In this document: in pieces, positions 1 to 64,000 of the stretch
Position numbering within the stretch: position 1 is the first letter of the stretch
Layout: each line of letters begins with the position of its first letter
Assembly: GCF_011044975.1 (NCBI RefSeq)
Contig: NZ_JAAKZV010000005.1
Span: 37,037 to 101,036 of the forward strand
Reading direction: 5' to 3'
From: Streptomyces coryli
GTDB lineage: Bacteria > Actinomycetota > Actinomycetes > Streptomycetales > Streptomycetaceae
DNA length: 64,000 nt
Notes under the pieces: model-generated
Seen by the model: the letters and a program-made list of their open reading frames with translations, nothing else
The model's database searches: none
Told to the model about the DNA's origin: nothing
Made by a program: the position numbers and the translations under genes

Positions 1-40
1 TCGAGTGGCCGAAGGACGAGGCATGTCGGCACCCTATCTG

Positions 41-83
41 ACTTAACGATAGGTAAGTACCGTGTACTTACCTATCGTTAAGT
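41..83. promoter_or_regulatory. Perfect 20-bp inverted repeat, probable TetR-type operator
   Basis: Positions 41-60 (ACTTAACGATAGGTAAGTAC) are exactly complementary to 64-83, with a 3-base centre. Each arm is itself an imperfect palindrome of the CTTA-N8-TAAG type (42-57 and 67-82), so the site could hold two regulator dimers about 25 bp apart. It ends 13 bases before the ATG of the FAD monooxygenase and just before its GGAGG ribosome site. No regulator gene is in view; one may lie left of the window. An RNA hairpin of the same sequence is an alternative, but its AT content and lack of a T run argue against a terminator. Confidence 0.7.
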
Positions 84-96
84 AAGGAGGCGGATC

Positions 97-1338
97 ATGC
101 GGATCCTCATCTCCGGCGCCAGCATCGCCGGTCCGGTGCTGGCGTACTGGCTCACCAGGCACGGCTTCTCCGTCACCGTCGTCGAGCGCGCGGCAGCGTT
201 ACGCAGGACCGGTGGCCACGCGATCGACCTGTTCCGGCCCGCGATGGACATCACGGAGAAGATGGGCGTGCTCCGGGACGCCGAGGAATGGGCCACCGGC
301 GCCCGCCGGTTGAGCCTCCACCGGGAGGGCAGGAAGAAGCCCGTCCGCGTGGACCTCGCCAAGATCTTCAGTGCCACCTCCGACCGGCACCTCGAGATCA
401 TGCGTGACGACCTGAGCGAGATCTACTACGACGCCACGCGCGACGACGTCGAGTACGTCTTCAACGACTCGATCACCGCGATCTCACCCGACGGCGAGGT
501 GCGGTTCGAGAGCGCCGCGCCCCGCCGTTTCGGCCTCGTCGTCGGCGCGGACGGGCTGCACTCCAACGTGCGCCGCCTCACCTTCGGCGACGAATCCCGC
601 TTCGGCAGCTTCATCGGCGCCTATCTCGGGGTGCTGACCCTGCCGGCCGCCTACGCCCTCGACGGCGAACTCCACATCCACGTCGGCGTCGGCCGTACGG
701 CCGGCATCTTCGGCGCCCGACATCTCGACGACGCACGGGCACTGTTCCTCTTCCGCAGCGAGCACGAGCTCGACTGCCACCATCGCGACGTCTCCCGGCA
801 AAAGGAGCTGCTGCGCGGCGCGTTCGCCGGCCTGCACCCCGACGTGGACCGCTGGCTGGCCGAGCTCGACCGTACCCCGGCGTTCTACTTCGACTCCATC
901 ACCCAGCTCCGCATGGACACCTGGTCGAGGGGACGGGTGACGCTCGTCGGCGACGCGGGCTACTGCCCCGGCCCGGCCGTCGGCGGCGGCACCACCCTGG
1001 CGATAGTCGGCGCCTACATCCTCGCCCGGGAACTGGCACGGGCGGGCGGCGACCACGAACGCGCCTTCCCCGCCTATGAGCGGGCGATGGCAGCGCACGT
1101 ACGCGGCAGCCGCGAGGTCGCCCGGAGCGCCGCCAAGACCCTGGTCCCCACCTCCCGCCTCGGCGTGTGGGGACTGGCCCAGGGCACCCGCCTGATCTCC
1201 GCCCTGCCCCCGGGCCCCAGCCGCGCCCTCGTCCGCCTCACCACCAAGAGCGCGCGCCTCTACGACGCGATGACCCTCGACGACCACCAGCCGTCACTCA
1301 CCGCAGCTTCGCCGGCCGCCGAAGGGCGGAGGCTCTGA
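97..1338 (+). CDS. FAD-dependent monooxygenase (PHBH-like, FAD_binding_3)
   Basis: A 413-residue flavoprotein of the p-hydroxybenzoate hydroxylase / TetX-like group. The N-terminus carries the Rossmann GxGxxG-type dinucleotide fold (ISGASIAGPVLAYWL, residues 5-19), and a second FAD motif, GDAGYCPGPAVGGG, lies near residues 285-298. Such enzymes use NAD(P)H and oxygen to hydroxylate aromatic or polyketide-like substrates; the substrate here cannot be told. The ATG at 97 follows AAGGAGG at good spacing. Codon 35 (199-201) is TTA, which in Streptomyces makes translation depend on the bldA tRNA. The gene sits behind a strong palindromic operator and its stop overlaps the start of a broken DoxX-like gene (ATGA), pointing to a former two-gene operon. 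Confidence 0.85.
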   Translation: MRILISGASIAGPVLAYWLTRHGFSVTVVERAAALRRTGGHAIDLFRPAMDITEKMGVLRDAEEWATGARRLSLHREGRKKPVRVDLAKIFSATSDRHLEIMRDDLSEIYYDATRDDVEYVFNDSITAISPDGEVRFESAAPRRFGLVVGADGLHSNVRRLTFGDESRFGSFIGAYLGVLTLPAAYALDGELHIHVGVGRTAGIFGARHLDDARALFLFRSEHELDCHHRDVSRQKELLRGAFAGLHPDVDRWLAELDRTPAFYFDSITQLRMDTWSRGRVTLVGDAGYCPGPAVGGGTTLAIVGAYILARELARAGGDHERAFPAYERAMAAHVRGSREVARSAAKTLVPTSRLGVWGLAQGTRLISALPPGPSRALVRLTTKSARLYDAMTLDDHQPSLTAASPAAEGRRL

Positions 1339-1534
1339 TGGAACCACTTATCGCGCTCCTGGCGGGACACTCCCCAACCCCGGCCTGCTCGTCACGCTCA
1401 CCGGCATCCTCGAACTCGCCGGGGCCGTCGGCGTTCTCATCCCCGCGACCGCGCGCGTCACCGCTGCCTGCCTGATCGCGCTGATGGTCGCGATGTACCC
1501 GGCGAACGTCTCGGCCGCCCGGAGCCGGCCGTAG
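1338..1534 (+). pseudogene. Truncated, frameshifted DoxX-like membrane protein remnant
   Basis: An ATG overlaps the stop of the monooxygenase gene, but its frame soon loses sense. From 1376 to the TAG at 1532-1534 a different frame encodes 52 residues typical of the C-terminal half of a small DoxX-family membrane protein (for example GILELAGAVGVLIPATAR and ALMVAMYPANVSAA). The N-terminal helix expected in the family (total length usually 110-150 residues) is missing. I read this as a gene that suffered a deletion plus frameshift; its former partner is the monooxygenase. Confidence 0.6.
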
Positions 1535-1646
1535 CGGGGGCGGCGGGCCAGGCGGGAGGAAGGCGACCCGGCCGCGCACCCCCGCATGCGGCTGTATCAG
1601 ATAAAACGACGTATCCGCGGAGCAGATGCGGTTCGGCGCGTACTCG

Positions 1647-2189
1647 TCAACCGGACGAGCGAACGGTCGCCCCGGGCAACTCGTACAAGAACCACTCCTC
1701 GTCCGCCCCGCACTCCACCCCGATCTGCCGGAATCCGGCCCGCGCCAGCACCCGCTGCGAAGCGGCGTTGCCCGGCTCGGTCTTCGCCCGCAGCAGTCGC
1801 ACCCCGGGCTGCCCGGCGGCCCACCCGCACAGCAGCCGGACGGCGTCCGTGGCCCAACCGCCGCCGCGCGCGGACACCGACAGGTCGTAGCCGATCTCCA
1901 CCGCCCCGTCCGCATCCGGCGCCGCGTGGAATCCGATCCCGCCCAGCGCCACCCCGTCCTCGGTCCTGGTGATCGCGTACGAGCCCCACCCCGGCCGGTG
2001 CGTGCCCAGCAGCACGGCCTTGACCATCATCCGTGCGCCGGTGGACGTACCCTCCGGCGGCGCCCCGTCGATCCAGACCAGGCCGCCGCTCTGGCCATCG
2101 GCGACCTGCGCGAGCTGGGTGGGAGCCAGCTCGCGCAGGGTGACCCGGCCCGCGGTGAGCACCTGCGGGCCGGCATCGCGCGTCGTCAC
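1647..2189 (-). CDS. GNAT family N-acetyltransferase
   Basis: A 180-residue protein with the RimJ/RimL-like GNAT fold: a conserved SARGGGWATDAV acetyl-CoA loop (motif A) and a GNAASQRVLARAGF motif B in the second half. It should transfer an acetyl group from acetyl-CoA to an amine; the substrate is unknown. The GTG start at 2189 overlaps the TGA of the upstream peptidase gene (GTGA), so the two are probably translationally coupled. An isolated GNAT of this kind has no more precise assignment from sequence alone. Confidence 0.8.
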   Translation of the reverse strand: MTTRDAGPQVLTAGRVTLRELAPTQLAQVADGQSGGLVWIDGAPPEGTSTGARMMVKAVLLGTHRPGWGSYAITRTEDGVALGGIGFHAAPDADGAVEIGYDLSVSARGGGWATDAVRLLCGWAAGQPGVRLLRAKTEPGNAASQRVLARAGFRQIGVECGADEEWFLYELPGATVRSSG

Positions 2190-3880
2190 AGCGCCGACAG
2201 CTCCGCGACCAGATCGTCGAGGCCGAGGGATCCGAGCGACAGCGCCGCCATGTGCCACGTCTTCGCGTCGAAGGCGTCGCCGTGTGCGGTACGAGCGGCG
2301 TCCCGGCCCTGCAGCCAGGCGCGTTCGCCGAGCTTGTAGCCGATCGCCTGGCCCGCCATGCCCTGGTAGCGGATCAGCTCGCTCTGCACGAAGTCCGCGG
2401 GCCGCCCGCTGTGCATGCCGAAGAACTCCTGCGCCAGCTCCGGCGTCCAGGTCTCGCCCGGGTGGAACGGCGAGTCGGCGGGGACGGTCAGCTGCAGGTG
2501 CATCCCGATGTCGATGATGACCCGCACCGCGCGCATCATCTGCGCGTCGAGATAGCCGAGCCGGGTCTCGGCCGACGTCAGGAACCCGAGCTCGTCCATC
2601 AGCCGCTCGGCGTACAGCGCCCAGCCCTCGGCATTCGCCGACACCATGCCGACGGTCGTCTGGTAGCGGGAGAGCTGCTCGGCGACATGCGTCCACTGCG
2701 CCAGCTGCAGATGGTGGCCCGGCACGCCCTCGTGGTACCAGGTCGAGACGAGGTCGTAGACCGGGAAGCGGGTCTGCCCCATCGTCGGCAGCCAGGTGCG
2801 GCCGGGGCGCGAGAAGTCCAGCGACGGGCCGGTGTAGTACGGCGCCGCGGCCGAACCGGGCGGCGCGATCCGGGACTCGACCCGCTTGACCCGCTCGGCG
2901 AGCTCGAAGTGGGTGCCGTCCAGCTTCTCGATCGCCTCGTCCATCAGCGACTGCAGCCACTCGCGCGTCTCCTCGACGCCCTCGACCGCCTGCCCGTGGT
3001 CCTCCAGCCAAGCAAGCGCCTCCCAGGGGGTCTTGGCGCCCGGCAGCACCTTCTCCGCCTCGGTCTTCATCTCGGCGAGCAGCCGGTGGTACTCGGACCA
3101 GCCGTACGTGTACGCCTCGTCGAGGTCCAGGTCGGTGCCGTTCCAGTAGCGCGAGAAGCGGGCGTAGCGCTCGCGGCCGACGACGTCCGGCGCGCCCTCG
3201 ATGCCCGGCGCGTAGACGTCCCGCAGCCAGTCGCGGAGCCGCAGCACCGCGTCGGTCGCGGCCTGCGCGGACGAGGCGAGCTCGGCGGACTGCTCCGCCG
3301 GCCCCTCGGACACGAGCTGCGTGAACCAGCTCTCGCCGCCCTCGCTGTCCCCGGCCCACTCGCCGAGCTGCTCCACCATGGCGGTCACCTGCCGCGGCCC
3401 GCCCGGCAGCTTGCGATCCAAGCCGAGCGCGAGCGACTCCTGATAGCCCTCCAGCGACGCCGGTACCGCACGCAGCCGCGCGCCGATGTCGGACCAGTCC
3501 TGCGCGGACTCCGTCGGCATCAGCGTGAAGGCCTGGCGGACCGAGTGCGCGGGGGAGTTGAGGTTGCTGACCGAGCGCAGCCCCTCGTCGGCCTCGTGCA
3601 CCGCCAGCTCCGCCTGCAGCCGCTCGCGCAGCAGCCGCGCGCACCGCCGCTCGGCGTCCGCGTCACCGCCGGGCCTGGCCTCCGCCTCGGCCAGCTTCCG
3701 CAGGGTGGTGCGGGACAGCTCGGCAAGAGTCTCCTGGCCGGCCGGGGAGAAGTCGGGGAGCTTCGTCTCGCTCCCGGGGACGCCGAGGTAGGTGCCGGTG
3801 ATCGGGTCGAGGGCGACGAGCTCGTCGACGTAGGCGTCGGCGACCTGGCGGGGCAGCGGATTCGCGTTCGTTTCGGACAT
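2186..3880 (-). CDS. DUF885 family metallopeptidase
   Basis: A 564-residue protein of the DUF885 family of predicted zinc carboxypeptidase-like enzymes, distantly related to M32/gluzincin folds. The metal site is visible as HEGVPGHH at residues 383-390 (HE-x4-H). No signal peptide is present, so it is probably cytoplasmic and acts on small peptides or amidated compounds. The length matches the family (about 550-600). It starts with ATG at 3880 without a strong ribosome-binding site and is coupled through a GTGA overlap to the GNAT gene downstream. Confidence 0.85.
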   Translation of the reverse strand: MSETNANPLPRQVADAYVDELVALDPITGTYLGVPGSETKLPDFSPAGQETLAELSRTTLRKLAEAEARPGGDADAERRCARLLRERLQAELAVHEADEGLRSVSNLNSPAHSVRQAFTLMPTESAQDWSDIGARLRAVPASLEGYQESLALGLDRKLPGGPRQVTAMVEQLGEWAGDSEGGESWFTQLVSEGPAEQSAELASSAQAATDAVLRLRDWLRDVYAPGIEGAPDVVGRERYARFSRYWNGTDLDLDEAYTYGWSEYHRLLAEMKTEAEKVLPGAKTPWEALAWLEDHGQAVEGVEETREWLQSLMDEAIEKLDGTHFELAERVKRVESRIAPPGSAAAPYYTGPSLDFSRPGRTWLPTMGQTRFPVYDLVSTWYHEGVPGHHLQLAQWTHVAEQLSRYQTTVGMVSANAEGWALYAERLMDELGFLTSAETRLGYLDAQMMRAVRVIIDIGMHLQLTVPADSPFHPGETWTPELAQEFFGMHSGRPADFVQSELIRYQGMAGQAIGYKLGERAWLQGRDAARTAHGDAFDAKTWHMAALSLGSLGLDDLVAELSAL

Positions 3881-3913
3881 GCTGGCCAGTCTCGTACATC
3901 ACCAGCGGGCACG

Positions 3914-4393
3914 TCACGCGGGTTCGTACGGGAGCAGCGGGCCGCACTCCCACTGCTGGAAGATCAGCCGGGTCTCCACCCGCGCCACCTCGGGCCGGGA
4001 GGTGAACTCGTCCAGTACGAGCCGCTGCAGATCGGCCGTGTCCGCCACCGCCACGTGCACCAGATAGTCGTCGGGCCCGGTCAGATGGAACAGCGCCCGC
4101 GACTCCGCAAGACCGCGCACCCGCTCCACGAACGGGCCGATCAGCTCCCGCCGGTGCGGCCGCACCTGCACCATCAGCAGCGCCTCCAGGCCCCGCCCCA
4201 GCTTCGCCGGATCGACCCGCAGCCGCTGCCCGACGATCACCCCGGCCCGGCGCAGCCGCGCCACCCGGTCCAGGCAGGTGGAGGGCGCGATGCCGGCGGC
4301 CGCGGCGAGGTCGCGGTTCGTCATCCGGGCGTCGTTCTGCAGCAGCCGCAGAATCTCCAGGTCTACCGGATCGAGAGCGGGATTATCGGACAT
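3914..4393 (-). CDS. Lrp/AsnC family transcriptional regulator
   Basis: A 159-residue regulator. Residues about 8-55 form the AsnC-type helix-turn-helix (LDPVDLEILRLLQNDAR, then TNRDLAAAAGIAPSTCLDRV), and residues 75-150 the RAM ligand-binding/oligomerisation domain. It is divergent from the PLP trans-sulfuration-type gene with only 60 bases between starts, the usual layout of an Lrp regulator with the amino-acid enzyme it controls. The ATG at 4393 fits the family N-terminus. I infer a sulfur amino acid as ligand from the neighbour only. Confidence 0.9.
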   Translation of the reverse strand: MSDNPALDPVDLEILRLLQNDARMTNRDLAAAAGIAPSTCLDRVARLRRAGVIVGQRLRVDPAKLGRGLEALLMVQVRPHRRELIGPFVERVRGLAESRALFHLTGPDDYLVHVAVADTADLQRLVLDEFTSRPEVARVETRLIFQQWECGPLLPYEPA

Positions 4394-4453
4394 CGGCCGA
4401 ACGTAGCACGGCAACCGCCCGGTAGCACCCGCTGAGAATTCATCCTGATCTCC

Positions 4454-5611
4454 ATGGAGACCCCGCTGCGCAACCTCGCCACGGAGGCCGTGCACGCCGG
4501 GCGCGAAGACCTCGCCGCCCGCGGCCTGCACGCCGCCCCGCTCGACCTGTCGACCACCTACCCGTCCGCCGACAGCCGCGCCGAGGCCGCCCGCCTCGAC
4601 GAGTTCGCCGCCACCGGCGCGCTGCCCGCGGGCCCGCCGGTCTACGGCCGGCTCGGCAACGAGACCGTCGACCGCTTCGAGACCGCCCTCGCCCGCCTGG
4701 AGGGCACCGAGTCCGCGGTCGCCTTCGCCAGCGGCATGGCGGCGCTGACGGCGACCCTTCTCGTCCGGGCCTCGCAGGGCCTCAAGCACATCGTCGCCGT
4801 CCGCCCGCTGTACGGCTGCAGCGACCACCTGCTGACCGCTGGGCTGCTCGGCACCGAGGTGACTTGGACCGACCCGGCGGGCATCGCCGACGCGATCCGC
4901 CCCGACACCGGCCTGGTGATGGTCGAGACCCCGGCGAACCCGACCCTCGCCGAGGTGGACCTGCGCGCGGTGGCGTACTCCTGCGGCGAGGTGCCGCTGC
5001 TGGTCGACAACACCTTCGCGACCCCGGTGCTGCAGCGCCCGGCGACCCTCGGCGCCCGCGCCGTGCTGCACAGCGCGACCAAGTACCTCGGCGGCCACGG
5101 CGACGTCCTCGGCGGCGTGGTGGCCTGCGACGAGGAGTTCGCGCGGCAGCTGCGCCAGATCCGCTTCGCCACCGGCGGCATCCTGCACCCGCTCGCCGGC
5201 TATCTGCTGCTGCGCGGCCTGTCGACGCTGCCCGTACGCGTGAAGGCCCAGTCCGCCACGGCCGCCGAGCTGGTGCGCCGCCTCAAGGCGGACCCCCGTA
5301 TCACCAAGGTCCACTACCCGAAGGTCGGCGGCGCGATGGTCGCCTTCGAGGTCGACGGCGACCCGCACGAGGTGATCGCCGGGGTCGAGCTGATCACCCC
5401 GGCGGTCAGCCTCGGCAGCGTGGACACGCTGATCCAGCACCCGGGCTCGATCAGCCACCGCGTCATCGGCGCGGACGGCCGCCGCAGCGGCGGGATCAGC
5501 GACCGGCTGCTGCGGATGTCGGTGGGCCTGGAGGACGTCGAGGACCTGTGGGCGGACCTGGACGCCGCGCTCAGTGCCGCCGTACGGGCTCCGGCTGAAG
5601 CCGTGCGGTGA
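4454..5611 (+). CDS. PLP-dependent trans-sulfuration enzyme (Cys/Met metabolism family)
   Basis: A 385-residue fold-type I PLP enzyme of the Cys_Met_Meta_PP family. The pyridoxal lysine is K210 in SATKYLGGHGD, with the ring-stacking and D185 motif LLVDNTFATPVLQ just before it; ETPANPT (158-164) and SVGLEDVEDL near the C-terminus are family signatures. Reactions in this family are cystathionine gamma-synthase/lyase, methionine gamma-lyase and O-acyl-homoserine sulfhydrylase; the sequence alone does not choose between them. Divergent Lrp control and an isolated position favour an amino-acid degradation role such as methionine gamma-lyase. The last 41 bases overlap the convergent GNAT gene. Confidence 0.88.
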   Translation: METPLRNLATEAVHAGREDLAARGLHAAPLDLSTTYPSADSRAEAARLDEFAATGALPAGPPVYGRLGNETVDRFETALARLEGTESAVAFASGMAALTATLLVRASQGLKHIVAVRPLYGCSDHLLTAGLLGTEVTWTDPAGIADAIRPDTGLVMVETPANPTLAEVDLRAVAYSCGEVPLLVDNTFATPVLQRPATLGARAVLHSATKYLGGHGDVLGGVVACDEEFARQLRQIRFATGGILHPLAGYLLLRGLSTLPVRVKAQSATAAELVRRLKADPRITKVHYPKVGGAMVAFEVDGDPHEVIAGVELITPAVSLGSVDTLIQHPGSISHRVIGADGRRSGGISDRLLRMSVGLEDVEDLWADLDAALSAAVRAPAEAVR

Positions 5612-6890
5612 TCACGAGGGTGCCCTCCTCGACCTGGTAGTCGAGCGGCAGCCCGAGGCCGCGCATGGCGGCGACCATGCCGGTGTTGGACGACTGGGTG
5701 ACGGCGTACGCGCTCGCGTAGCCGGCCTCGTCCGCCAGCACCAGCAGTCTCCGCAGCAGCTCGGCGCCGATGCCGCGGCGCTGCCAGGCGTCCTCGACCA
5801 GCACCGCCACCTCCGCCTCGTCGCCGTCCCACAGCAGATGCCCGAGGGCGACGAGGCGGCCGGAGGCGGATTCGACGGCGAGGGTGCGGCCGAAGCGCGG
5901 GCTGAGCAGGTGGTTGAGGTAGCGGTCGGCGTCGCCGACCGGGCCGTGGTAGCGCAGCGCCAGGGTGTCGGGGGAGCAGCGGTCGTGCATCGCCCGCGCC
6001 GCTGCCACGTCGCCGGGCTCGGCGCGGCGTACGGACACATCGCTGCCGGTCCGCAGCGTGGCCTGCTCGCGGGAGGTGGGCATCCGCGGCCCGAGCCGGG
6101 TGTCCAGCTCCACCAGCGCCCGGGCCCGCGCGAACTCGGTCGGCGTGAACGGCAGATACGGCCGCTCGATCGCCAGCTGCCCGCCCGACGGGTCGCGCAG
6201 CCGGATCACGGTGCCTTCGAGCACGCCCTCCTCGGGCACCTCCGCGGCCGGCGGGCGGCCGGCGGGGGAGAGGGCGGGCACCGAGTGGATGGTGCAGCGG
6301 CCGAGCAGCCGGCGCAGCGCGAGCGGCAGCTCGGACGGATCCATGGCGGTACGGGTCGCCAGGCCCAGCACCCGGGTCGGGGTGTCGACCAGGTCGTGCG
6401 GATCGGCCCGCTCCAGCCATGTGTCGCGGCCGCCGGCGCCCGCCACGGCGTCCTTGATGGCGTCCCCGTCCACGGCCACCGGGGCCCGCAGCAGGAACTC
6501 GTCCACCGTCCCGTCACCCAGCGGATGCGTCTGCAGCGTCAGGATGTCGGCCGCGTGCTCGGCCAGCGCCGCGCAGACGGCGGCCAGGGTCCCCGGCTCG
6601 TCGCGCACCGTGGTCCGCATCCGCCACAGCGCCGTCTCGCCGCCCGAGGCCGCGACCGCCGCGGCGGCCGGATCAGGGGGTGCGTGGGTCCTGCGGTGTG
6701 CCCACCATGTGTGGAACCCGACCGTGATGAGCAGCACGATCGCGGACACGGCGAGCATGGGTGGGCCCTCCGGACCCTTGAGTACGGTCTTGGCGACGCT
6801 GTCCGCCACCACCACGGCGGTGAACAGCGCCGCCAGCTCGACGACGTCCCGGCGCCAGGTGTGCTGAGTCTTCCTTTTCATCATGGTCAC
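5571..6890 (-). CDS. Membrane-anchored ACT-like domain / GNAT acetyltransferase fusion
   Basis: A 439-residue protein with three parts. Residues 16-34 and 44-62 are two hydrophobic helices (ELAALFTAVVVADSVAKTVL; LAVSAIVLLITVGFHTWW). Residues about 90-165 look like an ACT domain (RTTVRDEPGTLAAVCAALAEH), normally an amino-acid sensor. Residues about 285-430 are a GNAT domain with the acetyl-CoA loop AWQRRGIGAELLRRL. The arrangement suggests an acetyltransferase controlled by a small ligand and held at the membrane. The start has three nearby Met codons (MTMMKRK); the first is used here. It stands alone, convergent with the PLP enzyme gene. Confidence 0.8.
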   Translation of the reverse strand: MTMMKRKTQHTWRRDVVELAALFTAVVVADSVAKTVLKGPEGPPMLAVSAIVLLITVGFHTWWAHRRTHAPPDPAAAAVAASGGETALWRMRTTVRDEPGTLAAVCAALAEHAADILTLQTHPLGDGTVDEFLLRAPVAVDGDAIKDAVAGAGGRDTWLERADPHDLVDTPTRVLGLATRTAMDPSELPLALRRLLGRCTIHSVPALSPAGRPPAAEVPEEGVLEGTVIRLRDPSGGQLAIERPYLPFTPTEFARARALVELDTRLGPRMPTSREQATLRTGSDVSVRRAEPGDVAAARAMHDRCSPDTLALRYHGPVGDADRYLNHLLSPRFGRTLAVESASGRLVALGHLLWDGDEAEVAVLVEDAWQRRGIGAELLRRLLVLADEAGYASAYAVTQSSNTGMVAAMRGLGLPLDYQVEEGTLVITARLQPEPVRRH

Positions 6891-6950
6891 AGCCTCGGCG
6901 AACGTTGTTGCGTGATCACGAATGCGCTGTGACCGGTGCGTAAAGAGTGG

Positions 6951-8540
6951 CTATTGTCCGACCCGTCCCGGCTGCAGCACCTTGGTGAACAGCACCGCGC
7001 CGCCCTCTTCCCGGAGCCGGACGGTCATCTCGCCGCTGCCGCCGTCGATGTCCACCTGGCCGTAGTACTGGCCGCCGGCCGACGGCGGTACGTTCGCGGA
7101 CGTGGGCGCCTTCACGAACGGCTGCGTCGCGCCGAAGGTGCCGTCCAGCTTCAGCGCCGGGAAGCCGCCCGCGTTCAGCGGCCCGGAGACGAACTCCCAG
7201 AAGGGCTCGAAGTCGGTGAACGCCGCCTTCGACGGGTCGTAGTACTGCGCCGACGTGTAGTGCACATCCGCGGTGAACCAGACCGTGCCGGTGATCCGCT
7301 CGTGCTTGATGTGCCGCAGCAGGTCGGCGATCTGCAGCTCGCGCCCGAGCGGCATGCCGCTCTCGCCCTGCGCGATGGCCTCGAAGCGGGTGGTGCTGTC
7401 CGGGACGACCAGGCCGAGCGGCATGTCCGAGGCGATCACCTTCCAGACCGCCTTGGACCGCGACAGCTCCCTCTTCAGCCAGGCGAGCTGCTCGGTGCCG
7501 AGGATGCCGGTGGGGTCGTCCGGCTGGTTGTTGGCGGAGTTCTGGTTGCGGTACGTCCGCATGTCGAGCACGAAGACGTCCAGCAGCGGGCCGCGCCGGA
7601 TCACCCGCTGGACCTGGCCGCTCGCGTCCGGGTGCAGCGAGGACACCGGGAAGTACTCGGCGAAGGCCCGCTTCGCCCGCGCCGCCAGCACGTCCGCGTT
7701 CTTCTCCGTATAGCGGGCGTCCTCGATGATCTGGCCGGGGAACCAGTTGTTGCGCACCTCGTGGTCGTCCCACTGGTTGATCCACGGGATCTGGGCGTTG
7801 AAGCGGCGCAGGTTGTCGTCGAGGAGGTTGTAGCGGAAGTTGCCGCGGAATTGGTCCAGCGTCTGCGCGACCTGCGCCTTCTCGTCCGTGGTGACATTCC
7901 GCCAGGTGCTGCCGTCGGGCAGCGTGACGGACGGCAGGATCGGGTTGTCGGCGTAGATGTTGTCGCCGCTGCAGAGGAAGAAGTCCGGATCGAGGCCGCG
8001 CATCTCCTCGAAGATCGTGTAGCCGCCTCGGTCGGGGTTGATGCCCCAGCCCTGCCCGGCGAGGTCCGCGGACCAGGTGAAGCGGATGTCCTTGCGGCGG
8101 GACGCCGGTGCGGTACGGAACGTGCCGGTGACCGGCTCGCCCTTGCGGCGCGGGTCGTCGGGGTCGGCGAGGGTGACGCGGTAGTGGATCTGCTCGCCCG
8201 GCGGCAGGCCGCGCAGCTGGGTGCGGCCGGTGAAGTCGGTGTCCGGGCCAACAATGGGCCCGTGCCAGCGGCGGGCGTTCTTGAACGACTCGGTGGCCGA
8301 GGTCTCCACGATCATCCGCGCGGCCCGGTCGGAGCGCACCCACACCAGCCCGGAGCCGGCCCGGACGTCGCCCACCTGCACGCCCCACTTCGCCGCCGGG
8401 CGGCCGCTCAGCGCCTGCGCCGGGGCGAGGCCGGTGACGCCGGGCAGCGCCAGCGCCGCGGACGCGGCCGCGCTCCCGCGCAGCAGGGCTCGTCTGCTCG
8501 GCCTCCGGTCTGCCTGGTCGTTGCTGTTCAAGCTCCGCAC
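6951..8540 (-). CDS. phoD: Alkaline phosphatase D, Tat-secreted
   Basis: A 529-residue PhoD-type phosphatase/phosphodiesterase. The N-terminus has a twin-arginine signal (SRRALL at residues 15-20, then an Ala-rich hydrophobic stretch ending near AQA at 43), so it should be exported folded. The fibronectin-like N-domain (PhoD_N) is followed by the metallophosphatase core with LCSGDNIYAD, WDDHEVRNN and WFTADVHYTS, whose Asp, Asn and His residues bind Ca/Fe in this family. It releases phosphate from phosphate esters outside the cell. The start is GTG at 8540. A PHO box 63-84 bases upstream indicates PhoP control. Confidence 0.93.
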   Translation of the reverse strand: MRSLNSNDQADRRPSRRALLRGSAAASAALALPGVTGLAPAQALSGRPAAKWGVQVGDVRAGSGLVWVRSDRAARMIVETSATESFKNARRWHGPIVGPDTDFTGRTQLRGLPPGEQIHYRVTLADPDDPRRKGEPVTGTFRTAPASRRKDIRFTWSADLAGQGWGINPDRGGYTIFEEMRGLDPDFFLCSGDNIYADNPILPSVTLPDGSTWRNVTTDEKAQVAQTLDQFRGNFRYNLLDDNLRRFNAQIPWINQWDDHEVRNNWFPGQIIEDARYTEKNADVLAARAKRAFAEYFPVSSLHPDASGQVQRVIRRGPLLDVFVLDMRTYRNQNSANNQPDDPTGILGTEQLAWLKRELSRSKAVWKVIASDMPLGLVVPDSTTRFEAIAQGESGMPLGRELQIADLLRHIKHERITGTVWFTADVHYTSAQYYDPSKAAFTDFEPFWEFVSGPLNAGGFPALKLDGTFGATQPFVKAPTSANVPPSAGGQYYGQVDIDGGSGEMTVRLREEGGAVLFTKVLQPGRVGQ

Positions 8541-8602
8541 CTCATCTTCTCTAGCGACGGCGGCTCACATCGTGACCCCGCGTCCGCAACAGGGCCGTGC
8601 CC

Positions 8603-8624
8603 TGGACGCGAACGACAAGTGAAC
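8603..8624 (-). promoter_or_regulatory. PHO box (two 11-bp direct repeats)
   Basis: Read on the minus strand, GTTCACTTGTC (8624-8614) is followed directly by GTTCGCGTCCA (8613-8603). This fits the Streptomyces PhoP consensus of 11-bp units beginning G(G/T)TCA. The site lies in the 122-base gap between phoD and the MocR gene and is oriented toward phoD. Confidence 0.7.
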
Positions 8625-8662
8625 AACTCCCGCAACTCCAGGGGAAGTCCGGCGCGTGGGAA

Positions 8663-10117
8663 TCAGTCGTTCCGTACCCGAGTGCCACTCGCGGTGCGGA
8701 GCCGTTCGACACCGCGTGCGATGTCCGAGGGCGCCAGATGGGCGTATCCGAGCACCAGCCGCACCCGCGGATCGTCCGCGGACGCGCTGCCGTACGAGGA
8801 CAGCCCCAGCACCTCGACGCCGGCCCGCAGCGCCCGGGCGGTGAACTCCCGCTCGGGGCCGTATCCCTCGGGGAGCGCCGCGATCACGTGCAGCCCGGCG
8901 GCGATGCCGGAGACCTCGGCGCCGGGGAAGTGCTCGGCGAGGGCGGCCACCAGGGTGTCCCTGCGGGTCTTGTACTCGCGGCGGGTGCGGCGCAGGTGGC
9001 GGTCGTATTCGCCGCGCTCGACGAGGTCGGCGAAGGCGGCCTGGTCGAGGACGGAATTGCCGAGGTCGAGGCGGAACTTGCGCTCCGCCAGCTCCGCGGC
9101 CAGCCACGAAGGCGCCACCATCCAGCCCAGCCGCAGGCCGGGGGCGAGGGACTTGCTGACCGAGCCGGTGTAGAGGACCCGCTCGGGGTCCAGGCCCTGC
9201 AGCGCGCCGACCGGCTCGCGGTCGTAGCGGAACTCGCCGTCGTAGTCGTCCTCGACGACCAGGTGCTCCCCTTCCCGCAGCCACTGCAGCAGTCCGGCCC
9301 GGCGCTCCGGCGAGTACGCGATCCCGGACGGGAACTGGTGCGACGGCGTCAGCACCGCGATCCGCGCGCCGCTGCGGCGCAGCGCACGCAGGTCGATGCC
9401 CTCCGCGTCGATGGCGACACTCGTCGCCGCTATGCCGGTGGCCTCGAACTGCAGCCCGTGCGGCGGGCTCCCCGGATCCTCCAGCGCCATCGTGCGGTGC
9501 CCGCGCGCCCGCATCACCATCCCGGTCAGCGTCAACGCCTGGGACACCCCGGAGCACACCAGCACCCGCTCCGGATCCGCGACCACCCCGCGCCGCCGGG
9601 CCAGCAGCGCGGCGAGCGCGGTGCGCAGCCGGGGCAGGCCGCGCGGGTCCGGGTAGCCGAGCCCGCCGTGCGGCAGCTCGGACAGCACCCGGCGCTGCGC
9701 GGCTCCCCAGGTGGCGCGGGGAAACAGCGACAGGTCCGGGGTGCCGGGCTTGAAGCTCAGAGCGGGCGCGGGACCCGGTGCGGGCGCGGCCGGGGCCGGC
9801 GCCGCGCCGGCGATCTCGCTCACCCACGTCCCCGAGCCGCGCCCGGCGCGCAGATAGCCCTCCGCCGTCAGCTGCTCGTACGCGTCCGTGACCAGCCCGC
9901 GCGACACCCCGAGGTCCGCCGCCAGCTCCCGGCTCGCCGGCAGCCGGGTGCCCGCCGCGAGCCGCCCGGAGCGCACCGCGTCCCGCAGCGCCGCCTGCAG
10001 CGTCTGCCCGCGGCGGCGCGCGGGCGCGGCGGCGGCGGGCAGCAGCAGCTCCCAGGCGGCGGTCCAGCCGGGCGTCTCCGCTTTCTCCGCCGCCGAATTG
10101 GTCCCCGATAGCGTCAT
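8663..10117 (-). CDS. MocR/PdxR-type GntR regulator with aminotransferase domain
   Basis: A 484-residue fusion: an N-terminal GntR winged helix (about residues 38-100, with AGTRLPASRELAADLGVSRG) joined to a fold-type I aminotransferase-like domain (about 125-475). The PLP lysine is in YTGSVSKSLAPGLRLGW. Such proteins sense PLP or amino-acid aldimines and control PLP or amine metabolism. The gene is divergent from a DMT-family exporter with 48 bases between starts, so the transporter is its likely target. The ATG at 10117 gives the right N-terminus (MTLSGTNSAAEK); the frame stays open upstream but enters the transporter gene. Confidence 0.9.
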   Translation of the reverse strand: MTLSGTNSAAEKAETPGWTAAWELLLPAAAAPARRRGQTLQAALRDAVRSGRLAAGTRLPASRELAADLGVSRGLVTDAYEQLTAEGYLRAGRGSGTWVSEIAGAAPAPAAPAPGPAPALSFKPGTPDLSLFPRATWGAAQRRVLSELPHGGLGYPDPRGLPRLRTALAALLARRRGVVADPERVLVCSGVSQALTLTGMVMRARGHRTMALEDPGSPPHGLQFEATGIAATSVAIDAEGIDLRALRRSGARIAVLTPSHQFPSGIAYSPERRAGLLQWLREGEHLVVEDDYDGEFRYDREPVGALQGLDPERVLYTGSVSKSLAPGLRLGWMVAPSWLAAELAERKFRLDLGNSVLDQAAFADLVERGEYDRHLRRTRREYKTRRDTLVAALAEHFPGAEVSGIAAGLHVIAALPEGYGPEREFTARALRAGVEVLGLSSYGSASADDPRVRLVLGYAHLAPSDIARGVERLRTASGTRVRND

Positions 10118-10165
10118 GGAGGTGGACCTTAATCGCGGTCCGGTCGCGCTCGTAGCGTCGTTCAC

Positions 10166-11146
10166 ATGATGAAACCGCAAGCTCAGGGCGCGCTCCTCGC
10201 CGGCATCGCCTGCTTCCTCGTCGGCGGGTCCTTCACGGTCAACTCCGTGCTCGGCGACTACCCGTACGCCACCGGGCAGGCGCTGCGCTACGGCGGCGCC
10301 TGCCTGCTGCTGCTCCCGCTGCTGGGCCGCGGCGGCCTGGCGCCGCTGAAGCGCCTCGCGCCGCGGCAGTGGCTGCGCCTCGCGCTGCTCGCCGCGGTCG
10401 GCATGGCGGGCTTCAACTTCGCGGTGCTGGCGGCCGAGCGGACCGCGGAGCCTGCCGTGCCCGGTGTCGTCGTGGGCTGCGCCCCGATCCTGGTCGCCGT
10501 CCTCGGCCCGCTGCTGGCCGGGCGCCGCCCCACCCGGGCGGTGCTCGGCGGGGCCCTGCTGGTCGCGATGGGGGCGCTGATCGTCCAGGGCCTGGGGCGT
10601 ACGGACCTGGCCGGCATGATCTACTCCGTGCTCGCGCTGCTCGGCGAGACCGGCTTCGCCCTGATCGCGGTGCCGCTGATCCGCCCGCTCGGCCCCAAGC
10701 TGCTGTCCACCGCGGCGACCGGCCTGGCCGCGCTGGAGTCCATGGCCGCCGGACTGGTGCACGGCGGCACCGGCGTCCTGCAACTCCCCAACGGCGGCGA
10801 GGCCCTGGCGCTCGCCTGGCAGACCGTGATCGTCACGGTGATCGGCTTCGTCTGCTGGTACTCCGGCATCCAGCGCATCGGCGCCGAGCGCGCCACCCTC
10901 TTCTCGGGCCTGATCCCCGTCTCCGCCGCCATGACCGCCCCCCTCGTCGGCACCGGCGGCTACGGGCTGCCGCAGGCGGCGGGCAGCCTGCTGGTCGGTC
11001 TCGGCGTCGCCATCGGCTCCGGCCTGCTCGCTGGACAACGCCGCACCTCATCGGCTGAGATGGCGGAGTGCCCGCAGACGCGCTCGACACAGCAGACGAA
11101 GCAGCCGATGACGCCGCCGCCTTCGAGGAGCACCGTCCGCTCCTGA
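10166..11146 (+). CDS. EamA/DMT family transporter
   Basis: A 326-residue membrane protein of the drug/metabolite transporter superfamily. About ten hydrophobic helices are seen in two EamA repeats (roughly residues 8-135 and 145-285), including GIACFLVGGSFTVNSVL and LVGLGVAIGSGLLA. Members export amino acids, nucleosides or drugs; the substrate is unknown. The divergent MocR regulator suggests an amine or amino acid. The hydrophilic tail after residue 293 overlaps the next gene, an ECF41 sigma factor, by 79 bases in another frame, which is unusually long. Confidence 0.85.
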   Translation: MMKPQAQGALLAGIACFLVGGSFTVNSVLGDYPYATGQALRYGGACLLLLPLLGRGGLAPLKRLAPRQWLRLALLAAVGMAGFNFAVLAAERTAEPAVPGVVVGCAPILVAVLGPLLAGRRPTRAVLGGALLVAMGALIVQGLGRTDLAGMIYSVLALLGETGFALIAVPLIRPLGPKLLSTAATGLAALESMAAGLVHGGTGVLQLPNGGEALALAWQTVIVTVIGFVCWYSGIQRIGAERATLFSGLIPVSAAMTAPLVGTGGYGLPQAAGSLLVGLGVAIGSGLLAGQRRTSSAEMAECPQTRSTQQTKQPMTPPPSRSTVRS

Positions 11147-11982
11147 CCCAGGTGGCCTACCGCATGCTGGGCCGCATCGCCGACGCCGAGGATGTCGTCC
11201 AGGACGCCTGGCTGCGCTGGTCGGCCGCCGACCGCAGCGAGGTGCGCGAGCCGCGGGCCTTCCTCGTACGGATCACCACGCGCCTCGCCATCGACCGGCT
11301 GCGGCAGGTGCAGTCCCGGCGCGAGGCCTATGTCGGGCCGTGGCTGCCGGAGCCGCTCGCCACCGACCTCGGCGGCGAGGTGCCCGACACGGCCGAGCAG
11401 GCCGTGCTTGCCGATTCGGTGAGCCTCGCCGTCCTCGTCGTGCTGGAGTCGCTGTCGCCGCTGGAGCGCGCCGTCTTCGTGCTGCGGGAGGCCTTCGGCT
11501 ATCCGTTCGCCGACATCGCCGCCATGCTGGAGCGCTCCGAGGCGGCCGTCCGCCAGCTCTCCGGCCGCGCCCGCAAGCACGTCGAGGAGCGCAAGCCGCG
11601 CTACGACGTCGACCCGGCCGCGCGCCGCGACATCACCGAGCGCTTCATCGCCGCCGCCACCGGCGGCGACATGCAGGGGCTGATGGAGCTGCTCGCCCCG
11701 GACGTCACCCTGGTCGGCGACAGCGGCGGCAAGTCCAGGGCGCCACTGCGCGAGCTGGTCACCGCCGACAAGGTCGGCCGCTTCATCCTCGGGGTCGCGG
11801 AGACCAGCATGGAGCGGATGGACATCCGCATGGAGATGCGCGAGGTGAACGGCGCCCCGGCGCTCGTCACGTACGACGGCGACAAGATCGACAACGTCCT
11901 GACCGTGGAGATCCTGGACGGCCGCATCCAGCGGATCCTGATCCAGCGCAACCCGGACAAGCTGGCCGGCGTCGCCCGCTGA
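11068..11982 (+). CDS. ECF41-type RNA polymerase sigma factor (SigJ-like)
   Basis: A 304-residue extracytoplasmic-function sigma factor. Region 2 begins about residue 18 (FEEHRPLLTQVAYRMLG, then EDVVQDAWLRW), region 4 spans about 125-175 (SPLERAVFVLREAFGYPF and a helix-turn-helix), and residues 185-299 form a SnoaL-like C-terminal extension ending with NPDKL (295-299). In the ECF41 group this extension replaces an anti-sigma factor and both inhibits and is needed for activity. The GTG at 11068 is the only in-frame start before region 2, so the 79-base overlap with the transporter gene appears real. ECF41 factors usually control an adjacent carboxymuconolactone decarboxylase, DoxX or oxidoreductase gene; none is next to it here. 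Confidence 0.9.
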   Translation: MPADALDTADEAADDAAAFEEHRPLLTQVAYRMLGRIADAEDVVQDAWLRWSAADRSEVREPRAFLVRITTRLAIDRLRQVQSRREAYVGPWLPEPLATDLGGEVPDTAEQAVLADSVSLAVLVVLESLSPLERAVFVLREAFGYPFADIAAMLERSEAAVRQLSGRARKHVEERKPRYDVDPAARRDITERFIAAATGGDMQGLMELLAPDVTLVGDSGGKSRAPLRELVTADKVGRFILGVAETSMERMDIRMEMREVNGAPALVTYDGDKIDNVLTVEILDGRIQRILIQRNPDKLAGVAR

Positions 11983-12032
11983 TCTCTCGCTGATCGCTCC
12001 GCATTATCCCTGCTCACACCCCCTGCCCGGGC

Positions 12033-12048
12033 ATTGGTCTTGACCAAG
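12033..12048. promoter_or_regulatory. DasR-responsive-element-like palindrome over a -35 box
   Basis: ATTGGTCTTGACCAAG closely matches the Streptomyces dre consensus (about ACTGGTCTAGACCACT), with perfect TTGGTC/GACCAA arms. The palindrome contains TTGACC (12040-12045), which has a TAGGGT -10 candidate 17 bases downstream (12063-12068). A GntR/HutC dimer bound here would block the promoter of the gene starting at 12142. Confidence 0.6.
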
Positions 12049-12107
12049 TCCCGGCCCCGTCCTAGGGTCGCAGTGAAACTGCAACAACCTTTCTTAAAGA
12101 CCTCTGA

Positions 12108-12129
12108 TTAAGACGCACTTAAGACGCAC
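12108..12129 (+). repeat. Perfect 11-bp tandem direct repeat in the leader of the GntR gene
   Basis: TTAAGACGCAC occurs twice back to back (12108-12118 and 12119-12129), with a degenerate third copy, CTTAAAGAC, starting near 12093. The 11-bp period puts the copies on one face of the helix. The array ends three bases before the GGAGG ribosome site, so it could be a second operator or an element in the mRNA leader. Confidence 0.6.
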
Positions 12130-12141
12130 GCGGAGGACAGG

Positions 12142-12876
12142 GTGGGGACGACCACGCCGGCTGCAGTGCCGGAGCCGAAGTACTGGCACCTGAAGAGCGT
12201 GCTCAGCGACGCGCTGGAGAGCGACTTCGAGGTCGGCGAGATCCTGCCGAACGAGCGCGACCTCGCCGCCCGCTTCGGCGTCGCCCGCGCCACCCTGAGG
12301 CAGGCGCTCGACCAGCTCGAGCTGGAGGGCCGGCTGCAGCGCCGCCGCGGCGTCGGCACCACGGTCGCGCCGCCCCGGGTGGGCGTCGCGGTCGGCGACA
12401 CCGAGCCGCGCTGGCCCGGCGACAGCGACGAGGCCTGGGAGCCGGTCGGATATGTCGAGCAGCAGCCGCCCGCCGCCGTGACCCGCCTGCTGGGCGCGGC
12501 TGCCGACGACAAGGTCCATGTCGTACGCCGCGTCCGCGCCCGCCACGGCCAGCCGGTCGCCGCCGAGCTCGTCTACGTCCCGGCCGCTTCCGTCCCCGGC
12601 CTCACCCGCATAGACGCCGAGGGCCCCGCCCTGGCCCGCGCCGTGCTGCGCGAGCTGCAGCGCCTCGAGCTGCAGGGCCAGGAGCGCACGGTCGAGCTGG
12701 GCTCGGCCACGGCCGACGACGCCAAGGAGCTGGACCGGCTGCCGGGCGCCCCGGTGCTGGTCGTCACCGCGCGCTACACCTCCGGCGACGCCACCGCGGC
12801 CGTCGCGGTCGGCACGTATCGCGCCGACACCTGCCGCCTCACCTTCGGCGAGGACGGCGGCCTGCTGGCCGGCTAA
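12142..12876 (+). CDS. GntR/HutC family transcriptional regulator (DasR-like)
   Basis: A 244-residue regulator. The winged helix covers about residues 12-78 (PNERDLAAARFGVARATLRQ, then LEGRLQRRRGVGTTVAPP), and residues about 95-240 form the UTRA effector domain. HutC-subfamily members such as DasR/NagR sense amino-sugar phosphates. The GTG at 12142 follows CGGAGGACAGG. A dre-like palindrome over the promoter and a tandem repeat in the leader suggest autoregulation or cross-control by DasR. The effector cannot be read from the sequence. Its stop overlaps the convergent oleate hydratase gene by 4 bases. Confidence 0.85.
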   Translation: MGTTTPAAVPEPKYWHLKSVLSDALESDFEVGEILPNERDLAARFGVARATLRQALDQLELEGRLQRRRGVGTTVAPPRVGVAVGDTEPRWPGDSDEAWEPVGYVEQQPPAAVTRLLGAAADDKVHVVRRVRARHGQPVAAELVYVPAASVPGLTRIDAEGPALARAVLRELQRLELQGQERTVELGSATADDAKELDRLPGAPVLVVTARYTSGDATAAVAVGTYRADTCRLTFGEDGGLLAG

Positions 12877-14651
12877 CCGGCCCGCCGGTCGTCATCCAGC
12901 AGCCCGAACTCCGTCAGCAGCGCGCCCACTTCGGTCGCGTCCAGCCGCTTCAGCAGCCGCTCCCGTACGAACCCGGGCCCGGGCAGCCGCAGCTCGGCCC
13001 CGTCCCGTAGGTGGCTGACCGCGGCCAGCAGCTCGCGCACGTCGTAGGTGGAGTTGAAGACCTCGGGCACCCCGCGCTCGACACCCAGCAGCCGGTACGC
13101 CGCCTCCATGCCGGTGCGCGCCGAGTACTCGGTCGTGAAGATGGTGTCCCGGGTGGTCTCGGCGAACTGGCCGATGAACGCGAAGTTCACCGCCCCCTCC
13201 GGCACCACATCGGGCCGGTCGCCCGCCCGCCGCGGCAGGAAGAACGCGGTCACGTACGGCATCATCACCGGCACGCACCGGGCGCCCTCCGCCGCCAGCC
13301 CGGCGATCTCGTCCTCCGGCACGCCGAGGTGGTACAGCCACTCCTGCGTGATCTCCTCGCCGGTGCACTCCTGCATCGGCTTGCGGACGTAATCCCCGGG
13401 CCGGTCGACGAACAGCGAATAGACCCACACCACGATCTGGTCCGCCGGCTGCTGCTTGAAGTGCGGCTGCCGGTTCACCGTCCAGCTCAGCAGCCAGCTG
13501 GAGTCGCGGGCGGTGACGATGCCGCCGGTGACGACCTTGCCGCTGAACGGGTCGCGCTTGCAGACCCGCTCGATGTAGCCGGGGATGCGCGGATCGAGGG
13601 TGGTGACGGTGGCCGACTCCCACTTGCTCTCGGGGATGTTGCCGCAGAAGACCTCGGGCCGGCCGAAAGCCGGGTCCTTCGCCGCGATCCGCCGCCACAG
13701 GTCCCAGGCGGGCGCCGGGCCTTCGTTGAGCCGGGCCGGGGTGTGCTGGTCGCCGTTGTCGGAATTCTCGGTGAGCGAGCCGATGGTCGTGAGCACCAGC
13801 TCGTCCTCGCCCAGATCGACGCCGCCCTCCGCCCCGTCCTCGGTCCAGTGGATACGGGTCGCCTGCTTGCGCCCGGGCGCCAGGTCGAAGTCGATGTCGG
13901 TGACCTCGACGCCGAAGCGGAAGGTCACGCCCTGGTCCATCAGCCAGCGGGTGAGCGGCAGCACCATCGACTCGTACTGGTTGTACTTGGTGAACTTCAG
14001 CGCGGACAGGTCGGGCAGCCCGCCGACGTGGTGGATGAAGCGGTGCAGATACAGCTTCATCTCCAGAGCGCTGTGCCACTCCTCGAAGGCGAACATGGTG
14101 CGCCAGTACAGCCAGAAGTTGCTGTCCAGGAAGTCCTGCCCGACGACCTCGTTGATCCGCTTGCCCTCGAGCTCCTCCCGGCCGGTGAGGAAGAGCTTCG
14201 CGATGTCCTTCTGCGCCCGGTCGCTGAGCGCGAAGAGCCCGTCGGTGCCGGCGTCCTGCCCGCGCCGCTCGGTGACGCGCTGCAGCGACCTGTTGGGGTC
14301 GTCCTTGTTGAGCCAGTAGAACTCGTCCAGCACGGAGGCTCCCTCGACCTCCAGCGACGGCACCGAGCGGAACAGATCCCACAGGCACTCCATGTGGTTC
14401 TCCAGCTCCCGCCCGCCCCGGATCACGAACCCCTTCTTCGGCTCCTTGATCCCGTCCAGCGCGCCGCCGGGCAGCGGCAGCCGCTCCAGCACGGTGATCC
14501 GCTCGCCGGGCACCTGCGCATCCCGTACGAGAAAGGCCGCCCCGGCCAGGGAGGCAAGCCCGGCGCCGACGAACCAGGCGCTCTTGCGCTCGGCGCCCTC
14601 CGGCTTGCGCGGCCGCGCGAAGGCCTCATAGTTCCCGCTGCTGTAGTACAT
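12873..14651 (-). CDS. ohyA: Oleate hydratase
   Basis: A 592-residue FAD protein of the oleate hydratase (myosin-cross-reactive antigen) family, which adds water to the cis-9 double bond of oleate to give 10-hydroxystearate. The family N-terminus MYYSSGNYEAFARP is exact, followed by the FAD-binding AWFVGAGLASLAGAAFLVRD and NKDDPNRS. Homologues begin at the MYY methionine, which has a GGGGGG ribosome-like stretch just before it, so I start at 14651 rather than at a Met 12 codons upstream. It probably acts at the inner membrane face in detoxifying free unsaturated fatty acids. Confidence 0.93.
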   Translation of the reverse strand: MYYSSGNYEAFARPRKPEGAERKSAWFVGAGLASLAGAAFLVRDAQVPGERITVLERLPLPGGALDGIKEPKKGFVIRGGRELENHMECLWDLFRSVPSLEVEGASVLDEFYWLNKDDPNRSLQRVTERRGQDAGTDGLFALSDRAQKDIAKLFLTGREELEGKRINEVVGQDFLDSNFWLYWRTMFAFEEWHSALEMKLYLHRFIHHVGGLPDLSALKFTKYNQYESMVLPLTRWLMDQGVTFRFGVEVTDIDFDLAPGRKQATRIHWTEDGAEGGVDLGEDELVLTTIGSLTENSDNGDQHTPARLNEGPAPAWDLWRRIAAKDPAFGRPEVFCGNIPESKWESATVTTLDPRIPGYIERVCKRDPFSGKVVTGGIVTARDSSWLLSWTVNRQPHFKQQPADQIVVWVYSLFVDRPGDYVRKPMQECTGEEITQEWLYHLGVPEDEIAGLAAEGARCVPVMMPYVTAFFLPRRAGDRPDVVPEGAVNFAFIGQFAETTRDTIFTTEYSARTGMEAAYRLLGVERGVPEVFNSTYDVRELLAAVSHLRDGAELRLPGPGFVRERLLKRLDATEVGALLTEFGLLDDDRRAG

Positions 14652-14742
14652 CCCCCCATTCACCCCCGCCCAGGGCAGGTGCCGCATACGCCCGGCGCCG
14701 AATGGATGACCACAGGGAACTTGCGCGTGAGCGACGGTGAAC

Positions 14743-15384
14743 TCAGCGGGGGCGAGGGTCTGCCTGTGTGCCGTAGCGGGCGAGCATGGTCAGCACCGCT
14801 TGGTCGACCGCGTTGGTGATGGCGGAGTCGTCGGGCTCCCAGCGTGCGAGCAGCATCCGCGGCCAGAACACGTAGTTGGAGATCATCCCGAGGAATTGGG
14901 TAGCCGCCATCTCGGCGTCGTCGAGCCGGGCTGTGCCGGCGTCGTTTGCCGCTTCCAGGTAGCGGCGGACCGATTCGAAGTAGGGCATCTTGCCGAGCTT
15001 GAACTGGGTCTCGCCGAGCTCGGGGAAGCGTGGCACCTCGGCGATGACGATGCGGAAGAGGGCGGCCATGCCGGGCTGGGTGAGAAGGTCCACGTACCGG
15101 CGTGCGATGGTCTCAAGCCCCGCGCGGAGGTCCCCTGGCTCGGGGAGGGGCGCCTCCTCGTCGTCGACCTTCCAGTATTCGGTGACGATCGCCTCGAACA
15201 GGGCCGCCTTGGTGGCGAACTGCTTGAACAGAGTCGCCCTCGACACCCCGGCCGCCTCGGCGATGCGGGCCAGCGAGGTGCCATCGTAGCCGGAGTCGAG
15301 GAACAGCTTCGTCGCCGCCTCGACGATGGCCGTCCGCTTCTGCGCTGCTACGCGCCGGTGGTATCCCGAAGGCTGTGCCGTCAT
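14743..15384 (-). CDS. TetR family transcriptional regulator
   Basis: A 213-residue repressor. Residues about 14-60 are the TetR DNA-binding domain (KRTAIVEAATKLFLDSGYDG, then IAEAAGVSRATLFKQF), and the rest is the variable ligand domain, with a TetR_C-like YFESVRRYLEA stretch. It is divergent from a short-chain dehydrogenase, and two near-identical palindromes between the genes are likely its operators. The ATG at 15384 (MTAQPSGYHRR) is preferred to a Met 15 codons upstream, which would put the start among the operators. Confidence 0.9.
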   Translation of the reverse strand: MTAQPSGYHRRVAAQKRTAIVEAATKLFLDSGYDGTSLARIAEAAGVSRATLFKQFATKAALFEAIVTEYWKVDDEEAPLPEPGDLRAGLETIARRYVDLLTQPGMAALFRIVIAEVPRFPELGETQFKLGKMPYFESVRRYLEAANDAGTARLDDAEMAATQFLGMISNYVFWPRMLLARWEPDDSAITNAVDQAVLTMLARYGTQADPRPR

Positions 15385-15410
15385 GCGCTCCAGTATGCCT
15401 CTTGCTACGA

Positions 15411-15430
15411 GGTGAGTCACTTGACTCACC
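15411..15430. promoter_or_regulatory. Palindromic operator 1 for the TetR/SDR pair
   Basis: GGTGAGTCACTTGACTCACC has perfect 9-bp arms around CT. It overlaps a TTGACT -35 candidate (15421-15426) for the dehydrogenase promoter, with TACCTT 18 bases downstream as the -10. Confidence 0.7.
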
Positions 15431-15459
15431 TCTGGTCCTGCTCTTACCTTGAGGGAAGA

Positions 15460-15479
15460 GGTGAGTCGCTCGACTCACC
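15460..15479. promoter_or_regulatory. Palindromic operator 2 for the TetR/SDR pair
   Basis: GGTGAGTCGCTCGACTCACC differs from operator 1 only by matched changes at two symmetric positions, so both are true palindromes of one consensus. The centres are 49 bp apart. It lies just downstream of the predicted -10, 27 bases before the dehydrogenase start. Confidence 0.7.
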
Positions 15480-15506
15480 ATTAATGGAAACCTGGAAGGA
15501 CGCATT

Positions 15507-16295
15507 ATGGGGCGCTTTGAGGGCCAGACCGTCATGGTCACGGGCGGCAGCGGGGGCATGGGCAGCAGCCATGTGCAGGGCTACCACGCCGAGGGGGCGA
15601 ACGTCGTCATCGCCGGCCGCGACGACGACGCCGGCCGCGATCTCGCTGCACAGCTCGGTGATCGGGCTCTGTCCGTGCGCCTGGATGTCGCCGGCGAGGA
15701 GGACTGGGCGGCGGCGGTGCGAGACGTCGAAGGCCACTTCGGGCCGATCACCATCCTGGTGAACAACGCGGGCATCCAGAACCCGGCGGCCCCTATCGAG
15801 CACACCGAACTCGGCACCTGGGAGCGCATCTTCAGCGTCAATGTCACCGGCCAGTTCCTCGGCATCAGGGCCGTGGCTCCGTCGATGCGCAAAGGCGGTG
15901 GCGGAAGCATCGTCAACATCGCCTCGACCATGGCCCACGGCGGCACGGCCTTCTACGCCCCCTACACCGCCAGCAAATGGGCCGTGCGCGGGCTGACCAG
16001 GACGGCCGCGCTGGAGCTGGGACGGGACAACATCCGGGTCAACTCCATCCACCCCGGCGTCGTCTCCACACCACTGATCAACGAACCCACCCTCGCCGGC
16101 CAGCCGGCCATCGCCGACTTCTACTCACCCGCCCCCTTCGCCATCCCACGCCTGGCCGAACCTGCCGACATCACCCGCCTGCTGCTCTTCATCACCTCCC
16201 AGGACGCATCCTTCGCCACGGGCTCGGAATTCGTCCTGGACGGCGGCCTGCTGCTCGGCCCTGCGCTGCAACCCGAGGCCGACATCGCAGCTTGA
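15507..16295 (+). CDS. SDR family NAD(P)-dependent oxidoreductase
   Basis: A 262-residue classical short-chain dehydrogenase. The cofactor loop is GGSGGMG (13-19), the NNAG motif lies at 86-89, and the catalytic triad is S140, Y153 and K157 with the usual spacing. The C-terminal ATGSEFVLDGG is standard. It resembles 3-alpha-(20-beta)-hydroxysteroid and cyclopentanol dehydrogenases, so a ring alcohol or ketone is a likely substrate. The ATG at 15507 follows a GGAAGGA ribosome site. It is controlled, I infer, by the divergent TetR gene. Confidence 0.9.
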   Translation: MGRFEGQTVMVTGGSGGMGSSHVQGYHAEGANVVIAGRDDDAGRDLAAQLGDRALSVRLDVAGEEDWAAAVRDVEGHFGPITILVNNAGIQNPAAPIEHTELGTWERIFSVNVTGQFLGIRAVAPSMRKGGGGSIVNIASTMAHGGTAFYAPYTASKWAVRGLTRTAALELGRDNIRVNSIHPGVVSTPLINEPTLAGQPAIADFYSPAPFAIPRLAEPADITRLLLFITSQDASFATGSEFVLDGGLLLGPALQPEADIAA

Positions 16296-16331
16296 GATCA
16301 TTACGGGCGGCGTCCCTTAACCTTGGCTCCC

Positions 16332-16691
16332 ATGAACCTGGAGAAGATCAACGGAGTCCCAGTCCTGCTGTGCCCGGCCGACGGCGACCCGATCGCCGCC
16401 GAGCGCGACGCCCTCGACCTCATCGGCGACGCGGGTTACCAGGGCGCCCGCTGGGTCGCGGTCCCCGCGGAGCGCTTCGGCGCGGACTTCTTCCGGCTGC
16501 GCACGCGCGTAGCCGGCGACATCATCCAGAAGTTCGTCCAGTACGGCATGGGCCTCGCCATCGTCGGCGACATCTCCCAGCACATCGAAGCGAGTGACGC
16601 CCTGCGCGACTTCGTCCGCGAATGCAACCGCGGCCGCCAGACCTGGTTCGTGACGGACACCGCCGAACTGGGGGAGAAGCTGGGCGGCTAG
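16332..16691 (+). CDS. DUF4180 domain protein
   Basis: A 119-residue protein of the DUF4180 family, recognised from FFRLRTRVAGDIIQKFVQYG, LAIVGDIS and FVRECNRGRQTWFV. The function of the family is unknown; it is small, cytoplasmic and widespread in actinobacteria and firmicutes, often single-gene. The ATG at 16332 has no clear ribosome site; a TTG three codons upstream is possible. Its TAG overlaps the stop of the convergent ROK gene in a shared CTAG. Confidence 0.8.
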   Translation: MNLEKINGVPVLLCPADGDPIAAERDALDLIGDAGYQGARWVAVPAERFGADFFRLRTRVAGDIIQKFVQYGMGLAIVGDISQHIEASDALRDFVRECNRGRQTWFVTDTAELGEKLGG

Positions 16692-17845
16692 CGTCGCGCC
16701 GTCACCGTCGACTCCACCGCGAAGAGCTCCTCCTCGACGTGGTCGAGGGCCAGCCGCAGCGCGCCTGTCGCGATTGCCGCCTCGCCCAGGAGGGAGAGCT
16801 TCACCTGTGGTGGGCGCAGGCAGTAGCGGGCCAGTTCGGTGCGCAGCGGGTCGAGGACGCCGTCCAGGCCCGCCGCCCAGCCGCCGACCACCACGCGCTG
16901 CGGGTCCAGGGCCAGGACCAGCGCGGCGACGTCGTGGACGAGGCGCTGGATGAAGCGCTGCACCGCGTCCCGCGCCTTCGCGTCGCCGCCCCGCGCCAGC
17001 GCGAACACCCGCGCCACCGCGGCCTCGTCGAGCTTGTGCAGCGGCTCGCCGGTGGTCGACAGCAGCTTCTCCGGGAGCGCCTCCCGGCCCAGCAGGTGCA
17101 GCGCCCCGATCTCGCCGGCGGCCCCGCCGTAACCGCGGTGCAGCCGGCCGCCGATCAGCGACCCGGCGCCGGGGCTCAGCCCGGCCAGGACGAACACGAG
17201 GTCGTCACAGTCGCGGGCGGCGCCCTTCCAGTGCTCGGCCACGGCGGCCGCGTTGGCGTCGTTCTCCACCAGCACCGGGCAGCGGAAGGAGCGGCGCAGG
17301 CGGTCGCCGAGCTTGAGCCCGGTCCAGCCGGGCAGCGCCGTGCCCAGGCGCACCGTGCCGTCGGCCTCGATGATCCCGGGGCTGCCGACGCCGACCGCGC
17401 GGAGCGCGTCGCGGGGCACGCCCGAATGCCGCAGCACCTCGCCGACGACCGCACGGGTGCGCTCGAGACGCTCCTCGGCCGGGGCCTCCTCGTCGACTTC
17501 GCGCGCGGCCGAGCCGACCATGCGGCCCTCGAGGTCCGACAGCAGTCCGGCGACCCGGTGCGGGCCGATCTCGATGCCGAGCAGATACCCGGACTCGGCG
17601 CGGAAGCGGAACCGCCGCGCGGGCCGCCCCTGCTTGCGCTCGGATCCGGCGTCAGCGGCCGCGGGCCCGACCACACCCGTGTCGACGAGCCCCTCGATGA
17701 CGCCCTCAAGCGTCGGCCGCGACAGCCCGGTGACGCCGACGAGTTCGGTCAGCGTGGCCGCGTCCACCCCGCGCAGCGCGTGCAGCACCACGGCGGAGTT
17801 GATGCGCCGCAGCAGGGACGGATCCCCACCCGTGAGCTGCGCCAA
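16688..17845 (-). CDS. ROK family transcriptional regulator lacking the zinc motif
   Basis: A 385-residue NagC/XylR-type protein: an N-terminal winged helix (about 13-65, with LTELVGVTGLSRPTLEGVIEG) and a ROK sugar-kinase fold (about 85-380) with LGIEIGPHRVAGLLSDLEG and GVGSPGIIEADG. The usual ROK cysteine-rich zinc motif (CxCGxxGC) after EIGALHL is absent. It probably represses a sugar-use operon elsewhere, since no transporter or sugar enzyme is adjacent. The start is a TTG at 17845, supported by GGGAGG upstream. Confidence 0.87.
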   Translation of the reverse strand: MAQLTGGDPSLLRRINSAVVLHALRGVDAATLTELVGVTGLSRPTLEGVIEGLVDTGVVGPAAADAGSERKQGRPARRFRFRAESGYLLGIEIGPHRVAGLLSDLEGRMVGSAAREVDEEAPAEERLERTRAVVGEVLRHSGVPRDALRAVGVGSPGIIEADGTVRLGTALPGWTGLKLGDRLRRSFRCPVLVENDANAAAVAEHWKGAARDCDDLVFVLAGLSPGAGSLIGGRLHRGYGGAAGEIGALHLLGREALPEKLLSTTGEPLHKLDEAAVARVFALARGGDAKARDAVQRFIQRLVHDVAALVLALDPQRVVVGGWAAGLDGVLDPLRTELARYCLRPPQVKLSLLGEAAIATGALRLALDHVEEELFAVESTVTARR

Positions 17846-17889
17846 CGCCCGCCTCCCTCACGAATCATGTACGCCCGGGATGGTAACCG

Positions 17890-18549
17890 CTATTCGCCGG
17901 ACCCGGGAGCGACGAAGCCCGACTCGTACGCCGCGATCACCGCCTGCGTGCGGTCCCGCGCGCCCAGCTTCGCCAGGACGGCGCTGACATGGGTCTTCAC
18001 GGTCTCGGTGCCGAGGTGAAGGCGCGCGGCGATCTCGGCGTTGGTGAGCCCTCGGGCGATCAGCCGCAGCACCTCGCCCTCGCGTTCGGTGAGCGCCGCC
18101 TTGTCGAAGGACTGCCGGGCCTGCTCGTTGCCGTGCGCGGCGGCCAGATTCCGTAGCGCCGCCGGGAAGAGCAGCGACTCGCCCTCGGCGACCAGCCGCA
18201 CCGCGTGCACGATCTCCGCGGGCCGGGCCCGCTTCAGCAGGAATCCGTCGGCACCGGCGCGCAGCGCCCCGTAGACGTACTCGTCCTCCTCGAACGTCGT
18301 CACCACGAGGATCTTCGGCGGCTCCGGAACGGTGCGCAGCACCGCCCGCGTCGCCTCGATGCCGTCCATCAGCGGCATCCGCACATCCATCGCGACGACA
18401 TCCGGCCGCAGCTGCCGTACGAGCGGAATCACCGCCGCCCCATCCGCCGCCTCGCCCACGACCTCAATGTCCGGCTGCGCCTCCAGAATCGCGCGCAGCC
18501 CGGCGCGCACAAGCGCGTCGTCGTCGACGAGCAGGACGGTGATCGGCAC
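17890..18549 (-). CDS. NarL/FixJ family response regulator
   Basis: A 219-residue regulator with a receiver domain (phospho-acceptor D55 in VVAMDVRMP; acidic pair D10/D11) and a C-terminal LuxR helix-turn-helix (about 152-210, LTEREGEVLRLIARGLTNAEIA). It is the partner of the histidine kinase gene just upstream on the same strand. The GTG at 18549 lacks a visible Shine-Dalgarno sequence and lies 10 bases after a 17-bp hairpin, so its translation may be tied to that of the kinase. Confidence 0.93.
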   Translation of the reverse strand: MPITVLLVDDDALVRAGLRAILEAQPDIEVVGEAADGAAVIPLVRQLRPDVVAMDVRMPLMDGIEATRAVLRTVPEPPKILVVTTFEEDEYVYGALRAGADGFLLKRARPAEIVHAVRLVAEGESLLFPAALRNLAAAHGNEQARQSFDKAALTEREGEVLRLIARGLTNAEIAARLHLGTETVKTHVSAVLAKLGARDRTQAVIAAYESGFVAPGSGE

Positions 18550-18559
18550 GCGATCACTG

Positions 18560-18608
18560 TAGCCGGGTGAGTCCGAACCCCCGCCGTCGGCTCGGACTCA
18601 CCCGGCTA
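18560..18608. promoter_or_regulatory. 17-bp perfect hairpin between kinase and response regulator genes
   Basis: TAGCCGGGTGAGTCCGA (18560-18576) pairs perfectly with 18592-18608 around a 15-base loop. One arm contains the kinase stop codon, so ribosomes finishing the kinase would open the stem. There is no T run, so an ordinary terminator is unlikely; attenuation, mRNA processing or coupling control is possible. Confidence 0.65.
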
Positions 18609-19812
18609 TCGGCAGCTCCACCCGCACCCGCCACTCGCCGTCACACGGCCCGCACTCCGCCGCGCCGCCGAGCAGCTCGGCCCGCTCCCGGATCCCGCGC
18701 AGCCCGGATCCGCCGGTGCCCGCCGCCGACTCCGCGGGCAGCTTGCTGCGCACCTCCAGCTCCAGCCGCCCGCCCCCCGCGGCGATCCGGACCGTGGTCG
18801 GCACCGGACCGGCATGCCGCAGCACATTGGTCAGGCACTCCTGCAGCATCCGATAGCCCTCCCGCGATACGGGCCCGGGAACGGCGTCGAGGTCCCCGCT
18901 GATGTCCGTACGGACCTCGGCCCCCGCTCCGCGCGCCGACTCGACCAGCCGCCCGGCGTCCGCGAGCGTCGGCCGCCGGCTGACCGGGGCGGCGTCCTCG
19001 CGCAGCACCTTCAGCACTCGGTCGAGGTCGTTCAGCGCCTCCCGCCCGGTGTCCTCGATCGCCGCCAGGGCCCGCTCGGTGAACTCCGGCGACCCCGCCG
19101 CCCGCGCCGCGCCCGCCTGCACGACCGCGACCGTGAGGGCGTGCCCGATGGTGTCGTGCAGCTCGCGCGCCAGCCGGTTGTGCTCCAGCAGCCGCTCGGT
19201 GCGCTCCTCCAGCTTGGCCAGCCGCTCCGCGGGGGAGGGGCCGAGCAGCTTCGGGGCCAGCGCGGCCATGGCGGCACCGGAGGCCCACAAGGCGGCGTAC
19301 ACCAGGACCGCGGCGACGGGGGCGAGCAGGCGATACCACCACTGCCAGTGCTCATGGAGCCCCAGCGGCTCCGCCGTCAGCCCGTCCCACACCGACGGCA
19401 CGAGCATCCCGACCACGCCCGCGGCCCCGTTGACCGTCACCGTGACGGTCACGAAGCCCAGCCACAGCCGCGTCACCAGCCAGCCGAAGACCCGCACCTT
19501 GTCGCCCCAGGACTGCGACGGCGACCTCGCGATGTCCGGGTGCGGCCGGTCACCGGGATAGAGCAGCAGGTCCACCTGCACCGACTCGGCGGTGCGCATG
19601 GCCGGGATCAGCGCCGCCACCGCCAGCAGCGGCACCGGCGTGACGAGCATCAGCGCGAAGTGCGCCAGGCTGGTGTCATTGCCGAGCCCCGGCGAGACCA
19701 TCGCGACCACCACGGCGAGGACCGCACCGATGAACAGGTGCAGCCACCGCGTATAGGTCACTGCCCGCAGAGCGGGTCGCAGCGGCCGGGGCAAGGAGAT
19801 CACGCGATCCAT
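18598..19812 (-). CDS. Sensor histidine kinase (HisKA_3 type)
   Basis: A 404-residue membrane kinase. Four hydrophobic helices lie in residues about 22-70 and 110-190, followed by a short coiled coil, the dimerisation/phospho-acceptor helix with H219 in LARELHDTIGHAL, and a HATPase_c domain (ECLTNVLRHAG as the N box, GSGLRGIRERAELLGG as the G box). It pairs with the NarL regulator downstream and is divergent from an ABC exporter. This layout is typical of Streptomyces systems that respond to cell-envelope or antibiotic stress. The ATG at 19812 (MDRVISLPRP) is chosen over a start 47 codons upstream that would overlap the divergent promoter. Confidence 0.92.
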   Translation of the reverse strand: MDRVISLPRPLRPALRAVTYTRWLHLFIGAVLAVVVAMVSPGLGNDTSLAHFALMLVTPVPLLAVAALIPAMRTAESVQVDLLLYPGDRPHPDIARSPSQSWGDKVRVFGWLVTRLWLGFVTVTVTVNGAAGVVGMLVPSVWDGLTAEPLGLHEHWQWWYRLLAPVAAVLVYAALWASGAAMAALAPKLLGPSPAERLAKLEERTERLLEHNRLARELHDTIGHALTVAVVQAGAARAAGSPEFTERALAAIEDTGREALNDLDRVLKVLREDAAPVSRRPTLADAGRLVESARGAGAEVRTDISGDLDAVPGPVSREGYRMLQECLTNVLRHAGPVPTTVRIAAGGGRLELEVRSKLPAESAAGTGGSGLRGIRERAELLGGAAECGPCDGEWRVRVELPIAG

Positions 19813-19912
19813 CGTGCCAGCACCCCCGCAGCCGCGAATCCCCCGCGTGGGGGACCCGGAACCCGCCACCGGGGGAGGCCCCTGACCTGCGTGAACCGGA
19901 ATCGTGGCGGCC

Positions 19913-20842
19913 ATGACAGCAGCCACAGCCATCGAAGTGCGCGACCTGACCAAGGTCTACGGAAAGGTGCGCGCCGTCGACAGCGTCACCTTCACCGTCG
20001 AGCCCGGCCGGGTCACCGGCTTCCTCGGCCCCAACGGCGCCGGCAAGTCCACCACCATGCGCCTCGTCCTCGGCCTCGACCGCCCCACCTCCGGCACGGC
20101 GACCATCGGCGGCCGCCCGTACGCCACCCTCACCGAGCCGCTCCGCCAGGTCGGCGCGCTCCTCGACGCCGGCGCCGCCCACGGCTCCCGCACCGCCCGC
20201 GGCCACCTCGCGGCCCTCGCCGCCAGCAACCGCATCCCGGACCGCCGGGTGGCCGAGGTGCTGGAGATGACCGGCATCGCCAAGGCGGCCGACCGCCGGG
20301 TCAAGACGTTCTCCCTCGGCATGCGCCAGCGCCTGGGCATCGCGGCCGCCCTCCTCGGCGACCCGCCGGTGCTGATGCTCGACGAGCCGTCGAACGGCCT
20401 CGACCCCGAGGGCATCATCTGGATCCGCGAGCTGCTGCGCCAGCTGGCGGGGGAGGGCCGCACGGTCCTGGTCTCCAGCCATCTCATGGGCGAGACGGCG
20501 GCATTCGCCGAGCACCTGATCGTCCTGGGCCGGGGCCAGGTGCTGGCGGATACCCCCATGAAGGACTTCATCGCCTCGCGCGTACGGCCGCGGGTGCGCG
20601 TGCGCACCAGCGAGGACGAGCGCCTGCGCGCGCTGCTCAAGGAGCACGGCTACGACCCCGTCCGCTCCGACGACGGCCGCTGGCACGTCGACGACGCCGA
20701 GGTGGACGCCATTGGCCCGCTGGCGGCCCGCGCTGGTATCCCGATTCTCGAACTCGCCGCCGAGGAGGCCACCCTCGAGCAGGCCTATCTCGATCTGACC
20801 GCATCCGCCACGGAGTTCACCGCCGTCCCCCAGGAGGCCTGA
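19913..20842 (+). CDS. ABC transporter ATP-binding protein
   Basis: A 309-residue ATPase of the CcmA/NatA-like drug-export group. Walker A is GPNGAGKST near residue 40, the signature is FSLGMRQRLGIAAAL, and Walker B is VLMLDEPSNGLDPEG. The C-terminal 80 residues are the extension seen in antibiotic exporters. It works with the permease encoded four bases downstream and, I infer, is switched on by the divergent two-component system. A GTG three codons upstream (19904) is an alternative start. Confidence 0.93.
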   Translation: MTAATAIEVRDLTKVYGKVRAVDSVTFTVEPGRVTGFLGPNGAGKSTTMRLVLGLDRPTSGTATIGGRPYATLTEPLRQVGALLDAGAAHGSRTARGHLAALAASNRIPDRRVAEVLEMTGIAKAADRRVKTFSLGMRQRLGIAAALLGDPPVLMLDEPSNGLDPEGIIWIRELLRQLAGEGRTVLVSSHLMGETAAFAEHLIVLGRGQVLADTPMKDFIASRVRPRVRVRTSEDERLRALLKEHGYDPVRSDDGRWHVDDAEVDAIGPLAARAGIPILELAAEEATLEQAYLDLTASATEFTAVPQEA

Positions 20843-20846
20843 GAAG

Positions 20847-21584
20847 ATGCCCGCCACCGCCGTACTCCGCTCCGAGTGGATCAAAATCAAGACCCTGCGC
20901 GGCACCGTGTGGTCGCTCGCCGCCGTGCTGCTGCTGACGGTCGGCTTCAGCGCCTTCGCCAACGGGGCGTTCGGTGAGGCCGAATCGGACAACGGGGACT
21001 TCGACCCGCTGTTCTCGGTCTTCATCGGCATGAGCCCCGGCCAGATCGCGGCCATCGCCTTCGGCACCCTGGCACTGTCGTCCGAGTACGTGTCCGGCGG
21101 CATCCGCGCGTCCCTCGCGGCGGTGCCGCGCCGCGGCGCCTTCTACGCCGCGAAGCTGGCGAACGTCGCCGGACTCGCCTTCGCCATCGGCCTGCTGACC
21201 ACCTTCGGCTCCTTCTTCCTGAGCGGCGCCCTGCTCGGCGAGAAGGCCCTGTCCATCGGCGACGACGGCGCCCTGCGCGCGTGCGTCGGCGGCGCCGCCT
21301 ACCTGGCCCTGATGGCGGTCTTCGCCACCGGCCTCACCGCCGTGCTGCGCAGCGGGATGGCGGTCCTGAGCATCCTCATCCCGTTCATCCTCGTGGTGTC
21401 CTTCGTCATCGGTACGGGCGCGGCCGGCGTCGCGGACTATCTGCCGGACCGTGCCGGGCAGCAGATCATCTACGCCGACCCGCCGGCCTCCCTCAACCCG
21501 TGGGCGGGCCTGGCGGTCACCGCCGCCTGGGCCGCGGCCGCGGCGCTCGCCGGCTGGTGGTCGCTGCGCCGCCGGGACGCCTGA
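20847..21584 (+). CDS. ABC-2 type transporter permease
   Basis: A 245-residue integral membrane protein with about six hydrophobic helices (for example TVWSLAAVLLLTVGFSAFANG and MAVLSILIPFILVVSFVIGTG) and the LRSEWIKIKTLRGTVWS opening typical of actinomycete ABC-2 permeases. It forms the membrane channel for the ATPase just upstream. The short 4-base gap implies co-translation. Confidence 0.9.
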   Translation: MPATAVLRSEWIKIKTLRGTVWSLAAVLLLTVGFSAFANGAFGEAESDNGDFDPLFSVFIGMSPGQIAAIAFGTLALSSEYVSGGIRASLAAVPRRGAFYAAKLANVAGLAFAIGLLTTFGSFFLSGALLGEKALSIGDDGALRACVGGAAYLALMAVFATGLTAVLRSGMAVLSILIPFILVVSFVIGTGAAGVADYLPDRAGQQIIYADPPASLNPWAGLAVTAAWAAAAALAGWWSLRRRDA

Positions 21585-21675
21585 ACGCCGCTGAACTGGC
21601 CTGACGTCGCGGCGAATGCACCGGTTCGCACTCTTGATCGCTTGTCTCACACTGTGAATACTGCAGCGCACGCGA

Positions 21676-21693
21676 ATTTTGGAATCCCAAAAT
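21676..21693. promoter_or_regulatory. AT-rich inverted repeat upstream of the subtilisin gene
   Basis: ATTTTGG (21676-21682) and CCAAAAT (21687-21693) form a perfect 7-bp inverted repeat with a 4-base centre, 22 bases before the GTG. CTGCAG occurs at 21661-21666 and 21701-21706, flanking the repeat. Its AT-richness stands out locally, so it may be an operator. Confidence 0.45.
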
Positions 21694-21715
21694 CCCTGAT
21701 CTGCAGAGGACTCAC

Positions 21716-24700
21716 GTGCGAAGCCAGGCAGGAAGAGCAGGCATCGCCATAGCGGCCGCAATAGCGGCCGTGGCGACTGCAACGGGCGTCTCCGCACCGG
21801 CCACCGCCGGTTCGGACGCCCCGAAGGCGGCCGAGAAGAAGGCCCCCACCCACCGCGTGCAGCTGATCACCGGTGACATGGCGCAGGTGACGGACGGAAA
21901 GGTCACCGGCTTCGAGCCGGCCCCCGGCCGCGAGAACATCCCGGTGCACACCCGGACCGACGGCGACCACTCCTACGTGGTCCCGCTCGACGCCCAGCGG
22001 CTCGTCTCCAGCGGGAAGTTGGACCGCCGCCTCTTCGACGTCACGGGACTGGCGACCTCCGCGTCCCGCAAGTCGTACAAGAATGGCCTCAAGGTCATCG
22101 TCGGCTATAAGGGCAGCGCCGGCACCGCCCGTAACGAGGTGCGCGCCACCGAAGGCACCAAGGTCCGCCACCGGCTCGAGTCCCTCAACGCCGAGGCCGT
22201 CACCACCAAGCAGGACGACCTCCCGAAGCTCTGGAAGGCGCTGACCCGCGAAGGCGAGAACTCCACTCTCGCCGCCACCGCGGGCATCGACCGCGTCTGG
22301 CTCGACGGCACCGTCAAGGCCCAACTCGACGTCAGCGTCCCGCAGATCGGCGCCGACAAGGCCTGGTCCGCCGGCTACGACGGCAAGGGCGCGAAGGTCG
22401 CCGTCCTCGACACCGGCGTCGACGAGACCCACCCTGACCTGGCGGGCCAGCAGGCCGCGGAGAAGAACTTCTCCTCCTCCGCCGACACCAAGGACCGCCA
22501 GGGCCACGGCACCCACGTCGCCTCCACCATCGCCGGTACGGGCGCCAAGGGCGGCGGCAAGTTCAAGGGCGTCGCGCCCGGCGCCAAGCTCCTCGACGGC
22601 AAGGTGCTGAGCGACGAGGGCAGCGGCAGCGACTCGCAGATCATCGCCGGCATGGAGTGGGCGGTCGGCCAGGGCGCCGACATCGTCAGCATGAGCCTAG
22701 GCGGCACGGACGCGCCCGGCCTCGACCCCATGGAGGTGGCGGTCAACAAGTACGCCGACGAGGGCGTGCTGTTCACCGTCGCCGCCAGCAATGACGGCCC
22801 CGCCCCGGAGACCATCGGCACCCCCGGCTCGGCGGACGGCGCCCTCACGGTCGGCGCCGTCGACGACGCCGACAAGATGGCCGACTTCTCCAGCCGTGGC
22901 CCGCGCCTCGGCGACGGCGCGATCAAGCCGGACGTGACGGCCCCCGGCGTGGACATCACCGCCGCCTCCGCCCCCGGCAACTCCATCGCGCAGGAGGTCG
23001 GCGAGAACCCCGAGGGCTACATGACCATCTCGGGCACCTCGATGGCCACCCCGCACGTCGCGGGCGCGGCCGCCATCCTGAAGCAGCAGCACCCGGAGTG
23101 GAAGGCCGCCGAACTCCGGGGCGTGCTGACCGGCTCCACCAAGGACACCGGCTTCACCGCCTTCGAGCAGGGCTCGGGCCGTATCCAGGTGGACAAGGCC
23201 ATCGCGCAGGGCGTCTACGCCACCCCCACCTCCCTCAGCCTCGGCAAGGCCGCCTGGCCGCATGACGACGACGAGCCGATCAACCGGACCCTGACCTACC
23301 GCAACACCGGCACCGAGCCCGTCACCCTGGACCTGGCCATCGCCGGGAAGGGCCCCGACGGCGCGGCCGCCCCGGAGGGGATGTTCAAGGCCACCCCGGC
23401 TCAGGTCACCGTGCCGGCGGGCGGCACCGCCGAGGCGACCGTCACTGCGGACACCAAGGTCGAGGCGCCCGACGGCAAGTACACCGCTGCCGTCACGGCG
23501 ACGGGCGGCGAGCAGACCGTGCGCACGGCGGTCGCGGTGGAGCGGGAGATCGCCTCGTACGCGGTCTCGCTGAAGCACCTGGGCCGCGACGGGTCGGCCG
23601 CCGGGCAGTTCCAGACCTACGTCACCGGGCTGACCGGTGAGGCGGCGGGCAAGGAGTTCGCCCTCGACGAGTCGAGCGAGTCCACCACGGTGCGGCTGCC
23701 GAAGGGCGACTACACGGTGCACGGCATCGTCATCGCCGACCGCGGCGACGTCACCAAGGGCCTCGACTGGATCGCGCAGCCCCGGCTCACCGTGGACGGC
23801 GACAAGGAGCTGACGCTGGACGCGCGGACGGCCAAGGCGGTCGACATCACCGTCCCGGACGACGAGGCGACGGCGGCCCAGGCCTATGCGGCGTATGAGG
23901 TGGACGGCAAGTCCTACCCGGTGACCTTCGGCTGGCGGCTGGAGACCTACCAGGGCTTCCGCTCTGCCCACCTGGGCCCCGAGATGGCTGACGGCCAGAC
24001 GCTGAACCAGGTGTGGGACGCCGACTTCACCAAGGGCGACGACACCCAGTACTCGCTGATTTACGGCGGTGCGGCCAAGCGCCTCTCGGACGGCTTCACC
24101 AAGCACGTGCAGCGGCGTGAACTGGCCCGGATCGACGCCGGCCTCGGCGCCGCCGCCCCCGGCAAGACCGCCTGGCTGTCGGCCGGCGGTACGACGCCCG
24201 GTCTCAGCGGCTTCACCAGCGGTCAGTTCGTCCCGGCGGAGGCCACGCGGCACCTGTACGTGTCCACCGAGGACAACGCCACGTGGACCACCTTCGCCGA
24301 CCAGATCGGGCCCCCGCTGCCCAACGGCTGGCTGCCCACGGAGGTCTCGTACCAGATCTTCTCCGGGAAGTACGAGGCCGGCCGGACGTACCGGATGGAC
24401 TTCAACACCGGGGTCTTCGGGCCTGTGATCAAGGAGCGGGACGGCATCGTCCGTTCCGGCGACCTGATCTACGCCTTCATGTCCATGTTCGCGGACGGTG
24501 CGGGGCACGAGGGCCGCTCGGAGGGGGTCACGGCGACCACGGCCTTCTACCGCAACGGCGAGAAGATCTCCGAGAGCGACGAGGACCTGAGCGCCACCTC
24601 GTTCGACGCGGTCAAGGAGGACGCCGAGTACACGATCACCACGTCGCAGGTCCGCGACCCGGAGATGTTCCAGGTGGGTACGCGGATCGACGGCAGCTGG

Positions 24701-25036
24701 ACGTTCCGCTCCAAGAGCGGCGACAAGGGGAATCTGGCGGCCTCCACGGTCCGCTTCCATCCGAAGGTCGACCTCGAGAACAAGATCGCCGCCGATGAGG
24801 ACATCCGGATGCCGGTCGAGATCCAGGGCTCCGCAGCCGGCGACAACCTCAAGTCCCTGAAGATCGAAGCAAGCTACGACGGCGCCAAGACCTGGAAGGA
24901 ACTCCGCTACCGCGACGGCAAGGTGCAACTGACCACCCCGGCGGCCGGCAAGTCCGTATCGCTACGGGCCGAGGTCGTGGACAAGCAGGACAACAAGTCC
25001 ACGATCGCCGTGCACGACGCCTTCCTGGGCCGCTGA
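21716..25036 (+). CDS. Secreted S8 family serine peptidase (subtilisin-like)
   Basis: A 1106-residue exported protease. Residues 1-31 are a Sec-type signal peptide (MRSQAGRAGIAIAAAIAAVA, cleavage near ATAG). A propeptide region follows to about 205. The catalytic triad is D232 (VLDTGVD), H264 (GHGTHVAS) and S442 (SGTSMATPHVAG), with the oxyanion N359 (AASND). The C-terminal 600 residues hold beta-sandwich repeats, with no sortase signal or membrane anchor. It should degrade extracellular proteins. The GTG at 21716 follows GAGG. A strong terminator follows the stop. Confidence 0.93.
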   Translation: MRSQAGRAGIAIAAAIAAVATATGVSAPATAGSDAPKAAEKKAPTHRVQLITGDMAQVTDGKVTGFEPAPGRENIPVHTRTDGDHSYVVPLDAQRLVSSGKLDRRLFDVTGLATSASRKSYKNGLKVIVGYKGSAGTARNEVRATEGTKVRHRLESLNAEAVTTKQDDLPKLWKALTREGENSTLAATAGIDRVWLDGTVKAQLDVSVPQIGADKAWSAGYDGKGAKVAVLDTGVDETHPDLAGQQAAEKNFSSSADTKDRQGHGTHVASTIAGTGAKGGGKFKGVAPGAKLLDGKVLSDEGSGSDSQIIAGMEWAVGQGADIVSMSLGGTDAPGLDPMEVAVNKYADEGVLFTVAASNDGPAPETIGTPGSADGALTVGAVDDADKMADFSSRGPRLGDGAIKPDVTAPGVDITAASAPGNSIAQEVGENPEGYMTISGTSMATPHVAGAAAILKQQHPEWKAAELRGVLTGSTKDTGFTAFEQGSGRIQVDKAIAQGVYATPTSLSLGKAAWPHDDDEPINRTLTYRNTGTEPVTLDLAIAGKGPDGAAAPEGMFKATPAQVTVPAGGTAEATVTADTKVEAPDGKYTAAVTATGGEQTVRTAVAVEREIASYAVSLKHLGRDGSAAGQFQTYVTGLTGEAAGKEFALDESSESTTVRLPKGDYTVHGIVIADRGDVTKGLDWIAQPRLTVDGDKELTLDARTAKAVDITVPDDEATAAQAYAAYEVDGKSYPVTFGWRLETYQGFRSAHLGPEMADGQTLNQVWDADFTKGDDTQYSLIYGGAAKRLSDGFTKHVQRRELARIDAGLGAAAPGKTAWLSAGGTTPGLSGFTSGQFVPAEATRHLYVSTEDNATWTTFADQIGPPLPNGWLPTEVSYQIFSGKYEAGRTYRMDFNTGVFGPVIKERDGIVRSGDLIYAFMSMFADGAGHEGRSEGVTATTAFYRNGEKISESDEDLSATSFDAVKEDAEYTITTSQVRDPEMFQVGTRIDGSWTFRSKSGDKGNLAASTVRFHPKVDLENKIAADEDIRMPVEIQGSAAGDNLKSLKIEASYDGAKTWKELRYRDGKVQLTTPAAGKSVSLRAEVVDKQDNKSTIAVHDAFLGR

Positions 25037-25041
25037 ACACG

Positions 25042-25072
25042 AGGGCGCCCGCCTCCCGGAGGCGGGCGCCCT
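25042..25072 (+). terminator. Rho-independent-type terminator after the subtilisin gene
   Basis: AGGGCGCCCGCCTCC (42-56 of this block) is complementary to 25058-25072, giving a very strong GC stem that ends in CTTCT. It starts 5 bases after the TGA of the peptidase gene. Confidence 0.8.
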
Positions 25073-25137
25073 TCTGCCTGTAGCGTCGGAGTCTCCGCCC
25101 CGCAGACCACCTCGGACAGCATCGAGAGGCCCCGTCG

Positions 25138-26352
25138 ATGACCGCGCACCACCCCGACGCCACCGAAGCTCCTGCGGAGATCCGCAGCAATGTCCCCGGC
25201 TCGTTCGCCCGGGGCGTGCTGACGAGGCGGCATCCGGCGCTGATCCGGCAGGTACGGGACGCCATTCCGCTCGGCCCTCGGCAGCATCGCGCGCTGGACC
25301 GGCTGGAAGCCGACGTCGCGCGCGACGAGATCACGCCGCTTGACGACGCTGCGGACGATCACAGCATCTGGAATGACTGGGCGCAGGGCTACTACGGACA
25401 GTCGTGGCTCGATGCGCCGTTCCTGTGGGCCGAGTCGTACTTCTACCGCAAGCTCCTGGCCGCCACCGGCTACTTCGAGTCGGGGCCTTGGCGCGGTGTG
25501 GACATCTTCGCTCCGTCGAAGCAGGCGGAGCTGCACAGCAAAGACGTCGACGCCGAGCTCCGCGCTCTCGACGAGCTCCCGCGGCAGGCGGAGCGGGAGC
25601 GGGAACGCGGGGAGGTCTTGCTGCAGTCGTCGCTGTGGGGCAATCAGGCCGACCTCGGCTTTGCCGCCTCCAGCAATGCGCCCGCCGAGCAGCGTCGCGA
25701 CGAGCGCCTGGTCGTCGACGACCGGACGCGCCTGTGGGACCTCCTGGCCGCCGGCACCCCGGGGACGATCGCGGTCCTGGCCGACAACGTGGGCCGCGAG
25801 CTCATCCCGGACCTGGTCCTCATCGACCATCTGCTGCGCCACCATGCCGAGCGGGTGGTGCTGTACGTCAAGCCGTATCCGTACTACGTCTCGGACGCCA
25901 CCGCCCCCGACACCTTCGAGCACCTCCGCCGCCTGGCGGCGGCACCTGGTGAAGCCGGGGCGGTCGGACAGCGACTGTGGTCCGCTCTCGCAACAGGCCC
26001 CCTCGAAATCCGCGCCCACTCCTTCTTCTGCGCTCCGCTGGAATTCAACCGGATGCCCGCCGACCTCCACGACGAGCTGGCGGAATGCGCGCTGACGATC
26101 CTCAAGGGCGACCTGAACTACCGGCGCCTGGTGGGCGATCGAGCATGGGATCCCGTCACGCCGTTCGAGCGGACGACCGCGTACTTCCCGAGCCCGGTAG
26201 CCGCGCTGCGCACCCTGAAATCCGACGTCATCGTCGGGATGGCGCCCGAGCGCCTCGACGAGCTTGAGGCTTCCGGCAGCGATTGGCGAACCAGCGGCAC
26301 CCACGCCCTGGTGCAGCTGCACGGGGTTACCGAGCGTCAACTTCTTGGCTAG
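25138..26352 (+). CDS. ARMT1-like damage-control phosphatase (DUF89)
   Basis: A 404-residue member of the DUF89/ARMT1 family of metal-dependent damage-control phosphatases, which hydrolyse harmful or excess sugar phosphates. Family motifs are SSLWGNQADL (164-173), VLADNVGREL with metal-binding D216/N217, and the phosphate-site KGDLNYRRL (323-331). The length fits. It is cytoplasmic. Only nine bases separate it from a DUF574 methyltransferase gene, so they are likely co-transcribed. The human relative was also described as a carboxyl methyltransferase, a claim that remains disputed. Confidence 0.87.
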   Translation: MTAHHPDATEAPAEIRSNVPGSFARGVLTRRHPALIRQVRDAIPLGPRQHRALDRLEADVARDEITPLDDAADDHSIWNDWAQGYYGQSWLDAPFLWAESYFYRKLLAATGYFESGPWRGVDIFAPSKQAELHSKDVDAELRALDELPRQAERERERGEVLLQSSLWGNQADLGFAASSNAPAEQRRDERLVVDDRTRLWDLLAAGTPGTIAVLADNVGRELIPDLVLIDHLLRHHAERVVLYVKPYPYYVSDATAPDTFEHLRRLAAAPGEAGAVGQRLWSALATGPLEIRAHSFFCAPLEFNRMPADLHDELAECALTILKGDLNYRRLVGDRAWDPVTPFERTTAYFPSPVAALRTLKSDVIVGMAPERLDELEASGSDWRTSGTHALVQLHGVTERQLLG

Positions 26353-26361
26353 GGTCGGCGG

Positions 26362-27210
26362 ATGCCTGACGGTGACAGAATGCCCTCGCCCGAGGAACCG
26401 CAGTACATCCGTGACCTGCGTACGGACCGCCCGCACCCGGCCCGCGTGTACGACTACCTCCTCGGCGGCAAGAACAACTACGCCGCCGACCGCGCCGCGG
26501 CCGAAGCGGGCAAGCGGGCCAACCCGAACAGCCTGATACCGCCGCGCGAGAACCGCGCCTTCCTGCGCCGGGCCGTGCACTACCTGGCGGCCCAGGAGGG
26601 CATCGACCAGTTCCTCGACGTCGGTACGGGCCTGCCCACCTCGCCGAACGTCCACGAGGTCGCCCAGGCCGCGAACCCCGCCGCCCGCGTGGTCTACGTC
26701 GACAACGACCCCATCGTCCTCACCCACGCCCGCGCGCTGCTGGTGGGGACCCCGGAGGGCCGCACCAAGTACATCGAGGCCGACCTCCGCGATCCCGAAG
26801 CGATCCTGAACGCCCCGGAGCTACAGGCGACTTTGGACCTGACGCGCCCGGTGGGCCTGCTGCTGATCGCCATCATGCACTTCGTCCCGGACGAGGCCGG
26901 TCCGCTGGATATCGCCGAGCGATTGCTGTCTGCCCTCCCCTCGGGCAGCTTCCTCGCCCTGTCCCACCTGACCGGCGACTTCGATCCGAAGGCATGGGAA
27001 GGCGTGGCGGCGATCTACCGCAAGAGCGGCGTAATCATGCAGGTCCGTACCAAGCCGGAGGTCGAACGCTTCTTCGACGGCCTCGAACTCGTGGACCCGG
27101 GCGTACAGTCGCTGCCCCGCTGGCGCCCGGAGGCCCCGGCGGTCGGCACCGCGGGTGCCGTCACGGACGCGGAGGTGTCGGTGTACGGGGGCGTGGGCCG
27201 CAAGCGGTGA
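26362..27210 (+). CDS. DUF574 family SAM-dependent methyltransferase
   Basis: A 282-residue actinobacterial methyltransferase family (PF04672). The opening ARVYDYLLGGKNNYAADR and the SAM-site FLDVGTGLPTSPNVHEVAQ (about 93-111), then VYVDNDPIV, are diagnostic. Streptomyces genomes carry many copies, often near WhiJ/DUF397 modules; the substrate is unknown. An ATG six codons downstream (26380) is an alternative start. Its last bases overlap the next gene as GTGA. Confidence 0.88.
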   Translation: MPDGDRMPSPEEPQYIRDLRTDRPHPARVYDYLLGGKNNYAADRAAAEAGKRANPNSLIPPRENRAFLRRAVHYLAAQEGIDQFLDVGTGLPTSPNVHEVAQAANPAARVVYVDNDPIVLTHARALLVGTPEGRTKYIEADLRDPEAILNAPELQATLDLTRPVGLLLIAIMHFVPDEAGPLDIAERLLSALPSGSFLALSHLTGDFDPKAWEGVAAIYRKSGVIMQVRTKPEVERFFDGLELVDPGVQSLPRWRPEAPAVGTAGAVTDAEVSVYGGVGRKR

Positions 27211-27770
27211 GTACGTACACAACACTCTGGACGAACGACTTGTGCCGGGAGCTGGAGAAGTCCGGCTACGCCGGTCAGCGGCTGACGATCCTGTTCGGCG
27301 GCCCGCACCAGTCGCTGCCGAGCTTCCGGCGTGCCGGCGTCGAGGCCGGGGACCGTATCGTTCCGCTGCGTGCTCGGCGCGGCCGGCTGCATGTGCTGGG
27401 GACGATGGAGGTTGCCCGGATCCTGCCGTACGAGGACGCCGGGCAGGACCTGGCCGACGACGACTACACCAAACTGCTGCACTGGAAGCCGCTGAAGACA
27501 GGCTGCGTCAGCGAGGTCCTCATAGGCCCGCCCGGCTCCGTCCTCGACTTCGACACCACCGTGCCACCCAAGCTCCTTGAACAGCTGACGTTCACCTCCC
27601 GCCGCGGCGAGCGCCAGCTCAAGCACGTCGAAGACGGCAGGCTGCTCCGCTCGATCAGCCTGCAGGGCATCTATCGCCTCGCCCCTACCTCCGCCGCGGC
27701 GCTGCGTCAGCTGATCCTGGACGTCTCCACCGACCCACCGCCTGGATTCCACAGCCCGCGGGCCGACTGA
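27207..27770 (+). CDS. Hypothetical protein, possibly PUA/ASCH-like
   Basis: A 187-residue protein I do not recognise. The GTG at 27207 overlaps the methyltransferase stop, so it is translationally coupled to it. Residues 46-75 (AGDRIVPLRARRGRLHVLGT) have the look of the conserved beta-strand pattern of PUA/ASCH nucleic-acid-binding folds, but the match is weak. There is no signal peptide or membrane segment. Coupling to a methyltransferase and a damage-control phosphatase suggests a shared small-molecule or RNA-repair role, which is inference only. Confidence 0.7.
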   Translation: MSTYTTLWTNDLCRELEKSGYAGQRLTILFGGPHQSLPSFRRAGVEAGDRIVPLRARRGRLHVLGTMEVARILPYEDAGQDLADDDYTKLLHWKPLKTGCVSEVLIGPPGSVLDFDTTVPPKLLEQLTFTSRRGERQLKHVEDGRLLRSISLQGIYRLAPTSAAALRQLILDVSTDPPPGFHSPRAD

Positions 27771-28001
27771 CGTCTTCCTTGTATGACGGATGTACGTCCC
27801 CGCTGACACGGCTGGGCGCTGTTCGACGCCGTCGAGCTCCAGCGCCGGGCTCCGGGATAAGTGGCGGGAACGTGTGGGGCAGAGAGCTGTCTTACGGAAG
27901 CCTGGCGTCCAATTTGTAAGCATCATGACAGTCGGTGCGGTAATGGGCCAAGACGAGTAATGTGCGCGGAAGTTGCAGCCTAATCGGAGGTTATTGCCGC
28001 T

Positions 28002-28763
28002 ATGTCTGCTCCCAATGGCGACACGCACCGCGCCCGCGTAGACCGTCGCACCGAACACCCCCGCGAGATTCTGCTGGTGGCCGCCAACCCTGCTGTCAAT
28101 GAACATGGTTGGCCGGTCGGCTTCTGGGGTGCCGAGCTCACCCATCCGTACTACGAACTGACCGAGGCCGGATTCCGGGTCACCATCGCCTCGCCCGCCG
28201 GCGGGGAAGTCGTCATGGACGGCCTGTCCGATCCCCGCGATCCGTCCAAGTGGTCTGCCGAGGACCTGATCACGATGGGGTTCGTGAACACCCCTGAGCT
28301 GACCCAGCTGTTAGCGGACACACCTGCCCTCGACAGTCTCGACCCGGGGCGGTATGAGGCGCTGCTCATCGCCGGCGGGCAGGCACCGATGTTCGGGTAT
28401 CGCGACAGCAAGCCGCTGCACCAGGTGATACGGGCCTTCTGGGACGCGGAGAAGATCGTCGCCGCGTACTGCCACGGCGTCGCCGCACTCGTCGACTGCG
28501 AGCTGACCGACGGCACCCCGCTGGTGCGGGGGCGTACGGTCACCGCCTTCTCCAACGCCGAAGAGGACTACAGCAACGCGGCCGCAGGCGTACGGCTGAT
28601 GCCGTGGCGGCTGGAGGATGCGCTGCGCGAGCGCGGCGCGCACTTCGTCAGCGCCGGCCTGTTCAAGCCGTTCGCCGTCCGCGACGGCCGGCTCATCACC
28701 GGGCAGCAGCAGTATTCGAGCCGCGAGGTCGCGCGTGCGGTGCTCGCAGCGATCGGCGTCTGA
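28002..28763 (+). CDS. DJ-1/PfpI family protein (type 1 glutamine amidotransferase fold)
   Basis: A 253-residue protein of the DJ-1/ThiJ/PfpI superfamily, closest in pattern to Hsp31-like members. The nucleophile is C157 in AAYCHGVAAL, followed by H158, with an acidic partner E45 in WGAEL. Such proteins act as glyoxalase III, deglycase or chaperones under carbonyl stress; which one is not decidable. The ATG at 28002 follows GGAGG. Codon 104 (28311-28313) is TTA, so translation should be bldA-dependent. It is followed after 12 bases by an F420-type oxidoreductase. Confidence 0.85.
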   Translation: MSAPNGDTHRARVDRRTEHPREILLVAANPAVNEHGWPVGFWGAELTHPYYELTEAGFRVTIASPAGGEVVMDGLSDPRDPSKWSAEDLITMGFVNTPELTQLLADTPALDSLDPGRYEALLIAGGQAPMFGYRDSKPLHQVIRAFWDAEKIVAAYCHGVAALVDCELTDGTPLVRGRTVTAFSNAEEDYSNAAAGVRLMPWRLEDALRERGAHFVSAGLFKPFAVRDGRLITGQQQYSSREVARAVLAAIGV

Positions 28764-28775
28764 GGGGGCGGCCGG

Positions 28776-29369
28776 ATGACCACGGCAGTGATCGGCACGG
28801 GTTTTGTCGGCGGCACGCTCGGGCGGGCCTTCGCGCGCGCGGGCATCCCGACGGTCTTCGGCTCGCGCCATCCGGAGGACGGCAGCGTCGCAGGCAGCAG
28901 CGGCGCGGAGGTCGTCTCGGTGGGCGCGGCGGTGCAGTCGGCGGGAACGCTGGTGCTCACGCAGCCGGCGGCCGCCGTCGAGGACTTCCTGCGCAGGTAC
29001 GGGGACGCGCTCGCCGGGCGGCTGGTCGTCGACGCCACCAACGACGTCGGGCGGCCGGTCGCCCACAAGGCGCGGGAGGTCGCGAAGTACGCACCCGGGG
29101 CCCGGTACGCGCGCGCCTTCAACACCCTCGGCGGCGAGAACTTCGCCGACCCGCGCTTCGACGGCATCGCCGCCGACCTGTTCTTCTCGGCCCCGGTCGA
29201 CGACCGCGCGGCCGTGGAGGAGCTGATCGCGGCCGTCGGGCTGCGGCCGATGTACGTGGGGGAGGGGCAGGAGGACGTGGTGGACGGCGTCCTGCGGCTG
29301 TGGTTCGCACTGGCGGTGGGGCAAGGGCACGGCCGCGAGCTGGCATTCCGGACGTTGAGCAGGCCCTGA
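28776..29369 (+). CDS. NADPH-dependent F420 reductase-like oxidoreductase
   Basis: A 197-residue Rossmann protein of the F420_oxidored/NAD-binding_F420 family. The cofactor loop is AVIGTGFVGGTLGRAFARAG at the N-terminus, followed by GSRHPED, an arginine-containing loop typical of NADPH binding. The length fits family members. It may reduce coenzyme F420 or act as a ketol or imine reductase; the sequence does not settle it. It is likely co-transcribed with the DJ-1 gene upstream and the ART-like gene downstream (21-base gap). Confidence 0.8.
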   Translation: MTTAVIGTGFVGGTLGRAFARAGIPTVFGSRHPEDGSVAGSSGAEVVSVGAAVQSAGTLVLTQPAAAVEDFLRRYGDALAGRLVVDATNDVGRPVAHKAREVAKYAPGARYARAFNTLGGENFADPRFDGIAADLFFSAPVDDRAAVEELIAAVGLRPMYVGEGQEDVVDGVLRLWFALAVGQGHGRELAFRTLSRP

Positions 29370-29390
29370 GGCTGACGATAGGTTGCTCGG

Positions 29391-30080
29391 ATGGAGCTGC
29401 CTGCGTACTGGATGTCGCGGCCCGAACCGCGCCCCGATCGCAGGACGTCGGAATCCTTCGACCTGCTGCTCGAGCAAGCGCTCGCGGACGGCCCCGACGT
29501 GCCCATCGACTACCGGCTCGAGGCGCCGAAGTGGCAGTTCCTCTGCCATGCCGCGGATCGCGGCACCCTTGTGCTGCACGGTTCCGGCGACCCGGCGATC
29601 AAACGCTTCGAACCGCGGCAGCCGGACGACACCAGCGAGTTCGGCAATCGGTGCGCGGTCTTCGCCGCCGGTGACGGGCTCTGGCCGATGTACTACGCGG
29701 TCCTGGACCGGGAACGCCACCCGATGTCGCTGATCAATGGCTGCGCCCGCGTCGCCGACGGCAGCAGCGGGCAGCTCGGCGACCCGCACTACTACTTCTC
29801 CATCAGCGCGCGGGCGCTGAAGCAGCAGCCCTGGCGGGCCGGCACGGTTTACCTGCTACCCGCCGACACCTTCGAACTGCAGCCGCGGATACAGGTCGGC
29901 GACGCCTCGATACAGCTGCCCCAATGGGCAAGTCCCCTACCGGTGACCCCCGTCGCCAAACTCGACGTACACCCGGAGGACTTCCCCTTCCTCGACCACA
30001 TCCGCGGCCATGACGATGACCAGGTCAGGACCCGCGCGGCAGCCAACCCCGATGGCTTCCCCTGGCACGACGAGGCGTGA
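29391..30080 (+). CDS. Uncharacterised protein with an ADP-ribosyltransferase-like pattern
   Basis: A 229-residue protein with no assigned function. Three stretches recall the ADP-ribosyltransferase (ART) fold: LVLHGSG (60-66) like the NAD-binding H[GS] strand, FGNRCAVFAAGDGLWPMYYA (84-103) like the Y-containing second motif, and WRAGTVYLLPADTF (148-161) like the late strand. I could not identify a convincing catalytic Glu, so activity is uncertain. Similar standalone proteins occur in other bacteria. There is no signal peptide and no neighbouring antitoxin candidate. Confidence 0.6.
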   Translation: MELPAYWMSRPEPRPDRRTSESFDLLLEQALADGPDVPIDYRLEAPKWQFLCHAADRGTLVLHGSGDPAIKRFEPRQPDDTSEFGNRCAVFAAGDGLWPMYYAVLDRERHPMSLINGCARVADGSSGQLGDPHYYFSISARALKQQPWRAGTVYLLPADTFELQPRIQVGDASIQLPQWASPLPVTPVAKLDVHPEDFPFLDHIRGHDDDQVRTRAAANPDGFPWHDEA

Positions 30081-30105
30081 CTCAGAAGAAGCAGAGAGCC
30101 AGCAC

Positions 30106-31443
30106 ATGTCCCGACGCACGACCCCGTCCGTAGCCACCTCCGCGGAACCGGCCATGCGGCCGGCCGGCCAGGGCCGCCCCGGGCTGGACATCGTCCGCAA
30201 CTGCCGGGTCTCCTTCGACGGGTCGGCGCTGGTGGCCACCGGACGGGACGGGGCGCGGCGGAGCTTTCCCGTCGGCGAGGGTGGCATCGTCAAGGCCGTG
30301 TTCGTCGACAAGCCGGGGGAGTCGGTCGGCGGTGGTATGGCCGCGCCGGCCCCCGGCGGCTGGGGGGAGCTGCTGTTCCTCGACGCCGCCGGGGCCGTTG
30401 TCGTGCGACTGCGCCTCGACGACTGGGTTCCCGAAGGGGACCGGCTCGGTATCCGTCCCGTACGAGGCGAGCGGCTGCTCGCGCTGAGCGGCGCCGGTGC
30501 GCTGTGCAAGCGGGCGGGAATTGCGGTCAGCGTCTCCCGGGTCCCGGCCGAAGCGGGCGGGACTTCGCTGCGGCTGCCGATGGCATTGCCCGCCTGGTAC
30601 TCGGTGGTGCGTGTCGCCGCCACGGTGGTGTGGGCGGTGGCCTGGTTCGTCGGCGTGCTGCTGCGGCCCGACGCGCCGTGGCTGCTGGCGCTGGCGGCGG
30701 TCGCGGCGCTCGCCGGTCCTGTCGCGTACTTCGCTGTCCGGTCGGCCCACGCCGCGCGCGAGCGCGGAGCGGCCGAAGCGGGCGGCACCCGGATCTCTCC
30801 GTCGCCCGCGGCCGGGGCGGGTGCCACGGTGCGGTTCTGCGAGACCGCTGCCGTGCGGGTCGAGCCGCAGGAGATCGTGCTGGTGGACAGCGTGGGACAC
30901 GAGCGTCGGCTGGCGCGGTCCGGGGCGCATGGTGTGACCCGGCTGGTGCGGCACATGGACCGCAAGACAGGTGAGCCTGTGGGCGTCGAGCTGTGCGGAC
31001 CGGACGGGCAGGTGCGCGGGGCGCTGCCGTGGCGGTGGTGGTTCGCGGGTCCTGAAGGCGAGCGGCGGTGGGAGGAGTTGCGGGCGGTCGGTGGGCTGCA
31101 GGCGGAGGACCGGGCCACGGCGAAGGGTGTGTCGTGGCCCGTCGACCCGGTTGCCGAGGCGGACGCGAGTCTGATGGGGCAGATGCCGGCGGCCCGGGCG
31201 CGGCAGGCGAGCCGGTTCCCGGAGTCGGTCATGGGGGTGGCGGACCGCCCGATGGCGGCGCTGATGGCCGTGCTCAGCCTGGGTGCGGGGATCAGCGCGG
31301 TAGAAGAGCCCGGCTATCGGGTGGCCGTGATCGCCGTATCCGAGCTCGCGCTCTGCGGCTCGGAACTACCCCGCCTGGCCTACAGCTTGCGCAGCCGCAT
31401 GCGTCTCGACCGGCCTGCGCCCGGGCAGGAGCCGACCGCATGA
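30106..31443 (+). CDS. Predicted membrane protein with two PH-like soluble domains
   Basis: A 445-residue protein I do not recognise. Hydrophobic helices lie at about 165-186, 190-212, 382-400 and 403-420. A beta-rich domain precedes the first pair (about 26-145, LDIVRNCRVSFDGSALVATG) and a second one lies between the pairs (about 240-315, VRVEPQEIVLVDSVGHERRL). The two domains look alike, both resembling bacterial PH-like modules, which suggests an internal duplication. The ATG at 30106 lacks a strong ribosome site. It may be the last gene of the DJ-1 to ART-like run (25 bases after it). Confidence 0.65.
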   Translation: MSRRTTPSVATSAEPAMRPAGQGRPGLDIVRNCRVSFDGSALVATGRDGARRSFPVGEGGIVKAVFVDKPGESVGGGMAAPAPGGWGELLFLDAAGAVVVRLRLDDWVPEGDRLGIRPVRGERLLALSGAGALCKRAGIAVSVSRVPAEAGGTSLRLPMALPAWYSVVRVAATVVWAVAWFVGVLLRPDAPWLLALAAVAALAGPVAYFAVRSAHAARERGAAEAGGTRISPSPAAGAGATVRFCETAAVRVEPQEIVLVDSVGHERRLARSGAHGVTRLVRHMDRKTGEPVGVELCGPDGQVRGALPWRWWFAGPEGERRWEELRAVGGLQAEDRATAKGVSWPVDPVAEADASLMGQMPAARARQASRFPESVMGVADRPMAALMAVLSLGAGISAVEEPGYRVAVIAVSELALCGSELPRLAYSLRSRMRLDRPAPGQEPTA

Positions 31444-31572
31444 GCGACATGACAGAGCACGGCGTGACGCGCGATGAAGCGCAAACCATCCCCACGGATT
31501 ACCAACGTCGAGGACAAGATGACGACTGCCTAGGTGGTTGGAGGCACACGCAGGTTCTCAGGCCCGGGCCCC

Positions 31573-32829
31573 TCACCCCTCCCGCCGCTCCAGCGGCACC
31601 GCCGCCGACACCACCGTCCCCTCACCCGGCGACGACTCGATGGTCAGCCGCCCACCCAGCTGCTTCAGCCGCGCCCGGATCGCCGGCACCCCGTGCCCGC
31701 GCATCCCGTCCGGGCCCTCCGGCAGCGCCGCCGCGTCAAAGCCCCGGCCGTCGTCCGCGACATCCAGCACCACCTGATCATCGAGACAGGTCAGCGTCAG
31801 CACCGCGGTCGTGGCCCCCGCGTGCTCGCGCACATTCGCCAGCGCCCCCTGCGCGATCCGCAGCAGCGCCGACTGCACCAGCTCCGGCAGCTCGGGCAGG
31901 GGACCATGACCGGCCTCGTCCACATGCACCCGCACCGACAGCCGCTCACCCGACTCCCGCTCGGCCAGGGTGTAGAGGGCAGCCGCGAGCCCCCCACCCC
32001 CCGCCAGGTCCGTCGGCGCCAGGTCGTGTACGAACCTGCGCGCCTCGCTGAGGTTGTGCTCGCCGATGGAGACGGCGGTGTCGACGTGGCCGCGGGCCTT
32101 GCCCGGGTCGGCTTCCCACAGGCGCTGTGCCGCGCGCAGCAGCATCTGCTGGCTGGACACGCCCTGGGCGAGGGTGTCGTGGATCTCCATCGCCAGCCGC
32201 TGGCGCTCGGCGAGGGTGCCCTCGCGGCGTTCGGTGGCGGCCAGTTCGCGGCGGGTGCGGACCAGGTCGGTGATCAGGGTCTCCTGGCGGGCGGCCTGGC
32301 GCTGCATGTAGATGAAGAGCGCGGTCGCGGACGCCGACAGCGCCATCGGGCCGACCACCAGGTCGATGTCGAAGCGTGCGGAGAGCTGCAGTTGGGCGCC
32401 GATGACGAAGGCGGTGAGCACGGCGATCAGCCCGTACGCGGCCCGCGGCGGCAGCGTGCGCAGCGCGGTGAAGAACAGCGGCACCGCCACCCAGCCGAAG
32501 CTCGGCGCCAGCAGCACCAGCGGCGCCCACAACGCGATGATCCCGCCGAACCACGCGGCCAGCCGCACCGGAGACCACGGCGTCGCCCCCCGGCCGGCGC
32601 GCGGGCCCAGGAAGTACAGCGCCGTCAGCGCGACCGCGAGCGCGATGACCCAGGGCGCCCGATTCTCGTCCGAGTGCCGGAGCAGAAAGCGGATCATCGC
32701 GGAGCCGAGCAGCAGGCAGTACGTCAGCTGCATGACGAAGGCCAGCCAGCGGGCATCCGCCCCGCCGACGGCGAGCGGCCGGTCGTCCGTCTGCATCGGC
32801 AGCCGCCTTCCTTCATTCAATTCCGACAT
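31573..32829 (-). CDS. Sensor histidine kinase (MacS/DesK-like), no adjacent regulator
   Basis: A 418-residue membrane kinase. About five hydrophobic helices cover residues 28-175, followed by a coiled coil (RTRRELAATERREGTLAERQ) and the phospho-acceptor H217 in LAMEIHDTLAQGVSSQQ, a HisKA_3 motif; the HATPase_c domain has DDGRGFD and GVPAIRARLKQLGG. No response regulator is adjacent, so its partner is elsewhere. The ATG at 32829 is used; Met12 (32796) is an alternative. It is the last gene of a minus-strand run that starts at the CNNM genes, 42 bases after mug. Confidence 0.9.
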   Translation of the reverse strand: MSELNEGRRLPMQTDDRPLAVGGADARWLAFVMQLTYCLLLGSAMIRFLLRHSDENRAPWVIALAVALTALYFLGPRAGRGATPWSPVRLAAWFGGIIALWAPLVLLAPSFGWVAVPLFFTALRTLPPRAAYGLIAVLTAFVIGAQLQLSARFDIDLVVGPMALSASATALFIYMQRQAARQETLITDLVRTRRELAATERREGTLAERQRLAMEIHDTLAQGVSSQQMLLRAAQRLWEADPGKARGHVDTAVSIGEHNLSEARRFVHDLAPTDLAGGGGLAAALYTLAERESGERLSVRVHVDEAGHGPLPELPELVQSALLRIAQGALANVREHAGATTAVLTLTCLDDQVVLDVADDGRGFDAAALPEGPDGMRGHGVPAIRARLKQLGGRLTIESSPGEGTVVSAAVPLERREG

Positions 32830-32871
32830 GAAGGATATACGCGACAGATCGCGGCCACCGCCCCGGGCGGC

Positions 32872-33423
32872 TCAGCCCTGCGACGTCTCCTGCCGCAGCC
32901 GCCCGTACTCGGCCGCCATCGTCTCCAGCGTCCAGTGCGCATTGAGCCCGCTGGGATTCGGCAGCACCCACACCCGCGTCCCGCCGATCTCCCGCTCCTG
33001 CGGCCCGACGGCGGCCTTCCGCTCGCCGAAGGCGATCCGGTACGCGGTCACGCCCACGACCGCGAGCACCTGCGGCCGCAGCCGCTCCACCTTGGCGGCG
33101 AGCAGCCGCCCGCCCTCGCGGTACTCGTCGTCGCTCAGCTCGTCCGCCCGCGCGGTGGCCCGCGCCACGACATTGGTGATGCCGAGCCCGTACGACAGCA
33201 GCTCCTGCTGCTCGTCGGGACGCAGTTGCCGGGGCGTGAAGCCGGAGCGGTGCAGCACGGGCCAGAAGCGGTTGCCGGGCCGCGCGAAGTGGTGGCCGGT
33301 GGCGGCGGACATCAGCCCCGGGTTGATGCCGCAGAACAGCACCCGCAGCCCGGGGGCGGCCACATCGTCCACCAGCCGCCCCCGCGCGGTCTCCAGCTCC
33401 TGAGTCGTAAAACGCGGTGTCAG
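32872..33423 (-). CDS. mug: G/U mismatch-specific DNA glycosylase
   Basis: About 183 residues of the Mug/TDG uracil-DNA glycosylase family, which removes uracil or thymine opposite guanine in base-excision repair. Motifs are VLFCGINPGLMSAATGHHFA (active-site GINPG) and VLPNPSGLNAHW. No ATG, GTG or TTG fits the usual N-terminus (homologues begin about 16-18 residues before VDDVAAPG). The only codon there is CTG at 33423-33421, which overlaps the purB stop as CTGA, imitating the common ATGA coupling. The alternative is GTG at 33372, which would remove the first helix. The start therefore needs protein evidence. Confidence 0.88.
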   Translation of the reverse strand: MTPRFTTQELETARGRLVDDVAAPGLRVLFCGINPGLMSAATGHHFARPGNRFWPVLHRSGFTPRQLRPDEQQELLSYGLGITNVVARATARADELSDDEYREGGRLLAAKVERLRPQVLAVVGVTAYRIAFGERKAAVGPQEREIGGTRVWVLPNPSGLNAHWTLETMAAEYGRLRQETSQG

Positions 33424-34850
33424 AGGATCGCCCCGGGCGCGTAGGCGGCGGCCTCCGGATGCTGCTTGGCGACCTCCTCGATACGGGCCACCACGGCGGC
33501 CACCTGGTCGCCCGCCGCACCAGTGAAGGACAGCTTGTCCGCCATCAGCTCGTCCAGCTGCGCCCGGTCGAGCGGGATCCGCTCGTCGGCCGCGAGCCGG
33601 TCGAGGAGCTCGTTGCGCTCCGCGCCCTGCTCGCGCATCGCCAGCGCCGAGGCGACCGCGTGCTCCTTGATGACCTCGTGCGCGATCTCCCGGCCGACCC
33701 CGGCCCGCACGGCGCCCATCAGCACCTTCGTCGTGGCGAGGAAGGGCAGGTAGCGGTCCAGCTCGCGCGCCACCACGGCCGGGAACGCCCCGAACTCGTC
33801 CAGCACCGTCAGGAACGTCTCCAGCAGCCCGTCCAGCGCGAAGAACGCGTCCGGCAGCGCGACCCGGCGCACCACCGAGCAGGACACGTCGCCCTCGTTC
33901 CACTGGTCGCCGGCCAGCTCGCCGGTCATCGACGCGTACCCGCGCAGGATGACGGCCAGCCCATTGACCCGCTCGCACGACCGCGTGTTCATCTTGTGCG
34001 GCATCGCGGACGAGCCGACCTGGCCGGGCTTGAAGCCCTCGGTCACCAGCTCGTGCCCGGCCATCAGCCGGATCGTCTTGGCGAGGGACGACGGTGCGGC
34101 GGCCAGCTGCACCAGCGCGGTCACCACGTCGTAGTCGAGGGAGCGCGGGTAGACCTGGCCGACCGAGGTGAAGGCCTGCCCGAAGCCGAGGTGCGCGGCG
34201 ACCCGCCGCTCCAGCTCGGCGAGCTTGGCGCCGTCGCCGCCGAGCAGGTCGAGCATGTCCTGGGCGGTGCCGACCGGACCCTTGATGCCGCGCAGCGGAT
34301 ACCGGGCGAGGAGCTCCTCCACCCGCCCGTACGCCACCAGCAGCTCGTCCGCGGCGGTCGCGAAGCGCTTGCCGAGCGTGGTCGCCTGCGCGGCGACGTT
34401 GTGCGAGCGGCCGGCCATCACCAGCTCGCCGTACTCGCCGGCGCGCTTGCCGAGCCGCGTCAGCACGGCCACCGTGCGGTCGCGGATGTGCTCGAGGGAG
34501 AGCCGGATCTGCAGCTGCTCGACGTTCTCGGTGAGGTCCCGGGACGTCATCCCCTTGTGGATCTGCTCGTGCCCGGCGAGCGCGTTGAACTCCTCGATCC
34601 GCGCCTTCACGTCATGCCGGGTGACCTTCTCCCGCTCGGCGATCGACGCCAGGTCGACCTGGGGGAGCACCCGCTCATAGTCGGCGAGCGCCGTCTCGGG
34701 CACCTCGATGCCGAGGTCCTTCTGCGCCCGCAGCACGGCGAGCCAGAGCCTCCGCTCCAGCGTGACCTTGTATTCGGGGGACCAGAGGACAGCCAGCTCG
34801 GGGGAGGCGTAGCGACCGGCCAGGACATTGGGGATGCGCGGCTTGTTCAC
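33420..34850 (-). CDS. purB: Adenylosuccinate lyase
   Basis: A 476-residue fumarase/aspartase-superfamily enzyme that splits SAICAR and adenylosuccinate in purine synthesis. The superfamily signature GSSAMPHKMN is intact, as are GRSHNVAAQATT and the TSRDLTENVE motif. The length is right for the longer PurB form. The start is GTG at 34850. It lies between an SGNH esterase gene (24 bases upstream) and mug (overlapping), in a co-directional minus-strand run. Confidence 0.97.
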   Translation of the reverse strand: MNKPRIPNVLAGRYASPELAVLWSPEYKVTLERRLWLAVLRAQKDLGIEVPETALADYERVLPQVDLASIAEREKVTRHDVKARIEEFNALAGHEQIHKGMTSRDLTENVEQLQIRLSLEHIRDRTVAVLTRLGKRAGEYGELVMAGRSHNVAAQATTLGKRFATAADELLVAYGRVEELLARYPLRGIKGPVGTAQDMLDLLGGDGAKLAELERRVAAHLGFGQAFTSVGQVYPRSLDYDVVTALVQLAAAPSSLAKTIRLMAGHELVTEGFKPGQVGSSAMPHKMNTRSCERVNGLAVILRGYASMTGELAGDQWNEGDVSCSVVRRVALPDAFFALDGLLETFLTVLDEFGAFPAVVARELDRYLPFLATTKVLMGAVRAGVGREIAHEVIKEHAVASALAMREQGAERNELLDRLAADERIPLDRAQLDELMADKLSFTGAAGDQVAAVVARIEEVAKQHPEAAAYAPGAIL

Positions 34851-34874
34851 GTAGCGGAATTCTACGGCCCCCGG

Positions 34875-35648
34875 TCAGCGCCCGTCGTACGGGAGCAGGT
34901 CCGCCCGCTTGGGCGGCCTGCCGTCGCCCGAGGACCTGCCGGTGAGGCGGCGTCCGATCCACGGGCCCAGGTACGTGCGGGCGAACTGCACGTCCGCCGT
35001 CCGGCGCGCCAGCCAGGGCACCGGGGCGGCCGGCGGCAGCGGCTGGTCCCAGTCGAAGGACGGCGGCAGCCCGAGGGTCTGCCACACCGCCTCCGCCACC
35101 CGGCGGTGGCCCTCGGCGGTCAGGTGCAGCCGGTCGACCGCCCACATCCGCGGGTCGGAGAGGGCCTTCGAGGCGTACAGGTCGACCACCAGGGCGCCGT
35201 GCCGGGCGGCAAGGTCGTCGACGTGGTCGAAGAGCTCCTCCATCCGCGGCCGCATCCGGTCCAGTACGGGCCCGTTCCGGCCGGGGCTGCGCATCAGCAC
35301 CAGCTGCTTCGTATGCGGGGCGAGGCGCTCGACCGCCTCGGCGAGGCGGTCCTTGACCTGTGCCATGTCGCAGCGCGGCCGCAGCGCGTCGTTGAGGCCG
35401 CCGACCAGCGTGACCAGGTCGGCGTCCATGGCCGCCGCGGTCTCGGCCTGCTCGTCGGCGATCTGGCCGATCAGCTTGCCGCGCACCGCGAGGTTGGCGT
35501 AGCGGAAGCCGGGGGAGGCGGCCGCGAGCCGGGCGGCGAGCAGGTCCGCCCAGCCGCGGTAGCTGCCGTCCGGCAGCTCGTCCGACATTCCCTCGGTGAA
35601 GGAATCCCCGACGGCGACGAAACTGGTGAATTGAACAGATGTCTCCAT
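34875..35648 (-). CDS. SGNH/GDSL hydrolase family protein
   Basis: A 257-residue esterase-like protein. SGNH blocks are GDSFTEG (nucleophile S16), the LAVRGK glycine, GGLND (Asn) and DRLHLT (catalytic Asp and His). There is no signal peptide, so it is probably cytoplasmic; substrates in this fold range from lipids to acetylated sugars. It sits 24 bases downstream of the second CNNM gene and 24 bases before purB. Confidence 0.9.
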   Translation of the reverse strand: METSVQFTSFVAVGDSFTEGMSDELPDGSYRGWADLLAARLAAASPGFRYANLAVRGKLIGQIADEQAETAAAMDADLVTLVGGLNDALRPRCDMAQVKDRLAEAVERLAPHTKQLVLMRSPGRNGPVLDRMRPRMEELFDHVDDLAARHGALVVDLYASKALSDPRMWAVDRLHLTAEGHRRVAEAVWQTLGLPPSFDWDQPLPPAAPVPWLARRTADVQFARTYLGPWIGRRLTGRSSGDGRPPKRADLLPYDGR

Positions 35649-35672
35649 GGCGCAGGTGATCCTACGCCGCGG

Positions 35673-36689
35673 TCACGCCGCCCGCCCCACCAGCTCCCGC
35701 AGCACATCCTCCATGGTGACCAGCCCGGCCAGCCGCCCGTCCTCGCCCGTCACGGCCGCCAGATGGGTGCTGGAGCCGCGCATCGCCGTCAGCACGTCGT
35801 CGAGCGGCATCGACGCCCGTACCCGCGCGATCCGCCGCAGCGCCCCGACCGGGAACGGCAGGTCGCGGACCGGAGCGTTCAGCGCGTCCTTGACGTGCAG
35901 ATAGCCGAGGATGCGGCCCAGATCGTCGACCACCGGGAAGCGGGAGAAGCCCGACTCGGACGACATCCGCTCCAGCTCCTCCGGGGTAATCCCGAACCGC
36001 GCCGAGACCACGTCCTCCTTGGGCAGCACGACCTCGCTGACCGGGCGGCGGCCCAGCTCCAGGGCCTCCTGGAGGCGACCGGTCGCCTTGTCGTCGATGA
36101 GTCCGGCCTCGCCGGAGTCGGCCACCATGCGGGCCAGCTCGTCGTCCGAGAAAGTCGCGGACACCTCGTCCCTGGTCTCCACCCGCAGCAGTTTGAGCAG
36201 CGCGTTCGCGAACGCGTTGATCGCGAAGACCACCGGGCGCAGCGCCCGCGTCATCGCCACCAGCGGCGGGCCGAGCAGCAGAGCGGTGCGTACCGGATCG
36301 GCCAGCGCGACGTTCTTCGGCACCATCTCGCCGAAGAGCATGTGCAGGTACGTGGCGAGCACCAGCGCGATCACAAAGGAGACCGCGTGGGCGAGCCCGT
36401 CCGGGATGCCGACCGCGTGGAAGACCGGCTCCAGCAGATGCGCGATCGCCGGCTCGGCGACGATGCCGAGGACGAGGGTGCACAGCGTGATGCCGAGCTG
36501 GGCGGTGGCCATGAGCGTGGAGACGTGCTCCAGGCCCCACATCACCCGCCGCGCCCGCCGGTCGCCCTCGCGGGCGTGCGGCTCGACCTGGCTGCGGCGT
36601 ACGGAGATGAGCGCGAACTCGGCGCCCACGAAGAAGGCGTTGACGACCAGCGTCGCCAGGCCGATGAGCAGCTGGATCATGGTGGTCAT
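35673..36689 (-). CDS. CNNM/CorC-type membrane protein (DUF21 plus CBS domains), gene 2
   Basis: A 338-residue protein with an N-terminal DUF21/CNNM transmembrane domain (about 5-145, three to four helices, with VGAEFALISVRRS and GEMVPKNVALADP) and a pair of CBS domains (about 205-330, PKEDVVSARF, SRFPVVDDLGRILGYLHVKD). The C-terminal CorC_HlyC domain seen in gene 1 is missing. Homologues are linked to magnesium transport or efflux. The ATG at 36689 overlaps the stop of gene 1 (ATGA), so the two are coupled and probably form a heteromer. Confidence 0.88.
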   Translation of the reverse strand: MTTMIQLLIGLATLVVNAFFVGAEFALISVRRSQVEPHAREGDRRARRVMWGLEHVSTLMATAQLGITLCTLVLGIVAEPAIAHLLEPVFHAVGIPDGLAHAVSFVIALVLATYLHMLFGEMVPKNVALADPVRTALLLGPPLVAMTRALRPVVFAINAFANALLKLLRVETRDEVSATFSDDELARMVADSGEAGLIDDKATGRLQEALELGRRPVSEVVLPKEDVVSARFGITPEELERMSSESGFSRFPVVDDLGRILGYLHVKDALNAPVRDLPFPVGALRRIARVRASMPLDDVLTAMRGSSTHLAAVTGEDGRLAGLVTMEDVLRELVGRAA

Positions 36690-38047
36690 CGGCGCGCCTC
36701 CTGCCGCTTGGCGGCCACGGGCTCGGCCGCCGGCTCGTCCTCGGGCAGCGGCGCGTGCAGCACGACGCGTGCCGCCCGCCGCCCGGTGGCGTCGACGACG
36801 TCGAGGCGCCAGCCGGCCACCTCGATGGTGTCGCCGTCGGCCGGGATCCGGCCGAGCTCGGTGGCGATGAGCCCGGCGAGGGTCTCGTACGGGCCCTCGG
36901 GGGCGCGCAGCCCGATCCGCTCCAACTGGTCCGAGCGGGCGGCGCCGTCGGCGTTGAACAGCCGGCGGCCGTCCGTGCCGGTCCCGGCCGGGGCCAGGTC
37001 GGGGGTCTCGTCGGGGTCGTGCTCGTCGCGCACCTCTCCGACGACCTCCTCGAGGATGTCCTCCATGGTCACGACGCCGGCCGTGCCGCCGTACTCGTCG
37101 ATGACCACGCCCATCGAGCGGGCCGTCGACAGCCGGTCGAGGAGCGTGTCGCAGGGCAGCGTCTCCGGCACCAGCACCGGCTCCCGCAGAAAGGCGGTGA
37201 CGGGGCGGCGGGCGCGCTCGTCGGCCGGTATCGCGAGGATGTCCTTGATGTGTGCGATGCCGACGACCGAGTCGAGGGACTCGCGGTAGACGGGGAAGCG
37301 GGACAGGCCCGTCGCCCGGCAGGCGTTGGCGACGTCCTCGGCGGTGGCGTGCACATCCAGGGCCATGACCTGCACCCGCGGCGTCATCACGTTCTCCGCG
37401 GTCAGCTCCGCCAGGTGCAGGGTGCGTACGAACAGCTCCGCCTGGTCCGCCTCGAGGGAGCCCTCCTTGGCGGAGTGCCGGGCCAGGGCGATGAGCTCCT
37501 GCGGGCTGCGGGCGGAGGCGAGCTCTTCCGCGGGCTCCATACCCATGGCGCGGATGAGGCGGTTCGCGGTGCCGTTGAGCTGGCTGATGAAGGGCCGGAA
37601 GACGACCGAGAAACCGCGCTGGAAGGTGGCCACCCGTTTGGCGATGGGCAGCGGCTGCGAGATCGCCCAGTTCTTCGGCACCAGCTCGCCGACGACCATC
37701 AGCAGCACGGTCGAGATCGCCGTGCCGAGGGCCAGCGCGAGGCCGCCGACCGCGCCCTCGGGCACGCCGACGGCGGTCAGCGGGCCCTGGATGATCGCGG
37801 CGATGGACGGCTTGGCGAGCATGCCGACGACCAGGTTGGTGACGGTGATGCCCAGCTGCGCGCCGGAGAGCTGGAAGGTGAGGCTGCGTACGGCCTTCAG
37901 GGCGCTCTCCGCGCCCCGCTCGCCGCGGTCCACGGCGAGCTCCAGGTCGGCGCGCTCGACGGTGGTGAGGGAGAACTCGGCGGCCACGAAGATGCCGCAC
38001 GCCAGCGTCAGGGCCAGCGCGACACCGAGGAGGATCACTTCGGTCAT
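36686..38047 (-). CDS. CNNM/CorC-type membrane protein (DUF21, CBS, CorC_HlyC), gene 1
   Basis: A 453-residue protein with DUF21/CNNM helices (about 4-165, VAAEFSLTTVERADLE, GELVPKNWAIS), a CBS pair (about 215-345, MTPRVQVMALDV and VIDEYGGTAGVVTMEDILEE) and a C-terminal CorC_HlyC domain (about 370-440). The family is implicated in Mg2+ and Co2+ homeostasis. Its ATG lies only four bases after the stop of a short acidic/proline-rich leader frame, and the ribosome site (GGGACGG) is inside that leader, so translation is probably coupled to it. It heads the run to the second CNNM gene, SGNH, purB and mug. Confidence 0.9.
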   Translation of the reverse strand: MTEVILLGVALALTLACGIFVAAEFSLTTVERADLELAVDRGERGAESALKAVRSLTFQLSGAQLGITVTNLVVGMLAKPSIAAIIQGPLTAVGVPEGAVGGLALALGTAISTVLLMVVGELVPKNWAISQPLPIAKRVATFQRGFSVVFRPFISQLNGTANRLIRAMGMEPAEELASARSPQELIALARHSAKEGSLEADQAELFVRTLHLAELTAENVMTPRVQVMALDVHATAEDVANACRATGLSRFPVYRESLDSVVGIAHIKDILAIPADERARRPVTAFLREPVLVPETLPCDTLLDRLSTARSMGVVIDEYGGTAGVVTMEDILEEVVGEVRDEHDPDETPDLAPAGTGTDGRRLFNADGAARSDQLERIGLRAPEGPYETLAGLIATELGRIPADGDTIEVAGWRLDVVDATGRRAARVVLHAPLPEDEPAAEPVAAKRQEARR

Positions 38048-38051
38048 CGGG

Positions 38052-38120
38052 TCACCACCGTCCCATGATCGCCGGAGCGGGCGGGGTGGCGCGATGGCAG
38101 GGACTTGGAGGCTCGTCCAT
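38052..38120 (-). CDS. Putative leader peptide of the CNNM operon (22 residues)
   Basis: A 22-residue frame (ATG at 38120, TGA at 38054-38052) ends four bases before the CNNM ATG. It starts MDEPPSP and has Pro at 4, 5, 7, 13, 14 and 16, acidic residues at 2-3 and an Ile-Met-Gly-Arg-Trp end. Early acidic and proline residues are the hallmark of mgtL (MEPDPTP), whose nascent chain destabilises ribosomes at low Mg2+. The frame overlaps the stop of a tiny upstream frame (TGATG) and its start is in the loop of a CGTCCA/TGGACG hairpin. Coding is an inference from position, composition and coupling; no expression is proven. Confidence 0.5.
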   Translation of the reverse strand: MDEPPSPCHRATPPAPAIMGRW

Positions 38121-38134
38121 CAGTGGACGCTCAC
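38120..38134 (-). CDS. Upstream mini-frame (GTG AGC GTC CAC TGA) coupled to the leader peptide
   Basis: Four codons (read as MSVH) begin with GTG at 38134 and end with TGA at 38122-38120, whose final A is the first base of the leader ATG. A GAGG sequence lies six bases before the GTG, the only good Shine-Dalgarno in this leader. The longer leader has no ribosome site of its own, so it would rely on reinitiation after this mini-frame. Confidence 0.4.
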   Translation of the reverse strand: MSVH

Positions 38135-38192
38135 ACCTTTCCTCGGATACGGGTGACGGAAGGATCAATGTTAAAGGACCGGCAAAGTGCGG

Positions 38193-38618
38193 TCACCGCG
38201 GGAGCGGCTTCACCCACCGGCGCCACTGCTCCTGTGGCGCGTACCCGGCCCCGCGCCAGGCATGGTGGGCGAGCTCGTTCCGCTCCAGCACCATGGCGTC
38301 GAGCCGCCGCCCGCCCAGCGCCGCGAACCGCTCCTCGGCGGCCTGGAGGAGCGCGCCGGAGATGCCCTGGCGGCGGTGGTCCGGGTGCACGGCCAGCCGG
38401 TAGAGGTGGCAGCGCCAGCCGTCGAACCCGGCGATCACCGTGCCGACCAGCTCCCCGTCGCGCTCGGCGAGCAGCAGCGCCTCCGGGTCGCGGTCGATGA
38501 GCGCGGCGACGCCGTCCGGGTCGTCGCTGACGCTCGTACCCTCCGCGGCCTCCTTCCAGAAGGCGAGCACGGGGTGCAGATCGGCGGGGGAGGCGTGGCG
38601 TATGCGGAGATCACTCAT
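38193..38618 (-). CDS. GNAT family N-acetyltransferase
   Basis: A 141-residue GNAT protein. The acetyl-CoA loop is [23 protein letters not shown] (Q/R-x-x-G-x-G/A), preceded by the [21 protein letters not shown] strand. The size is minimal for the fold. The substrate is unknown. It is separated from the CNNM genes by 145 bases that hold the leader frames, and is divergent from nitrobindin. Confidence 0.85.
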
Positions 38619-38674
38619 GGACGCGAGCCAAGCAGAATGCCGGCCCGGCGGGCCAGGGGATTAGTCTGCCTCCC

Positions 38675-39217
38675 ATGTTCGACCTCGCCGCAAGCCTCCC
38701 GTATCCCGACGCCGTACGCCCGGACGACCAGCCGTCGCCGCACGCACTGCTCACGCCCGTCCTCGGCCTCCTCGGCAGCTGGGCGGGCCGCGGCCGCGGC
38801 GAATACCCGACCCTGGCCTCGGACTTCGCCTACGAGCAGCGGGTCACCTTCAGCCACGACGGGCGCCCCTTCCTGCATTACGAGACCCGCGCCTGGCTCA
38901 TCGACGCCGACGGCGCGCCGCTGCGGCCCTCGGCACGGGAGAGCGGGTGGTGGCGGCTGCAGCCCGACGGCCGGGTGGAAGCGCTGATCACCCAGCCGAC
39001 CGGCATCGCGGAGCTGGCGGAGGGCCGGGCGGGCGATGGCGCGGTGGATATCGCGACCCACGAGGTGGCCCGTACGCCCACGGCGAAGGAGGTCGAGGCG
39101 ACCCGCCGGCGGTATGTGCTGACGGACGACGACACGCTCGACTTCACGCACGAACTGGCCGCCGTGGGCCAGCCGTTGCAGCATCACTTGTCGGCGCGAC
39201 TGCACCGAGTGGGCTGA
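38675..39217 (+). CDS. Nitrobindin-like heme protein (FABP-like, DUF1794)
   Basis: A 180-residue beta-barrel protein. The GxWxGxG motif of nitrobindins is GSWAGRG (34-40), and a C-terminal His pair (H170, H171) in [11 protein letters not shown] supplies the heme-iron ligand. The family binds ferric heme and isomerises peroxynitrite to nitrate. It is a standalone actinobacterial gene with GNAT divergent. Confidence 0.9.
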
Positions 39218-39282
39218 TCCTGTCTTGGCGGCCTGCATATTAGTCCGTTTGCATGCTTTAGGGCTGGTTACGCGGCAAACAG

Positions 39283-39303
39283 GGCGGAACGGAAGGTTCC
39301 GCC
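39283..39303. promoter_or_regulatory. 8-bp perfect inverted repeat upstream of the aldehyde dehydrogenase
   Basis: GGCGGAAC (39283-39290) and GTTCCGCC (39296-39303) are complementary around a 5-base loop, 33 bases before the dehydrogenase ATG. It may be an operator or leader hairpin; no cognate regulator is adjacent. Confidence 0.4.
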
Positions 39304-39336
39304 ACTGAGACCCTCGTCCCTCGTCCTGGAGATTCC

Positions 39337-40752
<1,416 letters not shown>

Positions 40753-40799
40753 GCGACCGCGGCCTACCCCACCCGTAACAACGACAACGAAGAGAAACC

Positions 40800-41627
40800 A
40801 TGCACGCAATACCTGACATCACCCTGAACAACGGTGTGAAGATCCCCCAACTGGGCTTCGGCACCTACCAGATCCCGGCGGAAGACGTCCGCGAGGCAAC
40901 GCTGGCGGCTCTGCAGACCGGCTACCGGCACATCGACACCGCAGAGATGTACGGCAACGAGAAGGAGGTCGGCCAGGCGGTCCAGGAGTCCGGCCTCGAC
41001 CGTGCGGACGTCTTCGTGACCAGCAAGCTGCACAACGCCGCCCACGCGTATGACGACGCCCTCCGCGCGTTCGACGGCACGATGGCGGATCTCGGACTCG
41101 ACTACCTGGATCTCTTCCTCGTCCACTGGCCGCTGCCCGGCGTCGGCGACTTCGTCGAGACGTGGAAGGCCATGGAGGAGATCTACCGTTCGGGACGGGT
41201 CAAGTCCATCGGGGTCTCCAACTTCCAGCCGCACCACCTGCGCCGGCTCCTCGACAACAGCGTGGTGGTACCCGCGGTCAACCAGATCGAGGTGCACCCC
41301 TACCTGACGCAGGAGACCGTGCGCGCCTTCAACGCCGAGCACGGGATCGCCACGGAAGCCTGGTCGCCCATTGCGCGGGGCAAGGTGCTGAGCGACCCGG
41401 CCATCACGCGTATCGCGGAGCGGACCGGAAAGACACCGGCACAGGTCACGCTGCGCTGGCACCTCCAGCGTGGCGACATCGTCTTCCCCAAGTCGGCGAC
41501 GCCTCACCGCATCCAGGAGAACGCCGACCTCTTCGACTTCGACCTCACCGAGAGCGACATCGGCGAGATCTCCGCCCTGAACCGCGACGAACGCCACGGA
41601 CCCGATCCGGACCAGTTCAACGGCTGA
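40800..41627 (+). CDS. Aldo/keto reductase (AKR5-like)
   Basis: A 275-residue (alpha/beta)8 NADPH reductase. The catalytic tetrad is D46, Y51 (IDTAEMYGNE), K76 (FVTSKL) and H109 (FLVHW); GVSNFQPHHL and FPKSATPHRIQEN form the cofactor site. It resembles 2,5-diketo-D-gluconate reductases and methylglyoxal reductases. The substrate is likely a small aldehyde or ketone. It lies 47 bases after the aldehyde dehydrogenase gene. Confidence 0.92.
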   Translation: MHAIPDITLNNGVKIPQLGFGTYQIPAEDVREATLAALQTGYRHIDTAEMYGNEKEVGQAVQESGLDRADVFVTSKLHNAAHAYDDALRAFDGTMADLGLDYLDLFLVHWPLPGVGDFVETWKAMEEIYRSGRVKSIGVSNFQPHHLRRLLDNSVVVPAVNQIEVHPYLTQETVRAFNAEHGIATEAWSPIARGKVLSDPAITRIAERTGKTPAQVTLRWHLQRGDIVFPKSATPHRIQENADLFDFDLTESDIGEISALNRDERHGPDPDQFNG

Positions 41628-41739
41628 GGAAGCCCACAGCCCGGATGGAGGACCTGCGCGCGCGTCAGTGCTGTGGAGCGGGGAACCTGTTGCTGAGGAA
41701 TCTTCCAGGTGACGCCGGGGACAGGAATGGAGACAGGGG

Positions 41740-42303
41740 ATGGCCACCACCTTGGGCGGGACGCAGGCCGGTCTCTCCCAACCGAGGAGCATCCAGTTGC
41801 CGGGCATCGTGCTCGGCGTCGGGCTGGGCGGATTCGTCGACGGCATCCTGCTGCATCAGCTGCTGCAGTGGCACCACATGCTCACCAGCACCAACCAAGA
41901 TCACATCGGGGTGAAGTACTACAACCCCCACACGGTCTCCGGCCTGGAGATGAACACCGTCTGGGACGGGATTTTCCACACCGTGTGCTGGCTGGCGGTC
42001 CTGTGCGGCCTCTCCATCCTCTACTCGCGGGTGACCCACAACCGCAGGCGGGTGTGGACCTCCCGAGTGCTGTGGGGCTGGACGCTCGTCGGCTGGGGCC
42101 TGTTCAATCTCGTCGAAGGCGCCCTGGACCACCACATCCTGGGTATCCACCATGTCTACGCCGGAGACGGCCAGGTCTGGTGGGACATCGGCTTCCTCGT
42201 GTTCGGGGCCCTGCTGGTCGCCGGCGGCTACCTGCTACAGCGCAGTGGCCAGCCCTTCGACCCCAACGCTCCGGCCGACCGGCAGGCGAACCGGCCCGGA
42301 TGA
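41740..42303 (+). CDS. DUF2243 family membrane protein
   Basis: A 187-residue protein with four hydrophobic helices (about 20-42, 80-97, 112-128, 148-168) and the conserved GFVDGILLHQLLQWHHML and EGALDHHILGIHHV motifs of DUF2243; the many histidines suggest metal or heme binding. The function is unknown. It overlaps the next gene (CtaG-like) by ATGA, the common pairing, so a role in cytochrome oxidase or copper handling is likely but inferred. Confidence 0.87.
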   Translation: MATTLGGTQAGLSQPRSIQLPGIVLGVGLGGFVDGILLHQLLQWHHMLTSTNQDHIGVKYYNPHTVSGLEMNTVWDGIFHTVCWLAVLCGLSILYSRVTHNRRRVWTSRVLWGWTLVGWGLFNLVEGALDHHILGIHHVYAGDGQVWWDIGFLVFGALLVAGGYLLQRSGQPFDPNAPADRQANRPG

Positions 42304-43160
42304 CGGGCCATGACATGCCGGCGCACGAGCACGCCGCGGGCAGCAGTGTCCTGGAGACACTGCTGCCCGCCCTCGTCCTGGTGATCGCCTGCGGTGCCTA
42401 CCTGCTGCTCGCCCGCCGGGCGTGCCGCCGTAATCCGGCCGTGGGCTGGAATCGGTGGCGGACCACCGGCTTCCTGGCAGGCGCTGCCCTACTCGGCGTA
42501 GCGCTGCTGCCGCCCCTGGCCCCGTTCGCGCACGAAGACTTCCGCGGTCACATGGCCCAGCACCTGCTCATCGGCATGTACGCGCCTCTCGCGCTCGTCC
42601 TCGCCGCCCCCATCACCCTCCTGCTGCGCACGCTGCCCGCAGCCCGAGGGCGACAGCTGACCGCCGTACTGCACAGCCCACCTGCCCGCGTGCTCGTCCA
42701 CCCGGCGGTGGCGCTGGCGCTGTCCACGGGCAGCCTCGCGGTGCTCTACTTCACCCCCCTCTACAACGCGACCATGAGCAACCCGGCAGCGCACTGGCTG
42801 CTGCACACCCACTTCCTGCTGTCCGGCTGCCTGTTCGCCTACGTCATCGCCGGACCCGATCCAGCGCCCGCCCGTCCCGGCGTGCGCGCCCGCCTGGTCT
42901 ACCTCGGGACCGCCATCGCGGGGCACGCGCTGATCTCCCAGCTGATGTACGGCGGCTTCTGGGTCAACATCCACGCCCCCATCCACCAGGTCCAGGGCGG
43001 CGCGGAGATCATGTACTACGGCGGCGACATCGCCGAACTGCTGCTGGCGGTAGCCCTGGTCGCCACCTGGCGCCCCGCCCACCAACGCCGGCCGGCCACC
43101 CGCGGCACGCGAACGCCTCGGTTGTCGCGGCCGGTCGGCACGACAACATCCAATTGGTGA
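42300..43160 (+). CDS. CtaG-like cytochrome c oxidase assembly protein
   Basis: A 286-residue membrane protein with about six to seven helices. It carries MAQHLLIGMYAPLALVLAAP and LLHTHFLLSGCLFAYVIAGPDP, typical of the CtaG/caa3_CtaG family that helps load copper into cytochrome oxidase. The N-terminus is His-rich (GHDMPAHEHAAGS), consistent with metal binding. Translation is coupled to the DUF2243 gene through an ATGA overlap. Confidence 0.9.
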   Translation: MTGHDMPAHEHAAGSSVLETLLPALVLVIACGAYLLLARRACRRNPAVGWNRWRTTGFLAGAALLGVALLPPLAPFAHEDFRGHMAQHLLIGMYAPLALVLAAPITLLLRTLPAARGRQLTAVLHSPPARVLVHPAVALALSTGSLAVLYFTPLYNATMSNPAAHWLLHTHFLLSGCLFAYVIAGPDPAPARPGVRARLVYLGTAIAGHALISQLMYGGFWVNIHAPIHQVQGGAEIMYYGGDIAELLLAVALVATWRPAHQRRPATRGTRTPRLSRPVGTTTSNW

Positions 43161-43184
43161 GGGGTTGTTGCAGGCTGTCAACGC

Positions 43185-44616
43185 TCATTCGGAGACCTGG
43201 TCGGTGAGCGTACGGAATTCTTCCCAGGATTGCGGAGGCTTGCTGGGGGACCAGACTTTCTGCGCCAATGCCGCGAGCGGAAGTCGAATGCCGCGGGCTA
43301 CTTGCTGTGCGCTCTGTGCCCGGGCCTGATCGCACCAGACGGCGAGGCGGGCGCCAGGCACGTGGTAGATCCGCTTTCCGGTGGGGTAGTCGAAGTCGTT
43401 GGGCTCGCCGAGCACGTAATAGAGGTACTCGTCGTGGGTGTTGATTACCTTGCGGCCCTGCTTCAGAAAGGGTTCCGGTGTGAGCGCGCCGATTTCTTTC
43501 CCGGTCCAGTACTCGACCTGGCGGTCGGCGTCCGGCCGGACGGCGGCGCCGGGTACGAATCCGTCGTTCCACGCCGTGGTCTTCTTGCCGTGAGCGCGCA
43601 GCCTGTCCGCGCGGTCGTTGAGCCAGCCGGCGGTCAGGTCTGCCACCTTGGCGCGGGGACCGTGGCGTTCGCGGGCGGCGGCGGCGAGGTGCGGGAAGTG
43701 GGCCTCGGGGTCGGCGTCCTGCAGTGCCAGGTATTCGTCGCCGCCGAGGTGCCAGCGTGTTCCGGGAAAGAGCGGGGCGAATTCGTCCAGCAGGTCATCG
43801 GTCAGGTCGGCGGCGGCCGGCTTGGATACGTCGATCGCGCCCGGCAGCCGTGTTCCATCGCCGCTCTTCAGCTGCAGTCCCGGGTGCGCCTTGAGTACCG
43901 CGCCCAGATGTCCGGGTGAGTCGATCTCGGGGTGCTTGTCGCTTTCGATGCGGAACGCCTGGTCGTCGGAGAAGTGCAGGCCGAGTTGGTTGAGTTTCAG
44001 GTCGGCCATCTCGTCCAGGCGGGCCAGGAGCCAGTCGGCGCTGAAGTGCTTGCGGGCGGTGTCGACCATGAGCCCGCGCTGTGCCCGGTCCGGCCGGTCT
44101 GCGATCTGTCCTGCGGGTAGCCCACCGCCACCACGCAGCGCCTGCAGCGTCGTCGCCGCCGGTGACGGTGACGGCGCCGTCGTGCACGGTGATGCGGTAC
44201 GCCTCGCGACCGCCGTGTTGGTCCGGGCCGAGCCGGAGGAGTACATCCCCTGGCCCGGGTTGGCGCTCCTCAGCGGTGTCGCCGGTGGCCTGGTGCCGTA
44301 CGTCAAGGTCGCGGGCCAGTAGCCGGGCCTCGTCGCCCAATGATTTCTCGGCGGTGATCACCCGAGTGCCGGGCACCGGCCGCCACCCGGGACCGTCAGC
44401 CGGCTCGAAGGAGCGGACGGCCGGCACGGTGCGCGGCGCAGGCGGCTGCTGCTTTTGGTCGAGGCCGGTTTGCGCCAACTGATCGTCGTGGTCCGGCTGC
44501 TCGGTGGAGACTGCCAACGCGCCGAGGCCAATTACGGCTACGGCACCGGCCACCAGGAGAGGGATGCGCCCCAAGCGAGACAGCCGCCTCCTGCCGGCCC
44601 ACACACGAACAAACAT
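43185..44616 (-). pseudogene. Decayed GH20 beta-N-acetylhexosaminidase
   Basis: The N-terminal part (ATG at 44616, with AAGGA upstream and a signal-anchor helix, LLVAGAVAVIGLGALAV) reads in one frame to about 44150 (AVTVTGGDDA), where the GH20 frame shifts to another (TLQALRGGGGLPAGQIADRP) that runs to the stop at 43185. About 6-8 residues are missing at the shift. Further on, HPEI joins EIDSPGHLG directly, where family members have about 30 more residues. HLGGDEY with the catalytic Asp-Glu pair remains. With both a frameshift and a lost segment, the protein is unlikely to work, unless the frameshift is a sequencing error. Confidence 0.75.
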
Positions 44617-44670
44617 CACGGTTCCTTCACACCCTCTGGTCCTCCGCTCGGTCACCTCCTCCAGGCATAG

Positions 44671-45666
44671 GTGGCCGCCATCCGACGCGGCTGCATTGGG
44701 CCGAACGCGAGCGCGTCTCTGGTCGCATCCCCGCTGAGTCGAGCTGGGCGCCAGATAGCGCAAAGGTCCCGGGGAGCGGCCGCAGTACTGTCTTCGTCCC
44801 TGGGGGCAGCCGCGCCCGCAGGCGCCGCCGCAGCCCCCAACCTCTCCTTGGTCGGCAGCACCACGAAGATGGCACCGGGCGGCAAAGGCACCCAGTCACT
44901 GGTCATCGAGAACTCCGGCAAAGCCGCCGCGAAAAAGGTCCGCCTCACCTACGTAACGCCCGTCTATGTCAACGTGAACGAGAAGGCCGACCTGCCGCGG
45001 GGCTGTCGGATGAAGCTGGCCGACGCCGACCCTTACCTCCCCCAAGTCGTCTCCTGCACCCTCCCGCGTCTCGCCGCCGGAGCGAAGAAGAAGGTCACCT
45101 TCCCGGTGACGATGACCAAGAGGGCGCGCTTCGTCGGACCCAACTTCGGTATGGGCATGGCCCGCCCTGTCGGGACTTCGGATGCCGATCCCACGGACAA
45201 CTGGACACAGCCGATCATCCAGTCCATCCGCCCGACGCCTGCCGTCCCCCAGGGACATGTAGTCGATCTGTGGCACTCCATCGATGTGCCACCGCTGTCC
45301 CCGCAGCGCGGCAGGGACATCACCTTCACCTTCGGCAACAAGGGACCGGACATGAACGGGCCGGCACAGCTCGTCTTCGTCACGCCCTTCTACGTCAACA
45401 CCGACCACAAGCAGCCGCTCCCACCCGGCTGTTCACGGAAGCTGGCGGAGACCGACCCGCTGCTGCCCGAGGTGGTCCAGTGCAATCTGCGCCCCATCCC
45501 CGCAGGCGCCGAGCGTCAGCTGCGCATCCCGCTCACGCTCATCCCCGGCGGACCGCGCGGCGTCGTCTACAGCCTCGCCGTAATCGCTCCGGACAACGTC
45601 AACGACGTAGAACGCGACCAGACGGACAACCTCTCCGGCCCCGGCGCACTGAACATCCAGGGCTAA
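44671..45666 (+). CDS. Exported protein with two related beta-rich repeats
   Basis: A 331-residue protein of unknown function. Residues about 36-55 look like the end of a signal peptide (AAVLSSSLGAAAPAGAAAAP), but the N-terminus from the GTG at 44671 is unusually hydrophilic and the start is doubtful. The mature part has two similar units (about 56-178 and 210-322), each with a GC...C pattern whose Cys residues are 17 apart (C112/C129, C254/C271) and ending in Asp-rich TDN motifs. The architecture resembles CARDB or DUF11-like domains. It is followed by a strong terminator. Confidence 0.6.
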   Translation: MAAIRRGCIGPNASASLVASPLSRAGRQIAQRSRGAAAVLSSSLGAAAPAGAAAAPNLSLVGSTTKMAPGGKGTQSLVIENSGKAAAKKVRLTYVTPVYVNVNEKADLPRGCRMKLADADPYLPQVVSCTLPRLAAGAKKKVTFPVTMTKRARFVGPNFGMGMARPVGTSDADPTDNWTQPIIQSIRPTPAVPQGHVVDLWHSIDVPPLSPQRGRDITFTFGNKGPDMNGPAQLVFVTPFYVNTDHKQPLPPGCSRKLAETDPLLPEVVQCNLRPIPAGAERQLRIPLTLIPGGPRGVVYSLAVIAPDNVNDVERDQTDNLSGPGALNIQG

Positions 45667-45688
45667 CGCCCCTGGCGCCCGGGGGTGA

Positions 45689-45722
45689 GCGTGTCGCCCT
45701 CCGCCGTCGGAGGGCGACACGC
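45689..45722. terminator. Bidirectional hairpin between convergent genes
   Basis: GCGTGTCGCCCTCCG (45689-45703) pairs perfectly with 45708-45722 around a 4-base loop. It stands between the convergent exported-protein and PP2C phosphatase genes. Confidence 0.85.
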
Positions 45723-45776
45723 CGTCCGTCGCATTTCATCGACTTCGATCATCGGTGTCTGCGGGGAGTGCTCGCG

Positions 45777-46862
45777 CTACCGCCGTCGCTCGACAGCGAG
45801 CAGTGCGGCGTCGTCCTGCTGGCGTCCTCCCGCATGCCGCAGCAGTGCACCTCGCAGCCCTTGCACCAGGTGGTCCAGCGTCTCTCCGGCCAGATTCTCC
45901 GTCTCCTGGGCGAGGGGGAGGTAGTGCCCGTCGCGGTTGCGGCATTCGATGAACCCGTCCGTATAGAGCAGCAGACGGTCCCCCTCCCGGAAGTCGACCG
46001 TCTGTACGACATGCTCGGTGCCGAAGAGCGCGCCCAGCCCGACGGGGGCCCCTGGCGCCTGCGGCCGTACGGTCTCCACTCGGCCGTTTCGTACGCGCAG
46101 CGGCTCGGTGTGCCCGCAATGCACCATGCGCACGTACGGCTCGCCCTCCGGGATCTCCAGCATCAGAGCGGTCGCAAACCGCTCGCTGAATTCCTCGTCG
46201 TAGCTGAGCTTCACATGTCGCGTCAGGCTCTCCTCCAGCCGCTCCGCCACGCCGGCGAGTGACTGTTCCCGGTGTGCCGCCTCGCGAAAGCACCCCAGCA
46301 GGGCGGCCGAGGCGCCGACCGCCGGCAGCCCTTTGCCGCGCACGTCGCCGATAAGCAGCCGCACCCCGTACTGCGTGTGCAGCGCCTCGAAGAAGTCTCC
46401 GCCGACCCGCGCCTCGGAAGCGGCCGCGAGATAGACGGCACGCAGCTCCGTCCCGGCAATGCGTGACGGCACCGGATGCAGCAGCGCTGCCTGTGCCGCT
46501 TCGGCGACGGCACGCACCTGGCGCAGTTCTCTCTCCTGCCGCCGCCGGATCCCGCAGGCGGCGATGCTGGCCGCGCAGACGGCTGCGATGGATACGAGGA
46601 GCACATCGGAGTCCACCCGCCCCCACAGATGGTGGACGACATCCATCCACACCGTGGCGAGGACGGCGAGCACACTGACCAGGGCCGTGACCCACAGCTC
46701 GGTGGTGGCGGCGGCGACCACCGGGACGACGCCGATGGCGGGCTCCATGTGCAGCCACCCAGGAGTGACCTGGCACAGCAGCACGGCGAGGGGGACGAGC
46801 AGGAGGGGGGCGAGGGCGCGCCTGTGTAGAACCAGGTGAGCCCGATGCGCCGCGGTGATCAC
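45777..46862 (-). CDS. PP2C-type (SpoIIE) serine/threonine phosphatase, membrane-bound
   Basis: A 361-residue protein with about three to four hydrophobic helices (residues about 15-105), a short linker, and a SpoIIE/PP2C phosphatase domain (EARVGGDFFEA, VRLLIGDVRGKGLPA, LLLYTDGFIECR, GGRQQDDAALL). Such proteins dephosphorylate anti-anti-sigma factors and so release stress or developmental sigma factors. The GTG at 46862 is chosen because it follows GGGAGGTGG and because a TATATT-like -10 lies just upstream, in DNA that a longer frame would have to cover. Confidence 0.85.
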   Translation of the reverse strand: MITAAHRAHLVLHRRALAPLLLVPLAVLLCQVTPGWLHMEPAIGVVPVVAAATTELWVTALVSVLAVLATVWMDVVHHLWGRVDSDVLLVSIAAVCAASIAACGIRRRQERELRQVRAVAEAAQAALLHPVPSRIAGTELRAVYLAAASEARVGGDFFEALHTQYGVRLLIGDVRGKGLPAVGASAALLGCFREAAHREQSLAGVAERLEESLTRHVKLSYDEEFSERFATALMLEIPEGEPYVRMVHCGHTEPLRVRNGRVETVRPQAPGAPVGLGALFGTEHVVQTVDFREGDRLLLYTDGFIECRNRDGHYLPLAQETENLAGETLDHLVQGLRGALLRHAGGRQQDDAALLAVERRR

Positions 46863-46951
46863 TGCGCCACCACCTCCCTTCAGCCCAAATATACTAATTG
46901 CTCCCTTTGCCAGTACCCCAAGCTGGGCGACCCAGGTGCCGCGGTCGTGCA

Positions 46952-46971
46952 CTGTGTGTGGCATCACACAG
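46952..46971. promoter_or_regulatory. CTGTGTG-N6-CACACAG palindrome
   Basis: CTGTGTG (46952-46958) and CACACAG (46965-46971) are perfect 7-bp arms with TGGCAT between them. It lies in the 365-base region between the divergent PP2C and unknown-membrane-protein genes, near the PP2C promoter. The region otherwise holds a TTGACA -35 candidate (47145-47150) and nothing else I can name. The core TGTGTG-N6-CACACA recurs at 58894-58911. Confidence 0.5.
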
Positions 46972-47227
46972 CAGAGCTGAGACGCGCATCACTAGGAGCC
47001 CTGTCTATCCACCCCTAAGGTCACGCCCCCAGCTCGCCCGCCCGGCTGATGCCCGGTTCGCGGCGTGTGGTGGGGATACGTCCCGGTCATGAGCGCAAGC
47101 TTCGGCGCGAGGGGTGCGATTGGCGTAGCCGGGCATGGCCGTCGTTGACAGCGCGGGGCAGCGGCAGGACGTTCGACTCGACCGGGCCTGCAGCAGACGA
47201 GGTCCGGCTCTAGGGGAGGGGCAGCTC

Positions 47228-48331
47228 ATGCCGGCTCGACCAGCGCAACGCGTTCTCGATGACATGGTGCAGAACCGGGGCCGTGGGGCACCGCTACGCC
47301 GGAAGTTGGCCAGAAACAAGGACCGCAACTGGCTGCTTGCCGTGATCCTGCACAGCTGCGCCAAGCACGCCGAGGGCGCCAAGCTCAGCGATCTGGAGCA
47401 GTCGATCGTCACCGCGTTCCGCAAGAACGGCTTCACCGACGCGCAGATCAAGAGCCACGGACAGGTCGACCAGCGGATTCCGCAGGATCTGCGCAACGAG
47501 CTGTTCCCCGCCAAATTCGCCCAGCTCGACGTCAAGCAGTCCTACACCCTGGCCGATCTGGGCCGCGACGCCCCGGATCTCGTACGGACAACGCTGGCCA
47601 TGCCGACCGTCACCCAGATCGACGTGCCCGCGATCCACCAGGGGACCGCGACGCTGGCGGACTTCCCGCTGCCGTCGCGCTCTGTGCTGCGCGAGCACGC
47701 CGCCGCGATGCTGGTGGCGTTGGAGTCCGATGAGCCCACGGCCGCTGCGGCCGCCGCCGGCCGGTACACCATCAAGGCCAGCTCATTCCACTGCACCGAC
47801 CGGCAGACCGACAGTGTCTTCGGCCCGGCCAACGAACCGTATTTCATCTTCGGATCGCTCGGCGGCGGCATCGCCGTCACCACCCAAAGCCGAGTCTTCG
47901 ACGACGTCGACAACGGCGAGACCCGCACCTTCTCCTCCACCGATGGCTGCATCTGGGGCCAGAACTGCGCGGCCCAAGCGCTGCCGACCGGCGAGATCGG
48001 CTCCCTGGTCTCGCTCTTCGAGCACGATTCGGGCGACCCGTCGGAGATCAGAGCGGGCGTGGCGGTGGCGTTCGCGGCCGCCGCGGGGATCCTGGTGGCC
48101 ACCGGGGTCGCGGCCTGGGTCGGCGCAGTCGTCGCCGGCGTCGGCGCCACCATCCAATGGCTGATCGGCTTCATGGAAGACGACCACATCGCCGACAACA
48201 CCTTCGTCTTCACCGGCAGCGTCGTGGCGAAGCAGATCCCCAATGTGGGCTCGTCATTCAACGTGGTCCGCCGCTTCACCGACGGCGACGGCGACTACTC
48301 CCTCACCCTCAAGGTCACCCACGTCTCCTGA
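47228..48331 (+). CDS. Unknown protein with a hydrophobic hairpin, possible membrane-active protein
   Basis: A 367-residue protein I do not recognise. Residues 1-165 are mostly polar. Residues 185-270 hold a motif pattern (FHCTDRQTDS, NEPYFIFGSL, RVFDDVDNGETRTF) resembling small secreted beta-domains in actinobacteria. Residues 275-315 are a long Gly/Ala-rich hydrophobic stretch, probably two helices, before the C-terminal beta region. The ATG at 47228 follows AGGGGAGGGG, the only strong ribosome site; an earlier ATG at 47135 lacks one. There is no signal peptide. It could be pore-forming or membrane-anchored, which is inference. Confidence 0.65.
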   Translation: MPARPAQRVLDDMVQNRGRGAPLRRKLARNKDRNWLLAVILHSCAKHAEGAKLSDLEQSIVTAFRKNGFTDAQIKSHGQVDQRIPQDLRNELFPAKFAQLDVKQSYTLADLGRDAPDLVRTTLAMPTVTQIDVPAIHQGTATLADFPLPSRSVLREHAAAMLVALESDEPTAAAAAAGRYTIKASSFHCTDRQTDSVFGPANEPYFIFGSLGGGIAVTTQSRVFDDVDNGETRTFSSTDGCIWGQNCAAQALPTGEIGSLVSLFEHDSGDPSEIRAGVAVAFAAAAGILVATGVAAWVGAVVAGVGATIQWLIGFMEDDHIADNTFVFTGSVVAKQIPNVGSSFNVVRRFTDGDGDYSLTLKVTHVS

Positions 48332-48337
48332 CCTCCA

Positions 48338-48372
48338 CCGGCCCTCCGACGCGACAGGTGTCGGAGGGCCGG
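48338..48372. terminator. Bidirectional hairpin between convergent genes
   Basis: CCGGCCCTCCGAC (48338-48350) pairs perfectly with 48360-48372 around a 9-base loop, between the unknown membrane-protein gene and the convergent ABC permease gene. Confidence 0.85.
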
Positions 48373-48400
48373 AAGGTGGGACCAGGCAAGCGCTCGCCGC

Positions 48401-50971
48401 TCACTCGTGAGCGATCGCCGCCAGTACGTTCAGCCGCGATGCCCGGAGCGCGGGTAGTAGCGCGGCGGCCAGGCCCACCAGTACCGAGCCGCCCATGACC
48501 GCGACCACTGTCCACCACGGCACGGCGAAGGCTCGCATGCCCTGCAGTGCCAGCACCTCGTGCACGCCGCCGCCCCAGACGAGACCCAGGGCCAGGCCCA
48601 GCAGCGCGCCGAACACCGCGATCATCACCGCCTCGAGGCGGATCATCCGGCGCAGCTGACGCCGGGACAGGCCGATCGCGCGCAGCAGCCCGATCTCGCG
48701 GGTGCGCTCGACCACGGACAGGGCGAGGGTGTTCACCACGCCCAGCACCGCGATGATGATCGCGAGGCCGAGCAGCGCGTAGACGAGATAGAGCAGCACC
48801 GCGATCTGTTCCCGTACGAGCTCCTTCAGGTCGGCCTGGTCGCGGACCTTGACCTGGGGGAAGCCCTCCATCGCGCGGTCGATGCGCGAGCGCAGCTGCT
48901 GCTGGTCGGTGCCGTCGGCGGCGTTGATGAACAGCGCCGCGTCCTGGGCGCCGGGGAGGTGCTTCTCCAGGGTGCCGAGGCCCATGAGGAAGCCGCCTTG
49001 GGTGCCGAAGGCGTTCGCGGAGTCCCGCTTGTTCAGGGCGGCGACGGTCAGCACGGTGCGTTTGCCGGTGCTGAACTCCACCGGCAGGCGCGAGCCGATC
49101 CGCAGGCCGTGCTCGCGCGCGTACTTCGCCTCGAGGCCGACGCTCCCGTCGGCGAGCGCCGCCTTGGTGCTGCCCGCCGTGTATTCGAGCTTGGCCACCT
49201 TGTCGAGACCGGGGTCCATGGCCCCCGCGGCGGTACGCACCTTGCTGCCGTCCGGCAGCGTGATGCGCAGCGGCGCGTACCGCTGGCGCACCAGCAGCCC
49301 GACCCCGTCGACCTTCTGCACCCGCTCGCTGATCTCCTTCGGGAACGGCCCGAAGTTGTCGTTCTGGACAACGAAATCGGCGCCCAGCGAGCGGTCGATC
49401 TCCTCGTCGAAGGACTTCGTCATCGACGCCCCGGCCACCGCCATGCCGCCGACCAGTGCGAGCCCCACCATCAGCGCGGAGGCGGTGGCGCCGGTGCGGC
49501 GCGGATTGCGCAGCGCGTTCTGCCGGCTCATCGTCCCCACCGGGCCGAACACCCGCGGGAACGCCGCCCCGAGCGCGCGGATGACGGGCCGTACCAGCAG
49601 CGGCCCGGCCACCACCATCGCGATCAGGGTGAGCACCACCCCGAGCAGCAGATAGACGGCCGTGGTCGAGGTGTCCGTGCTCAGCACGCACCCGACGAAG
49701 GCCGCCGCGCCCGCCAGCGCCAACAAGGTCCCCGCGACGGCCCGGATGCGCAGCGGCCGGCCGGTCCCGGCGATCTCCAGGTCGGCGAGCGCCGCCATGG
49801 GGGAGACCCGGGCGGCTCGGCGGGCGGGCAGATAGGCGGCCACGAAGGTCACGCCGAGGCCGACCACGTAGGCCGCGACGGGGGTGGTGGCCTTGACCGT
49901 CATCTCGGCCGCGTCCAGATTCATCCCCAGCGCGCTCATCAGCTCGATCAGCGCCGCCGCGAGCCCGACCCCGGCCGCGAGGCCCAGCGTCGCGCCGACG
50001 AGCCCGAGCAGCACCGCCTCGGTCAGCACCGACCGGCGGACCTGCCGCCGGTCCGCGCCCAGCGCCCGCATCAGGCCGAGCTCGCGGGTGCGCTGCGCGA
50101 TCAGCATCGAGAACGTATTCACGATGAGGAAGACCCCGACCAGCACCGCCACGCCCGCGAAGCCGAGCATCACGTACTTGATCACATCGAGGAACGAACC
50201 CAGCTCCTCGGTGGCCGACTTGGCCTGCTCGTCCGCCGTCTTCACGGTGTACCCGGACCCGACGGCGGCCGCCACCCGCTTCTTCAGCGCCGCGTCGTCG
50301 ACCCCCTCGGCGGCGTCGATGACGATCGCGGTCGCCTGCCCGGGCTTGCCGAGCACCTTGCGCTGCGCCGTGTCCGTATCGGTGAAGACGAGGGTCGCGC
50401 CCGGGTTGGTGGTGGTGAACGCGGCCACGCCCACCACCCGCACCTGATGGCTGCCGGGCCCGGCGACGATCTTCAGCCGGTCGCCGATCCCGATGTTCTT
50501 ACGGTCGGCGGTGTCCTGGTCCACCAGCGCCTCGCCCGGCCCGCGCGGGGCATCGCCGGTGCGCAGCTCCACGGCGCTCTTCGGCCCCGGGTCCCAGTTG
50601 GAGGCGATGGTCGGCGGGCCGTTCGTGCGCCCGACGGGTTTGTTACGGGAATCGACCACCGTCACCCGCTCGACCTGCACCCGCACCCGGGCCTCCGCGA
50701 CGCCGTCCACGGCGGCGACCTTGTCGCGGAGCGATGCGGGCACGGTCGGCACCAGCCCTGAGCTGATCCCCTGCGCCTCGTTGAACCGCTCCTTCGGCCC
50801 CACGGACACATCCGCGGCAGTCGACTTGAAGAGCCGGTCGAAGGTCCGGTTGACGGTGTCGGAGAAGATCAGGCTGCCGGAGACGAACGCCACCGACAGC
50901 ACAACCGCGAGGGCGGACAGGAGCATCCGCCCCTTGTGCGCGAAGAAGCTGCGCAGCGTCGCACGGAGCAT
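48401..50971 (-). CDS. FtsX/MacB-type ABC transporter permease
   Basis: An 856-residue permease with two FtsX blocks, each with a helix group (around 260-350 and 720-830), plus N-terminal helix and periplasmic-type MacB_PCD domains. ALGADRRQVRRSVLTEAVLL and AIGLSRRQLRRMIRLEAVMI are the duplicated coupling helices. Such transporters are mechanotransducers that move lipoproteins or antibiotics. The partner ATPase is encoded 7 bases upstream. Confidence 0.92.
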   Translation of the reverse strand: MLRATLRSFFAHKGRMLLSALAVVLSVAFVSGSLIFSDTVNRTFDRLFKSTAADVSVGPKERFNEAQGISSGLVPTVPASLRDKVAAVDGVAEARVRVQVERVTVVDSRNKPVGRTNGPPTIASNWDPGPKSAVELRTGDAPRGPGEALVDQDTADRKNIGIGDRLKIVAGPGSHQVRVVGVAAFTTTNPGATLVFTDTDTAQRKVLGKPGQATAIVIDAAEGVDDAALKKRVAAAVGSGYTVKTADEQAKSATEELGSFLDVIKYVMLGFAGVAVLVGVFLIVNTFSMLIAQRTRELGLMRALGADRRQVRRSVLTEAVLLGLVGATLGLAAGVGLAAALIELMSALGMNLDAAEMTVKATTPVAAYVVGLGVTFVAAYLPARRAARVSPMAALADLEIAGTGRPLRIRAVAGTLLALAGAAAFVGCVLSTDTSTTAVYLLLGVVLTLIAMVVAGPLLVRPVIRALGAAFPRVFGPVGTMSRQNALRNPRRTGATASALMVGLALVGGMAVAGASMTKSFDEEIDRSLGADFVVQNDNFGPFPKEISERVQKVDGVGLLVRQRYAPLRITLPDGSKVRTAAGAMDPGLDKVAKLEYTAGSTKAALADGSVGLEAKYAREHGLRIGSRLPVEFSTGKRTVLTVAALNKRDSANAFGTQGGFLMGLGTLEKHLPGAQDAALFINAADGTDQQQLRSRIDRAMEGFPQVKVRDQADLKELVREQIAVLLYLVYALLGLAIIIAVLGVVNTLALSVVERTREIGLLRAIGLSRRQLRRMIRLEAVMIAVFGALLGLALGLVWGGGVHEVLALQGMRAFAVPWWTVVAVMGGSVLVGLAAALLPALRASRLNVLAAIAHE

Positions 50972-50978
50972 CCTCGGC

Positions 50979-51761
50979 TCAGCTCTTCCTGATCCCGTCG
51001 AAGCGCTTCATCCGTTCCAGTACGGCCTCGGCCGTCGGATCCGGCATCTCGTCGACGATCCGCCCGTCGCCGAGGAACAGCACCAGATCCGAATGCGCCG
51101 CGGCCCCCGGATCGTGCGTCACCATCACCACGGTCTGCCCGAGCGCGTCCACGGCCTCGCGGAGGAAGGACAGCACCTCGAGCCCGGAGCGGGAGTCGAG
51201 ATTCCCGGTCGGCTCGTCCGCGAAGATCAGCTCCGGGCGGGAGGCCAGCGCCCGCGCGCACGCCACCCGCTGCTGCTGCCCGCCGGAGAGCTGCGCCGGG
51301 CGGTGGGTGAGCCGGTCGCCGAGGCCGAGCGTGTCGATGACGCGGTCCAGCCACTCCTTGTCGGCCTTCCGGCCGGCGATGTCCATGGGGAGGGTGATGT
51401 TCTCCAGCGCATTGAGCGTGGGCAGGAGATTGAACGACTGGAACATGAACCCGACCCGGTCGCGCCGCAGCCGCGTCAGCTCCCGCTCGCTCAGCCCGGT
51501 GATCTGGGTGGTCCCGAGCCAGACCTGCCCCGCCGATACGGAGTCCAGCCCTGCCAGGCAGTGCATCAGCGTAGATTTCCCGGAGCCGGAGGGCCCCATC
51601 ACCGCCGTGAAACGGCCGCGCGCTATCTCCACATCCACGGCGTCCAGGGCGATGACCGCCGTCTCGCCGGACCCGTACGCCTTTGTCAGCCCTGTCGCCC
51701 GGGCCGCGAACGGGGCCCCGTCCGCGACGCTGTCTGCCTGTGCCGCCGCCGGTGTGGACAC
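50979..51761 (-). CDS. MacB-type ABC transporter ATP-binding protein
   Basis: A 260-residue LolD/MacB-like ATPase: Walker A GPSGSGKST, Q-loop FQSFNLLPTLNALEN, signature LSGGQQQRVACARAL, Walker B LIFADEPTGNLD. The GTG at 51761 follows GGGGAGG at a 5-base distance and gives the family N-terminus. It serves the 856-residue permease encoded downstream. No cognate regulator is next to it; the divergent neighbour is the DinB gene. Confidence 0.94.
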   Translation of the reverse strand: MSTPAAAQADSVADGAPFAARATGLTKAYGSGETAVIALDAVDVEIARGRFTAVMGPSGSGKSTLMHCLAGLDSVSAGQVWLGTTQITGLSERELTRLRRDRVGFMFQSFNLLPTLNALENITLPMDIAGRKADKEWLDRVIDTLGLGDRLTHRPAQLSGGQQQRVACARALASRPELIFADEPTGNLDSRSGLEVLSFLREAVDALGQTVVMVTHDPGAAAHSDLVLFLGDGRIVDEMPDPTAEAVLERMKRFDGIRKS

Positions 51762-51934
51762 GGCCGCCTCCCCGGTGCGTTGAACGGTCAACTCCCCTGC
51801 CTGCGCCCGAGGGTAGGCCGCGGGCGGCCCGCACGGCATCCTTCCGAGGGCTTCCCGGCGGCGGCGCCTCTCGTACCCGGGGATGACATAAACCGGGATG
51901 ACACGCAGATCGCCGCCGCATAGGCTCCCGGCCC

Positions 51935-52456
51935 ATGACATGGACCGCACCGGTGATCGACCGCAGGACCGAGCCGTACGTCGGCGACGAGCGCACGATG
52001 CTGCAGGGCTGGCTGGACTTCCACCGCGACACGCTGCTGCAGAAGTGCAGGGGCCTGACGGCCGAGCAGCTGAAGCAGGCCAGCGTGCCGCCGTCGGGGC
52101 TGACGCTGCTCGGCCTGGTGCGGCACCTGGCGCTGGTGGAGCGCAGCTGGTTCCGGATCCGTTTCGCGGGCGAGGATGTGAAGGACCTCTACATCACGGA
52201 CGACAATCAGGATGCGGAGTTCGACGACGTGGCGTCGGCCGACGCCGAGGCGGACTTCGCGGTGTACCGGGCGGAGCTCGTGGCCTGCGACGCGGCCGTC
52301 GCCGACCGCGATCTGGAGGAGACCTTCGTGGACCCGCTGGGCGGGTCGACGCGCAGCCTGCGCTGGGTCTACATCCACATGATCGAGGAGTACGCGCGCC
52401 ACAACGGTCACGCCGACCTGGTGCGCGAGCGCGTCGACGGGGTTACGGGAGACTGA
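51935..52456 (+). CDS. DinB-fold protein (DUF664), copy 1
   Basis: A 173-residue four-helix-bundle protein of the DinB/DUF664 family. The metal-binding histidines lie in LGLVRHLALVERSWF and EEYARHNGHADLVRE. In actinobacteria such proteins may be mycothiol- or bacillithiol-dependent transferases; the function here is unproven. A close paralogue follows after five bases, evidently a tandem duplication. Confidence 0.9.
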   Translation: MTWTAPVIDRRTEPYVGDERTMLQGWLDFHRDTLLQKCRGLTAEQLKQASVPPSGLTLLGLVRHLALVERSWFRIRFAGEDVKDLYITDDNQDAEFDDVASADAEADFAVYRAELVACDAAVADRDLEETFVDPLGGSTRSLRWVYIHMIEEYARHNGHADLVRERVDGVTGD

Positions 52457-52461
52457 CCGCC

Positions 52462-52992
52462 ATGACTATTTCCTGGACCGCACCGAAGATCGACCGCCAG
52501 GAGGGCCCGCTGGTCGGGCCCGAGCGGGCGATGCTGCAGGACTATCTGAACTGGCACCGCGACACGCTCCTGCTCAAGTGCGAGGGCCTGACCGCCGAGC
52601 AGCTCGGCACGGCTGCCGTACCGACGTCGAATCTCACCCTGCACGGGCTGGTGCGGCACCTGACGAAGGTGGAGCGGAGCTGGTTCCGGCAGGACGTCGC
52701 GGGCGAGGACGTGCCGAAGCTCTACTCGACGGCGGAGCGGCCCGACGCGGATTACGAGGATCTCGACGCGTCGGCGGCGGAGGCGGACTTCGCCGCGTAC
52801 CGGGACGAGGTCGCCGCGTGCGATGCGGTGATGGCGGGATACGAACTCGACGACACGTTCACGTTCGGGCGAGTCGAGCGGCAGACGATGAGCGTGCGCT
52901 GCCTGTACCTGCACATGATCGAGGAGTATGCGCGGCACAACGGGCACGCGGACATGATCCGGCAGGCGATCGACGGCGTGACGGGGGAGTGA
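52462..52992 (+). CDS. DinB-fold protein (DUF664), copy 2
   Basis: A 176-residue paralogue of the gene just upstream, with the same LHGLVRHLTKVERSWF and EEYARHNGHADMIRQ metal motifs. It begins with the ATG at 52462, five bases after the TGA of copy 1. The two differ most in the middle, so they may have diverged in substrate. The stop is 4 bases from that of the convergent methyltransferase gene. Confidence 0.9.
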   Translation: MTISWTAPKIDRQEGPLVGPERAMLQDYLNWHRDTLLLKCEGLTAEQLGTAAVPTSNLTLHGLVRHLTKVERSWFRQDVAGEDVPKLYSTAERPDADYEDLDASAAEADFAAYRDEVAACDAVMAGYELDDTFTFGRVERQTMSVRCLYLHMIEEYARHNGHADMIRQAIDGVTGE

Positions 52993-52996
52993 GCCG

Positions 52997-53653
52997 TCAG
53001 CCGGGCTTGTGGGCGACGCCCAGGACGTGACCGGCCGCCGGCCCGTTGAAGGGCACCTTGACGTGGTCGTACGGGCCGATCTCGAAGCCGGCGCGGGTGA
53101 TGGCGGCGATCGCGTCGCGGGAGGTGTGGCAGCCGCCGAGGAGCAGGGGCCAGAAGGTGTGGTCGACGGTCCACTGGGCGGCGCGGGTCACCGGCCGGTC
53201 CGACCGCACGTGCTCGAAGAACCGCAGCTCCCCGCCCGGGCGCAGGACGCGGCGGAGCTCGCCGAGGGTCCGGTCGACGTCGCGCACGGAGCAGAGCACG
53301 AGCGACGCCACGGCGGCGTCGAAGGCCTCGCTCTTGACGGGCAGCGCTTCGGCGGTGCCGGGCACGACGTCCACGGGAATGTCGGCGCGCAGGGCCGCGT
53401 CGGAGGCGAGGCGGCGGAGGCGGCGCTCCGGTTCGATCGCGACGACCTCGGAGACGGTGCCCGGGTAATGCGCGAAGCTGAGGCCGTTGCCGGCGCCGAT
53501 CTCGATGACGCGGCCGGTGAGGCCGTCGAGGAGCCGGTCCCGGTGGGCGCCGAGACCGGCGCCCACTTCCGCGCGGGGGCTCATCCTGGCGTAAAAGCGG
53601 GCGAAGAGCGGGTGGTGCACGGCGTCTCGCGGGGTTTTGCTGCGGCCGGGCAT
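52997..53653 (-). CDS. Class I SAM-dependent methyltransferase
   Basis: A 218-residue methyltransferase of the METTL7/UbiE-like group. SAM binding is by VIEIGAGNGLSFAHYPG; RRVLRPGGELRFFEHVRS is motif III. The substrate is unknown. It lies between DinB and AraC genes, with no obvious operon partner. The ATG at 53653 has a GGACACCCC stretch upstream, so the ribosome site is weak. Confidence 0.85.
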   Translation of the reverse strand: MPGRSKTPRDAVHHPLFARFYARMSPRAEVGAGLGAHRDRLLDGLTGRVIEIGAGNGLSFAHYPGTVSEVVAIEPERRLRRLASDAALRADIPVDVVPGTAEALPVKSEAFDAAVASLVLCSVRDVDRTLGELRRVLRPGGELRFFEHVRSDRPVTRAAQWTVDHTFWPLLLGGCHTSRDAIAAITRAGFEIGPYDHVKVPFNGPAAGHVLGVAHKPG

Positions 53654-53738
53654 TGGGGTGTCCCTCCGACGACAGTGCTACGGCGATTGTGCCGTGCGCA
53701 CGGCGGGATGCATCCGTATCTGCGGCAGGGCGCTGGAC

Positions 53739-54539
53739 GTGTCTGAACTCCCGGCCGCAGGAACGGCTGTCGTACGACTCGACACCCCGCCGGCCCCGGA
53801 AGCCATCGGCATCGGCGTGCACGGCCCGGCGGGCCACGTGGACGAGTTCCTGCTGCCGGACCTCTGGCAGTTCCACCTCTACGACTACGAGGCCGACCTG
53901 ACCGTCGGCGGGGTCGAGCACACCATCCGCCCCGGCAGCGTCAGCCTGGTGCCACCCGGAACGCCGGTGCGCTACCGCTATCGCGGTCGCTCGGAGCACC
54001 TCTACGTCCATCTCCGGCTCGGCGCGGGCGGCGCACCGCGCGAGGTGGCGGCGGTGCAGCACGCCGGGGTGCATGTCACCGAGCTGGACCGGCAGTTGCG
54101 GAAGGCCCTCTCCGCCTGGCCGCAGACGCCCGGGCGGGCGGTCGCCGAGGTGTGGGCGGCGCTGTGGCGGGTGGCCGAGCTCGAGCCGCCCCGCGACCGG
54201 ACGGCGCACGGCACTCATCCGGCGGTGGCTGCCGCGGTGGCCCTGATCGAGGCGCGGCTCGCCCGGCCGCTGACCGTGTCCGGGATCGCCAAGGAGACAG
54301 GGGTCTCCCACAACCACCTGACCCGCCTGTTCCGGGCCGCCACCGGGCAGACGGTGATCGGCTATATCCGCACCCGCAGAATGACGCAGGCCCGGCACCT
54401 GCTGCGGGCCAGCACCCTGTCCATTGCCGCGGTCGCCGCCACCGTCGGCATCCCGGACCTGCAGGCGTTCAACAAAGCGTGCCACCGGGAGCTGGGCGCC
54501 TCCCCGCGCGCCATCAGAGCCGGGGCCGCCCGAAGGTGA
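53739..54539 (+). CDS. AraC family transcriptional regulator
   Basis: A 266-residue regulator: an N-terminal cupin-like effector domain (about 15-130) and a C-terminal double helix-turn-helix (about 165-262, LTVSGIAKETGVSHNHLTRLF, then IRTRRMTQARHLLRASTLSI). The GTG at 53739 is preferred, since the earlier ATG at 53637 would add residues unlike the family and overlap the divergent gene. The gene is 65 bases from a PhyH dioxygenase on the same strand, its probable target. Confidence 0.88.
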   Translation: MSELPAAGTAVVRLDTPPAPEAIGIGVHGPAGHVDEFLLPDLWQFHLYDYEADLTVGGVEHTIRPGSVSLVPPGTPVRYRYRGRSEHLYVHLRLGAGGAPREVAAVQHAGVHVTELDRQLRKALSAWPQTPGRAVAEVWAALWRVAELEPPRDRTAHGTHPAVAAAVALIEARLARPLTVSGIAKETGVSHNHLTRLFRAATGQTVIGYIRTRRMTQARHLLRASTLSIAAVAATVGIPDLQAFNKACHRELGASPRAIRAGAARR

Positions 54540-54604
54540 GAATCGACCAGTGGACGGTGAACGCGACCCACGCGATCCGACACCGCCGCTCCTAGCTTGG
54601 ACGC

Positions 54605-55435
54605 ATGGAAGAAGCCGAGACAGACATCCCCGAAGCTCTGCTCAGTTCGGTGCAGATGGCCCGCTTCGTAGCGCGCGGTTCGGTCCGCCTCGACGCGGTG
54701 GTCCCGCCGGAGATGAACGCCGAGGCGCTGCCCGTCCTCGATGACGGAGTGCCGCCGGTGCCGTACGGTACGCCGGTGAGCCAGGCCTTCAAGCCGGGCT
54801 CGTTCCCCCGCCGGCTGCTCGAACTGCCGCAGGTGGCCGGTGCGTTGCGAAGCCTGGTGGGCCCGGAGCCGACGGTCGACCACCACGCCGTGCACATCCG
54901 CGAACCGCACGGCGGTGAGGCCCAGCCACTGCACGCGGACGCCATCATCGACGTACGACCGGACGCCTTCGACGTCCAGCTCATGTACTACCCGCAGCAG
55001 GTGACCCTCGAAATGGGCGGCACCCTCAGCGTGCCCGGCAGCCATCTGCGGCGCACCAACGAGTCCGACACCGGCCGCTACCAGAACCTGCGCGGCCAGG
55101 ACCGGCTCGTCTGTCCGGCCGGCACCGTGGTGTTCCTGCACCACGGACTCTGGCACGGCGGCCGGCGCAACGACAGCGACAGCCGCCGCTACATGTTCAA
55201 GATCCGCTTCAATCCCCGGGTGCGACAGCGGCTCCTGTGGGACACCTCGGACCTGCACGACCCGGAGGTGCACGCCGAGCTCGACACGCACTTCCCTTGG
55301 TACGAGCAGGCGTCGGGCCGGCTCGAGCGGTACAACCGCGCGCTGCTTTGGCGCGAGCTCACCGGCGACGACACCTTCGACATCGAGCACTGGGTGACCA
55401 GGACCGCCAACCGCCCTCAGGAGGCTGCCGTATGA
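54605..55435 (+). CDS. Phytanoyl-CoA dioxygenase family (PhyH) protein
   Basis: A 276-residue Fe(II)/2-oxoglutarate dioxygenase. The iron triad is H110-x-D112 (PLHADAII) and H184 (GLWHGGRRN), with Arg beyond it for the 2-oxoglutarate. PhyH proteins hydroxylate lipids or secondary metabolites. The upstream AraC gene likely controls it, and a 100-residue protein is coupled to its stop (ATGA). The substrate is unknown. Confidence 0.9.
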   Translation: MEEAETDIPEALLSSVQMARFVARGSVRLDAVVPPEMNAEALPVLDDGVPPVPYGTPVSQAFKPGSFPRRLLELPQVAGALRSLVGPEPTVDHHAVHIREPHGGEAQPLHADAIIDVRPDAFDVQLMYYPQQVTLEMGGTLSVPGSHLRRTNESDTGRYQNLRGQDRLVCPAGTVVFLHHGLWHGGRRNDSDSRRYMFKIRFNPRVRQRLLWDTSDLHDPEVHAELDTHFPWYEQASGRLERYNRALLWRELTGDDTFDIEHWVTRTANRPQEAAV

Positions 55436-55734
55436 CCGCACCCACGACGACCGCACTGAGGCAGCAGCTGCTGGTGCTGTACCTGTCGACCTCCGCCCTC
55501 GACTCGCCGGTCGTCGCCTGGTCGCGCTACGACGGGACCGGCCGCACCACCCCGACGGCGGGGGACAGCGACGAACCGCCGTACCCGACGGGCGTCGCCG
55601 CCCTCCTCGACGGCTGGCGGCTGATCCAGGTCGCGCAGCTGATCCCGCCCGCCCGGGGCCACGAGTACGACACGTCCTTCCTCAAGCACGAGTGCTTCTT
55701 CGAGAGGATCGTGGATCTACGGGAGCCGGCGTGA
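55432..55734 (+). CDS. Small hypothetical protein coupled to the PhyH gene
   Basis: A 100-residue soluble protein whose ATG overlaps the stop of the PhyH gene (ATGA). It has a helical start (LRQQLLVLYLSTSALDS) and an end with SFLKHECFFERI. I do not recognise a domain. The tight coupling suggests it works with the dioxygenase, for example as a subunit or partner. Confidence 0.7.
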   Translation: MTAPTTTALRQQLLVLYLSTSALDSPVVAWSRYDGTGRTTPTAGDSDEPPYPTGVAALLDGWRLIQVAQLIPPARGHEYDTSFLKHECFFERIVDLREPA

Positions 55735-55738
55735 CCGG

Positions 55739-56461
55739 TCAGCCCGGCGGCGCCCACCGCGCCGCAAAGTCCCGCGCATCCCACCCACCGCCGAGCCGCG
55801 GCGCCAGCCACCCCGACGCGGCTGCGCGAAATTCCGACGGCACCAGCCCGCCGGACCCCGAAGGCACCGCCCCCAGCAGCGGCACCGCCGCCACCTCCGG
55901 CAGGTCCGCCACATTGCACCGCGCCGCCAGATCCGGCTCACCCGGCCACGACCCGACGACCACGCCAGGGCATTCGATGCCCCGCGATCGCAGCGCCTCG
56001 GTCGTCAGCTCCGTGACGTTGAGCGTGCCGAGCCCGGCCGCCGCCACGACGATGACGGGCGCACCGACAAGCGCCGCCGCATCAGCGAGCGTCCCCCCGT
56101 CGGCGTCGTATCGCACCAGCAGCCCACCGGCCCCCTCGACCAGCACCAGGTCGTGCGCGGCCGCCAGCTTCTCCGCCGCCTCCGCCACCTCCCCGGGCCG
56201 TACGGGCGCCAGCCCGCACCGCCGGGCAGCCGTCCCCGGCGCGAGCGGCTCCGGATAGCGCGCCAGCTCCACTCCCGTTACGGACCCGGCGAGGCGAGCC
56301 ACCTCCGCGACATCGCCGGGCTCCCCAGGCGCGACCCCGGTCTGCGCCGCCTTCAGCACGGCCACCGACCGCCCCGCGGCCACCGCGACCGCGGCCAGCG
56401 CCGCCGTCACCACGGTCTTGCCGATCTCCGTACCCGTACCGCTGACAAACGTGACGCCCAT
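55739..56461 (-). CDS. bioD: Dethiobiotin synthase
   Basis: A 240-residue ATP-dependent carboxylase that closes the ureido ring of dethiobiotin from DAPA and CO2. The P-loop is GTGTEIGKT (8-16; the family usually has GTDTGVGKT, so the third position varies) and K15 is kept, as is [12 protein letters not shown]. It ends the bioB-bioA-bioD run; the ATG at 56461 is 2 bases before the bioA stop. Confidence 0.95.
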
Positions 56462-56463
56462 GC

Positions 56464-57768
56464 TCACCCAGCCTCCGCCGCCGCACACACCGCCGCGCAG
56501 ACGCGCGCGAGATCCGCGTCGCCCGTCACGTACGGCGGCATCGTGTAGATCAGATCCCGGAACGGCCGCAGCCACACCCCGGCCGAAACCGCCGCCCGCG
56601 ATGCCGCCGCCATGTCCACCTCGTGGTCCAGCTGTACGACACCGATCGCCCCGAGCACCCGCACATCCCGCACTCCGCGGAGCTCCGCCGCCCCGGCGAG
56701 GCCGTCCGCGAGACCGCCCTCGATCCGCTTCACCTCGGCCTGCCAGTCCTGCCCGGTCAGCAGGTCCACGGAGGCGCACGCCACCGCCGCGGCCAGCGGA
56801 TTGCCCATGAACGTCGGCCCATGCGCCAGCACCGGCACCTCGCCCCGCGAGATGCCTTCGGCGACCTCACTCGTGCACAGCGTCGCCGCCATGGTCAGAT
56901 AGCCGCCGGTCAGCGCCTTGCCCAGGCACATCACATCGGGCGACACCTGCGCATGATCCGCCGCGAACAGCGCCCCCGTACGCCCGAATCCGGTCGCGAT
57001 CTCGTCGAAGACCAGCAGCACATCGTGCTCGTCGCACGCCTCCCGCAGCACCCGCAGATAGCCGGGGGAGTGGAAGCGCATCCCGCCCGCGCCCTGCACC
57101 ACCGGTTCGACGATCACCGCGGCCAGCTCATCCGCATGCCGCGCCACCGTCTCCCGCAGATGGTCCGCGTACGCCGGGTCCACCGCATCCGCGAAGCCCC
57201 CCGGCGGCGCGTCCGCGAACACCTGCTGAGGCAGCACGCCACCCCACAGATGGTGCATGCCGCCGTCCGGATCGCACACGCTCATCGGCTGCCACGTGTC
57301 CCCGTGATAGCCGCCGCGCCACGTCATCAGCCGCCGCTTGCCCGGCCGCCCCCGCGAACGCCAGTACTGCAGGCACATCTTCGCCGCGACCTCGACCGAC
57401 ACCGACCCGGAGTCGGCGAGGAAGACGTGCCGCAGCGGCTCCGGCGTGATCTCCACCAGCCGCGTCGCCAGCGCCACCGCCGGCTCGTGCGTCAGGCCGC
57501 CGAACATCACATGGCTCATCCGGTCCAGCTGATCGCGCGCGGCCTCGTCCAGCGCCGGGTGCCGGTAGCCGTGGATCGCCGACCACCAGGACGACATCCC
57601 GTCGATGAGCTCGTCACGCCCGTACGCCGGCTCCGCGAGCCGCAGCCGCACCCCGGCCGCCGACTCGACGACCAGGGGCTGCTGCCGCCCGGGCATGGGC
57701 CCGTACGGGTGCCAGACGTGCTCGCGGTCGAGCTCCAGCAGCTGCCGCGGCGGAAGCGGGTCACGCAT
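56464..57768 (-). CDS. bioA: Adenosylmethionine-8-amino-7-oxononanoate aminotransferase
   Basis: A 434-residue class III aminotransferase that makes DAPA from KAPA with SAM as amino donor. PLP binds K284 ([12 protein letters not shown]) and D255 ([15 protein letters not shown]); [19 protein letters not shown] and [11 protein letters not shown] are BioA features. Its start overlaps the end of bioB by 8 bases and its end lies next to bioD, giving tight translational coupling. Confidence 0.97.
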
Positions 57769-58825
57769 TCGGTGGCAGCTCCGTCCCGGCGCCGCGGCGG
57801 CGGACCGCGACCAGCTCCGCGTCGCGGTGCTCCGGCAGGGTCGTCGTCTCCTGGCCCTCCACCTCGAAGCCCGCGTCCGCGATCATGTCGAGGTCGGCCT
57901 TGCCGGCCTGGCCCTCGCTGGTCAGGTAGTCGCCGAGGAAGATGGAGTTGGCGATGTGCAGGGCGAGCGGCTGCAGGCTGCGCAGGTGCACCTCGCGGCC
58001 GCCGGCGATGCGGACCTCGACGTCGGGGTGGACGAAGCGGACCATGGCGAGGATCTTCATCGCCCGCTGCGGGGTGAGGTTCCACTCCTTGGCCAGCGGC
58101 GTGCCCTCGAAGGGGATCAGGAAGTTCACCGGCACCGAGTCCGGGTCCATTTCCCGTAGCGCGAAGGCGACGTCCACCAGGTCGGCGTCGCTCTCACCCA
58201 TCCCGGCGATCAGCCCGGAGCAGGCCGAAAGGCCCGCCGCCTGGGCCTGCTTGACCGTCTGCACCCGGTCGGAGAAGTCGTGCGTGGAGCAGATGTCGCC
58301 GTACATCTCCTCCGAGGTGTTCAGGTTGTGGTTGTACGCGTCCGCGCCCGCCGCGCGCAGCCGGTCGGCCTGGCCGTCGGAGAGCAGGCCCAGGCAGGCG
58401 CACACCTCGACGCCCTCGTTCTCGTCGCGGATCGCCGAGATGGTGTCGGCGACCCGGTCCACGTCCCGGTCCGTCGGCCCGCGGCCGCTGGCGACCAGGC
58501 ACACCCGCTTGGCGCCGCCGGCGACGCCCGAGGCCGCCGCGGCGGCCGCCTCGCCGGGCTTCAGCCAGGTGTACTTCAGGATCTCGGCCTTGGAGCCGAG
58601 CCGCTGCGAGCAGTAGCCGCAGTCCTCCGGGCACAGGCCCGACTTGAGGTTGACCAGATAGTTCAGCTTCACCCGGCGGCCGAAGTACTTCCGGCGCACC
58701 TTGCCGGCGGCCGCCACCACGTCCAGCAGGTCGTCGTCCGGCGTAGCCAGTACGGCGAGCGCCTCGTCCCGGCTCGGCAGCTCGCGCCGCAGCCCTTTGT
58801 CCACCAGCGTCTTCAGCAGGTCCAT
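57761..58825 (-). CDS. bioB: Biotin synthase
   Basis: A 354-residue radical SAM enzyme that inserts sulfur into dethiobiotin. The [4Fe-4S] motif is C65-x3-C69-x2-C72 ([10 protein letters not shown]); conserved Cys and Arg residues of the [2Fe-2S] cluster lie further on ([23 protein letters not shown]). The ATG at 58825 begins [11 protein letters not shown]. It is the first gene of the minus-strand bio operon, divergent from bioF across 120 bases. Confidence 0.97.
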
Positions 58826-58877
58826 GCCGGTGATCCTTCCCCACCACCTGCCCGGCGGCCAATGAGACACCGCACAA

Positions 58878-58920
58878 GGCTCGCCGCGAAGCGTGTGTGC
58901 CTCGCCACACAGCGCGAGCC
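58878..58920. promoter_or_regulatory. Nested inverted repeats between bioB and bioF, with a Crp-like site
   Basis: Outer arms GGCTCGC (58878-58884) and GCGAGCC (58914-58920) enclose inner arms TGTGTG (58894-58899) and CACACA (58906-58911). The inner part fits GTG-N6-GNCAC, the pattern reported for Streptomyces Crp. Placement between the divergent bio genes suggests joint control. I see no BioQ-like TGAAC site. Confidence 0.5.
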
Positions 58921-58945
58921 GGGTCGGGCGTCGTACGGTGCGCAC

Positions 58946-60106
58946 ATGCCCCGCGACCCCCAGCCCACACCCTTCGCCTGGATCGACGAGGCGGCCGCCG
59001 CCCGGCGCCGCGCCGGTCTCGTCCGCACCCTGCGCCCGCGCCCCGCGGACAGCGACCTGCTCGACCTGGCGGGCAACGACTACCTGGGTCTTTCCGCGCA
59101 CCCCGAGGTCACGGGCGCGGCCGCCGAAGCCGCCCGCCGTTGGGGCGCGGGCGCCACCGGCTCCCGCCTGGTCTCCGGCACCACGCAGCTGCACGCCGAA
59201 CTCGAGGCGGAGCTCGCCGCCTTCACCGGCTTCGAGGCCGCGCTCGTCTTCTCCTCCGGGTACGCCGCCAATCTCGCCGCCGTCACCGCACTCACCGGCC
59301 GCGGCAGCCTGGTGGTCTCCGACGCGGGCAATCACGCCTCCCTCATCGACGGCTGCCGGCTCTCCCGCGCCGCGGTCGACGTCGCCCCGCACGCCGACCC
59401 GGAGGCCGTCGACAAGGCCCTGACCGGCCACGACGGCCGCACCCTCGTCGTCACCGACGCCGTTTTCTCCGTCGACGGCGATACGGCTCCGCTGCCCGAG
59501 CTCGCCGCCGTCTGCCGTACGCACGGAGCGGCGCTCCTCGCCGACGACGCCCACGGCCTCGGTGTGCTGGGGGAGGGCGGCCGCGGCACGCTGCATGCCG
59601 CGGGCCTGGCGGGCGATCCGGGTGTCGTCGCGACCGTGACGCTGTCGAAGTCCCTCGGCAGCCAGGGCGGCGCCGTGCTCGGCCCGGCGCCGGTGATCGA
59701 GCATCTGCTCAACACCGCGCGCACCTTCATCTTCGATACGGGCCTGGCCCCGGCCGCGGCGGCCGGCGCCCTGGCGGCGCTGCGGCTGCTCGCCCGCGAA
59801 CCGCGGCGGGCGACCCGCGTCCGCGCCGTGGCGGAGGCGCTGCACGGCGGCCTGACAGCCGCCGGGTTCGCGCCCGTACGACCGCAGGCGGCCGTGGTCT
59901 CCGTGCCTGCGCCGACCCCGGGGTCCGCGGTCCGGTGGGCCGCGGACTGCCGGGACGCCGGCCTCGCGGTCGGTTGCTTCCGTCCGCCGTCGGTGCCGGA
60001 CGGCATCTCCCGCCTGCGGCTGACCGCGCGCGCGGATCTCACGGACGGTCAGGTGGAGCGGGCGGTGACGACGGTGGTGCGCACCGCGCCCGCTAGCAGT
60101 CGGTGA
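58946..60106 (+). CDS. bioF: 8-amino-7-oxononanoate synthase
   Basis: A 386-residue alpha-oxoamine synthase that condenses pimeloyl thioester with L-alanine to give KAPA. PLP is held by K235 ([11 protein letters not shown]) with the DDAHGLG loop (200-206) binding the ring; GNDYLGLS and ATGSRLVSG are family motifs. The ATG at 58946 fits homologues. It is divergent from bioB, so the four biotin genes here can be controlled from one intergenic region. No bioC or bioH is visible. Confidence 0.96.
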
Positions 60107-60326
60107 TTTCGCCGGTCTTGACTGCCGCGGTGAACGACGTCCACGCCTGCGCGGTGAAGACGAGCGTGCCACCCGCCGGGTTCTTCGAGTCGCGGACGGC
60201 GAGCGACCCGGAGACCGTGCGGGTGGTCTCCACGCAGTTGTTGGCGCCTGTCGAATAGCTGCTGCGCACCCAGCGGGCGCCGGGTGGAGCTGCGGTGCTG
60301 GGGATGTACCGGGACGGGGCGGTCAT
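60093..60326 (-). CDS. DUF397 domain protein
   Basis: A 77-residue DUF397 protein ([25 protein letters not shown] and [13 protein letters not shown]). Such small proteins are partners of WhiJ-like XRE regulators in Streptomyces, apparently as antagonists or co-regulators. It lies 9 bases downstream of that regulator and overlaps bioF by 14 bases at the 3-prime end. Confidence 0.92.
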
Positions 60327-60335
60327 GGTGCCTCC

Positions 60336-61196
60336 TCACGCTCGTGCGCTTATGGCGGCGATCAATTCCAGTGACGCGTCGTGCGGTAGGGCGCCCGCCT
60401 CCAGTGTGGTGAAGGCCTCCCCGTACGCCCTCAGGTCTTCTTTCCGTTCGAGGTAGAGAGTACTCGTCAAGTGGTCGAGAACCACCACATCCAGGTCGGC
60501 TCCGTGCGAAAAAGAGAAGATAACGAAAGGCCCTGTAACCCCAATGTGCACGCCGCTGTCGAACGGCAGCACCTGCAGCCGCACATGGGGCAGTCTCCCC
60601 ACCTCCACGAGATGCCGCAGCTGCTCCGCCATCACCTCGGGCCCGCCCACCTTCCGGCGCAACACCGCCTCGTCCAGCACCGCGTGCAGCAGCAGCGGCC
60701 GGCTGCCGTGCAGCACCGTCTGCCGCGCCAGCCGCACATCCACCAGCGCCTCGACCTGGCGGCCCCGGGCCGCGCTGCCGAGCGCCGCCGAGGTCACGCA
60801 GCGCGCGTAATCCGGCGTCTGCAGCAGGCCGGGCACCACCGTGGTCTCCAGCGTGCGCATGCCGGTCGCCTCCGCCTCCAGGCTGATGAAGTCCCGGTAG
60901 GCGGGCGGCAGTAGATCGCGGTACGAGCTCCACCAGATCCGCGGCCCTGACGCCACCCCCTCGGCCAGCGCCAGCAGCAGCTGCCGCAGTTCGAGATCGC
61001 GCACCCGGTAGGCGTCAAGGAGCAGCACGACGTCCGCCGGCTTGGCGGCGCTGCGCCCCGTCTCGATCCGGCTGACCTTCGACTGATGCCAGCCGACCCG
61101 TCCGGCCGCCTCGCCGCTGGTGAGCCCGGCCAGGGCTCGCTGTCGTCGTAACTCTTCGCCGAGCTTGCGCCGGCGCACCGCTGGACCGTGCCGCAT
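60336..61196 (-). CDS. WhiJ-like XRE regulator with DUF5753 domain
   Basis: A 286-residue regulator: an N-terminal XRE helix-turn-helix (about 10-65, LGEELRRQRALAGLTSGEAAG and WHQSKVSRIE) and a C-terminal DUF5753 domain (about 100-280). Start at ATG 61196 (MRHGPAVRRRK), giving the usual family beginning; a Met 16 codons upstream is less likely. These regulators act with DUF397 proteins and RsbW-like ATPases in developmental control. Confidence 0.92.
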   Translation of the reverse strand: MRHGPAVRRRKLGEELRRQRALAGLTSGEAAGRVGWHQSKVSRIETGRSAAKPADVVLLLDAYRVRDLELRQLLLALAEGVASGPRIWWSSYRDLLPPAYRDFISLEAEATGMRTLETTVVPGLLQTPDYARCVTSAALGSAARGRQVEALVDVRLARQTVLHGSRPLLLHAVLDEAVLRRKVGGPEVMAEQLRHLVEVGRLPHVRLQVLPFDSGVHIGVTGPFVIFSFSHGADLDVVVLDHLTSTLYLERKEDLRAYGEAFTTLEAGALPHDASLELIAAISARA

Positions 61197-61406
61197 GCCG
61201 CACCAGTGTGCCCCCCGAATACGGTCGGCCGTAGCAGACTTCACCGCTTCGAGGGACAGATATATGCAGATCCTGTGAGATCGGCCACGGGCCAGGGCAC
61301 TTCGGTGGCAGGCTGTCGCGCAGCAACCACCCGTGGTCGTCCTCGACTTCTACCCGCACAAAGCGTCGGAGTCCGGCCCCGGGGCGGGAAAGGGACGGGC
61401 GCGGCC

Positions 61407-61835
61407 ATGGCGGATCATCAGGAAGCATCAGTCACTCTGCCGAGCGATCCGGCGTCGGTCACCGCGGCCCGCAGATATGTCACCGAAGTGCTGACCGAGT
61501 GGGGCGTGCCGGAAGAGGCCGAGACCCGTGACACGGTACGCCTGATCGTCTCCGAGCTGGCCACCAACGCCATTCAGCACACTTTCGGGCAGTCGCCCGT
61601 CTTCACGGTGAAGGTGGAGCTGGAGCGCGACGAGGCGCTGCGGATCGGCGTCACCGACAGCCACCCCCGCTGGCCGCAGCGGCTGCCGGCCGCGGTGCAG
61701 CAGGACAACGGCCGCGGCATGGTCATCATCCGCTGGCTGATGGCCGAGGCCGGCGGCCGGCTGACGGTCAAGCCGACAGCGGACGGCGGCAAGACGGTGT
61801 GGATCGCGCTGCCGTGGAAGACGCCGGTGGCCTGA
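61407..61835 (+). CDS. RsbW-like ATP-binding anti-sigma/regulatory protein
   Basis: A 142-residue HATPase_c_2 protein. The N box VRLIVSELATNAIQHTFG and G box DNGRGMVIIRWLM mark an anti-sigma-factor-type kinase fold as in RsbW/SpoIIAB, though a kinase site is not certain. It is divergent from the WhiJ-like regulator gene, the third part of the WhiJ-DUF397-ATPase module common in Streptomyces. The 210 bases between the starts hold no other feature I can name. Confidence 0.88.
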   Translation: MADHQEASVTLPSDPASVTAARRYVTEVLTEWGVPEEAETRDTVRLIVSELATNAIQHTFGQSPVFTVKVELERDEALRIGVTDSHPRWPQRLPAAVQQDNGRGMVIIRWLMAEAGGRLTVKPTADGGKTVWIALPWKTPVA

Positions 61836-61848
61836 GGCCGCCGGCCCC

Positions 61849-62769
61849 CTACTGCTGCGACCTGCCGAACGTCCCGCGCAGCAGCGCCCGCAGCGACTGC
61901 GCCGCCGCATTCGCCTCGCCTTCCCGGTACGCCACCCCGATCGTCCGCTTCAGCGCCGGCGGATCGAGGCGCCGCGTCGCGATCGGCGTGACGGCCAGCC
62001 GCGCCATCATCTCCGGCACCACCGCCACCCCGAGCCCCGCGCTGACCAGCGCGCAGACGAGCACATAGCCGGGGGTGTCGCAGCGCACGGCCACCCGCGC
62101 CCCTGCCGCGACGAGATGCGCCTCGACGGCGCTGCGGCTGGTGTTCTCCGGGGCGCAGGCCACCAGCGGCTGCCCGGCGAGACCGGCCATCGGCAGCCGC
62201 CCGGTGCCGGCCGTCAGCGCATGCCCGGGTGCACTGACGACCACCAGCTCCTCGGTCAGCAGCGGCTCGACGGCCACCCCGGCGGGCGGCTGCTGTGCCG
62301 TAGCCGCGGGCGCCGGCTCGTACGTGTGCGTCAACGCCAGGTCCGCCTCCCCGCGCGCCACCGCCGCGACACCGAGCGGCGGCTCGTACTCGACGACGGA
62401 GAGCTGCACATCGGGATGATCACGGCGGAACGCGCTCAGCACGGGCGGCAGCAAATGCGTCCCGGCCGTCATGAACGACCCGACCCGCAGCCGCCCACCA
62501 CTGAGCCCACTCAACTCGGCCAGCTCCAGCCGCGCCCGGTCCAGCTCATCCAGTACGCGCCGCGCCCGGGCCAGCAGCAGCTCACCGGCGGCGGTGAGCG
62601 TGGTGCCCCGGTGGTGGCGTACGAGCAACGCGGCCCCCGCTTCCCGCTCCAGCTTCGCGAGCTGCTGCGACAGCGCGGGCGCGGTATACCCGAGCCGCTC
62701 GGCCGCCCGCGTAATTGAACCGGCCTCGGCAACGGCGACGAGCGCGGCCAGGCGCTGCGGATCGTACAT
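61849..62769 (-). CDS. LysR family transcriptional regulator
   Basis: A 306-residue LysR regulator. The N-terminal winged helix is LVAVAEAGSITRAAERLGYT (10-29), followed by the dimer helix and a substrate-binding domain from about 90. It is divergent from the threonine-dehydratase-like gene, with 73 bases between the starts, so that enzyme is its likely target. The ATG at 62769 is the natural start. Confidence 0.92.
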   Translation of the reverse strand: MYDPQRLAALVAVAEAGSITRAAERLGYTAPALSQQLAKLEREAGAALLVRHHRGTTLTAAGELLLARARRVLDELDRARLELAELSGLSGGRLRVGSFMTAGTHLLPPVLSAFRRDHPDVQLSVVEYEPPLGVAAVARGEADLALTHTYEPAPAATAQQPPAGVAVEPLLTEELVVVSAPGHALTAGTGRLPMAGLAGQPLVACAPENTSRSAVEAHLVAAGARVAVRCDTPGYVLVCALVSAGLGVAVVPEMMARLAVTPIATRRLDPPALKRTIGVAYREGEANAAAQSLRALLRGTFGRSQQ

Positions 62770-62778
62770 AAAAGAAAC

Positions 62779-62816
62779 CCTTAAGGCAGACCCAGGAAAT
62801 CCCCAATACCTTACGG
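62779..62816. promoter_or_regulatory. Pair of CCTTA-type repeats in the LysR/dehydratase intergenic region
   Basis: CCTTAAGG (62779-62786, palindromic) and CCTTACGG (62809-62816) are 30 bp apart (about three helical turns). Such spacing fits LysR tetramer sites, but I cannot show binding. Confidence 0.4.
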
Positions 62817-62842
62817 GGGTCCGGGTACGGCACCCTGATCCC

Positions 62843-63781
62843 ATGGAGACGTCACACACCGTCGCGCACACCGACGTGAAGAGCGCCGCCGCGCGCATCG
62901 CCGGGCAGGTCAGGCCGCTGACCGTGGCCCCCGTCGGCGAGGGGCTGCACTTCGCCCTGGAATTCCTGCAGCACACCGGCACCTTCAAGGCCCGCGGTCA
63001 GGCCAACTTCCTTGCCGCGCATGCCGAGCAGGGCGCGCTGCCCGAGGCGGGCGTGGTGATCGCGTCCGGTGGCAATGCCGGCCTGGCCTGTGCCTGGGCC
63101 ACCGCCCGGCACGGCATCGAGGCGCATGTCTTCGTGCCCGAGACCACCCCGGCGGTGAAGGTGGCGGGCCTGCGCCGCTACGGCGCCGACGTCCGCCTGG
63201 AGGGAGCGCTGTACGGCGAGGCGCTCGAGGCGTCCCGCGCCTACGCCGCCTCCTCCGGCGCCCTCGTCGCCCACGCCTACGACAACCCCCTCGTGTCGGC
63301 CGGCGCCGGCACCCTCCTCCCGGAGCTGGCGGCCGCGGTGCCCGACGGCATCGACACCGTGATCGTCTCGGTCGGCGGCGGCGGGCTCTACGCCGGCGTC
63401 GCGGCAGCCGCCGACCACCTCGGCATCCGCGTCGTCGCCGTCGAGCCGGAGGGCTCCCGCGCCCTGCATGCCGCGCTGGAGGCGGGCAAGATCGTCGACG
63501 TCGTCCCCGACTCCATCGCCGCCGACGCCCTCGGCGCTCCCCGCGTCTCGCAGGACGCCCTGACCTGGGCGCAGCACCCCGGCACCCGCTCGGTCCTGGT
63601 CCCGGACGAAGCGATCGCGGCCGCCCGCCGCACCCTCTGGGCGGACCACCGCATCGCGGTGGAGAACGCCGCCGCCACCGCATACGCGGCCCTCACCCAC
63701 GGCGCGTACGACCCCCAGCCCGGCGAGCGCATCGCGGTGGTCCTGTGCGGCGCCAACGCCGACCCGTCCGGCCTGACCTGA
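62843..63781 (+). CDS. Threonine/serine dehydratase-like PLP enzyme
   Basis: A 312-residue fold-type II PLP enzyme. The PLP lysine is K49 (HTGTFKARGQANF), and the glycine loop SVGGGGLYAG (365-bp further on, near residue 178) binds the phosphate; ASGGNAGLA holds the carboxylate. It should deaminate Thr or Ser to the keto acid; other members racemise or open cyclic amino acids. It lacks the ACT regulatory domain of IlvA. LysR control is likely. Confidence 0.88.
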   Translation: METSHTVAHTDVKSAAARIAGQVRPLTVAPVGEGLHFALEFLQHTGTFKARGQANFLAAHAEQGALPEAGVVIASGGNAGLACAWATARHGIEAHVFVPETTPAVKVAGLRRYGADVRLEGALYGEALEASRAYAASSGALVAHAYDNPLVSAGAGTLLPELAAAVPDGIDTVIVSVGGGGLYAGVAAAADHLGIRVVAVEPEGSRALHAALEAGKIVDVVPDSIAADALGAPRVSQDALTWAQHPGTRSVLVPDEAIAAARRTLWADHRIAVENAAATAYAALTHGAYDPQPGERIAVVLCGANADPSGLT

Positions 63782-63862
63782 TCAACCGGCCGTCAGCAGC
63801 GCCTCCGCGCCGACCCGTCGGGCCTGGCCTGATCAGCCGGCCGTCAGCAGCGCCTCCGCGCC
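63761..63862 (+). repeat. 51-bp tandem duplication at a tail-to-tail gene junction
   Basis: The 51 bases at 63761-63811 recur at 63812-63862 with three mismatches. Each copy contains TGATCA, a palindrome holding both the TGA of the plus-strand dehydratase and the TGA of the minus-strand GNAT gene. The dehydratase ends in copy 1 and the GNAT gene in copy 2, so ancestrally the stops overlapped. Confidence 0.85.
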
Positions 63863-64000
63863 GACCGGCCTGAACCCGGCGGCGAGAAAGGCCCGCACGC
63901 TGGCCGCGTTCCCCGGCGCGATCTGCGCCCACAGCGGCGCGCCGTCCGGCACCAGCCGCCGGGCGGCCGCCGCCAACCGCCGCCCCAGCCCGGCCCCCTG
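63833..64000 (-). CDS. GNAT family N-acetyltransferase, partial (N-terminus beyond the window)
   Basis: The last 55 residues of a GNAT protein, reading from the right edge: acetyl-CoA loop AGLGRRLAAAARR, then APGNAASVRAFLAAGFRPVG, ending at the TGA at 63835-63833. The start is outside the window. The substrate is unknown. Confidence 0.8.
   Translation of the reverse strand, partial: QGAGLGRRLAAAARRLVPDGAPLWAQIAPGNAASVRAFLAAGFRPVGAEALLTAG

Follow-up and report, generated by a model that had tools for sequence, protein, structure and literature searches.

The window analysed in our study, a stretch of 64,000 nucleotides from Streptomyces coryli, was found to contain two CNNM genes on the minus strand. 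The 453-aa product of the first gene matched CorC/CNNM-type structures in the PDB. A leader of 145 nt was present on the same strand between this gene and a GNAT acetyltransferase frame, and it contained a short upstream open reading frame (uORF). The features of the locus were as follows.

38618-38193, minus strand: GNAT acetyltransferase frame (Pfam)
38168..38187, minus strand: CTTTGC-CGGTC-CTTTAACAT element, a candidate promoter/operator
38136..38144, minus strand: ribosome-binding site of the uORF, GAGGAAAGG, with GAGG at 38144-38141
38120..38134, minus strand: window-specific 4-codon frame GTG AGC GTC CAC TGA, the TGA of which overlaps the uORF ATG at 38120
38114..38129, minus strand: start hairpin CGTCCA-CTGA-TGGACG around the uORF ATG (-8.2 kcal/mol)
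38052..38120, minus strand: leader ORF (uORF) of 22 codons, MDEPPSPCHRATPPAPAIMGRW, with a TGA stop 4 nt before the CNNM start
38103..38114, minus strand: core of the uORF, codons 3-6 GAG CCT CCA AGT (E-P-P-S), with rare codons at positions 4 (CCT) and 6 (AGT)
38092..38098, minus strand: predicted 5' arm of a helix, GCCATCG (uORF codons 8-10), pairing with the CNNM ribosome-binding site
38054..38060, minus strand: predicted 3' arm of the helix, CGGTGGT, containing the CNNM Shine-Dalgarno GGTGG
36686..38047, minus strand: CNNM/CorC transporter gene, 453 aa, with Pfam domains CNNM, CBS and CorC_HlyC
35673..36689, minus strand: second CNNM gene (CNNM and CBS domains), the start of which overlaps the stop of the first

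The uORF of the window, MDEPPSPCHRATPPAPAIMGRW, contained six prolines and the acidic residues D2 and E3 in the N-terminus MDEPPSP. The AAAGG within GAGGAAAGG was located 15 nt from its ATG, and the bases CCCG separated its end (38052) from the CNNM ATG (38047). An earlier note on this DNA had described the GAGG, the GTG frame, the 22-codon ATG frame with its six prolines and two early acidic residues, and the gap of four bases before the CNNM start, and all were found on the minus strand where it had placed them. The CGTCCA/TGGACG hairpin that it described was also present; of the uORF start codon, said to sit in the loop, only the A did so, the TG being part of the stem. A reading of the GTG frame as the first leader of a tandem pair was considered. 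Its overlap with the ATG was true of the window, but at the same position 30 relatives contained CGC CCA, CAG CCA or similar codons, or were devoid of the GTG, and the 4-codon frame was rejected as a general first leader.

Conservation, codon choice and distribution of the uORF

The relatives of the CNNM protein comprised 57 loci in named genomes, together with loci from further genomes. Those with an N-terminal identity of at least 64% were called Streptomyces-type and provided 125 distinct upstream regions, after 9 identical ones were dropped. A leader was picked as an ATG at most 250 nt upstream, followed by an optional G/D/A/E, then D or E, and then P-P. The frame, the distance, the stop position, the synonymous codon and codon 6 were independent of this picking.

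The short frame before the CNNM gene is real and conserved in most of the Streptomyces examined. An ATG frame M-x-(E/D)-P-P or M-E-P-P was found in 112 of the 125 Streptomyces-type regions; P-P in all 112 is partly by construction, as the amino-acid pattern of the selection requires it. The earlier note had proposed a leader frame ahead of the CNNM/CorC operon, with acidic and proline residues close to its start, and a check in relatives; the check was run, and it returned conservation of the leader rather than its absence. The first six residues were MGEPPS in 89 leaders, MGEPPR in 6, MGEPPG in 5, MGDPPS in 5, MDEPPS in 3 and others in 4, and the length ranged between 21 and 59 aa. The motif was absent from 13 regions, among which were the near misses L013 and L015 (both MDELPS) and L145 (MGEPSG), a Frankia-type leader (L200) and others without a recognisable frame. 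Two early acidic residues, as noted earlier for the window, were found in only 4 of the 112 leaders, whereas 108 contained one acidic residue in positions 2-7. The D2 of the window corresponds to a G-to-A change, and the same change makes the U-G pair of the start hairpin U-A.

The stop of the uORF was found at +4 of the CNNM start, a 4-nt overlap, in 107 of the 112 leaders (ATGA in 67, GTGA in 39 and CTGA in 1). The remaining stops were at -4 in two leaders (the window and L016), at +1 in two and at +82 in one, and thus the ending four bases before the CNNM gene holds for the window and not as a rule. The distance from the ATG to the CNNM start varied between 62 and 176 nt, with 24 different values, and it was 2 mod 3 in 110 of the 112 leaders and in 22 of the 24 values, so that a stop overlapping or abutting the start, as expected of a coupled uORF, was maintained across insertions and deletions. 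Reading from codon 6, a stop no more than 10 nt from the CNNM start was found in 111 of 112 leaders in frame 0, in 69 in frame +1 and in 2 in frame +2. A frame kept over so many lengths, with such frame-0 stops, is the mark of a translated and coupled frame. A programmed +1 frameshift at CCU CCC A was considered but not favoured; of the 69 stops in frame +1, 59 used the TGA that is part of the conserved GGAGGTGA and lies at -4, and the stops in this frame were put down to the Shine-Dalgarno sequence.

In 81 of the 112 leaders the Shine-Dalgarno core of the uORF and the ATG were separated by about 15 nt, a spacing which is oddly long and conserved. On visual inspection, the leaders of the Nocardioides-type and of clade 3 appeared to be similarly spaced. 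A 5-pair stem of the start hairpin was possible in 69 of 70 group A leaders, where the 5' arm is present by construction, the group having been chosen by GCGTCC.

A search of 101 Streptomyces genomes with the pattern ATGGRNGARCCNCCNAGY returned 103 matches in 82 genomes, against 6 for a reversed control pattern. Of these matches, 93 (including G001) were at most 700 nt before a CNNM gene, which shows that the leader belongs to CNNM genes. In each of the 92 CNNM-linked matches that were checked, codon 4 was CCT or CCC and codon 6 was AGT; the 10 matches away from CNNM were chance-like, and 7 of them used AGC. The 19 genomes without a match still contained CNNM genes, some with MGEPPG, MGDPPS or MGEPPR leaders. 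A chance frame was ruled out by the conservation, the shared frame, the stop positions and this specificity.

Codon 4 was CCT in 99 of the 112 leaders and codon 6 was AGT in 98, whereas in CNNM genes CCT makes up 1.5% of the proline codons and AGT 1.6% of the serine codons. Among the 110 main-form leaders, the third positions of codons 2, 3, 4 and 5 differed from the commonest base in 32, 25, 12 and 10 leaders, respectively, while the first and second positions hardly varied, which for codons 3-5 is partly a result of the amino-acid pattern used in picking. The choice of rare codons suggests that the RNA or a tRNA matters, and not the peptide only.

An NTGA-overlapping uORF was found in 83 of 110 distinct loci with an N-terminal identity below 64% and was absent from 27; overlapping uORFs were present in four CNNM paralogue types. 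A related motif was found in 64 of these distant loci and in none of the other 46, counts which are descriptive since the motif families were defined post hoc from the same data. The motif occurred in another frame or position in 10 of the 110 loci, compared with the 64 in the uORF. In Actinomycetota, the distant types included a Nocardioides-type with MDGSQSS and a Frankia-type with (A/T)GCS, both groups being motif-chosen and such labels being taken from named loci and extended to other genomes by similarity. A third Streptomyces paralogue contained an overlapping uORF with MDGSSCST; other motifs were VSxPDxWS and (V/M)DxSRS(S/T), and further leaders contained MDDPPS, NEPPSP, TDPVPQ, HDPPS and PDEPPS. 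Several distant leaders, read by eye, begin almost at a -10-like box and therefore leave little room for an upstream RNA motif.

Some side observations were made among these loci. A fourth CNNM-type paralogue, GYFVAQEFAYVA (L106 and L113), also contained an MGEPPS leader, and in L106 the start of the CNNM frame was several hundred bases further downstream of the leader. In L240, L242, L243 and L246 a strong hairpin (GCAGCGTCC...GGACGCTGC and variants) was present right after AGT ACC or AGT AGC, and further on there was another motif, D(E/D)P(P/H)S. In L234-L237, L239 and L241 the VSxPDxWS uORFs were followed by a CCCGTGC/GCACGGG hairpin. These six loci had little pairing of the CNNM site with the uORF.

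The codon bias bears on a reading that we regard as rather unlikely, in which the CCU CCC AGU string and the start hairpin are what is conserved, the peptide is incidental, and the reader would be slow tRNA decoding (for example by an m1G37-dependent tRNA-Pro) or an RNA-binding factor. Besides the excess of CCT and AGT over their background, an in-frame AGT codon was found in 33 of 44 distant leaders selected for display, where it recurs with other peptides (CAA AGT AGC, TGT AGT ACC, TGG AGT ACC and CGA AGT ACC), and AGT made up 0 of 248 Ser codons counted in Nocardioides-type CNNM bodies. However, L176 and L182 (TCC) and L212 (TCA) keep D-(D/E)-P-P-S with other Ser codons, which suggests that the serine matters as a residue too. 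The variable third positions of codons 2-5 and the lack of any Rfam match at the gathering score also argue against a sensor at the level of RNA.

A uORF that only feeds ribosomes to a structured CNNM start, with no sensing and with the motif tuning initiation or early elongation, is in our estimate unlikely. The overlap of stop and start in 107 of 112 leaders suits it, as does the persistence of distant overlapping uORFs with a different N-terminus (83 of 110 loci, against 64 with the motif), and the spacing of about 15 nt together with the start hairpin would set a fixed low rate; but coupling alone leaves unexplained why E-P-P-S is conserved and is written with the rare codons CCT and AGT.

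RNA structure and base composition of the leader

In the window, the CGGTGGT site was predicted to pair with GCCATCG of codons 8-10 with a probability of 0.85-0.87. In Streptomyces group B, a 10-pair helix was predicted between the CNNM ribosome site and start and uORF codons 8-11. Alignment A1, which contained 35 of the 42 rows of this group (L110 and any leader exceeding 86 nt were omitted, and the group as scripted includes a few group A leaders), had 95.9% of cells paired over its 35 sequences, compared with 21-57% when the arms were slid. Covariation consisted of one pair, C-G to U-A, in 3 sequences. Both-sided changes at this level were reached by 3 of 500 shuffles when counted as cells but by 220 of 500 when counted as pairs, and they were more frequent with a slide of -2, at 2 pairs and 10 cells, than in the unslid helix, at 1 pair and 3 cells; therefore, the evidence in group B is one of conservation and not of covariation.

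In 16 Nocardioides-type leaders the helix was 90.2% paired, against 46-67% when slid, and its covariation score was reached in 0 of 500 shuffles. In 9 distinct Frankia-type leaders helix 2 was 100% paired, with one both-sided cell that was matched by 55 of 500 shuffles, and an upstream hairpin with AGT in its loop was 74.1% paired. Closure of the downstream site was thus well paired in three lineages and the window, with clear covariation in the Nocardioides-type only. Over 108 Streptomyces leaders, pairing of the Shine-Dalgarno sequence was 0.78 compared with 0.74 with shuffled uORFs (mean z 0.50), and in the clade 3 (its pattern missed L164), G234 and G240 groups it was near the shuffle level. 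Predicted closure of the CNNM site is the rule, partly because GC-rich leaders fold anyway.

Other structures were considered. The whole leader of the window folded no better than shuffles (z 0.36), which excludes a globally stable fold. A pairing of CCTCC (codons 4-5) with the GGAGG of the CNNM site appears less likely: of the pairing of the Shine-Dalgarno sequence in the 108 leaders, only 4% was with codons 1-7 (17% in the window), although this pairing is present in a consensus fold computed from 23 group A leaders. An M-box or other known riboswitch was rejected, as no Rfam match at the gathering score was found in the window or in 15 related loci; one sub-threshold match to a microRNA was judged to be chance.

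C-rich, G-poor RNA is the kind preferred by Rho. The interior of the uORF contained C at 0.48 and G at 0.22, with C exceeding G in 112 of 112 leaders, compared with 0.36 and 0.33 at the CNNM start. Such a composition would suit an attenuator in which early ribosome loss bares the uORF RNA and Rho terminates before CNNM. Rho is reported to act in the topAI uORF system (PMC12121999) as well as in a uORF-containing Mbox leader from mycobacteria (PMC12810186). Nevertheless, the region upstream of the uORF was also C-rich (C 0.37, G 0.26; C above G in 99 of 112) and Frankia-type leaders were balanced (C 0.35, G 0.33). As the explanation of the leader such attenuation is improbable, although it is compatible with a coupled leader and does not exclude it.

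Upstream of the leader, an element CTTTGC-N-CCTTTA(A/C)CAT was found in its full form in 49 of 112 leaders and in a looser form in 68. It contains nearly a direct repeat of CTTTxCxxAT and is possibly a promoter plus operator. A -10-like TAACAT was read by eye in the element at 38168-38187; a scan of 37800-38800 for a sigma-70 consensus promoter found none.

Known Mg2+ leaders and the proposed mechanism

In MgtL and mgtQ of E. coli and Salmonella, early acidic and proline residues hinder or abort translation and thereby report low Mg2+ (PMC11282234; PMC8092293). The mgtL leader of mgtA is similar to the CNNM leader in that early acidic and proline residues precede a Mg2+ transporter, and the MgtL-type destabilising motif relies on repeated early acidic residues, EPDP (PMC11282234). 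Unlike the CNNM leader, mgtL activates an importer when Mg2+ is low, via RNA refolding and Rho, whereas the CNNM leader usually contains one acidic residue, P-P and an overlapping stop and has an exporter-type target. mgtQ of the Salmonella mgtCBRU operon is also a uORF with early Asp/Glu residues, a Mg2+ transporter gene and a sequestered ribosome site, on which it acts; it differs in its length of 8 codons, in its position within an intergenic region of 219 nt and in that its abortion raises mgtB (PMC8092293).

YoaL of yoaE/mgpA in E. coli and Salmonella is, like the present frame, a short uORF overlapping a CorC-type gene, but its target is a TerC-CorC protein and not CNNM. According to PMC12421838, a stop replacing the YoaL start codon lowers MgpA translation in Salmonella, a role of YoaL in the high-Mg2+ response of mgpA is suggested, and corC rises at high Mg2+, as does mgpA at neutral or alkaline pH. 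The same paper argues that a destabilising sequence in CorC would lower CorC at low Mg2+, so that expression would rise with Mg2+. For CorC (YbeX) of E. coli the sign is the one proposed for the CNNM leader; the destabilising sequence there is in the protein's own N-terminus, whereas here it would be in a separate upstream frame. By this analogy, the proposed sign would have a precedent in argument (CorC), though none in which a CNNM gene is preceded by a leader of its own. RAPP-type leaders such as ApdA of Actinobacteriota are conserved uORFs with Pro-Pro motifs, but they carry their motif at the C-terminus, begin with an export signal or membrane segment and have a sec or yidC target (PMC10987492). 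In the CNNM leaders P-P was at codons 4-5, the target was CNNM, and no export signal was seen by eye.

The earlier note had likened the leader to mgtL and proposed a switch by which the CNNM operon would be induced through ribosome destabilisation when Mg2+ is low. The position ahead of a Mg2+ transport gene agreed with the likeness (93 of the 103 pattern matches before CNNM), and the two acidic residues and the prolines of the window's MDEPPSP resemble EPDP of MgtL. The likeness failed in the repeated acidic motif (EPDP/DxE), which the window contains and which was found in 4 of 112 Streptomyces-type leaders, in the tandem frames and in the predicted sign. The overlapping stop and the helix predict the opposite sign, and corC and mgpA were reported to be higher at high Mg2+ (PMC12421838). 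We consider a switch of this type to be very improbable.

The overlap of stop and start and the helix over the CNNM ribosome site predict coupling, by which early drop-off would turn CNNM off, and such a response suits an exporter. The uORF is probably a switch that controls translation of the CNNM transporter. In the reading that we favour, which we hold with about even confidence, it would be a translated leader of the CNNM operon acting by translational coupling, set by Mg2+ and with a sign opposite to mgtL. A ribosome passing the early E-P-P-S(AGU) would open the helix and terminate on the CNNM start, where it would reinitiate or admit another ribosome. A pause or fall-off at codons 3-6 would keep the helix shut and the CNNM site closed; the stalled or lost ribosome would also leave C-rich RNA bare, and Rho could then stop transcription. 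The condition read at codons 3-6 would be ribosome stability or elongation speed, set, less certainly, by Mg2+. The CNNM protein is, judged from its family, likely a Mg2+ exporter, which would be off at low Mg2+ and on when Mg2+ is ample. One early acidic residue, as in 108 of 112 leaders, is weak by the MgtL standard and counts against destabilisation by low Mg2+.

In the literature searched, outside which most subscription journals fell, no description of the leader was found. Compared with known coupled uORFs on Mg2+ genes, what appears to be new here is the early motif, which is distinct and biased in its codons, together with a predicted sign that is the reverse of that of mgtL. It is possible, though we hold it at somewhat less than even confidence, that the leaders form an Actinomycetota-wide family before CNNM/CorC exporters, in which ribosome stability or slow decoding would be read at a fixed early E-P-P-S(AGU) and a coupled, overlapping stop would reverse the logic of mgtL, the exporter being off in Mg2+ shortage and on in abundance. 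The leader is a concrete and deeply conserved candidate for the control of Mg2+ efflux in Actinomycetota without a known riboswitch. The CCU/AGU bias in a stretch of six codons gives a direct handle on whether the peptide, tRNA decoding or RNA structure would be the sensor. The leader also provides a natural setting in which to ask if codons that are slow or destabilising near the start of such a frame are able to shut a gene down instead of activating it.
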